NCBI GenBank assembly: GCA_027596075.1
Contig: JADGJC010000035.1
Coordinates: 124,993-188,992, forward strand
DNA length: 64,000 bases
Direction of reading: 5' to 3'
Source: Rhizophlyctis rosea
Taxonomy: Eukaryota; Chytridiomycota; Chytridiomycetes; Rhizophlyctidales; Rhizophlyctidaceae
Shown here: positions 1 to 64,000 of the stretch, piece after piece
Numbering within the stretch: position 1 is the first letter of the stretch
How the letters are laid out: each line of letters begins with the position of its first letter
Position numbers and translations under genes: made by a program
The notes under the pieces: generated by a model
Told to the model about the DNA's origin: nothing
Database searches by the model: none
The model's input: the letters and a program-made list of their open reading frames with translations, nothing else

Positions 1-3000
1 AGCCCCAATAGATCCCAACAGTTTGTCCAACCGGGTCGTGCTGGCGTCTGCACGGCGGTATGGTTTTAGGAGTTCCACGCGGCTGTGGAAGCGTAAGGAA
101 TGAGATCTGATGAGTCTTCAAATGGGCGGGACAAGAATTGGGAGATAATATACGTACTGCTTATGAAACCTATACGTCCCCACCAACTCCGCAACCTGGT
201 TGAACAACTCGCTAGGTAGACTTTCGGATGCCACGATGGTCTTCTCGCATGCGTAGGGGAGACCTATGCGCACGTCAAGGTGATCAGATATTCCATATAT
301 TGCAGGAAGAGGTAACTTGAGACTCAAGAATAGAGATCCATACGATATTCCCCAGCCGAGTTCCACTGCTGTGACACGTGCATGAATTTGATACGTGATA
401 CGTCCAATGGGTTGCGAGGATCGTAAGGCGAGACGATCGCCGCGATGAAGGGTTCGGTTCCGTCAGACCGTTGGAATAGGTTCTATGCCGACGAACAGCA
501 TACAGTTCTTATCAGTCCAAGAATTCTTCAAATAGCCCCTCGCCCTTCACACAGACGCGGCAGGCGAATGCAAAACCCTCCACCACTATACCAAAACGTT
601 CAACCAACCTGATAAGCAACCTCATTCTCCAAATCCCTCACACTAGGATTCGGCTCAAAAGTCGGATGCGAATGATACCACCCAACAACATCCATCTGCA
701 TCCCCTGGAAATGCTCACGAGCCCTCATCTCGCTCTCCGGGTCCATCTCGCACTGCACGCCCGTCGAAAGACTGTTGCAGGGAAACACCGATTGGATGGA
801 GAGGATTTGGTTGGTGGAGTCGTAGGTTCCGCCGAGGAGACCGATGATTTCGGTTTGGGCTAGGTGGGCGTGGAAGTCCATTACGATCTGGTTTGTGGAG
901 AGTACGTGTGTTAGGTGGGAGTTTTTGGAGAGCGAGATCGGGAATACGTACGAGAGCGTTGGAACGGATCTCCACGCGGAAGGGCGCAGGGAGTTCTGGG
1001 GAGTAGCGACGGGTGGGGATCAGACGGAATGGATCATAGGAACCTAGGACGTCTCCTGTGGTATGTCCATGATGGTCGTGTTGGTGGGCATGTGTGCGGT
1101 TCTTTTTCAGAAGAGCTTTGTCCACTACAATAAGATAAACGGGTGGAATGTCAAACAAAAGTTTCTAGTACTTTGCACGACATCCAGCAAGTCGCCCATA
1201 TGATTACGCGCCTTTCTCAAGCTCCTCATCCGCAAAATACTTCGAATTCAACGCCAACAGCCGCCTCTCCTCTCTCGCGGCCTTCCGCGCTTCAGCCGTC
1301 TCCGGATCATCCGCCACGTCGTCGACCTCATCCGCGGTATCTCCAACTCCACCCTCGCCATCAGGGTCCACCCTATTCAATTGCGAAATGTTCGTCAAAA
1401 AGGGTTCAGGCGCATTTCATGCCTTTGTGTGAGGCTACCAGGCCGAAACTTACCACTCGCCATTTGCATTCCTGACCCGCCGTTTCCGTCTCCCCAGGGT
1501 ATCATATGTAATCCACACATCGCTGTAGAAGCAAGAAGAATCTCAATACCACCGCACCTTCCTTCATCAATTCACAATTGCCAGAAACTCACCCAACAGG
1601 CCCCTCCCCCTCCCCCTCTCCCTCACCACCCCCACCCGCCCCCTTCCTCCTCCTCTCCTCATGCCCCACATTAATAACCCCAATCATCTCCAAATAATCA
1701 TGCACCCTCCCGATAGCATTAACATCCCCCTCACCCCTCAACCCGGGCCTCACCGCCGTCTTCGTCAAATACTTCGGCTTCACACCCTCCCAGCACTGAA
1801 TGATATGATTCCGGATCTTGATGTACCGATCTGGTGTTTTGTTCGCGAGTTTTTTGGAGGGTTTTTGGGTCGAGGATGTGAATTGAAACCATTCGGGGTT
1901 GTGTTTTATTTCGTGGGGGTGGATGCGGGAGGGGTCGATTTCGATTTCGAGTTCGGTGGTGGGGGTTGTTGGTGTTGGGAGTTCATCGTCGGGTGGAGGG
2001 GGTGATGTGTGTGACGGGTTGGGGGGAGTTGTGGTGTTTGGTTCTGTTGGTTCGAGGTCTGGTGCTGTTGATTGTGGAGCTATTGATGGTTGTTCTGAGG
2101 GCGCGGCAGCTGGTGCGGAAATTGTGTCGACACTATCGTCGTGATTTCGTTCCATTTTGGACTTAGCGACATCTAAATCCTGATGTGGTAACTCCTCAGG
2201 ACTGGCATCCTCCATCGTAAACCCATGCACGGAGTCCTCCTCCATTCCCATAATGTCCGCCATAGCCGACGCGGTTTCGTCGTTCAATGATACGGGAATG
2301 TCACTTGTTATGCTCGACAGAGCTGGTGACGCCACTATATCGACGCCATCATCAACCATCCCTCCATCTTCACCGTCAGCTTGCCTCGCCTCTCCCTCTC
2401 CCTCCCCGTCTGAATCTTCCCTCGAACCCAAAACTGTAACCGGCATAAGTGTTCTCACATCGTCCTCCTCTGAATCCGTGATATCAATCTCAATATCTTC
2501 CTCCTCCTCCTTTTCTTCCTTCTCCTCCGTCTTCTGTACCACACTCTCCGGCTCCCCGCCTGCAGGTTTCCGTTCCATCGCTTGTACAACTGGCGTTGCG
2601 GGAACGTCTGCTTCCTCCTTCTTCACAACGGGTTTGCTAATAGGCTTTGGCATGGACGGCGATTCGAGCTGTACTCCGGTGGCGGCAAGATGTCTAGCGC
2701 GATTTTTGACCTGCAATGCGCTACGGGTTCCGATGAATTCCGCGATGCGTGTCCATGATCCGGAACCGTACTTTTTCTATTGTGCAGATGGCGGTAAATC
2801 GACCTGCCCTTGCAATCATAAGAATTATCTCCTCTTACCACTCCTTCTTTCAGCTTTGCATCTTCATGTTCCGACCAACGCGTGTTATGCGTTGCAACAT
2901 GAGAAGGATTCGATTCCATTCGTATCTTCTTAACTTTCTTCCTATCCTTTTGGTCTTCTCGCGCCCGTTTGTTTGATTTGGTCCCATTCACTGTGCCATT

Positions 3001-3443
3001 GCTTGGTGCGGACGCGCTACGTTCTGCTATTTCTGAACCCGGAAGTTCAAGTGTGCCCTGCCCGAAGTAGAGTTCCTCTTCCGCTAGCATGTTTTGAATT
3101 AGCAGGCGAGACTGTTCGTCCATATTTGTCAAGGAACCGGGGACGTCCTGGGTTAAGGATGTTGAGTCCCGCTTGGCCCAACGGCACAAGCTGTCCACTC
3201 TTCACTTACTGAACGGTCGAGAAGCCAATCCGGCTCGGGATACAAGTCCAGTAATGCCTCTCTATCCTCTGGTTCGAGCTGCAAGGGTGGACTCAGAGCT
3301 GCGAAATCATTTGTGTCGGCATCAACATTGTTGAGCAGGACACTATCGAGTTGTTGGACGGCCGTGTTGTTGTCTGCGGGCACAAAAGATTGAGAGGAGA
3401 GTTCCTCCTCGTCTCCTTCGATGTCGATGTCGTCTTCGTCCAT
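1..3443 (-). CDS. MYSM1: MYSM1-like histone H2A deubiquitinase (SANT-SWIRM-MPN), 3' end cut by window
   Basis: Predicted nuclear metalloprotease that removes ubiquitin from histone H2A. The ATG at 3443-3441 opens an Asp/Glu-rich N-terminus. A SANT/Myb domain follows ([13 protein letters not shown], then [17 protein letters not shown]), split by a 62-nt intron at 2777-2838. Next come a long acidic linker and a SWIRM domain (about 2000-1680, HPEWFQF-type start NPEWFQF, ending [12 protein letters not shown]). Last is an MPN/JAMM domain (about 1030-1) with the catalytic EIIGLLGG glutamate and the zinc motif [14 protein letters not shown]. Spliced exons beyond position 600 read [33 protein letters not shown] and [16 protein letters not shown], so the gene continues past base 1. 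SANT-SWIRM-MPN order is diagnostic of MYSM1. All JAMM ligands are present, so I expect an active enzyme. Exon ends between the domains are approximate. Confidence 0.88.
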
Positions 3444-3679
3444 ACCGACCGGACGGCGTTAATGATGGAGTGTGAAGAGTGAATTGTGGGAGGTCAGAGA
3501 CTTGGACACGCCAACACACTGTGGGTCTTATGTGGGTCCCACCCCTTGGCCTCAGTTCGCGCTTGAAGCCTTGAACTATGTGGCGCATTGGATATTAAGG
3601 CACAGTCATGGTATTACAGAATAACATCCGGAACACAACAGCAATAATCATAACGCCATTGCATTGGTGGGCATTGCAT

Positions 3680-3770
3680 CAAACGTGGTCGCGCTCACTG
3701 GCAGCGCTACTGTCACAGGTTCGAACCCAGGCGGCCACAACAGATGTTAGACACTTTTTTTTTTTCTTTT
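3680..3770 (+). other. Degenerate tRNA-like / SINE-head sequence
   Basis: A perfect pol III B-box (GGTTCGAACCC, about 3718-3728) follows a 5-bp stem with a 7-nt loop (GCGCT-CACTGGC-AGCGC, about 3691-3707), resembling an anticodon arm and T arm. A T-rich run (about 3753-3773) follows. There is no matching acceptor stem, U33 is absent and the T stem is imperfect, so this is not a working tRNA. It could be a tRNA-derived SINE head or a dead tRNA. Confidence 0.3.
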
Positions 3771-3831
3771 TTTGGCCCTGAACATAATCGAACCTCTCCC
3801 ATGAATATAACCAAATGCGAACAAGACATTA

Positions 3832-4154
3832 GAGAGGTTCTGCACGAAGGAATTCCTTCGCAAATTTCCTTAGTTACGTAATTTTTGATGGCGGTGTCGA
3901 TGCACACGAAGGAATTTCTGTGGGCAGGATGAAGGAAATTCCTTAGTTTCCTTCCTGAAGGGGTTCACGAAGGAGGTCACTTACTTCGTCAATTCCTATT
4001 GGATTTCAGGCCACGAACACGTCACGAAGGAATTTCAATGAGGTTGAAGGGTGCAGAACTCCTGCCACCATGAATTTCCTTCCCAAATTTCCGTCGTGAT
4101 CCTGGTGGTACGGGAACGACATTTGGGAAGGAATTCCTTCCTGCAGAACCTCTC
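3832..4154. mobile_element. MITE with ~42-bp terminal inverted repeats and TA target duplication
   Basis: The left end (GAGAGGTTCTGCACGAAGGA from 3832) and the reverse complement of the right end (GAGAGGTTCTGCAGGAAGGA, up to 4154) match over about 42 bp with about four differences. TA flanks both sides (3830-3831 and 4155-4156), as expected for Tc1/mariner-superfamily targets. The 323-bp interior has no ORF but several GAAGGAATT / AATTCCTTC units, some palindromic, so it looks subterminally repetitive. It is non-autonomous; no transposase is visible in the window. Identity of the superfamily is inferred from the TA duplication only. Confidence 0.82.
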
Positions 4155-4347
4155 TATTGACTTCAACCCAATCATCATTATCATGATATTGATTCCATAT
4201 CATGCATTTTGGAAAAGTCAGGCGGAATAGTTTGGAAACTTGGTAAATATCCAACGCAGTAGCGCATGATCTCATTATGCATCTCGAATGAATATATTGT
4301 AAAGATTTACAAAACGTACAATTGAGTAGAACCAAAAAAATATAACC

Positions 4348-4543
4348 TATTTACATAAAAAATACGAGGGCAATACCGACGGTGGGTGGTCAGCGACCCC
4401 CTTCACCCCCGTTGAAACCCCATAAAAATTAAAAAGTATTTACACGACCCCCATAAAAATAAAAAGCTATTTACACAAATAAAAGTGAGGGCAATACCGA
4501 CAGTGGGTGGCCAATGACCCCCTCACTCCCGTTGAAACCTTCA
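4348..4543. repeat. Direct repeat, two ~77-bp units
   Basis: Units at about 4348-4426 and 4467-4543 share CTATTTACA, GAGGGCAATACCGAC, GTGGGTGG and CCGTTGAAACC, with an A/T-rich CATAAAAAT joint between them. Each unit contains a weak palindrome around GTGGGTGG/CCCCCTCAC. Weaker echoes (ATACCCACATTGAG at about 4562; CCGGTTGAGACC at about 4679) suggest an older, longer array. Stretch 4155-4812 holds no gene. Confidence 0.6.
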
Positions 4544-4812
4544 AAAAGAAGAAAGATGGTGATACCCACATTGAGTAGTCTCCTGCCCTATTTACTCACA
4601 GCATCAAGTTTTTGCGCTAGCGCTCTAGTGGAAATCGAGCACCAACTAACTGTCAGCCGGGCTAGACAGCCAACACCCCGGTTGAGACCATCACGTCCCA
4701 CAAAAAAACCCTGCAAAAAAAGTCCAAAGGGGAGATAAAACCAAAGAGGAGAAGTACAAAGAGATATGACACAAAGGGGTAGAAACAAAAGGCGCACCAC
4801 CAGACTAGTCCC

Positions 4813-6399
4813 TCACCAACCATTCACTCGAACAATCCACGCCATCAATGGCCCATCAAGTCTGCAGAACTCATCCAAGAAAGCTCCACCGACCATGGCT
4901 TCAAACAGGTCAGCATTAAGCTTCTCGACGGTCTTTCTCCATTGCGGTGAGTTTGGCACCAACCGACTCGGGACAAAGCCCCGGCGTCCCTCATTTGGAA
5001 GTCTGAGGTGGACACTGAGAACGGAAAATGACCGATTGGTCACCCTGCTCCGTTCCTGGTCCAGGTCCGCTGCTGTCACCGCTCGATGGAAGAAAGTCCG
5101 CATCAGGGCTGCATCAAGTACCGCGTCACCAATGAACTCGAGTCGATCTCCATCGTCCTCTCGGTTCAGAGCCCTCCGCAAATACATGCGATCGCCCCAG
5201 TTCCGACCCGTACCGGTAACCAGTTGGTTAGACAGTGGCGGGATCATCGGTCTGGTTTGTTGAGGGTGGTTTCGCCTTGGGATACTTGGTGGCAAAATTC
5301 CCATGATGCCAAGTGCACCGCGGGCGTAGTCCATGTTGACTTCCAATCCAAGGAACCCCAAAAGCACCAGAAGTTGCTTTCCCTCTGCCAAATGAGGGCG
5401 TGGGGCATCAAAGAGGAGTCGGCTCCTCCTTGGATCATCAGTCGGCTGCACCATGTAAAGGCGCAACCGCCTCGCCTCCGCATTGAGCCTTGCCTTGAGC
5501 TTGAGCGCATCGATCTTGTTCGAGAGTTGTCTGGCTCGATCGGCGGGAAATCGCTCGAACAGATTGACGGCGGCGCCCCACTTGTGGATCCCCCGACCGA
5601 GGTGCACAAACTTGGCTGATCCGGGCGAATCTGGTCGCCGAATCAAGTTTGGCAGCCTCAGGGGGTCATTTCCAAGCCCAGCCAATGCTGACAACGACAA
5701 CCCCACTTGGAGGTGTGTTGCCAGCTTCTGAGCATAAATGAGGGCCCGCACGGTAACCATCTTGTCCAGAGCAGCCCCGACCTGCGCGAGAATGGTGTTG
5801 TTAGCCAAACCCAGTGTTTTGACCACGGAGCCGGACCAGCCAGCACCGATGGTCGCAACTCGAGTAGCGGACCAGCCACCTTGAAATACACTCATGGAAT
5901 GTACTTCGGCTGAAATCGTCAGGCCTTGCGAACCTGGCGTGTTGCCCACGACGAGAAGACACGGGTTGGACTTCACCATTTGGCCGACTCCGTTGCTTGG
6001 GTTGGTAACCCGAAGCACAAGTCCTTGAAGATTCCCCACTTGCCCCTGTATGGTAAGCTGCTGTTCGGTAGCTGGAAGAAGTGGGTCGCGCATAGTGAAT
6101 CCTTCTGGAATCGAGGAATTGACCTCCAGAAGGACCAGGCACACTTCTCCCGGCTGCGGCGCAGATGGCTTCATACCAATGCCGAGGTACCCAAAAAGGG
6201 TAGCGGTACTGGCAATGTTTGTGGCAAGCAGGTTGTCCGAAGGAACGGAGAAGGCCGGCACGCATCCTTGCGGAACCGTTGAGAGCAAGTTTGCGTCACC
6301 TATGGGCAGAAGCAGCCCATAGGTGAACGCAGCCCCGCCTTGTGGTGCGAAAGGAAGAATCTTGAGCCGCAACGCCGGAGTAGCGTGCGGTTGCTGCAT
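4813..6399 (-). CDS. RNase III-domain protein with unrecognised N-terminal half
   Basis: Intronless 528-residue protein. Residues from about 400 to the end form an RNase III catalytic domain. The signature DRLEFIGDAVLD carries the acidic pair of motif 1, and ADLFEAMVGGAFLDEF carries the second Asp/Glu pair. All four metal-binding acidic residues are present, so double-stranded RNA cleavage is plausible. No double-stranded RNA-binding domain follows, and no PAZ or helicase precedes, so this is not a Dicer. Residues about 1-220 are hydrophobic, Gly/Ser/Val-rich and probably mostly beta; I do not recognise them. Residues 260-300 are basic and helical (ARQLSNKIDALKLKARLNAE). Lack of introns in an intron-rich region hints at later arrival or retroposition. 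Mitochondrial ribosomal RNase III-like proteins are an alternative, but they lack such an N-terminus. Confidence 0.72.
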   Translation of the reverse strand: MQQPHATPALRLKILPFAPQGGAAFTYGLLLPIGDANLLSTVPQGCVPAFSVPSDNLLATNIASTATLFGYLGIGMKPSAPQPGEVCLVLLEVNSSIPEGFTMRDPLLPATEQQLTIQGQVGNLQGLVLRVTNPSNGVGQMVKSNPCLLVVGNTPGSQGLTISAEVHSMSVFQGGWSATRVATIGAGWSGSVVKTLGLANNTILAQVGAALDKMVTVRALIYAQKLATHLQVGLSLSALAGLGNDPLRLPNLIRRPDSPGSAKFVHLGRGIHKWGAAVNLFERFPADRARQLSNKIDALKLKARLNAEARRLRLYMVQPTDDPRRSRLLFDAPRPHLAEGKQLLVLLGFLGLEVNMDYARGALGIMGILPPSIPRRNHPQQTRPMIPPLSNQLVTGTGRNWGDRMYLRRALNREDDGDRLEFIGDAVLDAALMRTFFHRAVTAADLDQERSRVTNRSFSVLSVHLRLPNEGRRGFVPSRLVPNSPQWRKTVEKLNADLFEAMVGGAFLDEFCRLDGPLMAWIVRVNGW

Positions 6400-7829
6400 G
6401 GCTAAGTCGCGAATGCTGAGTAAGAGAAGAAAGAAGGTTTGTGTGAGTGGTCGAAGAACTCCTGAATGGATTGCATGTCCCCCTCAAAAAGTGACGTACT
6501 ATCCCAACCACCAGAACATAGCAGTCATTCTATCCGGTGAAGGACATAACCCAATCATAACCACCACGAGTATCCAAAAACATCGCAGTCAACTCCAGTG
6601 TACCCCTCAACTCCCAGTATCCCACAATTGACACCCACAAGTGAATGCGCGTGGACTTACCAGGCTTTCTTGGTAGAGATCTACATGTGCGGTGCAAGTC
6701 GAAAAGAAATGAGAGATCAGCACTGGCGCATATTATGTCCAAGTTAGAGCGAGTATCGTACCTTAAAACTTTGAGTCGGTGCTTGATAACTTGGAACCAG
6801 AGGCTAAAGAGCACAGTGGTTTTTGAAAACCTAGACGCGATAGATCAATAAACGTATACGCACCTTTTAGCCGGCATTGCCTGGCTCTTCGTTTTCTGAA
6901 GGTTGTCGTTGTCTGTAAATGCGTGAAAACGAGAGTGAGCGATATGACCACATACTACTAGTGCAATCGCAGTCGACATCTTACCGTATGATCTAATGAG
7001 GTCGTTTGTGGGAAAACAAGAATGTCAATGATGCTGCACGGGAGGAAGATATCTTCCCGGCAGTCCAACTTTCGGACGAAAGTGAAAGAATCACGTGAGT
7101 TGTTCCGGACTTTTTTTCCAAAAAACAGTGTGAGATGTTTGTAGCATGCCATAGCACTATTAGCCATAATAGCATAGCATTATTAGCCATAATAGCAAGC
7201 GAGTGTGTAATGATTTGCAAATCGGCGGAATTTTGACCAGTTCCGCCACCCGCGCCGCTATGGACGCGTTCTATTGATAGGCACATTGACTTCTCTCGAA
7301 ACCCGCTGGCACGGAACATGACAACACATCCAGGTGACACACTCCGGAAATACTATGGAACTCCGGATAGGGTTTTGGGTTTTCCGGCATGGGAGATCGG
7401 TCAATGCGAAATGGGGGATTGCCCTGACGGCATACCAGTAGTTTGTCACCACGATGAAACCCTATGGGATGAATCAGAGCGCTATGTCATATTCCCGGAT
7501 TTAGGCGGGTGTCTGTAGTTTGAGCTTTGGGTTATGGGGTTTTAGGACGGACTCCGGATGGGGTTACGCACATCATCAAACTCCCGCCTTCCGCCAAAAG
7601 TGATAGTATAAACATTGGGCTGTGAAGAAGGCGGCAGTGTGGGGGTTTTGTCTTCTTGCTCATTATACTTTTCTCCTTGGCTGTGTTTTCAGGGTCGTGT
7701 TTCCAAAGTATATATAAAACAAAATCCACCGCAACGGTCGCGCTCTTCTTTCTTTCCTCTTGTAAACGCACCTCGTAAATCACATAGAGATACATAGTCG
7801 ACAAAACTACATAGACGTATCCGTCAACG
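6400..7829. other. Intergenic region, no convincing gene
   Basis: Only short open stretches in all frames. A spliceable minus-strand mini-frame around 6900-6700 (MPAKRFSKTTVLFSLWFQ after joining at 6872) is possible but unsupported. A 22-bp-period direct repeat (TATTAGCCATAATAGCA at 7159-7175 and 7181-7197) is present. The right end carries the promoter of the next gene. Confidence 0.5.
7708..7719 (+). promoter_or_regulatory. TATA box of the 7830 gene
   Basis: TATATATAAA lies about 115 bp before the ATG at 7830. It would place the transcription start near 7740, leaving a 5' leader of about 90 nt. Confidence 0.5.
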
Positions 7830-9065
7830 ATGCCCTCAACAACACCACCTCCCGAATCCCGTCGCGCGTCTTCCACAACCACTGCACCTCAAGAACCACT
7901 TCATACCCGCCGCACATCCGCCAACACAACACTACCCCATGCAACAACCCTCCCACGCCCAACATACATTTCACATTCCCGTCGCACCTCCCAAGTACAA
8001 GCACCTCTCCGCAACACCGTTCCCCGCTCTGGATCTACCCACTCCCTCTCCCCGCCAGCACCACAACCCTGTATTGACGCATATGAGACGTGGATGGATC
8101 TCCTCGTATCTCTGCTTCAAGACGGCATGATGCGGAAGTCCCAACGCGACACCAAACCGAAAACCAATAAACATGCGGCGGCAAAGGTGGCGGATGGGAT
8201 CGTGTTTGGGGTCAGGAAGGGTGTTGGGAAGGTTGCTGGGGCCGTGGAGAGTGTCGTTGGTGCTGTTGTCGGTGGTGGTGGGGAGAGCGGTAATAAGATT
8301 TCACCTGTTTCTGGTGGTGGTGCAGCGGGTGGTGGGGCTGGGGGTACCGGAAATGAGGCAACGGCGACGAGCACAACAGGTGGGAGGGTGGGTCCTTTTG
8401 CCTGGTTTTTGACAATGACGGAGACTGGGGTTGCGCAGGTTGAGGTGGAAGCTAAGATTGGCGGGGAAGACTATGTAGTAGTTCCGGTTGCAGAAGGAGA
8501 GAAAAGTGCAGCGACAGATGGAGATACAGATACACAAGAACACACAGCAAATACTTCACAGGACAATCTTGTGACCGCCTCGGCACCACCAGACTCTCAC
8601 ATAGCAACAGCCGCAGAATTCACTTCAGCACCCTCTTACCTCCAACTCCCCCATTCCCGCACCCCTTCCCAAACACATACCGCAGTCCTCTCGGACACAC
8701 TAGCCAACCACACAAAAACCCTCTCAACAGCAATCCTCACCTCCCTAACAACCGACATCCTCCTCCTCCACACCGCAATTCTCATTTCCCCTCCACCCTC
8801 AACCACTTCCTCTCTCCAACAACCTCCCTCCTACCCCCTAACATCAACCCACCGCATCGTAACCGGAACATCAACCTACACCTCATCCCCACTCTCCAAG
8901 CAGGAGATCAAGAATAAAGTCTGGTGGAAGCTGAGGGGTTGGAATGGACGCGTGGCGGATAAGGTTTTGTTTGGTGTTGAGAAGAAGGAGGGTGAGGGGG
9001 CGTTTGTGACGCAGGAGGGGGAGGCCTTGAGGAGGAGGTTGAGGGAGTTGGCTAGAGAGGTTTGA
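7830..9065 (+). CDS. Hypothetical low-complexity protein
   Basis: Single-exon frame of 411 residues that I cannot assign. Residues 1-80 are Ser/Thr/Pro/Arg-rich and probably disordered. Residues 83-100 (YETWMDLLVSLLQDGMMRK) and 355-411 (KVWWKLRGWNGRVADKVLF, then a charged helix) look folded. Between them are a Gly/Val stretch (GVGKVAGAVESVVGAVVGGG) and Thr/Ser-rich spacers. There is no signal peptide or clear membrane span. Support as a gene comes from the length of the frame, the TATA box upstream and the charged, structured C-terminus. Its base composition switches between C/A-rich and G/T-rich blocks of about 300 bp. Confidence 0.6.
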   Translation: MPSTTPPPESRRASSTTTAPQEPLHTRRTSANTTLPHATTLPRPTYISHSRRTSQVQAPLRNTVPRSGSTHSLSPPAPQPCIDAYETWMDLLVSLLQDGMMRKSQRDTKPKTNKHAAAKVADGIVFGVRKGVGKVAGAVESVVGAVVGGGGESGNKISPVSGGGAAGGGAGGTGNEATATSTTGGRVGPFAWFLTMTETGVAQVEVEAKIGGEDYVVVPVAEGEKSAATDGDTDTQEHTANTSQDNLVTASAPPDSHIATAAEFTSAPSYLQLPHSRTPSQTHTAVLSDTLANHTKTLSTAILTSLTTDILLLHTAILISPPPSTTSSLQQPPSYPLTSTHRIVTGTSTYTSSPLSKQEIKNKVWWKLRGWNGRVADKVLFGVEKKEGEGAFVTQEGEALRRRLRELAREV

Positions 9066-9574
9066 AGGGGTGGGTGTTGTCGAGGTTTAAAGTGGGAAGA
9101 TGTGAGGGATTGATGAAGGGTTCTGACATGCATTAGACCTATACGTATGTTGATAGTATAATTATGGATTGCAAATTTGAGAAATATATGTTTTATTGTC
9201 CGCTGTGTCATGTTTTTATCGACATCCTTTGTTCCGTGCTTTTTGAGAGCCAATGTACGTGCAGTAGCTTGGAGAAATTTCTCGATCATAGACAATCCAA
9301 CTGGAAAGACCTGTTGAACATCAAGTTCATTAGCCCAAGCCATCATCATTTCAACCATCAACGTCTCTACTAAAGATAAGAATCATGCAGTGAGATGAAT
9401 GGCTGCTACCCCTGCACCGACAACAGCATTCTCGGCTGAAGAAAAGGGAAGCCAACCAAGTACGACTTTCCATCAACGGATATAGCAAGAATCATTTACC
9501 ATTTACCATACGATGGCTGATGTCTCGCATAACAAAATTGCGATTGGATCAATATATTACTTCCTTTTTGAAGT
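9066..9574. other. Intergenic, convergent gene ends
   Basis: Lies between two convergent genes. It is A/T-rich with no coding potential; it should hold both 3' UTRs and polyadenylation sites. Confidence 0.5.
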
Positions 9575-11612
9575 CTAAGCTTCAAGATCCATCGCGATTG
9601 ACGGAGACCTAGACCTGGACCTGGACCTAGACCTTGACCTCGACCTCGACCGCGACCCAGAACTACCTCTCGACCGAGCCCGAGGCGGCGGTGATGCACT
9701 CGCTCCCCTCTCCTTCTCCCCAGCAGGACTCTTCCCACGCCCTTCCCCATTCGCATCACCCTCCCTCACCTCGCCCTCACTCCCCTCACGCTCACCACCA
9801 ACTCGCTTCTCCTCCCCTGTATCCTCCCGCCCTCCATCCCGCTCCCGAACAGTAACCTCCGCCCTGACATCATCGGGCCGACGTCCCAAACGCCCCTCAA
9901 ACCGATCCGGAAGCCGTGCATCCCGACCACCCCATCCACCTTCACGGTAATACCCGCCGTCACGAGGATATCCGCCGTCACGAGGATATCCCCCACCGCA
10001 TTGATATCCTCCGTCACGGTAATGTCCGTCGTACCCTGGCGGACGGCGATCGTTCCTCGCGTATCGGTCGGGCTGTCCCGCTTGGTCATTCGTACCTTCC
10101 GGGCGGTATTTCTGATATGCGAAGTCAGCATCCATAACCCATACCTACACACAGAATAAGTCCTTCCTACTTACCAACGCCCCACGCCCCTTAACAACCT
10201 TCCCATACTTATCCTTCCTATTGTAGTCCTCCCCTCCCTGATCGGCATTCCCCGGACGTTCAACAATCGGCCTCCCATACACTTTCCCTCCTCGATCAAG
10301 CCACGACCTCTGACCCCACGACCGCTCCTGCTCAATTAACCGCGCCAACCGCTCTTCCTCCTCCTTCTCCCGCGCCCGCCTGGCCTTCTTTTCCGCCTTT
10401 CTCGCCATCTTCTCTTCATCCTTTTTGCTGGACTTCTTTGACTTCTTCTTCTTGTGGCGTCGTTTTTTGCCGTCGTCAGAGTTTGAGGAGGAGGAGGAGG
10501 ATGAAGAGGAGGAGGACGCGTCGCTTTCGGAGGATGATGAGGAGGAGGAAGGAGATCTCCTCCGCCTTTTCTTCTTGCCCTCCTTTGACTTTTGACCATC
10601 GTCCTTGCTACCCCTCCTTTTGCGATCCTTTTCGTCGTCGGATGAAGCGGATGGCGACCGTCTCCTCCGCTTTTGCTTTTCTTCGGTTTGGCTGGACCTC
10701 CTAGGAGCGGCACGAAGCTCTAGTTCTCCGGAGTTGGCGATGGTGATCTTGTCGTATGGTCTGTCGTTCGCGTCTGTTGGGATTTTCTCAAGGCGGCGGA
10801 TAATGTCTTGGCCGTGCACTACGTGGCCGAAGATGACGTGCTTGTTGTCTGGATTTTGCAAAATGACATCAATATGCGTATTTCAGGCTTCCAAAAGTAC
10901 TGACTTACCAAGATGATTTGCTGGTGCGAATGTAATGAAGAACTGAGAGCCGTTGCTGTATGAATATCATGGGGTGAGCACTTGCGGTTTAGCGCTATGA
11001 AAACAATTCTACATACGTGTTTGGTCCCTTGTTCGCCATGGAAAGCAAGAATGGCTCATCATGCCTCCTCAAAAACCCTTCATCCGCGAATGTTGATCCG
11101 TAAATGCTCTCCCCACCCGTCCCGTCGCCCTTTGTGAAGTCTCCTCCTTGCATCATGAACCCCTGTCGGAAATGATCAGAAAATAGCTCTATGCATCGAG
11201 GTCAAAACATTCCTCACCTCAATCAGCCTGTGAAATTGACTACCCTTATACGACAGCGAATGCCCGCTCTGTCTGCTGCGACCGCGCTCGCCCGTGCATA
11301 GTGATCTATTTCAGTGTGAGCTCAGTCACACGCCACGCATAGTTCAACTGTAGATCTTACCGGAAGTTCTCCACCGTCTTTGAAACTTCGTCAGCATACA
11401 GTTCAAAGACAACGCTATAAAGAACCCAGTCGAAGTTAACAAGAGGCTCACTCAAATTGGGGTTGATCTGCGTTCCGCCTTCTTACCGTCCGGCTGCATT
11501 CGAAATCGGTTGTAAGCTTTGGATTGCGGAGTTTACAAAAGTGAGCCACCCAGCAAAACATACCCTTGTTCCCGTCTACATCAATATCGAAAAAGCAGCG
11601 TGGATTTGGCAT
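9575..11612 (-). CDS. PPIG: Cyclophilin G-type peptidyl-prolyl isomerase with RS tail
   Basis: Nuclear RS-cyclophilin expected to act on spliceosomal/SR-protein partners. ATG at 11612-11610. Spliced exons give [76 protein letters not shown] and [20 protein letters not shown]: the complete cyclophilin fold. The active site GSQFHRL..GGDF and the FFIT strand are kept. After residue about 175 follow Ser/Glu/Lys-rich blocks, then arginine-rich GGY repeats and a terminal run of SR dipeptides ending [10 protein letters not shown]. Exon 2 is only 7 nt (11487-11493). The last intron (10112-10174, 63 nt) has a perfect GCTGAC branch site. Exons: 11612-11564, 11493-11487, 11414-11361, then further short exons and 10111-9575. 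Confidence 0.9.
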
Positions 11613-12178
11613 GGTATTTTTTCGTCGGACTTGCTGATAGTGGTAAATTGAAAAAGTAAATGGGAAGGGAGGTTGCCTGCTTATGAACAGCAAGAACAAG
11701 TCGCTTGGCTATTCTTGTGCTCCGACTTGGCTGGTTGGCTCCAATTGGCGAAGCCGGTGAGTCGCCAAGTCAACTTTCCCCTCCGCCATCCGTCGTCGCA
11801 AGATTCGCAACAGCCCCTGCTCGAATCGCGCCAGCTCAAAACACATTTTTGCACTTTACTTATGGTCTGATAGCAAAAATCATCGCACTTGCACATGATA
11901 CAACCAAAGATGTCCTCCCACACAATAGGTCGGACAATGCACTTCCACTACTTAACATCAACAAAAGAATATGAAGGATCACAAGACATACATTTCCCAT
12001 CCCTTCTTTAATTATATAGACATTTCCCGCCTACCGCTTTACACCTAAATGCACCACTTGCCCTCCGATACCATCTCCACTGACTTCTCCTTCTTCCTAT
12101 TACCACCAATGACGTATTCCCACCTCTTTAAAGGCGAGGACGAAAATTGTATTGTTGTTGACCCGCTTGCCACCGGCT
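11613..12178. other. Intergenic, head-to-tail
   Basis: No coding or RNA feature seen. It should hold the cyclophilin promoter (minus) and the 3' UTR of the small secreted gene. Confidence 0.4.
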
Positions 12179-12629
12179 TCAGTATCCACATGAAGATGCA
12201 CAGTCCTGGGTAGCAGTACATTCTGCTTCGGGTCTATGTAGAGCGCATGAGCAGATGCAGGATAGGCATGGATCTGCTATGCTCAAACAGAAAATCGGAG
12301 AATTGATGTCTACTGGATCAGGATCATCCACATTGTTGGCGGTGTTGATTTTGGCTCTGGCCAGTGGTCTCTTCTGCGAACAGTGATGGATGTGATGTGA
12401 GATGAGGGATAAACTGCAGAATGGCAAGGGAGTTGCGAAACAGATCTATTAAACTCACCGCAAAGCCCTTGCCGCCTTTACCAAAATCAACACCCTTGCC
12501 CTGATCCCCGAGATCGCCCTTCCCGTAGCCAACATCTTTACCCATGCTACCGTACGGACTGTAAGGGAGGACTGCCGCGACGACGCAAGCGCTGGTGAGA
12601 ACGATGGCGAGGAGGTAGGTGGCTTTCAT
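12179..12629 (-). CDS. Small secreted cysteine-containing protein, two exons
   Basis: Exon 1 (12629-12459) encodes a signal peptide (MKATYLLAIVLTSACVVAAV) followed by Gly/Lys repeats (GYGKGDLGDQGKGVDFGKG). An 85-nt GTGAGT...GCAG intron follows. Exon 2 (12373-12179) joins in phase 0 and gives KRPLARAKINTANNVDDP and a Cys-rich end with seven cysteines (CLSIADPCLSCICSC ... C ... C ... CGY). Total 121 residues. Lys-Arg at the joint could be a Kex2 site. TATAAAA at about 12787-12793 lies upstream. The architecture is that of an effector or cell-wall peptide; I do not recognise the family. Confidence 0.62.
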
Positions 12630-13405
12630 GGTTTTCGTTGGAGTCGGGTGGTATCGCGTGGTCTGGTGTACCAGGTGTTCTCAATGTTGTTTTGTTGACT
12701 GCAGCTTGTTGTTGAATGTTGATTGAGGGATTGGAAGATGTGGGATGACGATGTTAAGAAATTAGGCGCAGGTCGAAGAAGTGTGTGCTTTTATAGAAGT
12801 CTGAGACCAAAGTGACTATTTACAACGCTCCCGACTTCAATCAATACGATCCACTGACTTTCAAACGGTGACATACCGAACGTGTATGTGAAATTGACAA
12901 TGTTTCGACCCGAGACCAATCACATCCCGCCGTTCTGCGTTCACAATTTTTAATGATGAGAATGTGATTTTTGACTCGTTTCCCGCTTCCATTCGGGTTC
13001 TGTCGCAACTGCTCAAACCTGACCTTTGCAGATGTACCAGTGCGAGTAGTGCGGAACCCATTTTTGTCTTTGCGCGTTCCATTTCCAATCCAGCGGGCAG
13101 AGAGAAAGTTCCTCGCTTCCCAAAAACGTAGTCGCGGAGTCGATTGCGGCACCATATTGACATCAGCTCAGCATCATTGATTGATTATAGGGGTTCGAGT
13201 TTGTGGGGATGTGAATAGCTGAACTGAGAGATCCACGCAATGGTCCCTCCGTTGGCTGGTTTGGCTCCAGTCGACGAAGCCGGTGCCGGGGCCCAAACCA
13301 ACTCACTCTGAGCCGTGATCCACCCCCGTCCGGCAGTCTGGCCCACCCCATTCTTTCCCACACTATCATCGCCCATCGCCCTGTTCCGCCAGAAACCGGA
13401 AAGCG
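12630..13405. promoter_or_regulatory. Divergent promoter between the secreted peptide gene and CDC73
   Basis: 776 bp between two divergent start codons. TATAAAA (minus) at about 12787-12793 serves the leftward gene. No TATA element is obvious for CDC73. No ORF or RNA is supported. Confidence 0.4.
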
Positions 13406-15337
13406 ATGGACGTCCCAGTAGCATATCTCCGTCGGGCTAACACCTCAGGTGTCCCTTTCATCCTACAGAAGGACAACGGCACAACCCTGACAACAGACCC
13501 AACCGAGGCAACCCACGTCTCTTTTCCCGATCCCGCAGACCCCACAAATCCCGCAAAATTCAAAACTTTCAGCTTTAAGGAACAGTCCGGCTACAGGGAC
13601 CTCCCGCTCTCTTCGCTAGTCGTCTTCTTTTTGAACAAGGATATCGCGCACTCCGAGTACTTGAAAAAATGTGCGGAAATCGAAGGTGCCGGCCCCGTAT
13701 CCATGCTCCACCGGAAGGACGTGCTTGAGTACTTGGGGGGTGGGACTTCGGTCCACGTCAAAGGGTCGGACGCGCGGGGAGAAAGCGGTGTGTATCATGT
13801 TCTTGGAGGTTTATTGACCTAAGCACTGGTGATCTGATGGTGACCGTGTTCCGATTGCCAGCAAAGCGAGGTTTGGATGACTTTGAGGAAGCAGGAAGAG
13901 AAGGCAAGCGACAGCGCTTGATTCTCGACGAGAAGGTGAGGTTCATAAAGTGGTCATTCCCTTCTGTCATTTTTGGCTAATGTTGCTCAATAGGAACTGG
14001 AGGCTGTTAAAACGATTCGCAGTCAGGAGAGGACCATCAGAACCTTGAACAATGTCCTGAATTTGCGATCAAACACTAAGGTGCCGCTTTCAAAGCATGG
14101 CATTTTCATCCCTCTCACCGCTGACATAAACCTATACCTGGAATGAAGAATTTTGCGGACCTTCTTGAACTTGGTCACAAAATTTTTGGGAACCCGAAAG
14201 CAGCTCCCCGACATCCGCCTGGCGGAAAAGCACCTGCGCATCGTTCTGACCCACGACAGGATCCACGGAGAGAAGCTCGGGATCCACGGCAACAAAAGAG
14301 TCATCATCCTCAGTCGTCGCATCCCCTACATTCATCACATCCGTCTCGCTCATCTCATTCTTCTCATCCGCCTCGCCAAGGTCAACCACGACCAGCACCA
14401 CGGAGTGCAGGTATGAAGTGACGCGGGTTTGCTTGCAACTCGATTGGAGACGCTAATTAGTCATGTTTTGTCATAATTCGCAGAATCCCGGATACCTATT
14501 ATCGTGGTCCCAAATGTCTCCTCAGCAATCATTACGCAATACAACGTGAAGAAGTTCTTAACCGAGAACACGTGAGTAGAATGGCACCCATCCTTTGTCC
14601 CACTGAACATCACAATACTAAAGTTCCGCATTCAACTTTGCAGATACGCGCCCAGTCAGCAATTCTATAGCGGTCCTAAACCAACTCTCGTCACCATTGA
14701 GCGCAGAAATCTGAGCAACACTCTACACCCGCCAAATTTTCCCAAGGTGTTTCATGTGGTGGACTCACCTGTGCAGGTTTTGTCTAAGCCGGAAGACTGG
14801 TGAGAATCAATGGAGCGGGTGGGCTGATGTAGCTTTGTAAGCCAAGGGGGTCGCGGATTACGTTTGGGCTAGGGCTGTACGGGCGGAACACTGATCGATA
14901 TATCAAATGCAGGGACAGAATCGTCGGCGTGATCACGTCAGGTCAAGCATGGCAGTTCAACGGGTGGAAATGGTCGAAGCCGGTGGAGGTGTTCAACAAA
15001 AGTTAGCGCATTTGCCCGCATGTTCTTCTGCTGCGAATTTCAAGATTGACCTCTCTGATCCCGAACAGCGAAAGGATTCTACATAAAATGGACGGACGAG
15101 CCGACGAAGCCTGAAGTGAAAGGATGGAATGTAAAGGAGCTTCCGGTTAGTGGGCTCTCTTCTCACGCGTTGGCGGATGTGCGGTCTTTTGCAGTATTGT
15201 TTGAATTCGCTGAAACGCGCTTGTTACAGATAAAGCGCGACACACGGGCGGGTGATTTGGGCGCTGTGAATGAGTTTTGGAAAACTGTGGATAAGTTTAT
15301 CCTGAACGAGAAGCGACGTCAATTCCTTGCTGATTGA
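13406..15337 (+). CDS. CDC73: Cdc73/parafibromin, Paf1 complex subunit
   Basis: Nuclear subunit of the RNA polymerase II Paf1 elongation complex. The N-terminal Cdc73 domain (MDVPVAYLRRANTSG, DLPLSSLVVFFLNKD) is in exon 1 (13406-13787). Middle exons are helical, then Pro/His/Arg-rich (from about 14150). The Ras-like C-terminal domain begins RIPIIVVPNVSSAIITQYNV and continues FYSGPKPTLVTIERR, VFHVVDSPVQVL, WQFNGWKWSKPVEVFNK, GFYIKWTDEP and WNVKELP-IKRDTRAGD, ending EFWKTVDKFIL...QFLAD-stop. At least eight exons, all joining in frame with GT-AG introns of about 55-90 nt; the last intron is about 15146-15229. Order and length fit the family. Confidence 0.93.
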
Positions 15338-15583
15338 TCAGCTTGTGTGTCTTCAAACAACGAATAACGTCGGATGAGCTGGAAACAACAGAGATGATAA
15401 GATCCAGAGAATGGCGATATTTTTTGTCCCTTTCTCATGTACAAAATGGGGTGCTGGGTTAAGTTACTTGTTAACTAAGCTTGGGGTTGGTGGTATATAC
15501 TACTTTGTAAGGAAATAATGGATTGTTTCGGGCTTATAAGCCTGATCTAGGGGTAAAAAACTGTAAAACGTAACCGAGCACAC

Positions 15584-16527
15584 TTATTTGCCTTCTCCCA
15601 ACGGGGTGACCATAACCTGAATCAAACCCCCCTCACCCAACTCCAACTTCCCGACGGTGGTTTCATCGGATAATTGTCTACCCAAATGAAATATTCGTAA
15701 ACGGGTTTTGGATGCGTCGGTGTTTTGGGTTGAGAAAATTTGGTCTTTGATGTTTCTTATGGTTGAGGCTTTTGTTACGGGGAGTTTTAGGTCTGTGCCG
15801 GTGCTTAGGCGGAGGATTAGGGTGAATGTTGGAAGGTTTGTTGGGGTTGTTGTTGGTGGGGGTGGTTGGAGGGTTGTGGTTGAGGTTGAGGGTTTGGGGG
15901 TTTGGAGGAGGTTTGTTGGGTCCTGTAGTGGAGGGTTTTGGGTTGGTTAAAGTGGGAGTGAGGGAGTGAGGTTGTGCGTTTGTGGATACTGACCACGTAG
16001 CACATGACTGGAATGGTGTATTGGTTACCCAGTTCGTCGTAACACCCGTCTGCTAGGTTTCCGGTAGGGAGTATAATATTGGCACCGTTCAAAAAACTTT
16101 GGGCTTCCTCCAGTGTCTGCGCCTCGCACGCGGCGCGTAGTGCTGCCCATACTTCCGTGCGACCCTAATAGTGGAAAAGAGGTCAACGCAATGAACTACA
16201 AGGAGCTGGAACAGCCTGTTTGGTATCAGAACATACGGAATACGAAGGCTGCGTATCCCAAAACGCCTCTCGTTGCGTGGTAAGTTCCTCGCGCGTTAGG
16301 GGCTTATCGGACGTCCATGTGAAGCTTTTGCGTGGTCGGAGTGGTCTGTTGCCACCTAGCGGTGCGGATATTATTTAGTATCGGGCCGTTTTAGTGCAAT
16401 GGTCGGGGTGGGTATGACACTCACCAGTCGGAACACCAGCAACATCCTCACTCCTCCGCCTCCTCCTGGCTCCACCACCACCACCACCACCACCTTCCTC
16501 GCGCGAGCGCGACCCACAAGCACCCAT
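15584..16527 (-). CDS. UBTD2: UBTD1/2-like ubiquitin-domain protein
   Basis: Predicted adaptor linking E2/E3 ubiquitin enzymes. Exon 1 (ATG 16527-16525) gives MGACGSRSREE followed by nine glycines; Met-Gly with Cys/Ser is a candidate N-myristoylation/palmitoylation site. Exon 2 gives GGNRPLRPRKSFTWTSDKPL and the DC-UbP N-terminal domain (TTQREAFWDTQPSYSGR). The next exon gives ANIILPTGNLADGCYDELGN. The last exon has a Thr/Pro linker and a ubiquitin-like fold (LILRLSTGTDLKLPV ... LGRQLSDETTVGKLEL ... GLIQVMVTPLGEGK), TAA at 15586-15584. Four exons joined by standard introns. Domain order matches animal UBTD1/UBTD2. Confidence 0.9.
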
Positions 16528-16789
16528 TAGCGAACGGATTCAGCTTGTTACGCGAAAGAACGTGGGAATGGTCTGGTCCGGTGCTAGTCGCGGACGGTCG
16601 AAGTGTGGGCTGTCGGAAAAATCGTCTGTGGTGGAATGGAGGAAGTGATAAAGGCGTGCAAAGGTGTTCAGGTGACAGGTGTGTGTGCCACCACAAATCC
16701 CTTCGAATCAAATTTGGGTGGTTCTTGATATGGTGATGGATCTACTGATTTAGCAATTTGACTAAGCAGTCGTGTAATCAGTCCACCAA

Positions 16790-18500
16790 AATGGTACGGG
16801 ACTTATTGGGGAACTGGGACTGGCAAGACATTGATGTAAGATAAGCGTTGAGGAACTTTGCCTTATTCCAGAGATGTGGTTCTCAATGCGTCGTTTTACA
16901 GCCCACCAGTTTGTACATTGCTAAGGCATGGGTATTTGCCCGAACTGATCACAATGAGCAAGGAGAACCTGACGCCCTACATTACAAGTTTTGGCGATGC
17001 TCGGTCGCCGTTCTCCCATATGAACGATGACGGGCCAGCAGCAGAAAAGATGGGAAAGCGCATGCTACGAGAAGTCTTCATGGTCATCAGCCTCCGGACC
17101 CGCATCGCACTTACAAAGGCTGCAGACCAACTCGCCTGCCTGCTGGACGCGGCGCCGCCATCCGAAGCTGAGATCCACGCCGATAGGCGACCACCGCCAT
17201 TACAAGTTGGCTGCAAGATGAGGAACGTGAACAGATCGGACCGGTCTACTCGGATCTTGGTGGGCACACAAGGGAAATTGATCAATATGTTGAGCGACCA
17301 GAAGCAGCTTGACAAGTTGACCCACATCGACCTGGATGAAGCGCACGAGATGACGGAACTACTCCTCCTTCTATTGTGCGATGTCTGGAAAGGCAAGAAG
17401 CACCTCCACCTCCTCGTGACGTTTGCCACCATAGATCTTGGTCGAATGCAAGACTACGTCCTGCGCAATGCGGGCTTCTGCCCTCCTTCTTTCATTGTTT
17501 CAAATCGCCCATACCTCACCAAATTCCATTTCTTACAGTAGGCAAGCATAGACTTATGATCCGCTGAGATTTCGCACCTCCTCGAGGAGATACTGGACGA
17601 CAGCTCCCACCCCGGCAACATCCTGATGTTCCTCCCCGGCCTTGAAGAAGTACAGGATGCCTCAGGTTGCTTGCGAGAGCAAATCAATACGGCCACACAG
17701 TCATCGGAGAAGGGCAACCAACAGGACGCGGCAGCATCATGGGGCGCAGAGATGGTTTCAACAAAGATGCTGAAGAAAAAGAAGAACTAATACCGAGGAC
17801 TGAAGTAGAAATCAATTGTCAGAAGTTTGATGGGTTCTTGAAGCGAGAGGGGTCAAAAAGAATTGCCGAAATTGATGGCCTCCAAGCCTATCTGCATCCT
17901 CGTGATGTGCGCTACCAACTGTGCAGAGATGTCCGTCGTAATCTCTGGCATTTGTAAACGCCCGTTCGAAAATCCTGTCCCCCACGACTGCTGGGAGCTG
18001 TGCAAAGGGATCATCAGCAGGCCGCAATGGGACCCACAGGCTGGGAGGGTCAGGAGCATCAGAGAAGGGCATCTGTACGGCCTCTTCACCTACGAGGCCT
18101 GGCAACATATGGACCAGCACAAGGCGGGCGTTTTCCAAGGGAGTCGATGACAGAGACGGTGTTGAGGGTGGTGAAGGCCGTGATCAAAAATCCCGTCGAA
18201 GCCGACTGATTTGGTGATGTTCCGCGCAATTGATCAAGGCGATACAGATCTCGGGCTGCTCAACGCCGTCGAAATGAAGAAAGATTATGGCAAGTTTGGA
18301 TCGGGCATGACCTCGTTTGGGTGGAAGCTGACGAAGTTCATGACGAGATCCCTCCGACACGCAGCCGTGCTGCTCCACAGCCTGGAGAAAGGGATTTCTG
18401 TAGAGTGCTTTGAGACGTGTGCGCGCATTGTTCGACGGGCGGTTGTTTTGGTCGTGGACATTAAGTTGAGGCCCGCGCGACTGGATGACCGATGCTTCTA
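16790..18500 (+). pseudogene. Decayed DExH-box helicase
   Basis: Helicase motifs appear in the right order but in different frames and with damaged residues. Walker A WGTGTGKTL (about 16807) is followed by a well-formed 36-nt-plus intron at 16836-16871. Then ILVGTQGKLINML, the DEAH box THIDLDEAHEM (about 17320), motif III as FATIDLGRMQDYV (Ser lost), GNILMFLPGLEEVQDA (motif IV, another frame), VMCATNCAEMSVVISGI (motif V) and QWDPQAGRVR..GHLYGLFT (ruined motif VI). A winged-helix/ratchet-like piece ends near 18500 (MTSFGWKLTKFMTRSLRHAA). Stops and frame changes separate the blocks. DHX/TDRD9-type ancestry is inferred. Confidence 0.7.
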
Positions 18501-19200
18501 ACATGAGGGCTCTGCGCTTGGTAGGTTTGTTTGGCAGAAAAAAGCCGTAGGGACCCTGTGATGTAATCCGAGTCGTCCAATGCGAGCCGACCGCTGTCGG
18601 AGTTGTCCGTAAGCTTTCACGCAACGATCGACATGCCTTAATGATGTTATCCTTATCGCAGGCTCCAACCGTCCGGGTCCACTTTCCATCCCAGCATCCC
18701 AGGCATGATGAATCTGTGATGTCTATTCCGCTGCCCATGGCGTGCCCCTCATAGACTAGATGGATCATCATGGTGGCAATTTTCAAAGTGAGATGATCAG
18801 CGATACCATGTCCGGCCGGTGAGAGGTGGCGCTGATGTGGATGAGACCTCAAACCTGCATCGTCAACATTGATATCAGATCATTTCCAGATACCTCTCAA
18901 TGAGGGATGGTTACTTACGGTTGGACGGTTGTATGCTTACAGGAGGAGCGGTTACAGGAGCTTGGGTAGAGATTGGGGCGAGCGTGCTTGAGGCCAGGAT
19001 GGACCCGGGAGAGAAAGCCTAATTAGAGTTGGACCTAAACAGATCTTTGCGGTACACGGTGTCATACTGGTGAAGCTGACGGGTGCAGCAGTGACAGAGG
19101 ACGTGGTGACCGGTGCGGTAACCACAGTCGAGCATGATCCTGTACTATGGTTCCGTGATAAGTTTGCTGTGGCGATATGTGCACCATAATGCTCCCCAGC
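18501..19200 (-). CDS. Possible exons of a Thr/Pro-rich secreted protein (uncertain)
   Basis: A minus-strand stretch reads CSTVVTAPVTTSSVTAAPVS, then LAPISTQAPVTAPPVSIQPSN. A good GTAAGT donor at about 18929 and GATGCAG acceptor at about 18857 follow. The next exon contains a Cys cluster (SSCLGCWDGKWTRTVGACDK, IIKACRSLRES). This resembles a mucin-like linker joined to a small Cys domain. No start, signal peptide or end can be fixed, a stop interrupts the first part, and the assembly gap begins just upstream. It may be a broken gene. Confidence 0.25.
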
Positions 19201-19339
19201 GACCATCAAAAGACAACAGCACGATTATCCACACCGTTGACAGCCTTGGTGACCATGCCCTTTACTCTTCCAACAAACTTCGATTGACAATCTCACAGCC
19301 ACCACATATACAAGTCCTATGGTAAACGTGACAACCGGT

Positions 19340-19570
19340 TGGGGGGGGGGGGGGGGGGGGTTTAAAACAAACCAAAAAAAAACCAAACCCCGCCACCGAG
19401 AAAAATTTCAAGAAGTTAAAAATTAAAAAGTTCGCCAAAAAAAAAAAAACCCCCAAANNNNNNNNNNTGTCTCATACATCCTACAAAAAATAATCTACCT
19501 ATACCCGCACTTCTACCTCCGCTCAGCGTTTTGCTGTCTGGGCGGTCGTGCGGGGGGGGGGGGGGGGGGC
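19340..19570. other. Assembly gap with poly-G runs
   Basis: Ten Ns at 19458-19467 lie between two runs of about 18 G (about 19342-19360 and 19552-19569), with A-runs and low-complexity bases around the Ns. This pattern suggests sequencing or scaffolding artefact, so nothing here should be interpreted biologically. Confidence 0.85.
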
Positions 19571-19826
19571 GCGCGCGGCCCGCGGTTGAAGACCTGCGCA
19601 AAGAACACCCATACCCGGCAACGAGTCATAGTTCCAGATCGTGATAATTTCAAAGTTCGCGACAACAAAAAAACACCCGCAAGAAATGCTTATCTGTGAT
19701 CCACTTTTTGCAATCTATTGGACGTACGAATGAAATGAAGATTTGCTTGCAGTTTGAATATTACATAGAGCTAAAGTGTACAACCGACTTTCCTGCCAGA
19801 GCATGGAGCCCACCCTCACACCCTCT

Positions 19827-21178
19827 CTACCGACTCATCCCAATCGGATCAACAGCACAAGTCTTTATCAACAGCAACCCCGTAAACGCCGCAACAATCC
19901 ACAACACCGCCAAAACCTGGACAGGAATCAAAAAGTAGCGTAACCGCCAGTAACTAGCCTTGAACTTTGTCCACCCCCTCTGCGACGCGCTGGAGCCTTG
20001 CTCAACTTCCAGGACCATGATTTTGGCGCGTGGGTTTGTGGTGGGGTCGGCGCGGGGATGACGACAGCAGCGGAGGAGGGCGTTGATGGCGACTATGAGG
20101 AGGGGAATGAAGAGGAGGAGGCAAAATCCTATGCCGGCTATTCCTTGCTGTTTTTGATGAGGGAGTGGGGAATTAGGTTATAAGGGAAGTGGGATCACGT
20201 TGGAGTCGCTTCCATGTGCCCTACCGCCTCCCCACAAATCCCTTCCCCACCGCCTCCACAATGATAAAGTGCACAAAAGCATGAATGAATTAGGACCCCT
20301 CCTCCTCCTCCTGCACACCTCACACCCCCTCCTAAAGCCCCGTCAAAAGTCAGCACCCCCCGTGAGCCTCACCTGAAAAATCATATCCTCAACCAACGGC
20401 GCAGCAGGCTCAAACCATTCGGTCCCACACCGATCTAAGCGATCCGAGCAGGTATCCGCAGCGGTCAACGCGTTGGCTTCTGCCGAGCCCTGGGCGACGA
20501 TGCGCACATCCGAGCACGAGTAGTAATACCATTTGAATTCGGGGGCCCATTGGCGGGCTTGGATTGTGCAGGAGTCGCAGGTTATGTTTGGGGGGAGGGT
20601 GATGGGTATTGAGTGGATTCTGTGGGGGAGGAATGGGTTATATTGTGAGGAGTGTGTGAAGGTGACCCACCGGAAGAACCAATCATGACCCACTTCCCAC
20701 TTCTCAGCAACGACATCCGCAAAAGGGTAAACAAACAGAGGAGGCTTACCCAGTAGTTCCATTATAAACATTCCCATCAAACAACAAATACTTAAAATCC
20801 CTCTGATCCCCGCCCGGCTGTACAGTACTCGTGCTCAAACTAATCCCAATATTCCCATCATGCGGCACAAACTCTCTTGTCCTAAAGCAGAGTTTCTGAC
20901 CGGCGACGAGGGTCGTTAGGACGGCTTTCGGCATTCCGGTTGGACGGTCGCAGGGGGCGTCGCGCCAGGGACTGGATGGGTCTAGTTCTGAGAGGGTGTG
21001 GCCGTAGAAGCAGGATCTGGGACCGGGGCACTGGGGAGGGGAGTTAGTGGGGTGGACGTTCTGGTGAGGGAGGTATTTTGGGGCGTACTTGGTTCCAGAT
21101 GTGGGCTGAGACGATGGAAGAGAGGCATAGAGCGGTGACAAGGGAGGTGAGGAGGGTTGAGGGAGATGGAGGTGACAT
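19827..21178 (-). CDS. LPMO-like copper protein with C-terminal membrane segments
   Basis: Exon 1 (21178-21089) encodes a signal peptide ending SSIVSA, so cleavage exposes an N-terminal His (HIWNQ), the hallmark of LPMO-type histidine-brace proteins. Exon 2 (from 21030) has CPGPRSCFYGHTL, a Cys-rich region and FVPHDGNIGISL with a candidate second His. A further exon (from about 20622) has ITLPPNITCDSCTIQARQW and KWYYYSCSDVRIV, resembling the Cys-x2-Cys and Tyr/Cys-Ala-Asp strands of LPMO_10-type domains. The last exon encodes membrane spans GFCLLLFIPLLIVAINALL and FLIPVQVLAVLWIVAAFTGLLL around a basic loop, TAG at the end. Oxidative polysaccharide cleavage is inferred. Family placement is uncertain; a copper-uptake (X325-like) role is the main alternative. 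Confidence 0.6.
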
Positions 21179-22380
21179 TGGACCTTAGAGCGTTTTTGAG
21201 ATGTTGAAATGGAAGAGTTCTTGATGGTAGTGACTATGCGTGAGGAGGTATGCCATGACTCTCATCTTCTTTTTGTAGAATTTTCACATCCCGTACCATT
21301 TCGAGACATGTGACAGATGGGAAAACTCAGAGCCGCGGGCTTTTCGTAGTGTGTCGGGATTCCGGAGTCCGGAATTTGGAAAGAAGGAAGGAAAGGGAGG
21401 CTTCGGTGGATTGGTGATCGTGATGGGTTCGTTCTCCTTCCAAGACATGGCCATAAGAGGGTACGTCGGGTGACACCAGCACACAAGGCAACGCAAGTCA
21501 ACGACGCCGACACGGAGGTCGGAGGTCTCAGGTGTTAATTCCGTTGGCGTCGTGGGTGGGCGACGCGGGCGAGGCGTATGGTTTCGGGCGTCCGGCGGTG
21601 AGTTACCTGCACAAACGAGTGTCGGACACAAACCGCAGACAATCGCCAACATCATGTTGAGGATCTCACCGCAATGTTCATATCGGTAACATGGTTCAAA
21701 AATCTACCAAGTGCATAGAATCGGCTTGCTGACGAAGGTGGGAATAAATTGGATCATGATGTGTAGGAACGGGACACTCCTCATTGCCATCAGGTAAAGG
21801 GTTGTCGTAGACATCAGAAGAAAGCTTCTCGCCGCGGTAGATAAGGCCTAGTTCCCTCTCCATCCATCGCTGGTGCGTTGGTCGTCAAATGATGACAGAT
21901 GAGGAATAGTGGCTGGATATCAAAGTGGCAGGTTCATTAATCAAGTCCAAAGCCCAATGATAAGGTGCTGGCTGGGATGAAACCACTTCTTTGTGCAATG
22001 AAAGCTGCGTGATATGACCGCAACCATGTACGAGTCCTTGGTTTGCTAAAGCTATACATTTGACTCATTAGGCCAAAATTGAACTGGTTTGCCGTATCTA
22101 GGCTGGGACCACCGGAACCCAACATCAGTCTGTATGTACTACATGTATCAAAATCTAATCGCCGCCACCACCATGGCAACAATCGTACTTTGGCTTCTCG
22201 GAATGCAGTGCTGCATAGAGCCAGACCTGGGCCAGTTTGTAAACACCGCAGGCACACCCAACGCCTCTCATCCTACAGCACACAAATTTCAAACTCCCCT
22301 CCTGCACTCAAGCCTCTCACCGTATTGGCAGTCCATCCTTCATCCAAGTGTCCCAATGTCGTCCCTCTCACTTCAAATGG
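21179..22380. other. Intergenic region
   Basis: No gene is supported. A minus-strand frame near 21655 starts with a hydrophobic leader (MMLAIVCGLCPTLVCAG) followed at once by a possible GTAACT donor, but nothing coherent continues. Confidence 0.4.
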
Positions 22381-23421
22381 TCAAAGCAGCAGCAGCCCGT
22401 CCCCAGTCCCTGCTTCAACGCCCATTTTCCCCTCCTGGATCTTTTGTTCCACCAGCACTTGCGCAAGCTCCATCACAATGGCCATCCGCGTCCGGTCATC
22501 TACCGGCAGTACTCCTTCAGCCCGTTCTAAGCACTCTCTGTACAAGTTTTCAGCCATCTCCAAATCCCCCTTGTGCCAATACATCTCCGCAAGAGCACCA
22601 TTGCTTGTGCCCACCATGCCTCTCACCGCGTTGGGCCCTTCATCACTCGCAAGTTCTTTCCCCTCTTCAAGGAAACCTCCGTCAAGAAACCTCGGATTGC
22701 GGTCCGGGAATCTTATCTTCAACAATTCACACGGTTGTACCTGAACATAAGCAGACTACTCAGGGGTAATGATGAACATGAGCTATACCAACCTTGGGGG
22801 CAGTGCCTGGCATGCTCTCAATCTGTTCACGAAAGAACTCCAACGCTGCAGTAACAACATCATCGTCCCGTCGGTGCGAGAGCTTCAAGATTGTATTGTT
22901 CTGCTGCCACCCGCCAATCAACTCAAACTCCTGGCGCAACCTGGCCACGAGTTGATGGCCCGTAGCAGTCATAGGAGGCTCGATGTGAATGCAGCGAGGG
23001 AGTTTGTCGGATATGGCGTGGAGGTGCTCTGAATGATGGCAATGTCAAGATGAGCTTGCGACACATGAAAGCAAGATGGAGCTCACCATCGTTCCTCTCT
23101 TTTGCTGTCATGGTCGATAGCCCCAGCTCGGTGTCTGGGTATTTGGTGAATTTCCAACCAGATTCTTCCACTTCTTCTCCAATAATGTCTTCCAACATCG
23201 CGATGACACCCGTCAATTACGTATTCCGTTTCCAATGCTTCTCCCCAAAAACCAACTCCCCAAACTCCCCGTCATCGAAGCGTACTTCCGCAGAGAAGGT
23301 TTTCACCTTTTTTCTGCAAGTAAGCGAGATGTTCTTCATCGGAATTGCGGTCACAAACAGCCGGACGAATTCCAGGCGTTTTAGCCAAGGGACATACAAT
23401 ATGCTGTGGGCGAACCCTGAA
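22381..23421 (-). pseudogene. Broken paralogue of the 37.7-kb orphan gene, with added TPR segment
   Basis: Three exons align along their whole length with the intact gene at 37656-38872. Exon 1 has FDDGEFGELVFGEKHW and GWKFTKYPDTELGLSTM. Exon 2 has EPPMTATGHQLVARLRQEF and ILKLSHRRDDDVVTAAL. Exon 3 has LLKIRFPDRNPRFLDGGFLEE. In exon 1 a TAA at 23219-23217 replaces an Ala codon exactly in frame, a TAG lies upstream, and no start matching the paralogue is found. Exon 3 then runs into a TPR-like helix pair (ALAEMYWHKGDLEMAENLYR) that the paralogue lacks. Function unknown; the nonsense codon makes it a likely pseudogene. Confidence 0.65.
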
Positions 23422-23813
23422 TCTGTCTATCAAGGAAACGATCTATTTGCATATCCGACTGGAGCCGGTCTGGCTTGGGTTAAGTGAAGCCACATCAAGC
23501 CTGACGATCATGACGGAATCAACTCCCATCCCCAACACTTTCTTTCCACACTCCACTTGACATTGAAATGTCAAGGAACAACAAAGTTTGTTATCGTTTC
23601 ATCTCTTTCTTTATAGACGCATGCGATCTTCCCACCAATAGTCGGAACCCAAAAAGAAGAGATGGCGTTGATAAGTAAGTCTTGCCGTTGCGTGCCTCGA
23701 TCCTCGAACTCGAACTGACCGACCTCGTTCCATACCTACCAGTATCTAAAAAACCAAAAATCATAGCAAGTATGCGTATCGCTCGTCTGGCCGCGAGAGG
23801 GTTCGAGTGTTTG

Positions 23814-23919
23814 CCCTATCCCTTTCGGGATAGCGGGGTAGAGGCGTCCACCAGACCGAGGTGAGATGACGCGCACTTTTTGTGCGTTGCTGACCACCAC
23901 GCGGTGGGTTGCCTCTATC
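23814..23919 (+). ncRNA. Structured-RNA family, copy 1
   Basis: Outer stem GGTAGAGGC/GCCTCTATC (one G.U), P2 GGTG/CACC (a compensatory change from GATG/CATC in other copies), inner stem CGCAC/GTGCG with a T5 loop. An upstream hairpin CTATCC/GGGATAG lies at 23816-23833. Main hairpin 23837-23919. Confidence 0.5.
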
Positions 23920-24057
23920 CACGCAAACGTCCCTCGGCACCATCGGCACCAACCACCGGCACCAACCACCGGCAACAACAACCGGCAACAGCATCACCGA
24001 AGGACTTCAAGACTTCGCAACTATCAGCCCAGTATTCCACACATGGTAGCTGGTAGT

Positions 24058-24142
24058 GGATGACGGTGGCCACCTGACCGAGATGAGTGACACGTACTTC
24101 GGTGCGTTGCTGATCATCGCGCGGGAGGTATTGCCGTCACCC
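24058..24142 (+). ncRNA. Structured-RNA family, copy 2
   Basis: Outer arms GGATGACGG and CCGTCACC; P2 GATGA/TCATC; inner stem CGTAC-TTCG-GTGCG with one T.G pair and a UUCG tetraloop. Confidence 0.48.
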
Positions 24143-24456
24143 TTGCGAAATGTCCTCGAAACCGCCTTTCACCTACATCCTCGCAAACAAAGCAAACCCC
24201 AACGCCACCTCAGTGCTCGCTATTCTTTGTTCAAGCTTTCCCGCTCCCACACCAACCGCTACATCTTCGCCACTTTGGACCATACCGAACTGCACCAACT
24301 TCACTACCCGCGCGAACTCCAACGGACACCAAGACTGCACTTCTTCTTCTGGACGCTGCCCCGCATCCTCACCCACATCCACTTTGCCAAAGCCAAGGCC
24401 TACCAACATCAAGGTCTCGCTCCACTGACGTCAGGAAGCCCTGCTTGTTGTTGGTG

Positions 24457-24550
24457 GTGGACGGGGGCGGGGCCACTGGACGGAGATGAGATGACACACA
24501 CTTCGGTGTGTTGCTGATCATCACCCCGGAGGTCCCAATCCCGTCCCCAC
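24457..24550 (+). ncRNA. Structured-RNA family, copy 3
   Basis: Outer arms GTGGACGGG and CCCGTCCCCAC; P2 GATGA/TCATC; inner stem ACACAC-TTCG-GTGTGT. The spacer before it (TTGTTGTTGGTGGTGG) is shared with copy 13. Confidence 0.48.
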
Positions 24551-24770
24551 AGAACATCCTTCAGCGGGACCAGCGTAAGGTACGCCTTACCCCAATGTCA
24601 ATGCAACGACCGCCAGCTCACCTTTCCCTTTCATCCCAGCAAACCCGGCACCGCGCGTAGCAGTTCAACAATTACCACCGTTCCACCCCGCGGGTTCATC
24701 TGCCTACGTTTTTGCCATTAATACCACGGCCCTCTCTATACATCCTGCAAAATCAGCAATAAGGTTTCGC

Positions 24771-24886
24771 CTGCCCTCACTTCGCAATCGGTAGTGGTAG
24801 GGGCAGGGCCACTGGACCGAGATGAGATGACGCACACTCTTCTGAGTGTGCTGCTGATCATCGCGCCGGAGGCCCCAGCTCCCGCC
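24771..24886 (+). ncRNA. Structured-RNA family, copy 4
   Basis: Inner stem GCACACTC/GAGTGTGC (8 bp), P2 GATGA/TCATC, outer arms from GGTAGGGGCAGGGCC to GGCCCCAGCTCCCGCC. The upstream hairpin CTGCC/GGTAG (24771-24794) is preceded by GGTTTCGC, as in copies 10 and 11. Main hairpin 24796-24886. Confidence 0.5.
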
Positions 24887-24988
24887 ATCGGCGAACGTCC
24901 CTCATCAACACACGACACGCCCACTTCACCTCCCGCAATCCTCTCGGTGAAACAAGGACCACGGTTTCTGCTGCTTCCAAGATGACAC

Positions 24989-25071
24989 GTAGGGGCCACC
25001 AGACCGAGATGTGATGACGCGCACACCTTTCGGGGTGTGCGTTGCTGACCATCGCGCTGGAGGTCCCTGCT
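24989..25071 (+). ncRNA. Structured-RNA family, copy 5
   Basis: Inner stem CGCACACC/GGTGTGCG; P2 GATG/CATC; outer arms GTAGGGGCC/GGTCCCTGC. Confidence 0.48.
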
Positions 25072-25118
25072 CCCTCCGACGTCAGCAACTGAAACGTTGT
25101 GTTTCTTCGGCTTCAAGT

Positions 25119-25200
25119 GCAGGGGCCACCAGACCGGGGTGAGATGACGCGTACACCTTTCGGGGTGTGCGTTGCTGATCATCACGCTGGAGGCCCCTGC
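25119..25200 (+). ncRNA. Structured-RNA family, copy 6
   Basis: Outer stem GCAGGGGCC/GGCCCCTGC closes perfectly; inner stem CGTACACC/GGTGTGCG has one T.G pair. Confidence 0.48.
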
Positions 25201-25257
25201 TCCCTTCCGACTTCAACAACAGCAATACGAGCTTTCTCCTGCTTCTCTCGGCGACAA

Positions 25258-25338
25258 GTACAGGGGCCACCAGACCGAGATGAGATGACGCGTACACCTT
25301 TTGGTGCGTTGCTGATCATCACGCTGGAAGCTCCTGCT
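25258..25338 (+). ncRNA. Structured-RNA family, copy 7
   Basis: Same layout with a shortened inner stem (ACC-TTTT-GGT plus CG/CG) and arms ACAGGGGCC/AGCTCCTGC. Confidence 0.45.
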
Positions 25339-25380
25339 CTCTCACCGCTTCAGGAATGGACCACGATTCAAGGGCATGAA

Positions 25381-25463
25381 TGCGGGGCCACCGGACCGAG
25401 ATGAGATGACGCGCATACTCTTTAGGTGTGCGTTGCTGATCATTACGCCGGGAAGTCTTTGCT
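25381..25463 (+). ncRNA. Structured-RNA family, copy 8
   Basis: Inner stem CGCATAC/GTGTGCG with one T.G pair; P2 GATGA/TCATT. The outer arms are the most degraded of cluster 1. Confidence 0.42.
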
Positions 25464-25745
25464 GCGTCCATGTTGAGGAAGGGACAAGTGTTGACGTCCA
25501 TATGAGCTGAGTATATCAGTCTTGTTATCAATGTAACGAGTCCAGAAAATTTATATGACTCGAGTATATTGTGTCAAGAAGTAAATTCCGAGTTCTAGGC
25601 TAAGGGCTACCGGGTTCGAATCCCAACTAGGACTATTATGTTAGCTTCTGATGAGAGATCGATTCTGAATCGCCAAAGGTTTTAGATTGCGTTTTAGCGG
25701 TTCGGCACTTTATTATGTTTTATCAATAAGAACGTCCACGACCCA
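25464..25745. other. Spacer with tRNA-like T arm
   Basis: Between the RNA cluster and the end of MED6. At 25590-25636 a GGGTTCGAATCCC T arm is flanked by AGTTCTAG/CTAGGACT, which could pair as an acceptor stem, but D and anticodon arms are missing. Probably a tRNA remnant. Confidence 0.35.
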
Positions 25746-27158
25746 TCACCCCACTTTTTTCCGCTTGGACGGTCCACCCAGATCCACCGACCCCTTATCG
25801 CCGGACGATATTTTCTTTTTCCGTTTTGCTGTTTTGGAGAGGTCTTGCAGATCACCTGTCCATGCGATAGGGAAAACATTCAGCTACATTCAGAACACTA
25901 TGCCATAGCCTCCTGCCGCAATAAACAACCAAACATAAACTCACTTTTACTCCTCGCGTCATCATCCCGTATCTCTGCCCTCCTTGGGGTCCCCGGCACC
26001 GGCGTAGCACCCACCCCCCTCCCACTCTTCACCCCTTCCTCCACCCCCTCCTCACTTCCCTTCGGCGCCATCCACCCCTCAACCTCCTCATCCCCCGCCC
26101 AAAACCTATCCACCAACTCATCAATCTTCTTAGCAGCCGCCTCAGCCCTTCGCAAATCCTCCGCACTGCCCGTCGACACCTCCACGCCACCCTCCGCTGC
26201 CGCACCAGCAGCAGCACCCTCCTGTGATTGGGATTTCTGTTCCGACTCGAGTTTCCGTCTGTTTTCTGCACGTTGTTTGCGGAAGAACTCTTCGTCGATT
26301 TGCCACATGTAGCCTTGGGAGGGGTGGAAGCGGGATTGGGCGCGGGAGAGTGTGAAGGCGATTTGGAGGTGGTGGAGGGAGGTGAGCTGGGAGGTTGTGG
26401 AACGATTTGTTAGTTATGGGCTTCATTGCGACTCCATGGACTCACATTCCTGCCAAGACCATCCTTTCCTGACATTGACTTACCACTCGATTTGAAACAA
26501 TCGTGAACAAATCTGGTGCCTGGAAGATGGCACCATCCATGACGTAATACACCGCGATGAGTTCCGCTGTGAATTGGATGCATAAGCCTTCTCTTTCTAC
26601 ATATAAGATGTGTGGACTGCCATAACGGTCGGCAGGTCTTCGACGGCTTACGTACTCTTTTCTGGACTGAAACGATTCTGCTTCCTGATAACAAATAATG
26701 AATGCTCGGCTCCAGGTTCGTGCTCGCAGGACGATAGTTCAAATTCGACTCCCGTCATTTTCCTATTGATTTGATTATGGGAAGATATGAGTGATGCTGC
26801 AATCGAAGGCCTCGACTTCTTGTTTGTTCTGGTAGAAGGGAGGCGATGGCAGAGAAGTGACTTCTGGGATCCTTACCTTTTGTCTAAGTCCGCGTCGTTG
26901 AGGGCATTGAATCTGGCCTGCATCTTCAAATATTCGTTCGTGGAGGTTGAGTCGTAGAATTGGGAGCGAGCAAAGTAGTCTAGAACGTTTTCTTTTGTGA
27001 GTGGGTTCATCTGCTCAGCGAGTGGAGTTTTCAAAAGGGTCACAGTTAAGATGAATAAGACAGACGAGTATGAGGTTGCGAAAAGCACTCACGGTCGCAC
27101 GTACCGCCAACCACTCTGGGTCTTTGAACATGACACTCAGTAGGTCTTCGTCTGCCAT
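25746..27158 (-). CDS. MED6: Mediator subunit Med6
   Basis: Head-module subunit of the Mediator complex, acting with RNA polymerase II in the nucleus. Exon 1 (ATG 27158-27156) gives MADEDLLSVMFKDPEWLAVR. The next exons give MNPLTKENVLDYFARSQFYD..NEYLKMQARFN, TGVEFELSSCEHEPGAEHSL, the core YYVMDGAIFQAPDLFTIVSN, LTSLHHLQIAFTLS and QGYMWQIDEEFF, matching Med6 in order. The C-terminal exons are acidic, then basic (TAKRKKKISSGDK, SKRKKVG-stop at 25746). A GTGAGT intron near 25920-25850 joins the last exon in frame; without it the frame ends in a non-conserved tail. Length fits fungal Med6. Confidence 0.88.
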
Positions 27159-27782
27159 GGTAGGTATGAGAGTCTGGTATCTGAATAGTTGCGAGATTGA
27201 AGTTGGGTGAAGGGATGGAGTGAAGATTGAAATTGGTGGGAAAGGGTTTGCAAATCCCAAATTCCGCAGCAGCTTCGATAGGGAAATAGGTTTTGACAAG
27301 CAATGATGACACGTGCACGTCTATTGGTTATTTATAGTCCTAATCATCATGTGGTAAATTGAACCCTGCGCGTTTCAGGGTCCTCCTGATTCGGACATTG
27401 AGAAATGGCAGCCACACCTGCACACGAATGGGACATATCTAGCGCATTAGTGCCATGATAGTGGACATCCACCTAGTGAGTCATAATCGACTACATACAG
27501 TATCGTGATAACTGGATCGATCGGACTGAGACTGGGCTACCATGTGCTGCGTGGTGGGTTGCGTGTTGGTGGATAGCATGCCCATCATCTCACTGGGATG
27601 CCCATTGGCCGTCAATATTTGGCCCTCTCCTCCTTCCTATTCATGTTCAGGTTTCTTACAATTGCGCCACTTCGCTCTTCGTATCTCACAGTCCATCAAA
27701 TACTATCAAAGAGCTGCAAAGTCTTACTTTTCCTAGTTCCCAGTGGAGCCGAAGGTGATAAAGCAACCCTATTGCATGCACA
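27159..27782. promoter_or_regulatory. Divergent intergenic region
   Basis: 624 bp between the start codons of MED6 (leftward) and the orphan gene (rightward). No ORF, RNA or clear core promoter element is seen. Confidence 0.4.
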
Positions 27783-30254
27783 ATGTCAACTCCAGCAACA
27801 CCCTCATCACCACCACACCATATACACAACCGGATACGGACACCAACATCTCCCCTTCCACATTCCCACTCCCAAACCTCATCACCAGTCCCACCGACAC
27901 CCCAAATACTCTCACCTACCCACACAAGACGACCAACAACTGAAGGGGGAGGCGGGCGCATATACCTCGATTTGACAAGAGGGGTCAGTGTTGAGGGAAA
28001 AGAGAAGGAGAAAGAAAGAGATAGGCATGAAAGCAGTGGTGGGGCGAGGAAGGTCAAAGTTACGTTTCGAATACCCCAGACGAAGGCCTTGCAGGAAGAG
28101 CATGCGAGGAACATAGCTGGTGGTGGAAGTGGCAGTGGTGGAGTGATTGGACGGAAGGGCAGTGGTGGGAAGAGTAAACATGGTGAGTTCTGGCAATTGG
28201 GCTACTGGTTGGTAATTGCAAATGATGGCAACAGGGAAGGGAGCATGGATTGTGAAGAGAAAACGAATTGTGACATTGCATGGCAAATGGCTTCTCCATT
28301 GCGACACCGCGGCGTTAAGACTTCGCTCAAGAAGTTATGGATGTGCTGTCCAGAGTATCAATGGAGTTTGCTGACTCAACGTACCCCTCAGATGCCTTAT
28401 CACTCGCAAGAGTTCAGCCGATCAGCGGCGGTGGAGCACGGGTGGTTGACTCGCTTGCAGATCGAGCTGGAAGCAGTGGAGTAGCACATGTGCATTTGAT
28501 TCCAGACTTGCAACATGGAGATGGTGCTCGGGCAGGAAGCTCAGGTGCAGGCGCAGATCAGGTACTTGGCATAACGGTCATGTGTGTGGCCTTTGTTTCT
28601 ATGTTGAACTTATCAAGCTCACGAGAAAAACCAATGTTGGCATTCCAATAGAGAGATCACAAACAAACTTCTTCATCACCAGCCGGTCGGCCTTCGTCAT
28701 CAACAGCGCATATCCCACCAGAAGTGACGCCCAAACCGGCTGAGGAATTTGAACAACTGCCGGAAAATCCTGCCGTCATGGTGCGAAAGGGAAGTGATAA
28801 TGATGTTGGTGCAGGTGGTGGAGGAGGAGGGTCCAGACGAAGCAGGTCGGTCAGCTTTGTTGAATTCTTTCCATCTACAAAGTGACTGCGCTATGCACAT
28901 TCTGATCTTATGATCCCTGTTGAACGCCAAAAATAGTGCCACAACCCGTCCAACACCAATAAGCGCAACCGGTCCACCCATCACCCTTCGTCCTCCATCC
29001 GCCACACCTACCCGTCCAACATCAGCATCACGACATCCAGCCTTCGTTCCTTCCCTTGACGAGGGAAGCACAGGAGACTCCTCCTTATCATCACTATTAG
29101 GCAAACATCATTCAGCTTCATCCCTCCGTCCTGTTACGCCTGTTCCAGCGAGCATGATGCGCATGCAGACTGTCAGGAGTAATATTGATCGGTTTGGGAT
29201 TGAGCAGGTGAGGTAGTTGGGAAGCTAGGGTGGTCTGAGCGGATGTGACGGATGCTTCCAAATAAGTTCAAATGGGCATAGCCGAAAGCGTGAAGACATT
29301 GTGTGATTGGAGATCCAGATACAACCGCACACTACTAACGCCCATTCAAACATCCAACACAGATCGCACTCCGCCGCCTCCGCTTCGTAATTGAGAACAA
29401 CGAAGCAGAACCCTGTCACTTAGCTATGATCGATCTAGTCGAACAAGGGTAAGTCCCTCCAACCCCACCTTTTTCCTCCCCCCTAAATAACCCCACCCCC
29501 ACGCAGCCACGTCCCCCCAACCCTAATCCGCCAATTCTTCGGCCCAAAAATCTCCACCCTCTCCACCGTTCGCGTCCTCCTCCTCCAATCCATAGACCGG
29601 ACCCGGAAGAAACGTGAACGTGCTAAATTGCAACAGTCACTAGCTTTGGCGCGCAATAGACGGGAGAGAGGGTTGGATGATTTTGGGTATGGGATTGAGT
29701 GGGGGGGTGAGTGGGATGAGGGTGATGGTGGGAGGGTGGGGGTCCAGCAACAAGAGGAGGACGGGGATGTGGGGAGGACACCCATGAGGATTTTTACGCC
29801 TAGGGTTGAGGCTACGACACCTGATGCTGTGCTGACGGTTTTGAGGAAGGTCGACCGGGCGAATGAGGCTAGTGCTGCGCGGGGTGAGGGGAGGGTACGG
29901 AGTGCGAGGACGAGGAGTGGGAGAAGGAAGAAGAGGGTGGGTCGTGGGCGGGGGAGGGGGGGTGCGGGGANNNNNNNNNNTGGGTTTCGGTGTTTGTGTT
30001 TGGTGGCCGGGGCTTTTGAGGGTTGTGCTGCGGGGGGTGTGGGGTGGGTCCGGTGGGGGTGGACGTGGTGGGGTCTACGCACCACGTGGGGGGGTCGGGG
30101 GGGGGGGTGGGGTGGTGCGGGTAGTGGAGAGGTGGGAGAGGGGAGATTGGGGAGTGGGAGGAGGGAGGAGGAGAAAGATCCATCGGTTTTGGTTAGTGGG
30201 ACGAAGATTATGAAAATGGTTGAGAAGAGACGGGCGAAGCATTTGTATTTGTGA
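27783..30254 (+). CDS. Hypothetical multi-exon protein, interrupted by assembly gap
   Basis: I do not recognise this protein. Exon 1 (ATG 27783) is Ser/Thr/Pro-rich, then basic (ARKVKVTFRIPQTKALQEEH). Middle exons near 28400-28560 and 28690-28840 give VQPISGGGARVVDSL and PEVTPKPAEEFEQLPENPAV. The exon at about 28936-29209 gives a Pro/Thr linker ending SNIDRFGIEQ. The best-ordered part is IALRRLRFVIENNEAEPCHL, MIDLVEQGHVPPTLIRQFFG and STVRVLLLQSIDRTRKKRER (about 29360-29640), helical and probably a binding domain. Ten Ns at 29971-29980 lie within G-rich sequence, so the tail (..MKMVEKRRAKHLYL-stop) may be misjoined. Exon borders between 28180 and 28410 are uncertain. Confidence 0.55.
29900..30110. 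other. Assembly gap in G-rich sequence
   Basis: Ns at 29971-29980 sit within runs of G on both sides, including an 11-G run near 30090. Reading frame across the gap cannot be trusted. Confidence 0.8.
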
Positions 30255-31311
30255 ACATGAATTGCAGGTGGTATCGAAGGTTGCTGTGAAGCAACATGGT
30301 CGATAAAGAATTTCTTCGTTGGACTGTGGAGTCGCGAGCATGTCGTGTTCTACGGGTGACTTGTGCCTTTCCTGGTACATTACGTTGGACTATTTCAGTT
30401 TGGGAATGCTTATAATGGCCAATATACAAAAGGGATGAGAGTGAGTGAAGTGAGCATCGAAGGGGTTTGAGATCAGTTGATATGGTAGGATGGTAAAGGT
30501 AGCGACTGCCTGCTCAAGGAACAAACCACCGGTACTGGACGAGACACAAGCCTATATGTCCAGCGGCACGAACTCAACATCTGACCACTAAGTGGTGGGT
30601 AAGTGCTCGCACCCACAGCTTAATGAGCTTGAAGCTGGTGCGAAATCAAGGCTTTCGCTTTGACAGAGGCAAATTGAGGCCCCTCCCCCCTACTGTCTCT
30701 GAGACACCATGCGTTGGTGGAAATAAGCACCAACACTTGCACCATGGAACATCTCAGATGGCATTGAAACCTTCACGTTGCAGCTCTCCATTTGAATGAT
30801 TCTCTTAACTGGTCAGCTGAATGACTGATCAGCAACGTACAACACTTGCCACAAACTTGGAGCGCCTGTAATCATTGGTGTGATTAATGTTTTCGGGCGA
30901 GAAAGCGGGAGAGACTAGGCGGGGAAGACATTTTCTTTCCGGGATTTAGTGTTTACAAGCTGGTAAGAGCCTCTTTGCCCCGCAAACCCCATTTTATTAG
31001 TTCCGCGAAAGCCATTTTTGCTGTCTGCCAAAGCCAATATGTTACCGGCGTTAAGAGACGCAACTTGTGGTCCGCTTTCTTATAGTGTAGTTTGTTTATT
31101 GATACTGCTTATTTTGCAAGTACACTTTGTTTCGTTTGGCTTATGAGTTACATGGGCATTTTTTGTGACGGTAATTCTTGTGTGAATCGATTGATTGTTC
31201 ATCTGAGGTGGTCGCGCTATTAGATGACAACTTGTCAGTCGTTTGCTTCTTCATGTTATTTTCGCTCTGAACGGGGAGCAATGACAACGTACCATCAACA
31301 TGTCTGATACA
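30255..31311. other. Intergenic, about 1 kb
   Basis: No gene, RNA or repeat seen on either strand. Confidence 0.45.
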
Positions 31312-33568
31312 TCATTGGAGCAAGCACTTCTCCGTCCTGTCTTGACGCTTCCGAACCCGACGCGCCGCCTTCAAGTCATCCAAAGCTTGAATCGTGAGAA
31401 AGTGTTCCGCTCCCAACACCCGCTTACACCCTTCCGCAACTTCCCCAAACAGCTCTTCCCCCTTCCCAAAATTTCCCAATACCATGTTGACGGTTCCTAA
31501 ACAGTTGGCGGTAAGCAAGGTGTCCGGATCATCCCTCCCCAATGCCCGTCTCTGCCGATTCAAACAATCCACAAAGGTCCGTTCCGCCTTCTCATTTTTC
31601 CCCTGGTACATGTACGCCCTCCCCAATTCCTAGAGACATTTCAACGTTCCCCTATGATTCTCACCAAGCACTCGCTGCCTCCTCTGGAAACAATCGAGAA
31701 ACACCGGTTCCGCCTTCCCATACATCTCGGCTTCCGAGTAAAGTTATCCCAAGCTGTACAGACTGTTCAACACGTCCGGATGATCCTTTCCAAGTACCCG
31801 TTGGCCCCTCTGTAAGCTTTCGAGGATGTATTGTTCTGACTTCTCGTGATGTCCGTGAGTGCCGTACAGCACACCGATGTTGGTCAGGCATATCAGCGTT
31901 GTCTCATGATCGTCCCCAAGTGCCCGCCTCATCCTTTCCAAACAAGCCATGTACAATCCTTCCGCCTTATCGAAATCCTCTTGGCTCTGGTATACTCCGG
32001 CCAGGTTCATGAGAGTCAGAAGTGTGTCCGGATGATCTTCCCCAAGCCCTCGCCTCCTTCGCTCTAAACAGTCCTTATAGAGATCTTCCGCCTTCTCATA
32101 CTCCTCATTATCAGCATATGCGGCAGCCAAGTTATGCATCGAAGTCACTGTCGAAGGGTGATCGTCTCCCCGGAGCAACCTATTCCCTTCCAATTCATCC
32201 GCCTCAAGGAGAAGCGTCCCTTTGTTCAAGCGACTGGAGGGCATCCCAGCTCGGCCGTTACGGGAATTTCGCATCCCTGTATCATCTTCCCCGACCAACT
32301 CCACGTACAGCTCTTCTGCCATCCGGTGTTTCCCCTGTTTGGTATACAGTTCTGCCAACTCTTGCGCCACGACTCCATAAGCCGGATGACCCCACCGATA
32401 CATCTGCTCCGCCCTCTCCAGTGCATCAACATAGAACTCTTCGGCCTTATCGTACCTCCCTTGATCATCATACAACTTTGCTAAATCGTGGATGGATTCC
32501 AACGTTTCGTCATCACCCTCCCCAAACGCCAACCTCCTCCTCTCCAAACACTCCTGCAACATGAAGTCCGCCTTGTGGTACTCCCCTCGCCTACGGTACG
32601 ACAACCCTAATTCGCTAAGAGTTCTCAGCGTGTCCCGATGGTCCGGCCCAAGCACTCGTCTTTGCATCTCCAAGCAACTGACAAACAATGGTTCCGCTTC
32701 CTCCGGCATGCCCTGGTCTTGATACAACTTTGCAAGACTATACTGACACCGCCCCAACTCCGTTTCATCCCCTCCCTCAGCCACAACACGCATATGGGAC
32801 TCGAGTCCCCCGACCATCCATTGGAACAGAAGCGCCAGCACCATCCGATCAAGTTTAGCAAACCCAACCGTCCCGCACCGCCCTCCTGATCTCTGCCAAA
32901 TCTTCCGCCACAGTCGCTTCACTATTCTCCGATTTGACGGACGCGATCGTCTCATAAAACACGCCCGGATCAAACTGCAGCTCCCGGCGAAAAGCGGATA
33001 TCTGGTTTGGAGGAAGGGCGATATCGAATTGGGATTTGGTATCGGCGCATGCGAAGAGTTCGTACACGCACCAGGCGCGGGTGAGCGTGATTGGGGCATC
33101 CCACGGCGTGAGAATCATCAGGACGTGGCCTACGGCCGAGATGGTGTTGGTGAAGGTGGTGCGCAACCATTTGGCTTCGATTTTTTGTCTGTTGTGTTGA
33201 GGGAGGGAGAAGAGGTCGAACCAGAGGATGGGGTCAGGAGCGTCTTGCTGGTCGCGGAAGAAGGTGGTGATGGCGTCCACTACGTCGAGAAAGGTGTATT
33301 GCCAGGTATGGCTGATGAACCAGTTGGCTTTGGAGGTGGTTGATGGCGAGTCGATGGCTAGATGGTCGCAAAGTGACTTATCGGTGGCTGTCAAAGGCTT
33401 GACGAACTTTTCGCAGACCTCTCCCGTCGTCTGGTTGGGGAAGACGTCACGGCCGCCGTATTGGTTTATAAAGGTGTCGAAGTACGATAAGCGGACGCCC
33501 GAAAGACGTGGTGGCTCAGCTTGAGTGGTCTCAATGACCGGATTGACGTGTGTGTTAGGGCCTGGCAT
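31312..33568 (-). pseudogene. TIR-like domain + kinesin-light-chain TPR protein, broken
   Basis: Residues 1-237 (ATG 33568-33566) form a TIR-like domain: ANWFISHTWQYTFLDVVDAI, ILWFDLFSLPQHN, HVLMILTPWDAPITL and TRAWCVYELF; the last corresponds to the Trp-Cys-x-x-Glu region of TIR NADases. About ten TPRs of the KLC/NPHP3 type follow (AEPLFVSCLEMQRRVLGPDH and similar). The TIR frame stops at about 32855, while the TPR frame enters one base out of step near 32887 (RRAVRD then TVGFAKLDRM). In the TPRs, TAA (about 31750) and TAG (about 31632) interrupt otherwise continuous repeats. Frameshift plus two nonsense codons indicate a recent pseudogene. An intact copy would resemble an innate-immunity or non-self-recognition receptor. 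Confidence 0.75.
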
Positions 33569-34224
33569 TTTCTGCTATGGAGAGAGTTCATTCCGTTCAG
33601 CCATTATGCCAGGCGGTGCACTGTGACGGGGACCAAGACTTACTGTAAGACTTTTTCCGTGTCAACTGGGATGTGAATGTACACTTCCCAAACAAAAAGA
33701 TTGCCGGAAATACCTAAAGGCCTTGTTGAGGTGGCATTTCATATGCAGTTGGGCCAGAATGGCCAAAGTCCAGACCTCCCAGATCGGAGGAAATGGAGGA
33801 TGGCTTATCATGATGAGATGCTTTAAGGAACCATCAAGTCCACCCGTGGGCTTCATGGATACAAAGGTATCCGTAGCGATGGACGCAGGTCCCATTGCCC
33901 ATCTCCTCCATCCCGGAGACTCGCAACTCTCGCACTACTCGCTGAGTCCAGTTTGGCGCGTCGGGCCAATCCGTCAAAATTCAAAGTGCCAGCTCCCTTC
34001 CAAAGTTCCAACACCAGCCCTTGTCAGCCACTTCAGCCTTCCCGACTTTGGCTGCGCGTTACCCCTCGACTCCTTGACCCCTTTCGCCGTTTCGTTTGGC
34101 TTTTGGCTTGGCCACTGGGTGACATCTTACCTGCTCCACACCAAGCCCCTCACGTCTGCCAATGAATGTTTGGAGAGTCATAAGAGTCCGATATAGAAGC
34201 AACTCCAGTAATCCCGAACATCAG
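33569..34224. other. Intergenic
   Basis: No gene is supported. The plus-strand frame at 33723 has no recognisable protein content. Confidence 0.4.
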
Positions 34225-34335
34225 CAGGAAGAGGAGGTTGATTGGGGGTGGGGTTGAAGAGAAGGATCACTAGTTTTGTTGGTTCTGAAAATGGTTGAAG
34301 AAAAGACGGGCGAAGCATTTGTATTTATGACAATC
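34225..34335 (+). repeat. Duplicated fragment of the 27.8-kb gene's 3' end
   Basis: GAAAATGGTTGA followed by AGACGGGCGAAGCATTTGTA (34288-34327) repeats 30209-30250, and upstream bases (GAGAAGGATCACTAG against GAGAAAGATCCATCG) also align. The copy no longer encodes the same C-terminus. Confidence 0.6.
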
Positions 34336-34833
34336 GAATAAATCCCCCGTGCACTGTTGTGACCGAAACTTCAAAACCCGGCAAAGCGGATGATGACGAT
34401 CATGTCTATTGCCTGTTCTTTCCGTTGAGGCACAGCTAGTCCACCATGGAACCAGAATGATGAAATCCTTTCCACCTGTTCCCAATCTCAGATTGTTGTC
34501 AAGACATAAAGCGGTGAATTGTTTCTGGGCCATTCGTGCGACAGTAATGGAAGTGTACAGGAATTACAGCAACATGGCATAACAAGACCGGAAATAGATT
34601 GCGGTTCCATACAAATTAAATACAGAATGTCAAAAGCACAGTACAATATTCGAAACGTTTCCAATGAAAAATACATGGAGCTCAAAATCATATGCACCGC
34701 AACGTCCTCCTCCTACCAGCACACAGTTAAAGAACAAGTTAGTTCCTTTCAAACGACGTCATCATCACGAAGCAAACAAAATACTCAGCTTCACAATGCA
34801 TGAACCACAGCTCATCTCGACCAGAGACTTGAC
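34336..34833. other. Intergenic
   Basis: A/T-richer sequence with no feature seen. Confidence 0.4.
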
Positions 34834-34911
34834 AGCAAGGACTTCCAGGCGCGATGATCGACAACGTACACAAGGTACGTTCCCTCTCACCTCGGTCCCG
34901 GTAGCCCTGCA
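34834..34911 (-). ncRNA. Structured-RNA family, copy 9
   Basis: Inner stem AACGTAC/GTACGTT (7 bp); P2 GGTGA/TCATC; outer stem GCAGGG/CCTTGC with G.U. Confidence 0.48.
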
Positions 34912-35128
34912 CTCGTTCATGGCCCTCGCACCATGATAAACCTTGCTGTCCAAACTTGTGGAGACGATGAGAACATTGATGGGGCTTCTTGTTGTCTTTG
35001 AGAGGGATAATGCGGGATAAGAGGAAGTTTGTAGTGATTGATTTGAGAGAAGGTGGTAGGTGGCGGTGGGAGGTGCTCAGAGACTTTGCTGGCCTTAGCG
35101 GTTGGTGCTGGAAGGTCCGCAAACGACA

Positions 35129-35243
35129 GGAGCAGGAGCCTCCGAGCGCGATGAGCGACGACGACACATAAAGTGTCGTCCCCTCTCACCTCGGTCCGGT
35201 GGCCCTGCCCCCATCACTGCCATTTTGTTGCAGGCAGGCGAAA
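35129..35243 (-). ncRNA. Structured-RNA family, copy 10
   Basis: Read on the minus strand: outer stem GGGGCAGG/CCTGCTCC (one G.U), P2 GGTGAG/CTCATC, inner stem GACGACAC/GTGTCGTC (8 bp). The upstream hairpin CTGCC/GGCAG (35237-35217) is preceded by GGTTTCGC. Main hairpin 35129-35211. Confidence 0.52.
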
Positions 35244-35335
35244 CCTTGGTTGTGCACTTGTCCGGGATGGGAAGGAGGTTTTGGTGGATGTTGCTTTGGT
35301 GTCCGTGTTAATGCTGACGGTTCGCGAACGACGGG

Positions 35336-35446
35336 AGCAGGAGCCTCCGGCGCGATGAGCGACGACGCACATAAAGTGTGTCCCCTCTCATCACGGTCCA
35401 GTGACCCTGCCCACGTCACTGCCGTATTACTGCGGGCAGGCGAAAC
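35336..35446 (-). ncRNA. Structured-RNA family, copy 11
   Basis: P2 GATGAG/CTCATC (Watson-Crick variant of copy 10), inner stem GACACAC/GTGCGTC with one mismatch, upstream hairpin CTGCC/GGCAG (35441-35421) preceded by GGTTTCGC. Main hairpin 35336-35414. Confidence 0.5.
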
Positions 35447-35770
35447 CTTGATGACCTATCACGGAAGATAGAAGGCTCTTGTGTCGTGGTAGAGACTTGT
35501 TGCGAATGGAGAGGCGGCGAGGAAGGGGGAGAGGATGGGGAGACCGTCGAGGGATATGGTCCGACGCAGGGCGGCATGGAAAGTTGATGGCACAGGCAAC
35601 GTGGGTGGTTGGTGGGTTGGGATTCCGGGGGAGGTTGGTGGAAGTTGCCGAGCGAACAGACGCATAGTGCGGAAGGTGGCATCTGCTGGAGTAAGTTAAT
35701 GAATGGTTGTCGCGAAAGCTTTGAACTTGGTGATAGACGTACCTTATGTGGCCAATTCAAAGTTTCCCCC
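35447..35770. other. Spacer inside RNA cluster 2
   Basis: No feature found. Frames here are unrelated to known proteins. Confidence 0.35.
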
Positions 35771-35884
35771 GGACAGAAGCAGAAGCCTCCGCGCGATGAG
35801 CTACGACGTACCGAAGTACGTCCCATCTCACCTCGGTCAGTGGCCCCGCTCCTGTCCCCCAACAACAACCGCAGTCGTCTGCGG
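35771..35884 (-). ncRNA. Structured-RNA family, copy 12
   Basis: Outer stem GGACAGGAGC/GCTTCTGTCC (10 bp, one G.U), P2 GGTGAG/CTCATC, inner stem GACGTAC-TTCG-GTACGTC. The upstream hairpin CCGCAG/CTGCGG lies at 35884-35869. Main hairpin 35771-35857. Confidence 0.55.
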
Positions 35885-35929
35885 TCGTGCTGGTGGGAGT
35901 TCTTGTAGGTGGGGGTAGACGTTTCGCAT

Positions 35930-36044
35930 GGATAGAAGGAGGGGCCTCCGCGCGATGAGCCACGACGCACCGGAATGCGTCCCGTCTCACCTCGGTCAGT
36001 GGCCCCACTTCCATCCACCACCAACAACCGACAGTCGTCTGCGG
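35930..36044 (-). ncRNA. Structured-RNA family, copy 13
   Basis: Outer stem GGATGGAAG/CTTCTATCC (one G.U) plus GGGGCC/GGCCCC; P2 GGTGAG/CTCATC; inner stem GACGCA/TGCGTC. The upstream hairpin CCGCAG/CTGTCGG has one bulge. Main hairpin 35930-36016. Confidence 0.55.
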
Positions 36045-36212
36045 TATTGGTGGGGCGAAGTCTTGGTGTCTTGAAGTCGGCTTGAGCAGAATGTGGGTGC
36101 CGGTCAGGTTATGGAGTTCGAAGAATCTTGCGACGTGTCGAACTTTGTTGAAGGGTGTGGGTTGCGGGTGTGGTGCAGGTGTAGTTACGGCTGCTCGAAG
36201 GATAGCTCGCGA

Positions 36213-36298
36213 GGGTAACGGCAAAACCTCCGGCGCAATGATCGACAACGCACAAAGGTGCGTTCCCTCTCACCACGGTCCAGTGGTCGCCGTCACCC
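36213..36298 (-). ncRNA. Structured-RNA family, copy 14
   Basis: Outer stem GGGTGACGGC/GCCGTTACCC (10 bp, one G.U), inner stem AACGCAC/GTGCGTT, P2 GGTGA/TCATT. Flanking GATAGC/GCTATC could extend the pairing. Confidence 0.53.
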
Positions 36299-36401
36299 GC
36301 TATCGGTATCCAACGTGAAATGTCGGTACCGATAGAAGCGAGCTCTTGAAGGTGTTGTTGCAGTTACCGTATGTTGTTGGTGCCAGCTGGGACGTTTGCG
36401 T

Positions 36402-36524
36402 GGGTAAGGGCAAACCACCGGCGCGATGAACGACGATGCACCGAAGTGCATCCCCTTCCACCTCGGTCCAGTGGATGCCCTTACCCGCTGCCTCAGATTG
36501 GCACCGGAGTGCCAAAAGCGGCAG
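36402..36524 (-). ncRNA. Structured-RNA family, copy 15
   Basis: Outer stem GGGTAAGGGC/GCCCTTACCC (10 bp, perfect), P2 GGTGGA/TTCATC (co-varied with GGTGAG/CTCATC), inner stem GATGCAC-TTCG-GTGCATC. The upstream CTGCC/GGCAG stem encloses GGCACTCCGGTGCC (36524-36488). Main hairpin 36402-36486. Confidence 0.57.
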
Positions 36525-37655
36525 GGCAAACACTTGAGTTCCCTCTTGAGCTGGAGTGGCAGGTGGGAAGCCGCTTGTTCGAGTCTTGAGTTGTTGTGAA
36601 GGGTGTTGGCCATGTGCGGGATCCTGTCAAAGCAAGAAAGATTAGACGAATGGTTACAGTGTTTCGCCACCAGCAGTCAGCACACCATTTTGTTTCCCAC
36701 TGAAGGCATATCTATTAGTGGCACGTATGCTATGGGGGAGACTTGAGGGTGGCATGGTTGCATACCAGATTGACGAATGGCGGTGTGGGAAACTGGGAAT
36801 ATGTTTGGGAGGGAAAGAGAGCCTAGACTCGAGTCGAGTCTGTGACCCTGGGTCGTTGCCGATCCCTGAGGCTTGTGGGAGGCTTGAAGACTTCCAACCA
36901 ATGAATCGATGTCAATCAGCCGTGCCACGAACTGCATGCGCCATCATGGCACAGTATGGCTTGGAATTTGCGATCGCATCGCCGATAAATATGTCCCTCG
37001 CCACTGGTACATCCAATCGAATCCCAAAAATCGTGCAGGACGGTCCCGCCTTCGCCTCCCGCACCGAATGCCTGAAAATGGGTAATAGTACTCACTTATA
37101 AGCCCTCAATATGCATGACAACAGCAGAGTGAGACAGATCGGTGGGCGCGAAAGTACAGCCACTTGCCGCTGTCCCTGGGTGGAAGCGAAGCAAAACCCT
37201 TTCGCAACCTTGAACCCTTGCAAGAGAGAAATAGACCCGCCAAAAGTCATATTCTTTGATGTAGTCTGTCTTGTATGAACAGACTTCAGCTTTGATTCAT
37301 TGTCGAACATGTCATCATCAGGTCATGTCAGCTTTGAATCTGATGTCAAAATGTAAACCTTCCTTCCGTTTGCGAAGGACATCTGAGCAAACATGAAGTG
37401 GCGTCAGAAGACATGAATAACTGAGAGCTGCCGCATTCAGCAGTAACACAATGGTACAGCCCTGTCAAACCCTGGACAATGAGCTTAAATCTTGACGACG
37501 GTGCAAGAAACCCCAACAGCTTATTTCTCGTGCGACAAAGACTGTGGATGTAACAGTAGCCCGAAACTGGGAATCGTCAATTCTGTCAAATATATAAGAT
37601 CTGCAGTGTGCTGTGCAAAATGTGTCTGTCAAGTCCTTGGACCCCTCGTGTAAAC
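36525..37655. other. Intergenic, with TATA box of next gene
   Basis: No gene is supported in this 1.1-kb stretch. TATATAAG at 37588-37595 is the likely TATA element of the gene starting at 37656. Confidence 0.45.
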
Positions 37656-38872
37656 ATGTTGCGCGTAAACCCCGACGCGTCTTATGGCGGCGACGTCATC
37701 GTTGAAGGCCCGTCAAAACGCCTCGTTCTCACAAAGATTCCGAAACGTATCGACGGAAAACTGTTGGTCGGCTACAAAAGCGTCAAACTCGTTGAACTAT
37801 TCGTGAGCCCTGACTACGCGAGAGCGTTTAAATCGGACCGGGTTACGATGACTAATCGTAAGGGGCAGACGGAGTTCTCGTTGGAGATTGTTTTTGATGA
37901 TGGGGATTTGGGGGATTTGGTCTTTGGGGAGGAGTTTTGGAAGGGAGTGGAGGCGTTGAAGGGTGTCGATGCGGTTTTGGAGATCGTGGAGGGAGGGAGT
38001 GAAGAAAGGGAAGAGGGGTGGGAGTTTGACATGTTCCCGGACACCGTGCTGGCGCCTTCAATGATCGGGAAGAAAGCAAAGAAGAAGGGTTAGTTCTCAT
38101 TGCGCATCATGGTCTTGTATGATTTCCTCAGGCTCCCGCTCCTCAGAACATAATCTTGCCATTGCGGATGGCAGTCCGCGGCAAATCAAGTTCGAACCTC
38201 CAATCTCCAAAGCCGGTCATCGCCTCATTGAGAGGCTCCGGAAGGAGTACCATTTGGAGGGAGGATGGACGCGCACGAGGGCAGCGTTCATACTTTCACA
38301 CCGTCGGGACGACGAGAAAGTGACGAGCGCGCTTGACGCTTTGCACGAAGAGTTGGAAAATTGGCCCGCCACGACATCAGAGGTGCGCATGGCTTGATTT
38401 TGTTGCATCGTGGGGAACCGTGCCAATATCCATTCATTTAGCCGTTCGAACTTATCCGTGTGACCTTCCCGAGTCGGAACGACCGCCTACCGAGCGGACA
38501 CCTTGGTGAAGAAGGGAAGGAGGAGGAAGTTGGGGATGAGGAAGTTGGGACGCAGCTGACGGGAGAGGGTGGGGAAGGTTATGAGGGTTTGGATGGTGGG
38601 GCCGATGGAAAGACCGATGATGGGGCGGGCGAAGTTGATTCGGGGCAGTAAGTTATGAGAAGGGTGCGTCGATGAGGTGGATGCGAAACTAATCTATGAC
38701 TTGCTCCAGGATTGATGGCGCCAACGGCAGCGGCGAGGCGTCCCTTCCTCCCTCCTCGTTGCCCACGGAGAAAGGCAAAAGCAAACGCTCCATCAGCGAT
38801 GATGCCGAAGAGCCCACGGCGAAACGAAGGGCTACAGGAGGGGGGAGCGGGGAAGGAGTTGGGAGAGAATGA
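37656..38872 (+). CDS. Orphan-family protein, intact member
   Basis: Four exons; intact paralogue of the broken copy at 22.4-23.4 kb. Exon 1 gives MLRVNPDASYGGDVIVEGPS, LLVGYKSVKLVELFVSPDY and FDDGDLGDLVFGEEFWKG, a beta-rich domain. Exon 2 gives EPPISKAGHRLIERLRKEYH and FILSHRRDDEKVTSALDALH. Exon 3 gives PFELIRVTFPSRNDRLPSG and an acidic Gly-rich stretch. Exon 4 gives KGKSKRSISDDAEEPTAKRR, a bipartite nuclear-signal-like motif, TGA at 38870-38872. The start at 37656 is preferred over an in-frame ATG at 37608 because TATATAAG (37588) would place transcription start near 37620. The function is unknown; the conserved SHRRDD and FGE blocks may matter. Confidence 0.68.
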
Positions 38873-39600
38873 AGGGAGTAGGACTATTGTGCTGGAGACG
38901 CATTGGTGAAGGAACTATATTAGCAGCAGTATGAATAGCGAACGTAGCTGTAAGCAATTGTAAATTGCGAGATTCTAAGAGAACAAAACAGCTCCGACAC
39001 TCACAAGCTAAGGCGTCGAAAGTAGTGTGTTTCACAATTGCAAAAAAACCAAAATGTTTGCTACATTAGGCAATGAACTTCTTGAACATATTGACAATAA
39101 ATTGATGGTCCAAGGACTGGAATCTGAGATCCTGCCAATGTGTGAGCCGATAAATATGGGTCCAGAGTAGGTGAGTACGACTGAGGGGAAACAAATACAG
39201 GAAGGGGCGATGTCTTCCATTTTACCATAAGTATTGGGGTCCCGACTCCGGAGTGGGGCTGTACGTCATTAGTGTCATTTAGTGATTCGTGACTTTGCGC
39301 AGTAGCTATCATGTATGTCTATTATGTCTACTTATCCAAGGGCCCAAGGGAACAACAGACAGACCTTGCACGACGTGCAGCGCCAGCTGCTGTGCCACAA
39401 ATGACGGGGGGACATGACACATCACCAGGCCAGGTCCGTCTCTTCCGGACAAGCTCACCACCTCTCTCTTTCTTCCTAACTTTCCTCATTCTACAAGTTC
39501 TACACTTCTCCACCACACACCTGAACAATTTTAAAGACCTCACAAACAACCCAACCAAAACCTACTCGCCAGAACCCACGTATCAAAACCCCACTACACA
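38873..39600. other. Intergenic
   Basis: No gene seen. The 3' part is pyrimidine-rich and serves as the leader/promoter of the next gene. Confidence 0.4.
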
Positions 39601-40341
39601 ATGTCTCAGGCACAGCATGCCCCCACACCGTCCTACTACATCCGGCGCCTCATCACCCTCACAAAAACCCGCCCCTCCGGTCTGAAGCCCTCCTCATTCG
39701 GATACCAACACAACGGGCTCAAGACAGTCGCTACCAACTGTAGTACTATAGCTTCAAAGTGGGTACAGAGACACTGCGAACGCACATCTCCCAGCGGGAC
39801 GGCAGGCTGGAAAGTCAGTATGATGGGTATGGACGTCGAGTTCAGCAAGTCCACCGGCCGCGCCAAAGCTCTCCTCCTCGCCATCCCATCTGGCCATACA
39901 CTGGTATACCACTCCCCAAACGAAGTATACCCCAACGCCATCCGCCGCCTCCTCGCAACACCGAAAGTCGTCAAGATTGGAAACGAAATCGCATGCGATG
40001 CCCAAAAACTCCGACAAGTTGGCATGACGGAAATCAACGGCATCCTAGACATATGGACCCTCGTGCAACTTCACGAAGAAGATAAAGGTCATAATGTACC
40101 TGCCGACAATATTGGTTTGGAGTTGATGGCCAAGCGGTATCTTGGATTTCGTATCAAGGACGGCTTCAGCGGCAACTGGGGCCCGGACGACGCTCTCTCG
40201 GATTCGGCGATACAGTACGCGGCGCTTGACGCGTTTGCGAGTTTGGAGGTGTTTCGTTTCTTGCATAACGGACTTTCGGCCGCCGCGCAACGCACTTACA
40301 AGCAGATGGCGAGGACGCAGATCGCGGCTGCGCGTCGATGA
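39601..40341 (+). CDS. WRN/RNase D-type 3'-5' exonuclease domain protein
   Basis: Single-exon protein of 246 residues with a complete DnaQ-like (DEDDy) exonuclease core. Motif I is MMGMDVEFSK (Asp, Glu), motif II VKIGNEIACDAQKL (Asp), and motif III DSAIQYAALDAFASLEVF (Tyr and Asp). Motif III Tyr-x3-Asp places it in the DEDDy group with WRN exonuclease and RNase D. No helicase or HRDC domain is attached. It probably trims DNA or RNA 3' ends; the substrate cannot be told from sequence. No targeting signal is evident. The start codon lies in an A/C-rich context (ACACAATG). Confidence 0.85.
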   Translation: MSQAQHAPTPSYYIRRLITLTKTRPSGLKPSSFGYQHNGLKTVATNCSTIASKWVQRHCERTSPSGTAGWKVSMMGMDVEFSKSTGRAKALLLAIPSGHTLVYHSPNEVYPNAIRRLLATPKVVKIGNEIACDAQKLRQVGMTEINGILDIWTLVQLHEEDKGHNVPADNIGLELMAKRYLGFRIKDGFSGNWGPDDALSDSAIQYAALDAFASLEVFRFLHNGLSAAAQRTYKQMARTQIAAARR

Positions 40342-41366
40342 GTGGTGAGGGGGGTTGAGAGTTTTTTGGTGGTTTTGGTGGGACGGGTTTTGTTGACATT
40401 GTAGAGAGTTTTGTAAATATTTTGAGTTTGAGGAGTTTATTCTTTCTGTACAAATATACACCTGTGAAGGCGAGTGAAGCTAGTTAGCTCCCGCCGAGTT
40501 TGATGTCAAACCCGATTGCCTTGAAATATTGATTGTTATTTTCCAAGTGGTGTGGAAGAGATGGTGTTTCAGGCAAAGTGAGGGAGATTGGTGGAAACCC
40601 TTACGGACAAGAGCGGAAAGCTCGTCTGCTTCTGCAAATCAACAAAAGGGAAACAGAATGTTCTTCCCTTTCCTACAGAAGTTCTTTATTCTCCTTTGAA
40701 CTGACAGCTTTACGAAGCATTGACCATGATAGGGCACAGATGGCATGTTCCATGCACATGTTTTGAGAACCCTTCCTAAAATATCAAAATTGTCGACGGC
40801 AGTACCCGCCTCACCACTTGTCATTGCCTCCCTCAATCTTTAGTATACTTTCGATAACAAATTTCCCAACTCAAAACGACGGAACTGACGGCAAGCAGAC
40901 GTGAATCCGGAGTGACCATAATTGCATGAATTACATGTACCGACATTGCGGTCGTACTCTTAGTTGTCGAGATGGCATGGTGGGGTTGTTGACGGTAGCG
41001 GAAGCTAGTTATGACGCAGAATGCGGGCTTTGACGTAAATGCCGAGGATGGTGTATTCAGCGAGGTTGGCGTTATAATGAATATGGTACCGGCTGGAGCA
41101 GGTAATCATATAGAGGGATACAATAACTGATATGCTACACATATTGATGGCGGTAAACTTTGTTCTTCAGATTCTGGTATGCACAGAATATATTTGGGCT
41201 TTGGGTGGTGGCCCGGGGGCACAGTCAAAGATGCCGTGCCACCAAATGTGGACAAGTCACCAAAACGTTGCGACAAGGATATAAATATTTGCCCAACATC
41301 CATGGTGCCCCCAACAGAAACTTCAAAAAGTCCGCAACCACCTGTCATTGTAAGAACAAAACACCA
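40342..41366. other. Intergenic, about 1 kb
   Basis: No gene or RNA seen. It ends in a TATA-like ATATAAATA (about 41279-41287), 80 bp before the RtcB-like start. Confidence 0.45.
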
Positions 41367-43133
41367 ATGCCCAATAGAATCGAATTGACACTCGACACCA
41401 ACCGCACCGTTCGCAAAATCCTGACATCTTCCAAGCCATTTAGCACGCGGAATGAATTGGCGACGTCTGCGGCTCAGAAGTTGAACATCAAGAAGGCCAA
41501 AGCGGTGAAGATTTATTGTGCGGAAGATGGGAAGGAGATTGTGACGGATGAGGAGTGTGTGGATGTCTTGGCGCAAGATTGGTTAGTAGGATGAATATGA
41601 AATTTGTTGGGAGTGATTCAAGTTAACATGTGATTCAATAGCTCGCTAATCATATCAATATGCGACAATGTTCCCGTCATTTCCAAACCACGACCTGTCC
41701 TCCAGCCGAGTAGGTGGCTCTTCTCTTCATTTGGGCTTCCTTTTTGTTTGCATCGCCAGCTATCTTAAACCGCCCAAACACAGCAACAGCTACAGTCCGT
41801 GTCCTAGCCAATAAAGCCTTCGTCGAATCGGCCGCAATAACTCAATTACACACCACAGCCTCCCTACCCTCCATGCACATGGCTGTCGGCATGCCCGACT
41901 TGCACCCAGGCGCAACCCATCCCGTTGGTTGCACATTCGTCACGGATTCGATCGTCTATCCAGCCTTGATTGGTGGCGACATTGGGTGTGGAATGTCTCT
42001 GTTTCGTCTGAATACGGTGGATGCAGCAGCAGTGGAGGGAAAGAATCGAACTGAACGGATTGCTGGTCGACTCGTGGGGTTGGAGGGACCTTGGGGTACT
42101 GAGGAGGATCGGAGAGATATATTAAGAGAGGCGGGCTTGGAAGGCAAAGTTGGGGAAGAATGGAATGAGGCTTTGGGTACTATTGGAGGTGGAAACCATT
42201 TTGCGGAGTTGCAGGTTGTGGAGGAGGTTGTGGATGAGGAGGAGGCTGGAAGGCTGGGGATTTTGGCGGAGTCGGCGTATTTGCTTGGTAAGTTCGTACC
42301 ATTGTTTTGACATATCATCATTGTCGGTACTGATGCTTTGGTTATAGTCCACAGCGGCTCCAGAGGACTAGGTCAATCAATCCTCTCATCTCACGTATCG
42401 GAACACTCAACACAAGGTCTCGCTACGGACTCCCCAGCATTTACAGCTTACCTCGCCACTCACGACGCTGCATGCGAGTGGGCAGTACTGAACCGAGATC
42501 TTATCGCGCGACGCATCCTCGACACCCTCATACCTGACTCTGGGGGCGACCCTCGGAGAGCTACGAAGTTGATTGACATTTGGCACAATAATGTGGAGAA
42601 GAAGAATTTTGCTGATGGGAAGGAGCGGTGGGTACATAGAAAGGGAGCAGCGCCTAGTGATCGAGGGGCGGTTGTGATTCCTGGATCGAGAGGGGCGTGT
42701 TCATATGTAGTGCTTCCCTATGGTGATCAAGAGGCTAATGGTGAGTGAGCCCAAACTGCCTCTATCTGGAATGCCCTCCAGCCTCCGCTTCATCCCGATT
42801 GCAAATCTCACTCCAAATCCCCCTCCTACCAAACCAGCCTTCTCCCTAGCCCACGGCGCCGGGCGCAAACTCTCCCGCTCAAAAGCCCAAACCCTCATCG
42901 CTTCCAAACACCATTCCTCCACCCACTCATCATCTTACAATCATCTTCGGAAAACTGCACTGGGCAGCACGGTTGTTTGCGACGATAAGCAGCTGCTTTT
43001 GGAGGAGCATCCCGATGCGTATAAGGATATCAGTGACGTTGTGGCGGATTTGGAGGGTCTTGCGAGGGTTGTTGCGGTTTTGAGACCGGTTGTTACGTAT
43101 AAGATGAGGGATGAGGGTCCAAGGATGGGTTGA
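41367..43133 (+). CDS. RtcB-type RNA ligase with ubiquitin-like N-terminal domain
   Basis: Predicted 3'-phosphate RNA ligase of the RtcB superfamily, closest to the shorter bacterial RctB2/release-factor-H-linked type. Exons 41367-41581, 41642-41709, 41760-42287, 42348-42740 and 42838-43133. Residues 1-75 (IELTLDTNRTVRKILTSS ... LIISICDN) look like a beta-grasp/CIDE-like domain. Catalytic blocks: VGMPDLHPGATHPVG, IGGDIGCGMSLF (metal-binding Asp, Cys), GTIGGGNHFAEL (His), VHSGSRGLG (His), RKGAAPSDRGAVVIPGSRG and SLAHGAGRKLSRSKA with the guanylated His. All manganese ligands and the nucleophile are present. Five exons rule out bacterial contamination. Confidence 0.85.
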
Positions 43134-46100
43134 GTAAGGAGCACATCATTTCCTTCTCACGTTGGGCGATTGTGTTGGTAGCGCAAATATGAGTCATGAC
43201 AGAAGAGCTGATGAATGAAATTCTGGACAAATGATGAGCGCAAACAGGCCAAAAAAATGAAGTGTATCATCCACACATGATGTGCAGGACCACCTTGTGA
43301 TGGTCCGCTTGCACCGGAAATACATCCCTCTTTCAAGCTATTTGAGCATTCATGGCTTTATAGATCGGCATTCTTCTTGATTGTACCCAATGCCTGGTCA
43401 CTGATGATGGCAATAACTTTGAGGAAACTGTCAAGCAAAGTTGGGTATGATAGCGCAGGTCGAGTTGTTCGTGGCGAGAATCCGTCACCTTGTCCAGATA
43501 TTCTCACCATCACGGAAATGTCGTGCATCTTTTTTTATTCTCATCTCACTCGCGGCAATCGTTAGGAGGTCCACTGCGCAAACTGAAGTAAATTGTATCG
43601 GGCTTTTCGAGCTGCAAAACGCCGCATCGATGGAACACCAACAGCTATTATACGCTCGTGTTCCAATCCGCCTGTCACCTCCTCTCTTATGAATCCTTTT
43701 CGACCCATGCGAAATGGTGTGACCATAGACCTTGGCGGCCACCCCTCTGTGACGATGAAAAGGAAACAGTTTGGGCGGAAAAGCTCATCATACTGTTCAG
43801 AGTTGATGGACTCCGACAGTATGTAGTCAACAGCTATGGCGCATCTGGTTCGCAAATTGTGCATATATTGAGATTAGGGCCAGTAGGTATCCCATCGCAA
43901 AGTCACCATGAATCAAAAGAGTCAAAAGCGAAAAAAAAGGGTGGTGATCCCAAGCGCAGTTCATTTGTAAACATCGTGGAGGCTCCAAGACGCATTTGTT
44001 GCAATGATACTGTAAAGTACTATTCATCATTTCCCAATTGCTGACTTCAATTCCAGGTTGATGTGAGGTGACGGCATCTTCGACATCTAAGGTCGTGTTA
44101 GCCGTCCGACATGTCACGGGCAGTTTCGAGCACTGAACATCTTTGCAACTAATAGATATACTAGACATCAGATACATGACGTTGGGGAGTAAATTCCGAG
44201 CGCCTGGAGTGTACTAATAGTTATTCGGATCGTTTCACCATATTGAATTGAGTTTTTCCACAGATGGAAAAATTTGGCGTGATTCTGCGCGTAAGGGAGT
44301 CGGAAGTGCTGTATTGCAAGCAAGGCAAGTGTGTTGTCCAGAAAACCCTAAAGTGTTTAAAGTACGTGGCAGAGGGTGTTTTGGGAGGAGGCTTACGTAC
44401 TATGATATTAGCAACTGAAACCGCACCCGGCGTTTGATATGTGCTCCGAGAACCATCACAATCAACCAACGACCCACCAGTCCGCTATCATTTTTTTCGT
44501 TTCCAAGCACGCATCATTCATGCAAAGGGTATGTGGCGACATCTTGATCTACTGTGCGGAACAGGCAGAGCAAAGTTGAGCATGATAGGCTGACGGTCGA
44601 GATGAATTTTTTTGCGCGTATTTCCGACAGGGCGATCCTGTCTCGAATCTTTGTGCCATCCCGTTCATCTCCACTTGAGACGGATGATTGAGGTATCTCC
44701 TGCAGTCTGAAGCGATCTTTGGGTGAGGGCGTCCGGATCATCATGGTCAGTAATAACTTCTTGAGAAGCAAAGTAGAGTGCCGACCGGCGAGAGACGCGT
44801 AGGGCCCTTGGGTTACATGTTTCAGGGTCCACTGATAGTTCACGACCCAAACCGCAGCTCTGCAGCTCTCTTCTGCATACTGGGCGTCGATTCTACGTAC
44901 GTAAGCGGGTTGACTGGTTGAGTATTCCTATACAAGCAACCTCACTTCAAAACCCCGCCGGCACACGACATCGGTTCACGAACGACTCTCAGGCTAATGA
45001 GACCATTTCTTCTCTTTGCCAGTATCGAGCTCGCCATAGTGAGAATCAAAAATGACCTGGTTGCGCTTTTGGTGATTTGTCCACACCAGACTCTTGCGCT
45101 TGTTGTTCTCATGCTGGATTGCTTTTTCAGCATGTTATACCATGTGACACCACGAGATGCAGACTCCCGCGTCAGTGCTCTTCACTCACATCGTGAGCGC
45201 ATCGAATGACAGAGCGGAAATAGTGGGCTTGATGTTGAAACATTGAACAGACTTAGATGCTGCTGAGGAAATGGACCTTATTTTTTGCTTTTGTGCTCTT
45301 GATCTGTGCTTGGCGCCCTGAAGGGTACTTTACCCATCTTGCCAGCAAAAGGGCAAGAAAAGGAAATGACACGGCGTACTGGCACACAGAAACCTGCTAT
45401 TTTGCTGTTGGAAGAATGGATCTTTTTTTGCGTTCACCTGTTCAGGCAAGTACTTCTCGTTGCGGATCTCGCTGCAGTGAGTAGAATCAATTGATTGTGG
45501 AACTGCCTGAAAAAAGATATGGGAGTGGATCGCCAATGATGATCAATAGCTATGAAATGTCAGCTGGTATTGTTCTCATGTCTCAACTTATAGATCAGAA
45601 CTCAAATACCGGGGAACCCGACGGAGCCTGATGAGTACACGGCGTCATAGAGCCAATGGTTCTTATCGAGCTTGACAATAGCGACTGGCATGGCGATATG
45701 CCGTGAACGTTTTCGTCGGACATACGCGATAGAAAAAGCGAATATTTCTCTGTCGCCCTCCACACATGATCTGCATGCCATACCAGTTGAAACGCAGAAT
45801 GCCATTTTTGTTCAACACCTTACAAAGGGGCACTACTCACAAATGCAGATAATAGTCGTTCTTGAACATGTGCGCAACCAGCTGCGCTGTTCAATTGATA
45901 AGAAGAAAAACTCACTGCGCGCAGAAGCTCCGAAACCTGTACACCCCTAGCATGACTGCGGCTGCGTCACGGTGTTTCACGTAGAGTATTTGTCGGATGA
46001 TATGGACCAAACGGGTTGCCCTCCAGGTCCTTCCATCCAACTGAAAGAAAAAAAGATGCAGAGCGGTACCATAAACCCAACATTGATTCCATCATCATTT

Positions 46101-46540
46101 CGATGCGAAATCGGCACTTCGTTCTGTATGATTCCATCTCTATGATATCACACAAGGTGGCACTCAAGATGTCGAAGAGACTTCCAAATACTGTACAAGT
46201 AGCTCTGTTCAATAAATACAATGGATCGAGCGGAATGAGTTGATTCGTGGTGGATTTTGATTACATGGAGGGTGTGGCTATTTGGCGGGGAGGGCGGGGG
46301 CGCCGGGAGTTCCAATGAGCTGTTGGGAGAAGTCAAGCGCTTTAGCGAGATGTGAAAGGCATATGATGCGCCGTCTCCTTCAACTGTTTCTCGCTTCCCA
46401 CCATCCCTCATTCCGGTTATCCGCATTTAGTCCAGATCCCATCTCTTAGCGTCCAAGCTCGCTCCACTCGGACTCATTTCCCTCTTCCCTCATTACACTC
46501 AGATCCAGACGTTCCTAGCGCCTGGACTCCAATCCAGATA
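43134..46540. other. Gene-poor stretch, 3.4 kb
   Basis: No frame on either strand carries recognisable protein content or coherent splice structure. Short frames with hydrophobic starts (for example near 45257, plus strand) are not supported. It is A/T-richer than gene areas and has no long repeats. Confidence 0.45.
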
Positions 46541-47076
46541 TCAACCATTACACACCTGTTGAGCTTGTTGTTGAGCACCCCTTGCCTGAGCCTCCTGCTG
46601 CAACATAGCAGCCTCCTTCTCAAGTTCCAAAGCAACGGGGAGCAGGACCAAAAGAGCACCGGTAGCGATAACCCAAGCGGCGGAACCGATGAAACGGCCG
46701 GCACTCCAAGTCCAGCTTGCGGTGTTGTATACACCGTTGTAGACCTTTGCACGGGCTGTGGGGGGGATGATGTCTCTGAGTGCGCCGATACGGTCGAGGA
46801 GGGACTCGTCAGCCAACTCGTCGTCGTCCTCGTCTGCGTCTAGGTCGTCGTTGTCACTGCTTAGTGCGGCGTCGTCCAAGGCATCAATGTCTTCGTATTG
46901 GTCTTTGTTGCAAAGTCCCAGCGTGAGATAATGAGTTCATGAGAATAAGCAAAAGGAGTAAAAATAGCCTTAGCGCGTCCGGCCAGCTTACCGTCGTCCT
47001 CGTCCGTGATGTCAGCTCCCGCCAATATTTCTACTGTCTCCTTCTCCTCCACCGTTACTTCCGTCAGTTGCACCAT
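46541..47076 (-). CDS. TOM22: Tom22, mitochondrial import receptor
   Basis: Central receptor/organiser of the TOM complex in the mitochondrial outer membrane. ATG 47076-47074. Exon 1 gives MVQLTEVTVEEKETVEILAG; an intron (about 46897-46990) joins DEDD to QYEDIDALDD. The cytosolic domain is acidic (DNDDLDADEDDDELADESLL), then DRIGALRDIIPPTARAKVY, the family signature. The single membrane span is AAWVIATGALLVLLPVALEL, with a short intermembrane tail rich in Gln/Ala. Length (about 145 residues) fits fungal Tom22. Divergent to the helicase gene. Confidence 0.9.
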
Positions 47077-47542
47077 GGTTGAGTATGTGTTGTATATTAT
47101 ATGTGTTGCTATAGTGTACAGGATCGGCTTCAGTAAGCGATGGTAGTGATAGTTTATTTTTGAAGACTCACGACGTCTTGAGTGCAATCAGATCCATTGT
47201 TTATGATGGGATGACGTGTGCTTCACAATGAGTCATCAGCCACAAGCCGCATAACGTAATCAGAAGGGTTCGATTTGAAATTTGGTTTCCTGTCAAAAAT
47301 CACTGTGGCCGCAGTCACATCACTTTGCGCAGCTCAAGCAAAGTACGGTGGGAAATGGAAAGAGGGGAATGCCCGCTGCATGCCCCCCGCGTACACTATT
47401 TTATAGCAAGGTTGAGCTGTTCGCTGCTTGGCGTCGGCAACCACTTTCGGTCACCACTTCACTGCAAAGCTGCTTAGTCTTCACCAAGTGTAGTCAGCCA
47501 AATTGCGTCCCCAACGTGAGACTTTTATCCTGTGTACTCAGC
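47077..47542. promoter_or_regulatory. Divergent promoter, TOM22 / helicase
   Basis: 466 bp between start codons. No canonical TATA box is assigned and no RNA or ORF is supported. Confidence 0.4.
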
Positions 47543-50500
47543 ATGCCGAAGAGGAAGATTGTACCCCAGTCGGAGTCGGAGTCGGAGTTGTCATCAGTAT
47601 CCTCGTTCGACGATAATGATTCGAATGCTGGTGACATGTTGGTGGATACTCCAGAGGGCGGAGAGTGGACAGCTGCAGAATATACAACACTTCTCGCGGG
47701 GTTGGTGGGCTTTATTGAGTCGATGTTGAAGAAAGTGAAGTCAGAAGACGAGGGTCCGGTACTGTGCGAGGAAGTCAGTACCATTCGTGGCAGCAAGCTC
47801 GAGCTGGAGAAGTGGTTCTGGGTCCTCCGTCATGTTCGACCGCAGACCGAGACAATCAACCAGATAGACGAATTGGTGTCATTTTGCATTCAGAACAATA
47901 TCAACACCAAAGGCTTGCAAGGGCTTCTTTCTATCTTTCCTAAGAACTTACAATCGCGCTTGCTCTCACGCCCTTCACAACTTCGAAACATTACAAAAAA
48001 AGCAGAAAAAGAAGAAAGACCTTCGAAAAAGAAGAAAACAGCAGAAGGAAGGCGGGAGAAAGACCCCAGCGGATACGCACAAAAGCTGGCGGACTTGATG
48101 CGGATCAAAGTTACTGGTGCGAGGATAGGAGAGACTATAGTTGGTTACGGTGGTATCGCTGGTGGGACGCAGCTGGTTGTGTGTGGATGTGATGTCCCAC
48201 CTGTTTTGCAGGACGTTGAATTGATACGCCAACACCCGGATATCTGGGAGAAGTTTTTGACAAAGATTGGCCAGGTATGTACATTCTTAAAAGGCATATT
48301 CGTAAATGATTCTGTATAGCTGTATTGGCTTGCGGGTTGCGGGAAAGAAAGGATAGGATGGCCTAACAGATGGTGCTTGGCATCCTTTCGATGTCCCCTG
48401 CCTGCTTGGCCTTTCTCAGTGTGCTGACTTCTCATTTGCATAGGACATATCCTTCTTCCGCTCCATGCCCAACAACACCTCCCGCGCCACCTGGCTCCTC
48501 ACCCACGCCGAACCCGAAGACTCCCTCCACATGTCTGACATGGCCTCTGTCTCCTTCCAAGTCCTTACTCTCGGCACTAACGAAAATACCGCTAAGTTGG
48601 ATGAACCAACAAAGGAGATGTTGTCGTCCCGGGAGGAACCGATCGGTGCTGCGAAGTATGCTAGTTTGTTTCCGGCCAAGTTGGGAAGCGGGACGGATCA
48701 TCATACATTGATGTTTGGGAGGGGGTATTGGAAGGTGTTGGATAAGGATCCGTGTGTGGAGAGCGTGGGGAAAGAGTGCACGGTTTTCAATCTGTCGAGA
48801 TCGGATTTACCGTCCTTGACTAAAGGACCGATCAAACGTGCGAAAGATGAACAATTGATGGAGATGAATATCATCTCAACGGACGATCTTGGATCTATAA
48901 CACAAGCAGCATGCCTATTCCCTACCCGCGGTGCGCGTCTCGACATTCAAAGCCTATCACAAAAGTTCGACATAATCCAAAAAGACCTAACCCGCTACCA
49001 ATCCGCCACTCGTCACCTCCCAGCATCAGCACTCAAATCCCTCCTCCAAAAAATCATCCGATTCCGTCCCGCCCTTGTAGACCTCCACGACTCCCTCCCA
49101 CCTCTTCGCGCAGATCATGTTCTGACCCTAACATTCCTAAGCCTCCTCGTCCACCCTGGAGGATTCGTCCCCGATATCCAGCGATACGTCACGGGTCTAG
49201 AATCAGCCGCAAAACGTCTCGCGATCATCGCGTTGGAAGACTCCTACCCTGCAGACGGCAAAGTGGTGGCAGAACTAGTTGTATCAGCGTTCGTCTGCCA
49301 ACGGTACAAAACGTGGCGACCGACATTAGGCGCCATAACCCGATGGGTACAATTCGCGATCGAGTTATGGAACTCTGACCGATGTGTTGCGTATGATGTT
49401 GGGAAGGGTCAAGCTGCGAAAAGCGTAAAGGTTCAAGACGCTGTTAGGAAAGGGAGCGAAAATCCGTTCCTGATTGTTAGTGCGGTGTTGGACCTCGTAC
49501 GAAGTTTTTCTGGAGATTTGGGCATGGCGCGGTGGTACGCCTCCATTCCCCCTACCAAATACAAACTCCTGCAATCATCCACACCACAACCGACACACAC
49601 CATGCCCCTATCACACTGCGTAGACCAACACTGGGCGCCGAATTTCGTGTATTTGCTGGAGCCGATTGATGTGGTGTATGGGATGTGTAAGAGGGGGGGT
49701 AGTAAGCCTTTTGCGGGGGTTATGGGACGGGTGTTTGAGGATGTTACGGGGGTTAATCCGAGGAGGGTTCCCGGGTGGGATGCGGGGGGGTTTGAGGGTG
49801 GGGAGTGGGTGAAGAGGGTTAGGAAGGCGCAGAGGGGGTTTTTGGGGAGTGTTGTTGGGGGTGTGAAGGAGGAGGGGGATGGTATGGATGTTGATGGGGA
49901 AGGTGGGGAGGTGGATACGCATGTTGTTGAAACCACGCTTCCGGATGCGTGGCTTGCAGGTCTTCTTGGGACGATTCCTGTGCGGAAGAATAAAATGATT
50001 GCGGCTCTTGTACCGGATGATATTTCGCGTGTTATTGTTGCGAAGAAACCTTCTGTTCGTCCGTCGACTTCATCTTCCTCCTCGACGAGTACCGCCAAGT
50101 CACCTCCAGCCTCCGTAGCGGAATCCGCCACTGATGCTGCGGGTATAGGTGAGGATACGCAGACGCTTCTTGGGGAGCAGGAGTTTTGGGAAGTGTTGAG
50201 TAAGGAGGAAGGTGTGCCGCTCAATGCTATTGGTGTGCCGCCACTGAAGCATTTGAAGGGGGCGAGGGTTAGGATTGTGGATGGGGATGTGAGTGTGTTT
50301 ATTAAGGAGCGGGGTGAATGGGTTGCATGGGAGGAGGCGAGGAAGGCTCGAGTTGAGTTACCTGTTTACGGAAGTGTGGAGGATCTTCCCCCAATTCACG
50401 ACACGGACGATTTCCAACCCTTCAACCCACCCATCGCACCCTTCGACTACATCACCGCCCACCTCACACGCCCTTCCCGCACCACCCCGCACATCCTCCA

Positions 50501-52274
50501 CAACGCCCTCCCCACATTCCTCCAAACAATCCGCACCCTCCTCTCAACCCACCCTACCGCCGTTCGCCGCTTCCTAGCATACATCTCCCGCTCCACACCC
50601 ACTATTGAAATCGCGCCCCTCTCTCGTGACGGTGGCGGAACGGAGGGCGCTGTTACGGCGGATGATGCTGGCGCCTATCATCTTTGTGCGGTTTTTGCGG
50701 TGTTGTTTCCGGGGGTTTTGAGGAGGGGGAGGGGGGTGGGACGGTTCTTGGTTGGGAGTGGGGGGATGGTGGTTTTGTGGGATGTTAGGGAGAGGGTTGC
50801 GGGGTTGTTGCATGAGGTGGAGGGTGGGGGTGAAAGTCAAGAAGGTACTGGCGATGGTGAGGGGAAGGGTAAGGGGAAGAGTAAAGAAATTGGCAATGGG
50901 AAGAAGAAAGGTGATGTTTGGTCGGATGTTGAATTGGGTGATACGGGACGAAAGATGTTACCCTACCAAGAAGAAACCTGTTCTGAGTTACTTGAGGCGC
51001 ATAAGCGAGGAAGAAGAGGTCACTTCCTATGGCTGCCTCCCGGGGCCGGCAAGACGAAAATCGTGTGTGAATTTCTGACGAGATTGAAGGGGTTGGGACA
51101 CTTACCTCCTTTCGTGGTGTATTGTCTTCCGAAGGAGAGTATGCAGACCATTGTTGATGAGTTGAAGATTTATGGATTTGCTGTGAGAATTGTGGTCGGA
51201 TTTGCGGCTGCTGCGAAGCGGTATGCTGGGTTGGAGGAGGATGACACGGGATTAGGAGGCTTACCGGTGGATTTCCCGGTTGATACCCCGAAAGCGACAC
51301 AAAAGATTCTGATAAATCGAGGAGGTACACCAACCTCCGAAACAGGTCTAACCCACCAAACCCAAATCCACATCATCGAACACGACCACCTCCGCGTCCT
51401 CGCACCCACAACCCTCCTCCCAACAACCTCCCAAACCCTCTTCATAATCGACGAAGTCCACCTCGCGATGGCTGATACATTCCGCACCGCCGCTTGTCAA
51501 TCCCTTGCGGACAACAGTCGGGAGTTCATCGCCATGACGGGCACACCTATTGTAGACTCTAATCTCTACCGCCTTATACCGTGGTTACGGTACCTCGTTC
51601 CTTTTGAAGTTACTGAGAAGAACTTTTGGTGTGCGGCTACGAGTATGGTTGCGCGCAAGGTTGAGACGGGGATTCCGAGGCGGTATGAGATGCCTGTTGT
51701 GGGTGTGGATGATATGTTGGTGGAGGATGGGAAGATGTGGAGGTTGTTGATGCCGCCGAAGTTGGGGGGTGGGAATCGGTTTGCGGGTGCGAGGGAGTTT
51801 ATGAAGGCTGCGGGGTTGAGTTATGAGGTTGTTACGAGGGAGATGGTGAGGAGAGTTCCGGAGTTGTTGGAAACGAGGAAGGGTGTGATGATTATCGCGA
51901 AAGATACGGCTCACGCAGAGGAACTCTTTACTTCCATCCCGCTCCCAAAGACGCAAAAATACCTCTTGACGGGATCGACATCCCTGAACCTAACACCAAC
52001 CACAAACCCGTCCAATATTCGTGTTGTGGTTGTTCCGTTCCGCCGCGCGACGGGGTACACACTTACGGCTCTCGACACTGTTCTGTGGACCGTGTATCCG
52101 AGCAATCAGGCGGTTAGGACGCAGTTGGAGGCGAGGATTGATAGGGTTGGACAGGATGCGCAGGAATTGCTTTATGTGAAGGTGTTGACGCCGCTTTTTG
52201 AGGTTATTGAGGAGAAGCATGGACGGGCGAAGACTTTGGAGGAGGCTGTTAAGGGGTTGGTTGCGGAAATTTGA
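47543..52274 (+). CDS. Large SF2 (SNF2-like) helicase/ATPase of unknown role
   Basis: Two exons (47543-48274, 48444-52274) encode 1,520 residues. The first ~1,070 residues show no known domain, only an acidic/basic N-terminus (nuclear signal SKKKKTAEGRREKD) and Ser-rich linkers. The C-terminal ~430 residues are a helicase core: MLPYQEETCSELLEAHKRG (Q-like motif), LPPGAGKTK (Walker A), FIIDEVHLAMAD (DEVH), MTGTPIVDS (motif III), RRATGYTLTALDTVLW (motif V) and LEARIDRVGQDAQEL (motif VI). The final motif is SNF2/viral-helicase-like. The start at 47543 (CAGCATGCC) is chosen because upstream sequence has no conserved content. Large nucleocytoplasmic-virus helicases share this core, so viral origin is possible but unproven. 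Confidence 0.75.
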
Positions 52275-52856
52275 TATTGGGGGGGGGGGGGGTGTTGGGG
52301 TTGGGGTTGGGGTTTGAGGTTGTTATTCCATCATGTATATAAGTGTTGCATTTAATTGAAAATATAATCATGGGGAATTACCACAAGTCAGCCCATGTAT
52401 GTCAATGTTTGAATTGCCACGTGAGAGCTGGATGGGAGGTGTTCTGCAGTCCACAAGGTTCCACCCTCTGGGTCAAAAGTTGACGTTCCATGCTTCGACC
52501 GTTTGCTTCCTTCACCTCCATTTAGCCCAAATGACACATGTTTATAATGCCCAAGTGCACCTCCAGATCCCATACCATCTGAGGGACCGGGTAGCGGATG
52601 CTAACAAAACCAAAATGTTGTGACCATAGATAGCCTTATGCCTCTTTTCACCTCCTTCGCCTCTCAAACAGGCATCGCTGATTTTCGAACTCGATGCAGC
52701 ATGTTTCAGCAAGGGTCTAATGAGCCATTCGCGTCATTCGTTGTGCACTTTCTTATGGGACAACTGTCACGCCAACATTCATAGGCGTAGTGCACGACAC
52801 AGCACCACAGTGGTAATATCGGATATAAAGGTCACAGACTGTATTTCCTTTCTATC
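52275..52856. other. Intergenic
   Basis: Starts with a 12-G run and G/T-rich low complexity. No gene seen before the tRNA. Confidence 0.4.
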
Positions 52857-52928
52857 GGCCTGATGGTCTAGTAGTATGATTCTCGCTTAGGGTGCGAGAG
52901 GTCCCGGGTTCAATTCCCGGTCAGGCCC
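52857..52928 (+). tRNA. tRNA-Pro (AGG)
   Basis: Full cloverleaf. Acceptor GGCCTGA/TCAGGCC pairs at 7 of 7. Anticodon arm TCTCGC-TTAGGGT-GCGAGA has anticodon AGG after T33. T arm CCGGG-TTCAATT-CCCGG. Discriminator C. No intron and no encoded CCA. Confidence 0.95.
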
Positions 52929-53460
52929 ATCCTTTTTTGTCGAAGTCGAGGACGTAGTTGCATGACAGTCTCAACAAGCTCATTCCCCTGCTTCTGCGCT
53001 TTCATTTGAGTATAATACTGTTATAGTAGAATGCTTCTGCTGGAGCGGCCCCTTTGAGTTGATCCTTGATGGTATCTTTTTGGAGTCTCGGACGCCTCAC
53101 GGTCTTGTGTCATCTTTGGTTTGGACCACCCAGCTGAGCCACCCCGTCGCATCCGCTCACGCTGCTTGTGTACATAGTGAGGATCAACGTCGTCCTGTGT
53201 GAAAACTGTGAAAGGGTCTCGCCCCTTTCGTAAACGGGAAGCGGGGTCCTGCTTTGTCGATCTTCAGACCATCGTCTTTCGTCTTTACAAACAGAGCGAT
53301 CAGGATTCTTTCCCGCTGGCAGCGCCTTTCGTTCATCCTGTCATAGCCCTGAACCATTCGCAAAGCCAAATTGGGATCCAACCCTTGGAAGGTGTGCTCC
53401 TCGTATTACAAGTTACATTCTCTACAGATGTCATTCCTGTCAATAGTCCAGCCCATTATG
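52929..53460. other. Intergenic
   Basis: A T-run 5-10 bp after the tRNA (CCTTTTTTG, about 52931) is the pol III terminator. No other feature seen. Confidence 0.5.
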
Positions 53461-56400
53461 CTAATCGCTTCCCTTCTCCTTGCTCCTACTCTTCAATCCC
53501 TTGCCGGGCGTGACTGGAATGACAGATTTCGGTTGCGGTTTGTGGCAGTTGATGTAGGGTGCCAGCGCGGTGTACAGGTACCCTAAGCGATACTGCCAAG
53601 GGGGTTTAGCAGCTGTGTTGCGCATCCTTTTCATCCTATCCAAATGGGATCGTACCTTGACAAGAATCAACTCCTTCAACAACCCACCCAACCGTTCCCA
53701 ATGTTGCATATCAATCGGAAGTTCACCGGCCGCCGCCTCACATATAACTACTTGATCTTCCACACTTCGACCCACCAAGATCTGTATCTTCCTCCCATCC
53801 ACCAATATCCCCACAGCAAGTATTGTAGCCAACACATCATCCTCGGCGTCCCCTGCTTGTGCAATCCCAACCTGCACCTCAATCGACATCGCGATAGCTT
53901 TCAACAGCTTCTCCGTATCAGTCCGGACTTTGACTCTATCCCGTACAACGGGACCGCCCACCACTTCGATGAATAGGACTGGCATGCTTTCTGAGTTTGG
54001 AAAGTCTAGGAAGGCTATCCCGTCATGTAGCGGTCCTGACGCTTGGGCTTCATAGTTGTTTTGACTGGTTCGTGCTCGTGCGATTAGGCCGTTGGGTTCT
54101 TCGCCGCAGGAGTAGGTGATGTGGTCTGAGGAGAATATGGATTCAAATAGCCGATCAAGGACTTTGGAGCGGTAGGCTAGTTCGCGGATTTCGGGTGATA
54201 TGAGGGTGTTGCGGAGGCGGGGTGTGGTGAAGTAGCGCATGCTGTTGAATTGATTGTGTGAGCTGAGGTCATGGGCTACATCTCAGAGATGTGCGACGGT
54301 AAACTCACCAATGATGGGCGGCAACCACCAACTCGCCAATCTCAGGATCATCGAATCCGGCATCAAAACATTCGAGAAATGCCGCCCTCAATGAGCTCGG
54401 ACTTTCATTTTCGGCTGCTTTTGGTGCTCTCGGCAGAGATCTTGCGCTTCTGCCCTTTCCTTTATAATTGTCTGATACATCATCAACCCTGATGTCCATC
54501 AACTTCAATTTTCGCATGACAGCCAAGTACGTTGAATCTTCCCAGTGGTGGGATAGGTCAACGGATTCGGCTTCTGCAATCTGCAAGTCATGTTAGGAGT
54601 TGTCTATCAACCGTCCAGTGCTGGACATGTCATCTCAAGCAGGAGATCTTACCTTGTCATAAGCGTCAACATATTTGGCATATTCCTCACCGTGATGCCT
54701 CTCGCCGAAATCTGAAAAGGGGCAATGGGGAATAGCGCAGACAACTTTGTAACGTTTCAGAAATGAGAACTAAGCAACCGATGTCAGGGTTTATGTCAAT
54801 GAATAATAAGAAGATCTGAGGGCACTTTAACGGACTTTGCCTCCTTCTCCAGTTGTCCGCTTATCTGCCGTTGGTCTCTTTGATTCCAGTGCCTCACAGT
54901 TTTCCGAATTCAGTTCAACCTCAACTTTGGAGTCAACTTGAAGGTTGATGTCAACTTCAGTGTCACTGTCACCCTCCAATCCAGACCACCATTCATCGTC
55001 TGACAATCTTGCACGCTTTGATGTGACTGGAGATGCGGGGTCAATCTTTCGCTTCAAGCGCGTCTCCTCCAGCGTGCTCTCTTGCTCCACTCTATTCACC
55101 ACCAATCGCTTTCCAGCTGAAAGTGTATTCCAATCCCTTTCATACCATTCTACAAATTGGGCTCGATGCTCTGCGGTGCAAAACTAGGACTTGCATTAGA
55201 ACAAAAGTGAACAGCTCACAGAGTCATGAGAGAATGGAAACACTTCATTGGCCATGGTTGCTCATCATATTGGTCTCTGAGGGCCAGCAGCCACAACATA
55301 CAACCCCCATTTGACCTGCCTATGGTACGGCTAGATCTTCTGGGGTTCCAATATGATGTCAATCATGGCAGATATATGTAGTCTCTGAGGGCCACTGCGG
55401 TCACTGTGGACCAGCCACAACATACTCCCCCTTTCACGTTTGCCCATGGTACGGCTAGACGCTCTGGGGTTCTGCATATATCCTTTTGACAATGAAGTGC
55501 TCCGATGCATATTACCTTCTTCCGGTATGTTTCCAATCCTCGTCCTGCCGTCTTCATCTGCTTATCCCGAGATGCGTTTGTCACATAGACGTGCTTGAGG
55601 TGTGTAAGGGCTGCTGATATCTTGTTGAACATATCTTCGCCGGAGGCCGTGTACAGAACTGGGAGGTGAATGGCTTGGTCCAGCTTCAATTGCTCAAATA
55701 TTGCCACCGCTCCACCGGCGAATTTGCGTTCCTCAAAGAGTCGCCGAAAGTTTTCTTTGGAGAAAAAGGGCGGCTGTGAAGGAGCGACGTCAGGGCGAGG
55801 CAACTCAAAGAATGCTTCAAGATGGGACTGACCTCCGGGAATTTAGGTGGGGCAGAGGCACCATTTTGACGTGACCTGTCCGATGGAAAGGACTCCGCAG
55901 AGGTTTCGCTCCGGGCACTCGGAGAGAGAGTCCTGCTACTGCTTCCTCCTAGCATTGTCTCTACCTCTTGGATAGACAGTGCAGACGAAAAGGAGAATGG
56001 ATACGGAGAAGTCGGCGAGGAAATTTCCAACGCTCCTCTGTTGGGGGTGCAGTGCTTGGAACGAACCGCGTCACACAAATGAAATGCGAGGGAATTGATT
56101 ACGTGATCATACCACGATGGCGTGGTGCCGATCTTCGATCTTGCAACCTTGCAAAAGCTCATCGATACTATGAAGTTACTCGAGGTGGCTTCAAGTTGGG
56201 ATATTTATCAAGACATTGAGCCCATTGCATTTACAGTCATTCGAAATACCATGGTGGGGGTCTTGTATTCGGGGCTATTGGTTAGAATGGTACCAACTTC
56301 TTTAGGAATAGTTGGAGCATCGCCTTGACTGGTCTTGCAAAGTTTGCAATGGGAGGATTTCTTCCTACGGTCACGCCATTGAATATGAGCACCGGCATTA

Positions 56401-56470
56401 GCTTCGTGCAAAATGCCGTCGGCATGAACCAGCAGGACGAATGAAGTCTGCTTGAGTTTTGTGCGCATCC
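53461..56470 (-). CDS. Multi-exon protein with nuclease-like C-terminal domain
   Basis: About seven exons join in frame on the minus strand. The N-terminus is uncertain (56470-56100: TSFVLLVHADGILHEANAG, IDELLQGCKIEDRHHAIV). Then a Ser-rich linker (MLGGSSSRTLSPSARSETS), PPFFSKENFRRLFEERKFAG, HVYVTNASRDKQMK, HRAQFVEWYERDWNTLSAG, an acidic stretch with KRKIDPASPVTSKRARL, VVCAIPHCPFSDFGERHHG, and HHWEDSTYLAVMRKLKLMDI. The last exon (54240-53461) has HDGIAFLDF ... VLFIEVVGGPV ... DTEKLLKAIAMSIEVQ. That Asp ... Glu-x-x-Gly ... Lys pattern recalls PD-(D/E)xK-like domains of fungal Crinkler-type and orphan proteins. Function otherwise unknown; nuclear signal likely. Confidence 0.5.
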
Positions 56471-56708
56471 GCAATCCATGACGTCAGGCAAGTTGCTGTG
56501 CTTCAAATGCGTGGATGGTGCCCTGCTCCGCACTCTGCCCAGAAGGACGGATGCTGTTCCACTTTCCGATGATTCATCCGCCTCTATAGCGGCATTGAGT
56601 GAAGGATAAAACTCCGGACTGCTGATTCACAAATATGATATCCTCTGATGATGGCTGCTTGGCCATCTTGAGTATCTTGCATTTCAGCATATCTCGCGTT
56701 GCCAAAAT
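56471..56708. other. Intergenic
   Basis: No gene, RNA or repeat is supported between the nuclease-like gene and the glycosyltransferase relic. Confidence 0.35.
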
Positions 56709-57560
56709 TTAGGCGTCCTCATCCAGTTCGATTCCTGACGCGCATAGACTTCTTGACAACATCGTTGACTGCAGAATCACGGCAAATTCAGAGGGCTTAT
56801 CAGATCTGGCGGAGTCATCCGAAGCTGCAGGTGTTAAGATGATGGGCTTCACGCACCGTCCCGCACCCGTTGCCTCGATCCTATTGCGAACCGCCACATG
56901 GTCCCCGCCACCGCTCATGCCCAGGATCTTCTTTCCGACATACAATGCCTCGTGCAGGCCGTTGCAGCCTCCGTGAGAGATGAAGAGTTCCGTGGAAGGA
57001 GATGCAAGGATGGAAAGTTGAGGTGCCCAGCGGGCGAAAAGGATCTTTCCGTAATCGGAGACGGTTTCTGTTGTAGTAGTAGGGAGCTCGTAGAACGGGT
57101 CCGTCTCAGGTGTGGGAAGGGAAGGTTGGGATGCTAATACAGCCCAGATGACTTTGTATTGCGGCTGATACGTGGTGAGGCCAGACAGGATTTGATGAAG
57201 GTATGAGTTTAAGATTGAAGATTTGCCGCCTTGATGCAACCTTTATGCGATACATCGCAGACACCTACATCGGGCTATAAGCTCTGGAAAGCCGCAATAT
57301 GCCCATCATAGGACAAGTCATATACTTCCGCCAAGGCGCCAAAGAATAGCGTGACAGCTTCCGTGATTGGGAGCGTGTTGAGATCAGATGTGGTGAACTT
57401 GTGTTGTGTGGAATCTGCTTTGCCGAATCCTTCGTAGACCAAGGGGTGTGAGGTGATGTTGGGGTGGGATGAGGTTCATGATTTGGTTTCGGGCGGCGCA
57501 AGGAAGATGGCGTTTGTGACTGTTGGGATGGAGGTTGAAGCCCTGGTTTAAGGTTAAAGG
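56709..57560 (-). pseudogene. Decayed UDP-glycosyltransferase
   Basis: A UGT signature is plain: FARWAPQLSILASP, ELFISHGGCNGLHEALYVG, GDHVAVRNRIEATGAG. Upstream, LPITEAVTLFFGALAEVYDL and, after an in-frame TAG, PDVGVCDVSHKG match the mid N-terminal region, but in a different frame. The donor-sugar motif is degraded (GGD.VAVRN for the usual D/E-Q pair). No intact N-terminal half or membrane anchor is found, so I call it a relic. Confidence 0.6.
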
Positions 57561-57599
57561 TGCGGCGTAGTGGCCGCGCAGAAGAAGAGGTGATATGAC

Positions 57600-58029
57600 G
57601 ACCTTCAGCGCGATGCTGAATGGAAGGAGGCAGCGATCTAAGAAGGACGGGAGCAGGTTGGAAGGTGTCATCTTCTCTGGCGTCAAGATGAAGTTGCCGA
57701 TGTACAGACAAGAGAACCGTTGCCGAGAGATTTGAGGCGCCAACTCAAAAGAGATTCATGCAGAAAAGCAGGAACACCACACTGCACCTCTCGCGTCGAA
57801 GGAAGCCCTTTCGTTATCGGGAATCAAGTTGACCTCCTTCAGGCCATGAGCCATGAGGCGGCGAAGGAGGGCTTTCTGTGACCCGTCACACATGCAGGTG
57901 GTACATGTCACCCAACGACCAACAAACCAAACACCCCCTGCCTTCTCCGCCACAGCCGTCCCCTCTTGATCTTCACCCTTTCCACCTTTTCTACCCCCAT
58001 ATGCCGTTTTTCTTGTCGGCGCCTTTACA
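57600..58029. other. Intergenic, divergent relics
   Basis: Between the leftward glycosyltransferase relic and the rightward NLR relic. No independent feature is supported. Confidence 0.35.
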
Positions 58030-61000
58030 ATGCCGAAACCAAAAATCTTCGTCATTTTGGAAGAGCGAGGTGCTATTTCATTACGTGTCGAAGCAGATGA
58101 CGATTGGGTTGCCATAAAGACCAAAGTATGGATGTGCATAGCCGTCGTGCAAGATGACAAAAGCCATGTAACACATGTACGTCCCAGGTACGAAAGCGCT
58201 TTGGCCTGGCAGAGGTTGAGGACTTCCATCTGTATTGTGTGGATGAAGGAAGGCAAATCTATGTTGGGACTATCGAGATGTTCAATGAGCAGGTGGAGGA
58301 GGGGATCAGGGACTTTCATATTCAGTTCATCATTGAATCAGATCGAAATGGTGTGCAGCGCATTTTTGTTAGCAAGCTGTCTTGTGACTGATGCTGATGC
58401 TGGTATTTGATTTCAAGTGATAAATTCGTCCATTGTCCATACTCCGCCAAGGTCTCAGCCGTCATCTCCGAATAGCAGGATCTGTCCACCCATTGGCAGG
58501 CAAAATGCATTCAAACCTGGCGCGTCATTTCAGCTTGCCCATACGTCGACCAGCAGGACAGCATTTGATGGAAGGACGAGTGCTGCGACAGCAGCAGTGG
58601 ACAAAGATGTACAGGCCGTGTCATCACTCGAGCTGATTCTTGGTTGGCGATGCCGTGAGCAGTATGATACGCATGAGTTTTTTGTAAGGTAAGCTGTGCA
58701 CGTACCGGTGATAAAATAGCAACCTCGGTGTCTGACATTCGTCAACGCCAGCTATCGCGTGGCAACGGACCAGCACCTTGCAGGAGAGTTGGGCCTAAAG
58801 CTTTGCAAGCCTGAGTATCAAGGTGATACTGCGTACCATTGCTTTTTGGATCGGTAGGCGTTTGGACATCAATTTGAAATTACCCGCAACATCTTCGACA
58901 AATCTTGAATGTATGATGGTACGGATAGAGAATGCCTGCCGCTCGGAAAATCCTGGCAGGAAAGCTTTTTGCAAGGATTGCTGCGAGCGCATGTGGTTAT
59001 CGCTCTCTGCTCCGTGAAAGCTCTTGATCGCGTTAAGAAGGCGGACAAGGAAGGGGATAATTTGTTGCTCGAGGTGATTTTCCGTTGTTTGATTTCTATG
59101 CGGTATTCACAACCCAACCCACTGAAACTTGCAAAGTGGGAAATTGCCCTGGACAAGTACGAAATTGGCGAGGCTCACGTATTGCCCGTTCTCGTCGGAC
59201 TGAAGAAGGTTGTGGAGACCAAGGATGGAGACAGTATAGCAGTGCGCAGAACCTTTTTCGAGGAGTTTGGGTCAGCCGATTGCTTCCCGGATTTATACCA
59301 CGCGCACCCGAAGAGCCCGCGGAGACATACTATCCGGCAGATCATCAAGACACTTTTGTCGCTGCAAGCTGTTTCGAGATGGCCGGAGGACGTAGGAGAG
59401 TGAGTTTGTTGATCCTGCCATTATGGTCTCATCGAGGTATCTGATATAACCCTCATAGTATCGCCCGCCACGTTCTTCTGCAAGCATGATGACGTTAGCC
59501 GTAGAGGTGCTCCAGTAAGGAGTTTTGCTGGATTCTGAGTGATCCCGTAGTTAATGAAGTTTTGCAGAAACTGATTTACAGTATGGCATGCGGACTCGCT
59601 CGGTAGGACCATCACATCGCTGAACCGCTTTTACAAGAAGCAAGAAACTACGACGAAGTGCGGCGAATCATCCACGGTTGACGGTCTTTACGAGGGCAGT
59701 CTTCAGAAGGCTTATAGGAGTTTTCCCGCTCTGGAAAGAATTGTCCCAATCATTTTGGTCAGTCAAGAACCCCTTAGTGTGACAGCTCTGTCGGACTTCA
59801 TACGTCTTCCTGAGAAGGAGGTACGTGTCGCAATTGCAAACTTTATTTGAAAATTCTGCAAAATATTCTCCAAAGTGAACACTGAACTCTCAATCAATAG
59901 GTCAGGGATGCGCTGAGGGCAGCCTCAGGCATCATTTCAATGGAGGGTGGAGTGAATGTTCGGCACAAAACCTTGACAGGTGTGTCCTGCATTGAGAATG
60001 ACTCAACGCTCTGAGCTAATCTCTTCATCAGATTATTTGACCGATCCCGCAAGGTGCAAAGATCCGACGTTGTTTGTAGATTTGGCAAGTGCTCACACCA
60101 TGTTGGCTGAGCGCTGTTTACGATCGTTGATCGGTTCCCCACCTTACAACATATCCGCACTGAGGAAAGTCCCGATAGACTTCGATACCCCGGATTTGGA
60201 AGCACGTATCGAAGCGGATTTGGAAGCACAAATCAAAGCGCGTATTCCGGACCACTGTTCGTATTCTGCAATTTACTGGATCAACCATCTCAAGGGCGGG
60301 GATGGACCTGACCAAAACCACCTGTTGCCACTCGTTGAGAACTTTCTCAAATACGAAATTGTTGGATTGGTTTGAAGGATTGAGCATCCTCAATGTTTTG
60401 CAATACGCCATTTTGTACGCCATCTCGGATTTGTTGGTGCTTCAAGTTTGGCTACAGAGACAAAATGCTTCAGACGTAGGCACTAAAAGTCACATTGCAA
60501 ATTGTATGTATACTCACTGCACAGAATAGAGGGTGCAGATGTTAGCCACAGATGCCTGGCGATTGCTCCAAGAATTTCACATACCAATCGCTCATAGTGC
60601 ACTTCACGTAAGGCGCTCAGCACTTGCCTTCTGCCCAACCTCTACCGAGCTCCGGCGTGTATATCTTCGGGACGAAGCCACATCAGAAGGTTTGCCAATA
60701 TGTGAGGGCTTGGATCATATGTGGTCACCATGCCTCAAGACATTTTTTGAGGGAGACGAGTACGGGATCACAGCAGTTGCGCTCAGCGGAGATGGGGAGT
60801 TGATGGTGACGGCGTCTCAGGATAACTATGTTTCCGTGCGGCATGTGAAAACTGGGGACTGCGTGGGGTTAATTTCTTTCTCGCGCGTCTTGATCAAAGC
60901 GATAGGCAAGATCAGTAGTGATGAAATCAGGGTAGTGACATACGACAAGGACAGTCAGGGAGGGGCTGACCTAAGGGACGTTGATGCGGGCACGTTAGTG

Positions 61001-62284
61001 CACACTTTCGGCGGGCCGGCGACGAACACGTTCAATGCTGCCATATCTAGCAACGGGCTTTATGTGTTGACAATGTCGGGAGAGAGATGGAATCCGGTGG
61101 GACATATATGGAATACGGTCACCAAAGCCCCTTTGTGCACATTGAGCAACTTTGCTGACGCTCCGCATTCCCTCAGTCCTTTGGCAATCAGCGACGATGG
61201 AACGTTGGTTGTCGAAGCTGTCGATTGCAGATCTCTCTCCGTTTGGGATGTGGCAGTCGTTGCATCAGAAGGAGGCGAAATTATGACAAAGGCGGTGGCG
61301 TCGGTTCGAGCGCTCAAGGGTTGGGCGGGTATGACTTTCGCAGTAGACATTAGTGCTGATGGAAAGCGTATCGGAACAGGCGGCTTCGATCCCACTAGCA
61401 ACCTCCCTATCGCGATGGTCTGGGACAGTCTAACCGGCTCCTGCCTTTCAACGTTCAAAGGGCATGTCAAAAACTACAACATCACTGCGCTGAAATTCAG
61501 TCAGGATAACAAATACCTTTTTACAACCTCTTCGGATCGTACTGCGCGGCAGTGGGACTTGTAACGGGGACTTTTGTCGAATCGCAAAGGGAAAACGACC
61601 GTGGGGGTAATCTGTGCGCTGAAATGAGTTATTCGGGGCACTTTGTGATCACAGGGACGGATCGTGGAACGTTGAAAATTTGGGACATGGCAACTGGTGG
61701 GATCATTATCGAATTGGAGGGGCACGACCAGGCTGTGAAGGACGTGACAATCAGTGGCGACGACATGTGGGTGGCGAGTGCTTGCCAAGCGGGAAAAGTC
61801 AACGTGTGGAATTTGGGAGCGTGCACCTTGGCCGGCACATGGACTGGGAAACACCACCGTCCCGTTCCTGTCGAAAGCGTAGATTTCATGAAGGATGGGG
61901 CGGCTTAGGATTTCGTTGGGTTCAGGACAAATTGCCAGCCAGGTGGGTTGGACATACACCGTCCCTAGCAGTGATCGGTCGCAGCCAGCGTCCCCGCCAT
62001 TTCTAGGGCTTGCCACACAGAGTAGGCCGAAGCGAAGGGATATGCTGAGGGAGAATTTGCCGGACCGAGGAAATGCGGGACATCCTTCCCATAGTACGGA
62101 TCTTAAGTTTCCTACGTTAGCGGAAGACGATCATGGTTGGATATACCGTCGAGGCCGTGCGGAGAATGACCGCGTCCGTTTGGGGTGGCTTCCACCAACT
62201 TATCGTGGGGTTGGATTTGCGAACATTTCGACCATTGCCGTATTCAATGGACGGGGAGCCATGTTCATCCGGGGTTGGCTATGA
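58030..62284 (+). pseudogene. TIR-WD40 NLR-type receptor, NACHT missing, frameshifted
   Basis: The N-terminus MPKPKIFVILEERGAISLRV plus a spliced exon (FGLAEVEDFHLYCVDEGRQI) forms a small beta-grasp-like domain. After a linker comes a TIR domain: YRVATDQHLAGELGLKL, then CFLDR-ECLPLGKSWQESFLQ (intron 58856-58926), VVIALCSVKALDRV, NLLLE-WEIALDKYE (intron before WEIAL) and HVLPVLVGLKK; Glu of LLLE-W is the likely catalytic residue. Next, with no NTPase between, is the post-NACHT region (STVDGLYEGSLQKAYRSFPA, DYLTDPARCKDPTLFVDLAS, CSYSAIYWINHLKG). WD40 repeats follow (60533-61908; DRTARQWDL, GTLKIWDMATG) and a C-terminal HGWIYRRGR..RLGWLPP. Frameshifts near 60355 and 61560 break it. Confidence 0.72.
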
Positions 62285-64000
62285 GGAAAGCGTGGTACGG
62301 GCGAGTCGGATAGTTTCGTGATGAAGAGTGGTGGGGCCGGGTAAGACGTTGGGAAAGAAGTTAGACATGTCTGGACTGTGGTGCGGAGTGGAGGGGAGTT
62401 CGAGCACCTCAATCAGATGATAAGAATGGGCTATCTCAGTTGTAGACCGGTAATGAACGGAAATTATTTCCTCCATCAAACCACGAGAGTCAACCCGCAC
62501 TAACCCACGTCAAGTGGACAACTGCGGTCCATTGATGCAACCATCATTTTGAGGGAGGGGTTTATCGGATCATACCATTTTGAGACATTCGAGACATCCA
62601 GCGAAATCTCCATGAAAGTTCCTTTTTCCACGAAAGTCTCCCTCGCTTGTGCCATTCCACCCAAATCTCCTACAAATATCAGGGACGCAAAGAAGGCTGA
62701 ATTAAACCCAACAACCAAGGCCCTGATGGGCGCCCGTATCCATCATTCCGCTTGAAGAAATAGACCTCACCATGATTATCGTGACCTCATTTTTGAACCT
62801 CGCTCCTCCGTTATGATAGATTGATCATGACGAGGTGATTGATTCGTGGTTGAGGACCCCATTACATTCTATGCGTTCGCCGAATGGTCGCTTATCATGA
62901 TGGCGGGTATTTCCATGCAGTGGCTGGCTGTGTATGCGCATTGCGCATATTTGATTTGTGCTATTTGCATTCAGTACGAGAGTACGTGCAGGTGGAACAA
63001 TCCAGGCTTTTTTTTTGTCCCCTTATTTGGAGCTGTAGCTGTTCAACGCGAGGGTCCTACGAGGCAGCTGTCTACATTGGCCTCTCGGCACTATTGGTGC
63101 CATGTAATTGGCCTCTCGACATTCAGGCAAGCACCCGGGGATGCAAAACGAGGGAAGAGGTCTTACGTTCGTGACCGCTTGATCCAGCACTTGAGATGAA
63201 TGTTTTCGGGCATGTGGTCAGCATTACAGCAAATGCATTCGATTTACGCTATTAAGATTGAGAATGTGATTGGGCGGTAGGGGATTTTCCCTTATGAAGC
63301 TTGGATTGCAGTCAACTGGCGCTTGCAGCCTCTTCCCTGCTCTTCGAAGCTGAATCGCACGGGAGATAGCAAAAAAAGAGACGCAGATGATATCAGGGCT
63401 TGGAGTTGGCGGGCATGAAGCGGTATTCCGATTTCCCGTCCAAAAATGCACTTGATGCATTGCAAAGAACGATCGCAGGCGTGAAGTGTGTTGAGTGAGA
63501 ATCAAGGTGGGAAATCATGGATATGGAACGTGAAATGAAAACTTTGTGCGTGAGAAGGGCGCACATGGAATCACGACTTTGTTTTGAACTGTAATCCCGC
63601 ATTCTGAATTGTTCGAGTACTTCCAATCATTAACGGCTCGGTTTCTATCATGCATCCCGACTGAGGATAGTCCATCCAGCTTGCCTGAGGAATCACGTAT
63701 TTCCCAGCTGTTCTAACTAGGTTCATCACGGTCGCCTTCCAACTCCTTCCGCTTTCTGTGATGACATCCTTTTCGAACAGAATGAACGTCATGGCCTTAT
63801 GCCAATGGGTGTGGATTGTGAACGATCACGGAAACCATGACCAGAGCGAAAAATATATAAATACAGAGAACCTACCCTTTACACAGACGATACACTACAT
63901 AAACCTCTGTCTCTCGGGGCGCGGCGGGCCCGCGGCCGGCCCCCACCCCCGCCCCCCCGCCCACGGCGGCTCAACGTCCTGGTGCGCAGACGCGATACGC
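62285..64000. other. Intergenic to window end, with GC-rich terminus
   Basis: No gene is supported. The last ~85 bases (63917-64000) change abruptly to G/C-rich low complexity, unlike the A/T-rich sequence before (TATATAAATA at 63853), and may be artefact. Confidence 0.5.

Follow-up and report, generated by a model that had tools for sequence, protein, structure and literature searches.

Two arrays of one folded RNA unit face each other in the window, by which we mean the whole 64-kb stretch of DNA that was analysed, with ∼9.4 kb between them. Array 1 consists of eight units (p1–p8) on the plus strand at 23807–25468. Array 2 consists of seven units on the minus strand at 34831–36533, which in the sense of transcription run c15, c14, c13, c12, c11, c10, c9. 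The sequence-only reading of this DNA had placed copies 9–15 on the minus strand, and all seven were found there. A covariance model, built from eight of the 15 units with a structure set by hand, gave 24 matches at E ≤ 10 in a search of the 64 kb. The 15 units score 52.5–88.2 bits (E ≤ 3e-10); the remaining nine matches are opposite-strand echoes of the same places with no more than 26.1 bits.

The predicted unit is a three-way junction closed by stem H1, with a side hairpin (H2) and a long arm (H3), the hairpin that the sequence-only reading had described. The arm runs through H3a (the outer stem of that reading), H3b (CYRG/CYRG), an AC bulge, H3c (CG/CG), H3d (its P2), an apical internal loop and the distal stem H3e (its inner stem). 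The AC bulge is invariant and H3d is a near-constant 6-bp helix, GRUGAG/NUCAUC; the distal stem and the side hairpin are free in sequence. In a 16-row alignment, made of the 15 units and one dispersed copy (S1, see below), the C-G pair beside the AC bulge is kept in 15 rows and swapped to G-C in p3. H3b is one pair shorter on both sides in c12 and c13, and longer in c9. H1 reads GUUUGC/GCAAAC in p1 and c15, GCUCGC/GCGAGC in c14 and UUCGC/GCGAA in c13 and p2. Unconstrained lowest-energy folds contain the three-way junction in 12 of the 16 units, convincingly in 11, a count made without a shuffled control; the evidence for H1 is the strand-swap test given below, not this count. Among the convincing folds H2 is 20–38 nt long. 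The junction of p7 is doubtful, as its side hairpin looks accidental; p3, p5 and p6 fold without a junction and p8 takes a different branched fold.

The 11 window units measured with H1 and H2 are 120–143 nt long. In array 2 (minus strand) these are c15 at 36394–36533, a three-way junction with the long arm at 36402–36486, c14 at 36204–36345 (arm 36214–36296), c13 at 35919–36061 (35932–36014), c12 at 35762–35902 (35772–35855), c11 at 35319–35447 (35331–35415), c10 at 35114–35245 (35126–35214) and c9 at 34831–34950 (34831–34913). In array 1 (plus strand) they are p1 at 23807–23928 (arm 23836–23921), p2 at 24012–24149 (24058–24143), p3 at 24413–24555 (24461–24545), whose lowest-energy fold has no closing stem and whose ends were set by eye, and p4 at 24764–24896 (24797–24885). 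The long arms of the last four units follow on the same strand at 24984–25076 (p5), 25114–25206 (p6), 25255–25343 (p7) and 25376–25468 (p8). Those of p5 and p6 are each one extended hairpin, without a side hairpin in p5, and those of p7 and p8 fold no better than shuffled sequences (z of +0.2 and +1.7, respectively).

Read in the sense direction, the linkers between units have 41% C and 13–15% G in each array (538 and 442 nt, H1 and H2 flanks excluded), even though the arrays are on opposite strands, while the arms have 32–36% G; this is the composition expected of linkers kept free of pairing. In 14 of the 16 units CAAG occurs no more than 75 nt upstream of the core (about 0.24 expected per unit), and RTCY lies on the 3′ side in eight of the 16, where simple composition predicts about five. 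A candidate shared word of 10 nt, AGCTGAGTAT, is present 3′ of each array, at 25505–25514 (plus strand) and 34781–34790 (minus strand).

Evidence for the fold comes from compensatory change. In the 16-row alignment, which was fitted to the model and whose rows are related, half of them having built that model, 87.7% of the 503 paired-position cells pair. Random re-pairing, named in the sequence-only reading as the permutation to set against the structure, falls short: both partners change in 20 of the 32 pairs (shuffles, 10.2 ± 1.9) and such changes occupy 47 cells (shuffles, 16.2 ± 3.1), values that none of the 500 shuffles attains. The covariation score is 0.350 versus 0.217 ± 0.013, again with none of 500 shuffles as high, and further pair types number 45 versus 38.0, a value that two of 500 shuffles reach; in all, the covariation beats every one of the 500 shuffles on four of five measures. 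Sliding the partner strand by 1–3 columns leaves 3–9 pairs changed on both sides, below the true 20 in every version. When 15 units were aligned independently with MAFFT and a fold was predicted from the result, the same arm emerged; both partners change somewhere in 9 of 23 pairs, and the covariation term is small (−2.08 of −23.51 kcal/mol).

Two tests did without an alignment. When the H3a strands of the 16 units are swapped, own strands pair at a mean of −15.6 kcal/mol versus −11.0 for the strands of other units, and 0 of 20 000 permutations are as good; the own strand ranks first in three of the 16 units only, because the strands of related units pair well too. For H1 the corresponding values in 11 units are −9.9 and −6.8 (1 of 20 000 permutations), and 7 of 20 000 permutations are as good with all 16 units, although the strand-picking rule overlooked some or all of H1 in p1, c13 and c10, units that were nevertheless kept. 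The strand is indicated by 60 G.U against 12 A.C at paired positions, which makes the sense strand the one drawn in the sequence-only reading; the excess is inflated, as the rows were fitted with a model that itself prefers G.U. The fold z-score averages −3.15 for the sense strand and −1.66 for the antisense strand, against 0.16 ± 1.12 in 60 control windows, none of which falls below −4; single units range from −7.0 (c14) to +1.7 (p8). Thus the tests support the earlier proposal that a structured RNA forms a second, oppositely oriented cluster that carries compensatory changes. With 15 paralogues, one genome holds enough change for a test of the fold without relatives.

At the level of single stems the earlier description was largely accurate. 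The inner stems that it listed are present; the one missing from its list, that of copy 11, is GACACAC/GTGCGTC and includes a single A.C mismatch. All four outer stems were likewise confirmed, three of them with a G.U pair. P2 does change from GGTGAG/CTCATC to GGTGGA/TTCATC in copy 15, and its 3′ strand is also altered in copy 9 (ATCATC) and copy 14 (ATCATT), where the last pair of the helix is G.A. C(UUCG)G caps exist, in two of the seven inner hairpins (copies 12 and 15), so that ‘several’ was a slight overstatement. Our analysis extends this description in three ways: the hairpin is one arm of a predicted junction in most units, several units are positional homologues and one internal loop is specific to each array.

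The window is part of contig C279 of a 44.1-Mb genome with 634 contigs. This is probably the genome of a fungus: its polymerase genes are interrupted, and an RNA polymerase I exon is closest to entry 7aoc, from fission yeast; a polymerase III exon is closest to 7a6h, from human, and the assembly contains no match to a 28S pattern. Outside the arrays, one further unit was found in this genome. This copy, S1, lies on another contig (C212) and scores 80 bits with the covariance model; it was reached by blast with array 1 and by three patterns, and blast with array 2 does not reach it. Pattern hits at 12 loci of the same genome were scored with the model, and S1 alone of them scored; the loosest pattern recovers every known unit except p2 and p3 (14 of 16), and distant copies may therefore escape. 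The closing stem of S1 is still paired in its lowest-energy fold, which suggests that a single unit is able to stand alone. Since its outer parts are nearest those of p2 (identity 0.74), of all units its nearest relative, and its loop is of the array 1 type, S1 most likely left array 1 after the two loop types had diverged. The region around S1 (minus strand, about 6600–8700 of the stretch examined, L020) has intron-like and C-rich stretches and contains CCGTGAAAGCCGG twice, as read by eye.

No family of Rfam 15 matched the arrays at its gathering score, a tRNA at 52857–52928 being the sole match in the window, and no Rfam family matched in 10 kb around S1. Below threshold, the best match to the arrays was mir-654, with 26.8 bits against a cut-off of 63.5. 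Several classes were considered and rejected. The kink-turn formed by the C and D boxes of a box C/D snoRNA includes a 3-nt bulge; the apical loop holds GAUGA/CUGA in array 1 and S1 but has no adjacent bulge, array 2 has ANGGR/YGUNG, and the sR families reach 11–16 bits against cut-offs of 37–60. Box H/ACA snoRNAs have a variable target pocket and, directly 3′ of the hairpin, an ACA box; by eye the 3′ flanks share no ACA, and the internal loops are conserved, not variable. No ribozyme family was matched even at E 10, which speaks against a self-cleaving ribozyme of an Rfam class. A protein-coding repeat was rejected because each sense frame has 8–22 stops per array and unit lengths differ by 1-nt steps; the longest open stretch has 230 codons, in array 2, and seven ORFs in the arrays have no Pfam family at E 0.1.

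Searches beyond this genome gave no relatives. Scans by pattern picked out 20 + 7 stretches in viral contigs and 14 in bacterial and archaeal genomes; these score 20.8 bits at most with the model, versus 52–88 for the 16 units, and are taken as chance or unrelated. A distant blastn search with 35120–36500 (six of the seven array 2 units) against plasmids found none. Among the matches listed in the literature, with subscription journals thinly covered, no title or abstract opening describes such an RNA. The structured RNA family is genuine, without an Rfam match and so far known from one genome. Seven IMG/VR viral contigs (L093–L099) carry the core pattern at 14.8–17.5 bits; their identical 45-nt spacing indicates that these stretches are probably relatives of each other, forming one viral family of its own.

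The core of the unit and its outer parts (H1, H2 and H3a) have contradictory trees. Outer parts of several units pair by position: c15 with p1, c14 with p2, and c11 together with c10 with p4; c13 is nearest c12, c10 is nearest c11, and neither c13 nor c12 has a clear counterpart in array 1, p3 included. The outer part of c9 is nearest p8 by identity, tied with p5 and p2. Outer identity is the same within arrays (0.625) as between them (0.624), whereas core identity is 0.842 within and 0.749 between. Of the 5040 possible orders of the array 2 units, 26 give a collinear match as good as the observed one for the outer parts, and 4443 do so for the core. The pairs c10/c11 and c12/c13 and the group p5–p7 look like tandem duplicates.

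The core tree (48 columns, with one of 13 inner branches starred) separates array 1 plus S1 from array 2 at 97/97, and rejects p1+c15 (p-AU 7e-5), p2+c14+S1 (0.01), p4+c10+c11 (0.012) and p8+c9 (0.049). With the outer tree, which used 104 of 182 columns, a clade of array 1 and S1 is rejected (p-AU 7e-7); the tree contains p1+c15 (94/97), p4+c10+c11 (85/84) and p2+c14+S1 (75/58), two of these three positional groups lying below 90% support. In this tree p8 joins p7 (97/92) and not c9, which has a long branch, though p8+c9 is unrejected (0.125). The groups put to the AU test were named after the matrix had been seen, and the p values are somewhat flattering.

Most of the array signal in the core resides in the apical internal loop. 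Its 12 columns have an identity of 0.89 within and 0.46 between arrays, and of the 6435 ways of labelling the units the true set alone gives such a difference; for positional homologues and other cross pairs alike the value is 0.46. The distal stem inside the loop has 0.74 within and 0.69 between (158/6435 label sets). H3d, with 0.84 and 0.79 (23/6435), and H3b–c, with 0.86 and 0.83 (201/6435), carry a weaker array signal outside the loop as well. In H3a identity is 0.46 within and 0.45 between, and positional pairs (0.57) exceed other cross pairs (0.43; 52/5000); for H3b–c these values are 0.88 and 0.83 (364/5000). Segments and loop columns were chosen after the alignment had been seen, and the seven positional pairs include p3 with c13 and c12. 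The loop reads AUGAC/UGCUG in array 1 and ANGGR/YGUN′G in array 2, where N and N′ covary (G-C, U-A, C-G). In four columns, all of them in the loop, the two arrays have no letter in common. A loop that brackets a variable stem has thus been exchanged in all units of an array. In array 1 (e.g. 24470–24535) the GAUGA/CUGA of the apical loop looks like the non-canonical stack found in a box C/D kink-turn, minus the bulge, a likeness absent from array 2.

The structure, its strand, the positional homology of several units and the array-specific loop are supported by these tests. To explain them together we propose, with a probability of about one half, that the arrays encode two paralogous non-coding transcripts, strings of binding modules whose loop sets array-specific recognition of a partner. 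We infer that each array is transcribed as a single RNA, that this RNA has a partner acting in trans and that it serves as a scaffold. Each array would be one transcription unit, array 1 running rightward from ∼23.8 kb and array 2 leftward from ∼36.5 kb, and its RNA would consist of folded modules strung on unstructured C-rich linkers. The bulge region would be a putative binding site common to all modules, and the apical loop would decide which trans-acting partner, probably a protein, binds. Both arrays would derive from the duplication of one ordered array, after which all units of at least one array would have changed the apical loop in step with the partner of that array, the outer stems meanwhile drifting in sequence with their pairing kept. 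Seven or eight similar sites per RNA could make it a multivalent scaffold or sponge, as the repeated, similar cores suggest.

Among the alternatives, intra-array gene conversion or unequal crossing-over may have homogenised the cores, in which case the loop difference would be neutral and would reflect no array-specific partner. The greater likeness of cores within arrays (0.842 versus 0.749), with outer parts equal (0.625 and 0.624), fits such a process, and so do the apparent tandem duplicates c10/c11, c12/c13 and p5–p7. The loop strands, however, flank a distal stem that is nearly as varied within arrays (0.74) as between them (0.69), with compensatory changes, and the loop is no more similar in positional homologues than in the remaining cross pairs (0.46 each). 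Because conversion should take the stem with it and selection by a partner on the loop should not, we prefer co-change with a partner and regard homogenisation as unlikely; old conversion followed by drift of the distal stem could mimic the loop pattern.

Another reading, which we consider somewhat improbable, is a polycistronic precursor cut into single-unit RNAs of 120–143 nt, in the manner of clustered snoRNA genes, with the CAAG and perhaps the RTCY flanks marking cut or mature ends. CAAG before the core in 14 of 16 units, the lone S1 with its own closing stem and the free C-rich linkers all suit cutting. A precedent is offered by Neurospora crassa, whose C/D snoRNA clusters yield polycistronic transcripts (PMC2780460). 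Against it, RTCY in eight of 16 units is to be compared with about five by composition, snoRNA boxes or another class signature are absent, p3, p5, p6 and p8 are not three-way junctions (p7 being doubtful), and cutting alone leaves the array-specific loop unexplained. That the hairpins supply double-stranded RNA for small-RNA production, as in microRNA-like clusters, seems very unlikely: they are long, imperfect and clustered, and array 1 arms give three sub-threshold matches to the precursor of mir-654 (best 26.8 bits, E 0.0029, cut-off 63.5), but conservation lies in bulges and internal loops of both strands instead of in one mature strand, and the stems, the would-be source of small RNAs, are free to change. 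Least credible of all are palindromes acting at the DNA level, such as mobile-element hairpins or protein-binding sites without RNA function. A dispersed copy and mutually inverted arrays would agree with these, yet they do not predict the large excess of G.U over A.C or the strand-biased linkers, and only one copy was found outside the arrays in 44 Mb.

If array-specific partner recognition is the right explanation, the locus is a natural experiment in the concerted change of all binding sites of one RNA, and the modules offer a defined bait for a partner search. Loop and outer stems have opposed histories, and these single out the nucleotides that may govern which partner is chosen. More tentatively, and with some doubt on our part, the arrays could represent a new RNA–protein class in which a shared recognition bulge is combined with two orthogonal loop codes, concerted change in each array and separate multivalent particles.

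Repeated structured modules in RNA are already a known kind, and the surprising part here is the loop pattern. Fungal snoRNA clusters likewise have several non-coding units in the same direction with linkers between them; the present units lack conserved C/D or H/ACA boxes and any recognised guide stretch, are mostly three-way junctions and stand in facing arrays with partial position-wise homology. The Xist A-repeat and the roX RNAs are scaffolds with repeat modules thought to bind several protein copies. They too hold several similar structured modules in one RNA, whereas the RNA described here is probably fungal, has larger modules and comes as two paralogous arrays with opposed loop types. 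GOLLD and ROOL are ornate large RNAs of bacteria, known from comparative sequence and of unclear role; they resemble the arrays as large structured non-coding RNAs, but the arrays match no Rfam family and, to our knowledge, GOLLD and ROOL are not tandem modules of this kind. Telomerase RNA has a three-way junction in fungi as well; it is a single gene, unlike the 15 + 1 units here, for which no Rfam family was matched.

The upstream regions of the two arrays share no similarity above shuffles (144 of 200 as good), and the best downstream match between the arrays is C-rich and lies far from them (2 of 200 shuffles as good). A 177-codon open frame at 37560–38090 (plus strand), with no Pfam family, points away from array 2, so that array 2 may have a promoter region of its own. 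On the minus strand a stretch resembling a 3′ splice site, ctttcttgctttgacag, read by eye, ends at 36624; the RNA of array 2 may therefore be spliced. Located 3′ of array 1, a minihelix at 25591–25634 (plus strand) contains GGGTTCGAATCCC, a perfect match to the tRNA B box, flanked by agttctag and ctaggact. ARAGORN finds no tRNA at 25591–25634, a blast search of the genome places the stretch nowhere else, and the number of B-box words in the window does not clearly exceed chance. Elsewhere in the window, an ORF at 4813–6399 (minus strand) has a ribonuclease III domain, its protein matching nothing but itself in the protein collection at E 1e-20, one at 31744–33099 (minus strand) has TPR repeats, one at 39601–40341 (plus strand) has a 3′–5′ exonuclease domain, and an exon-like ORF at 41714–42307 (plus strand) has two stretches matching the RtcB RNA ligase family.
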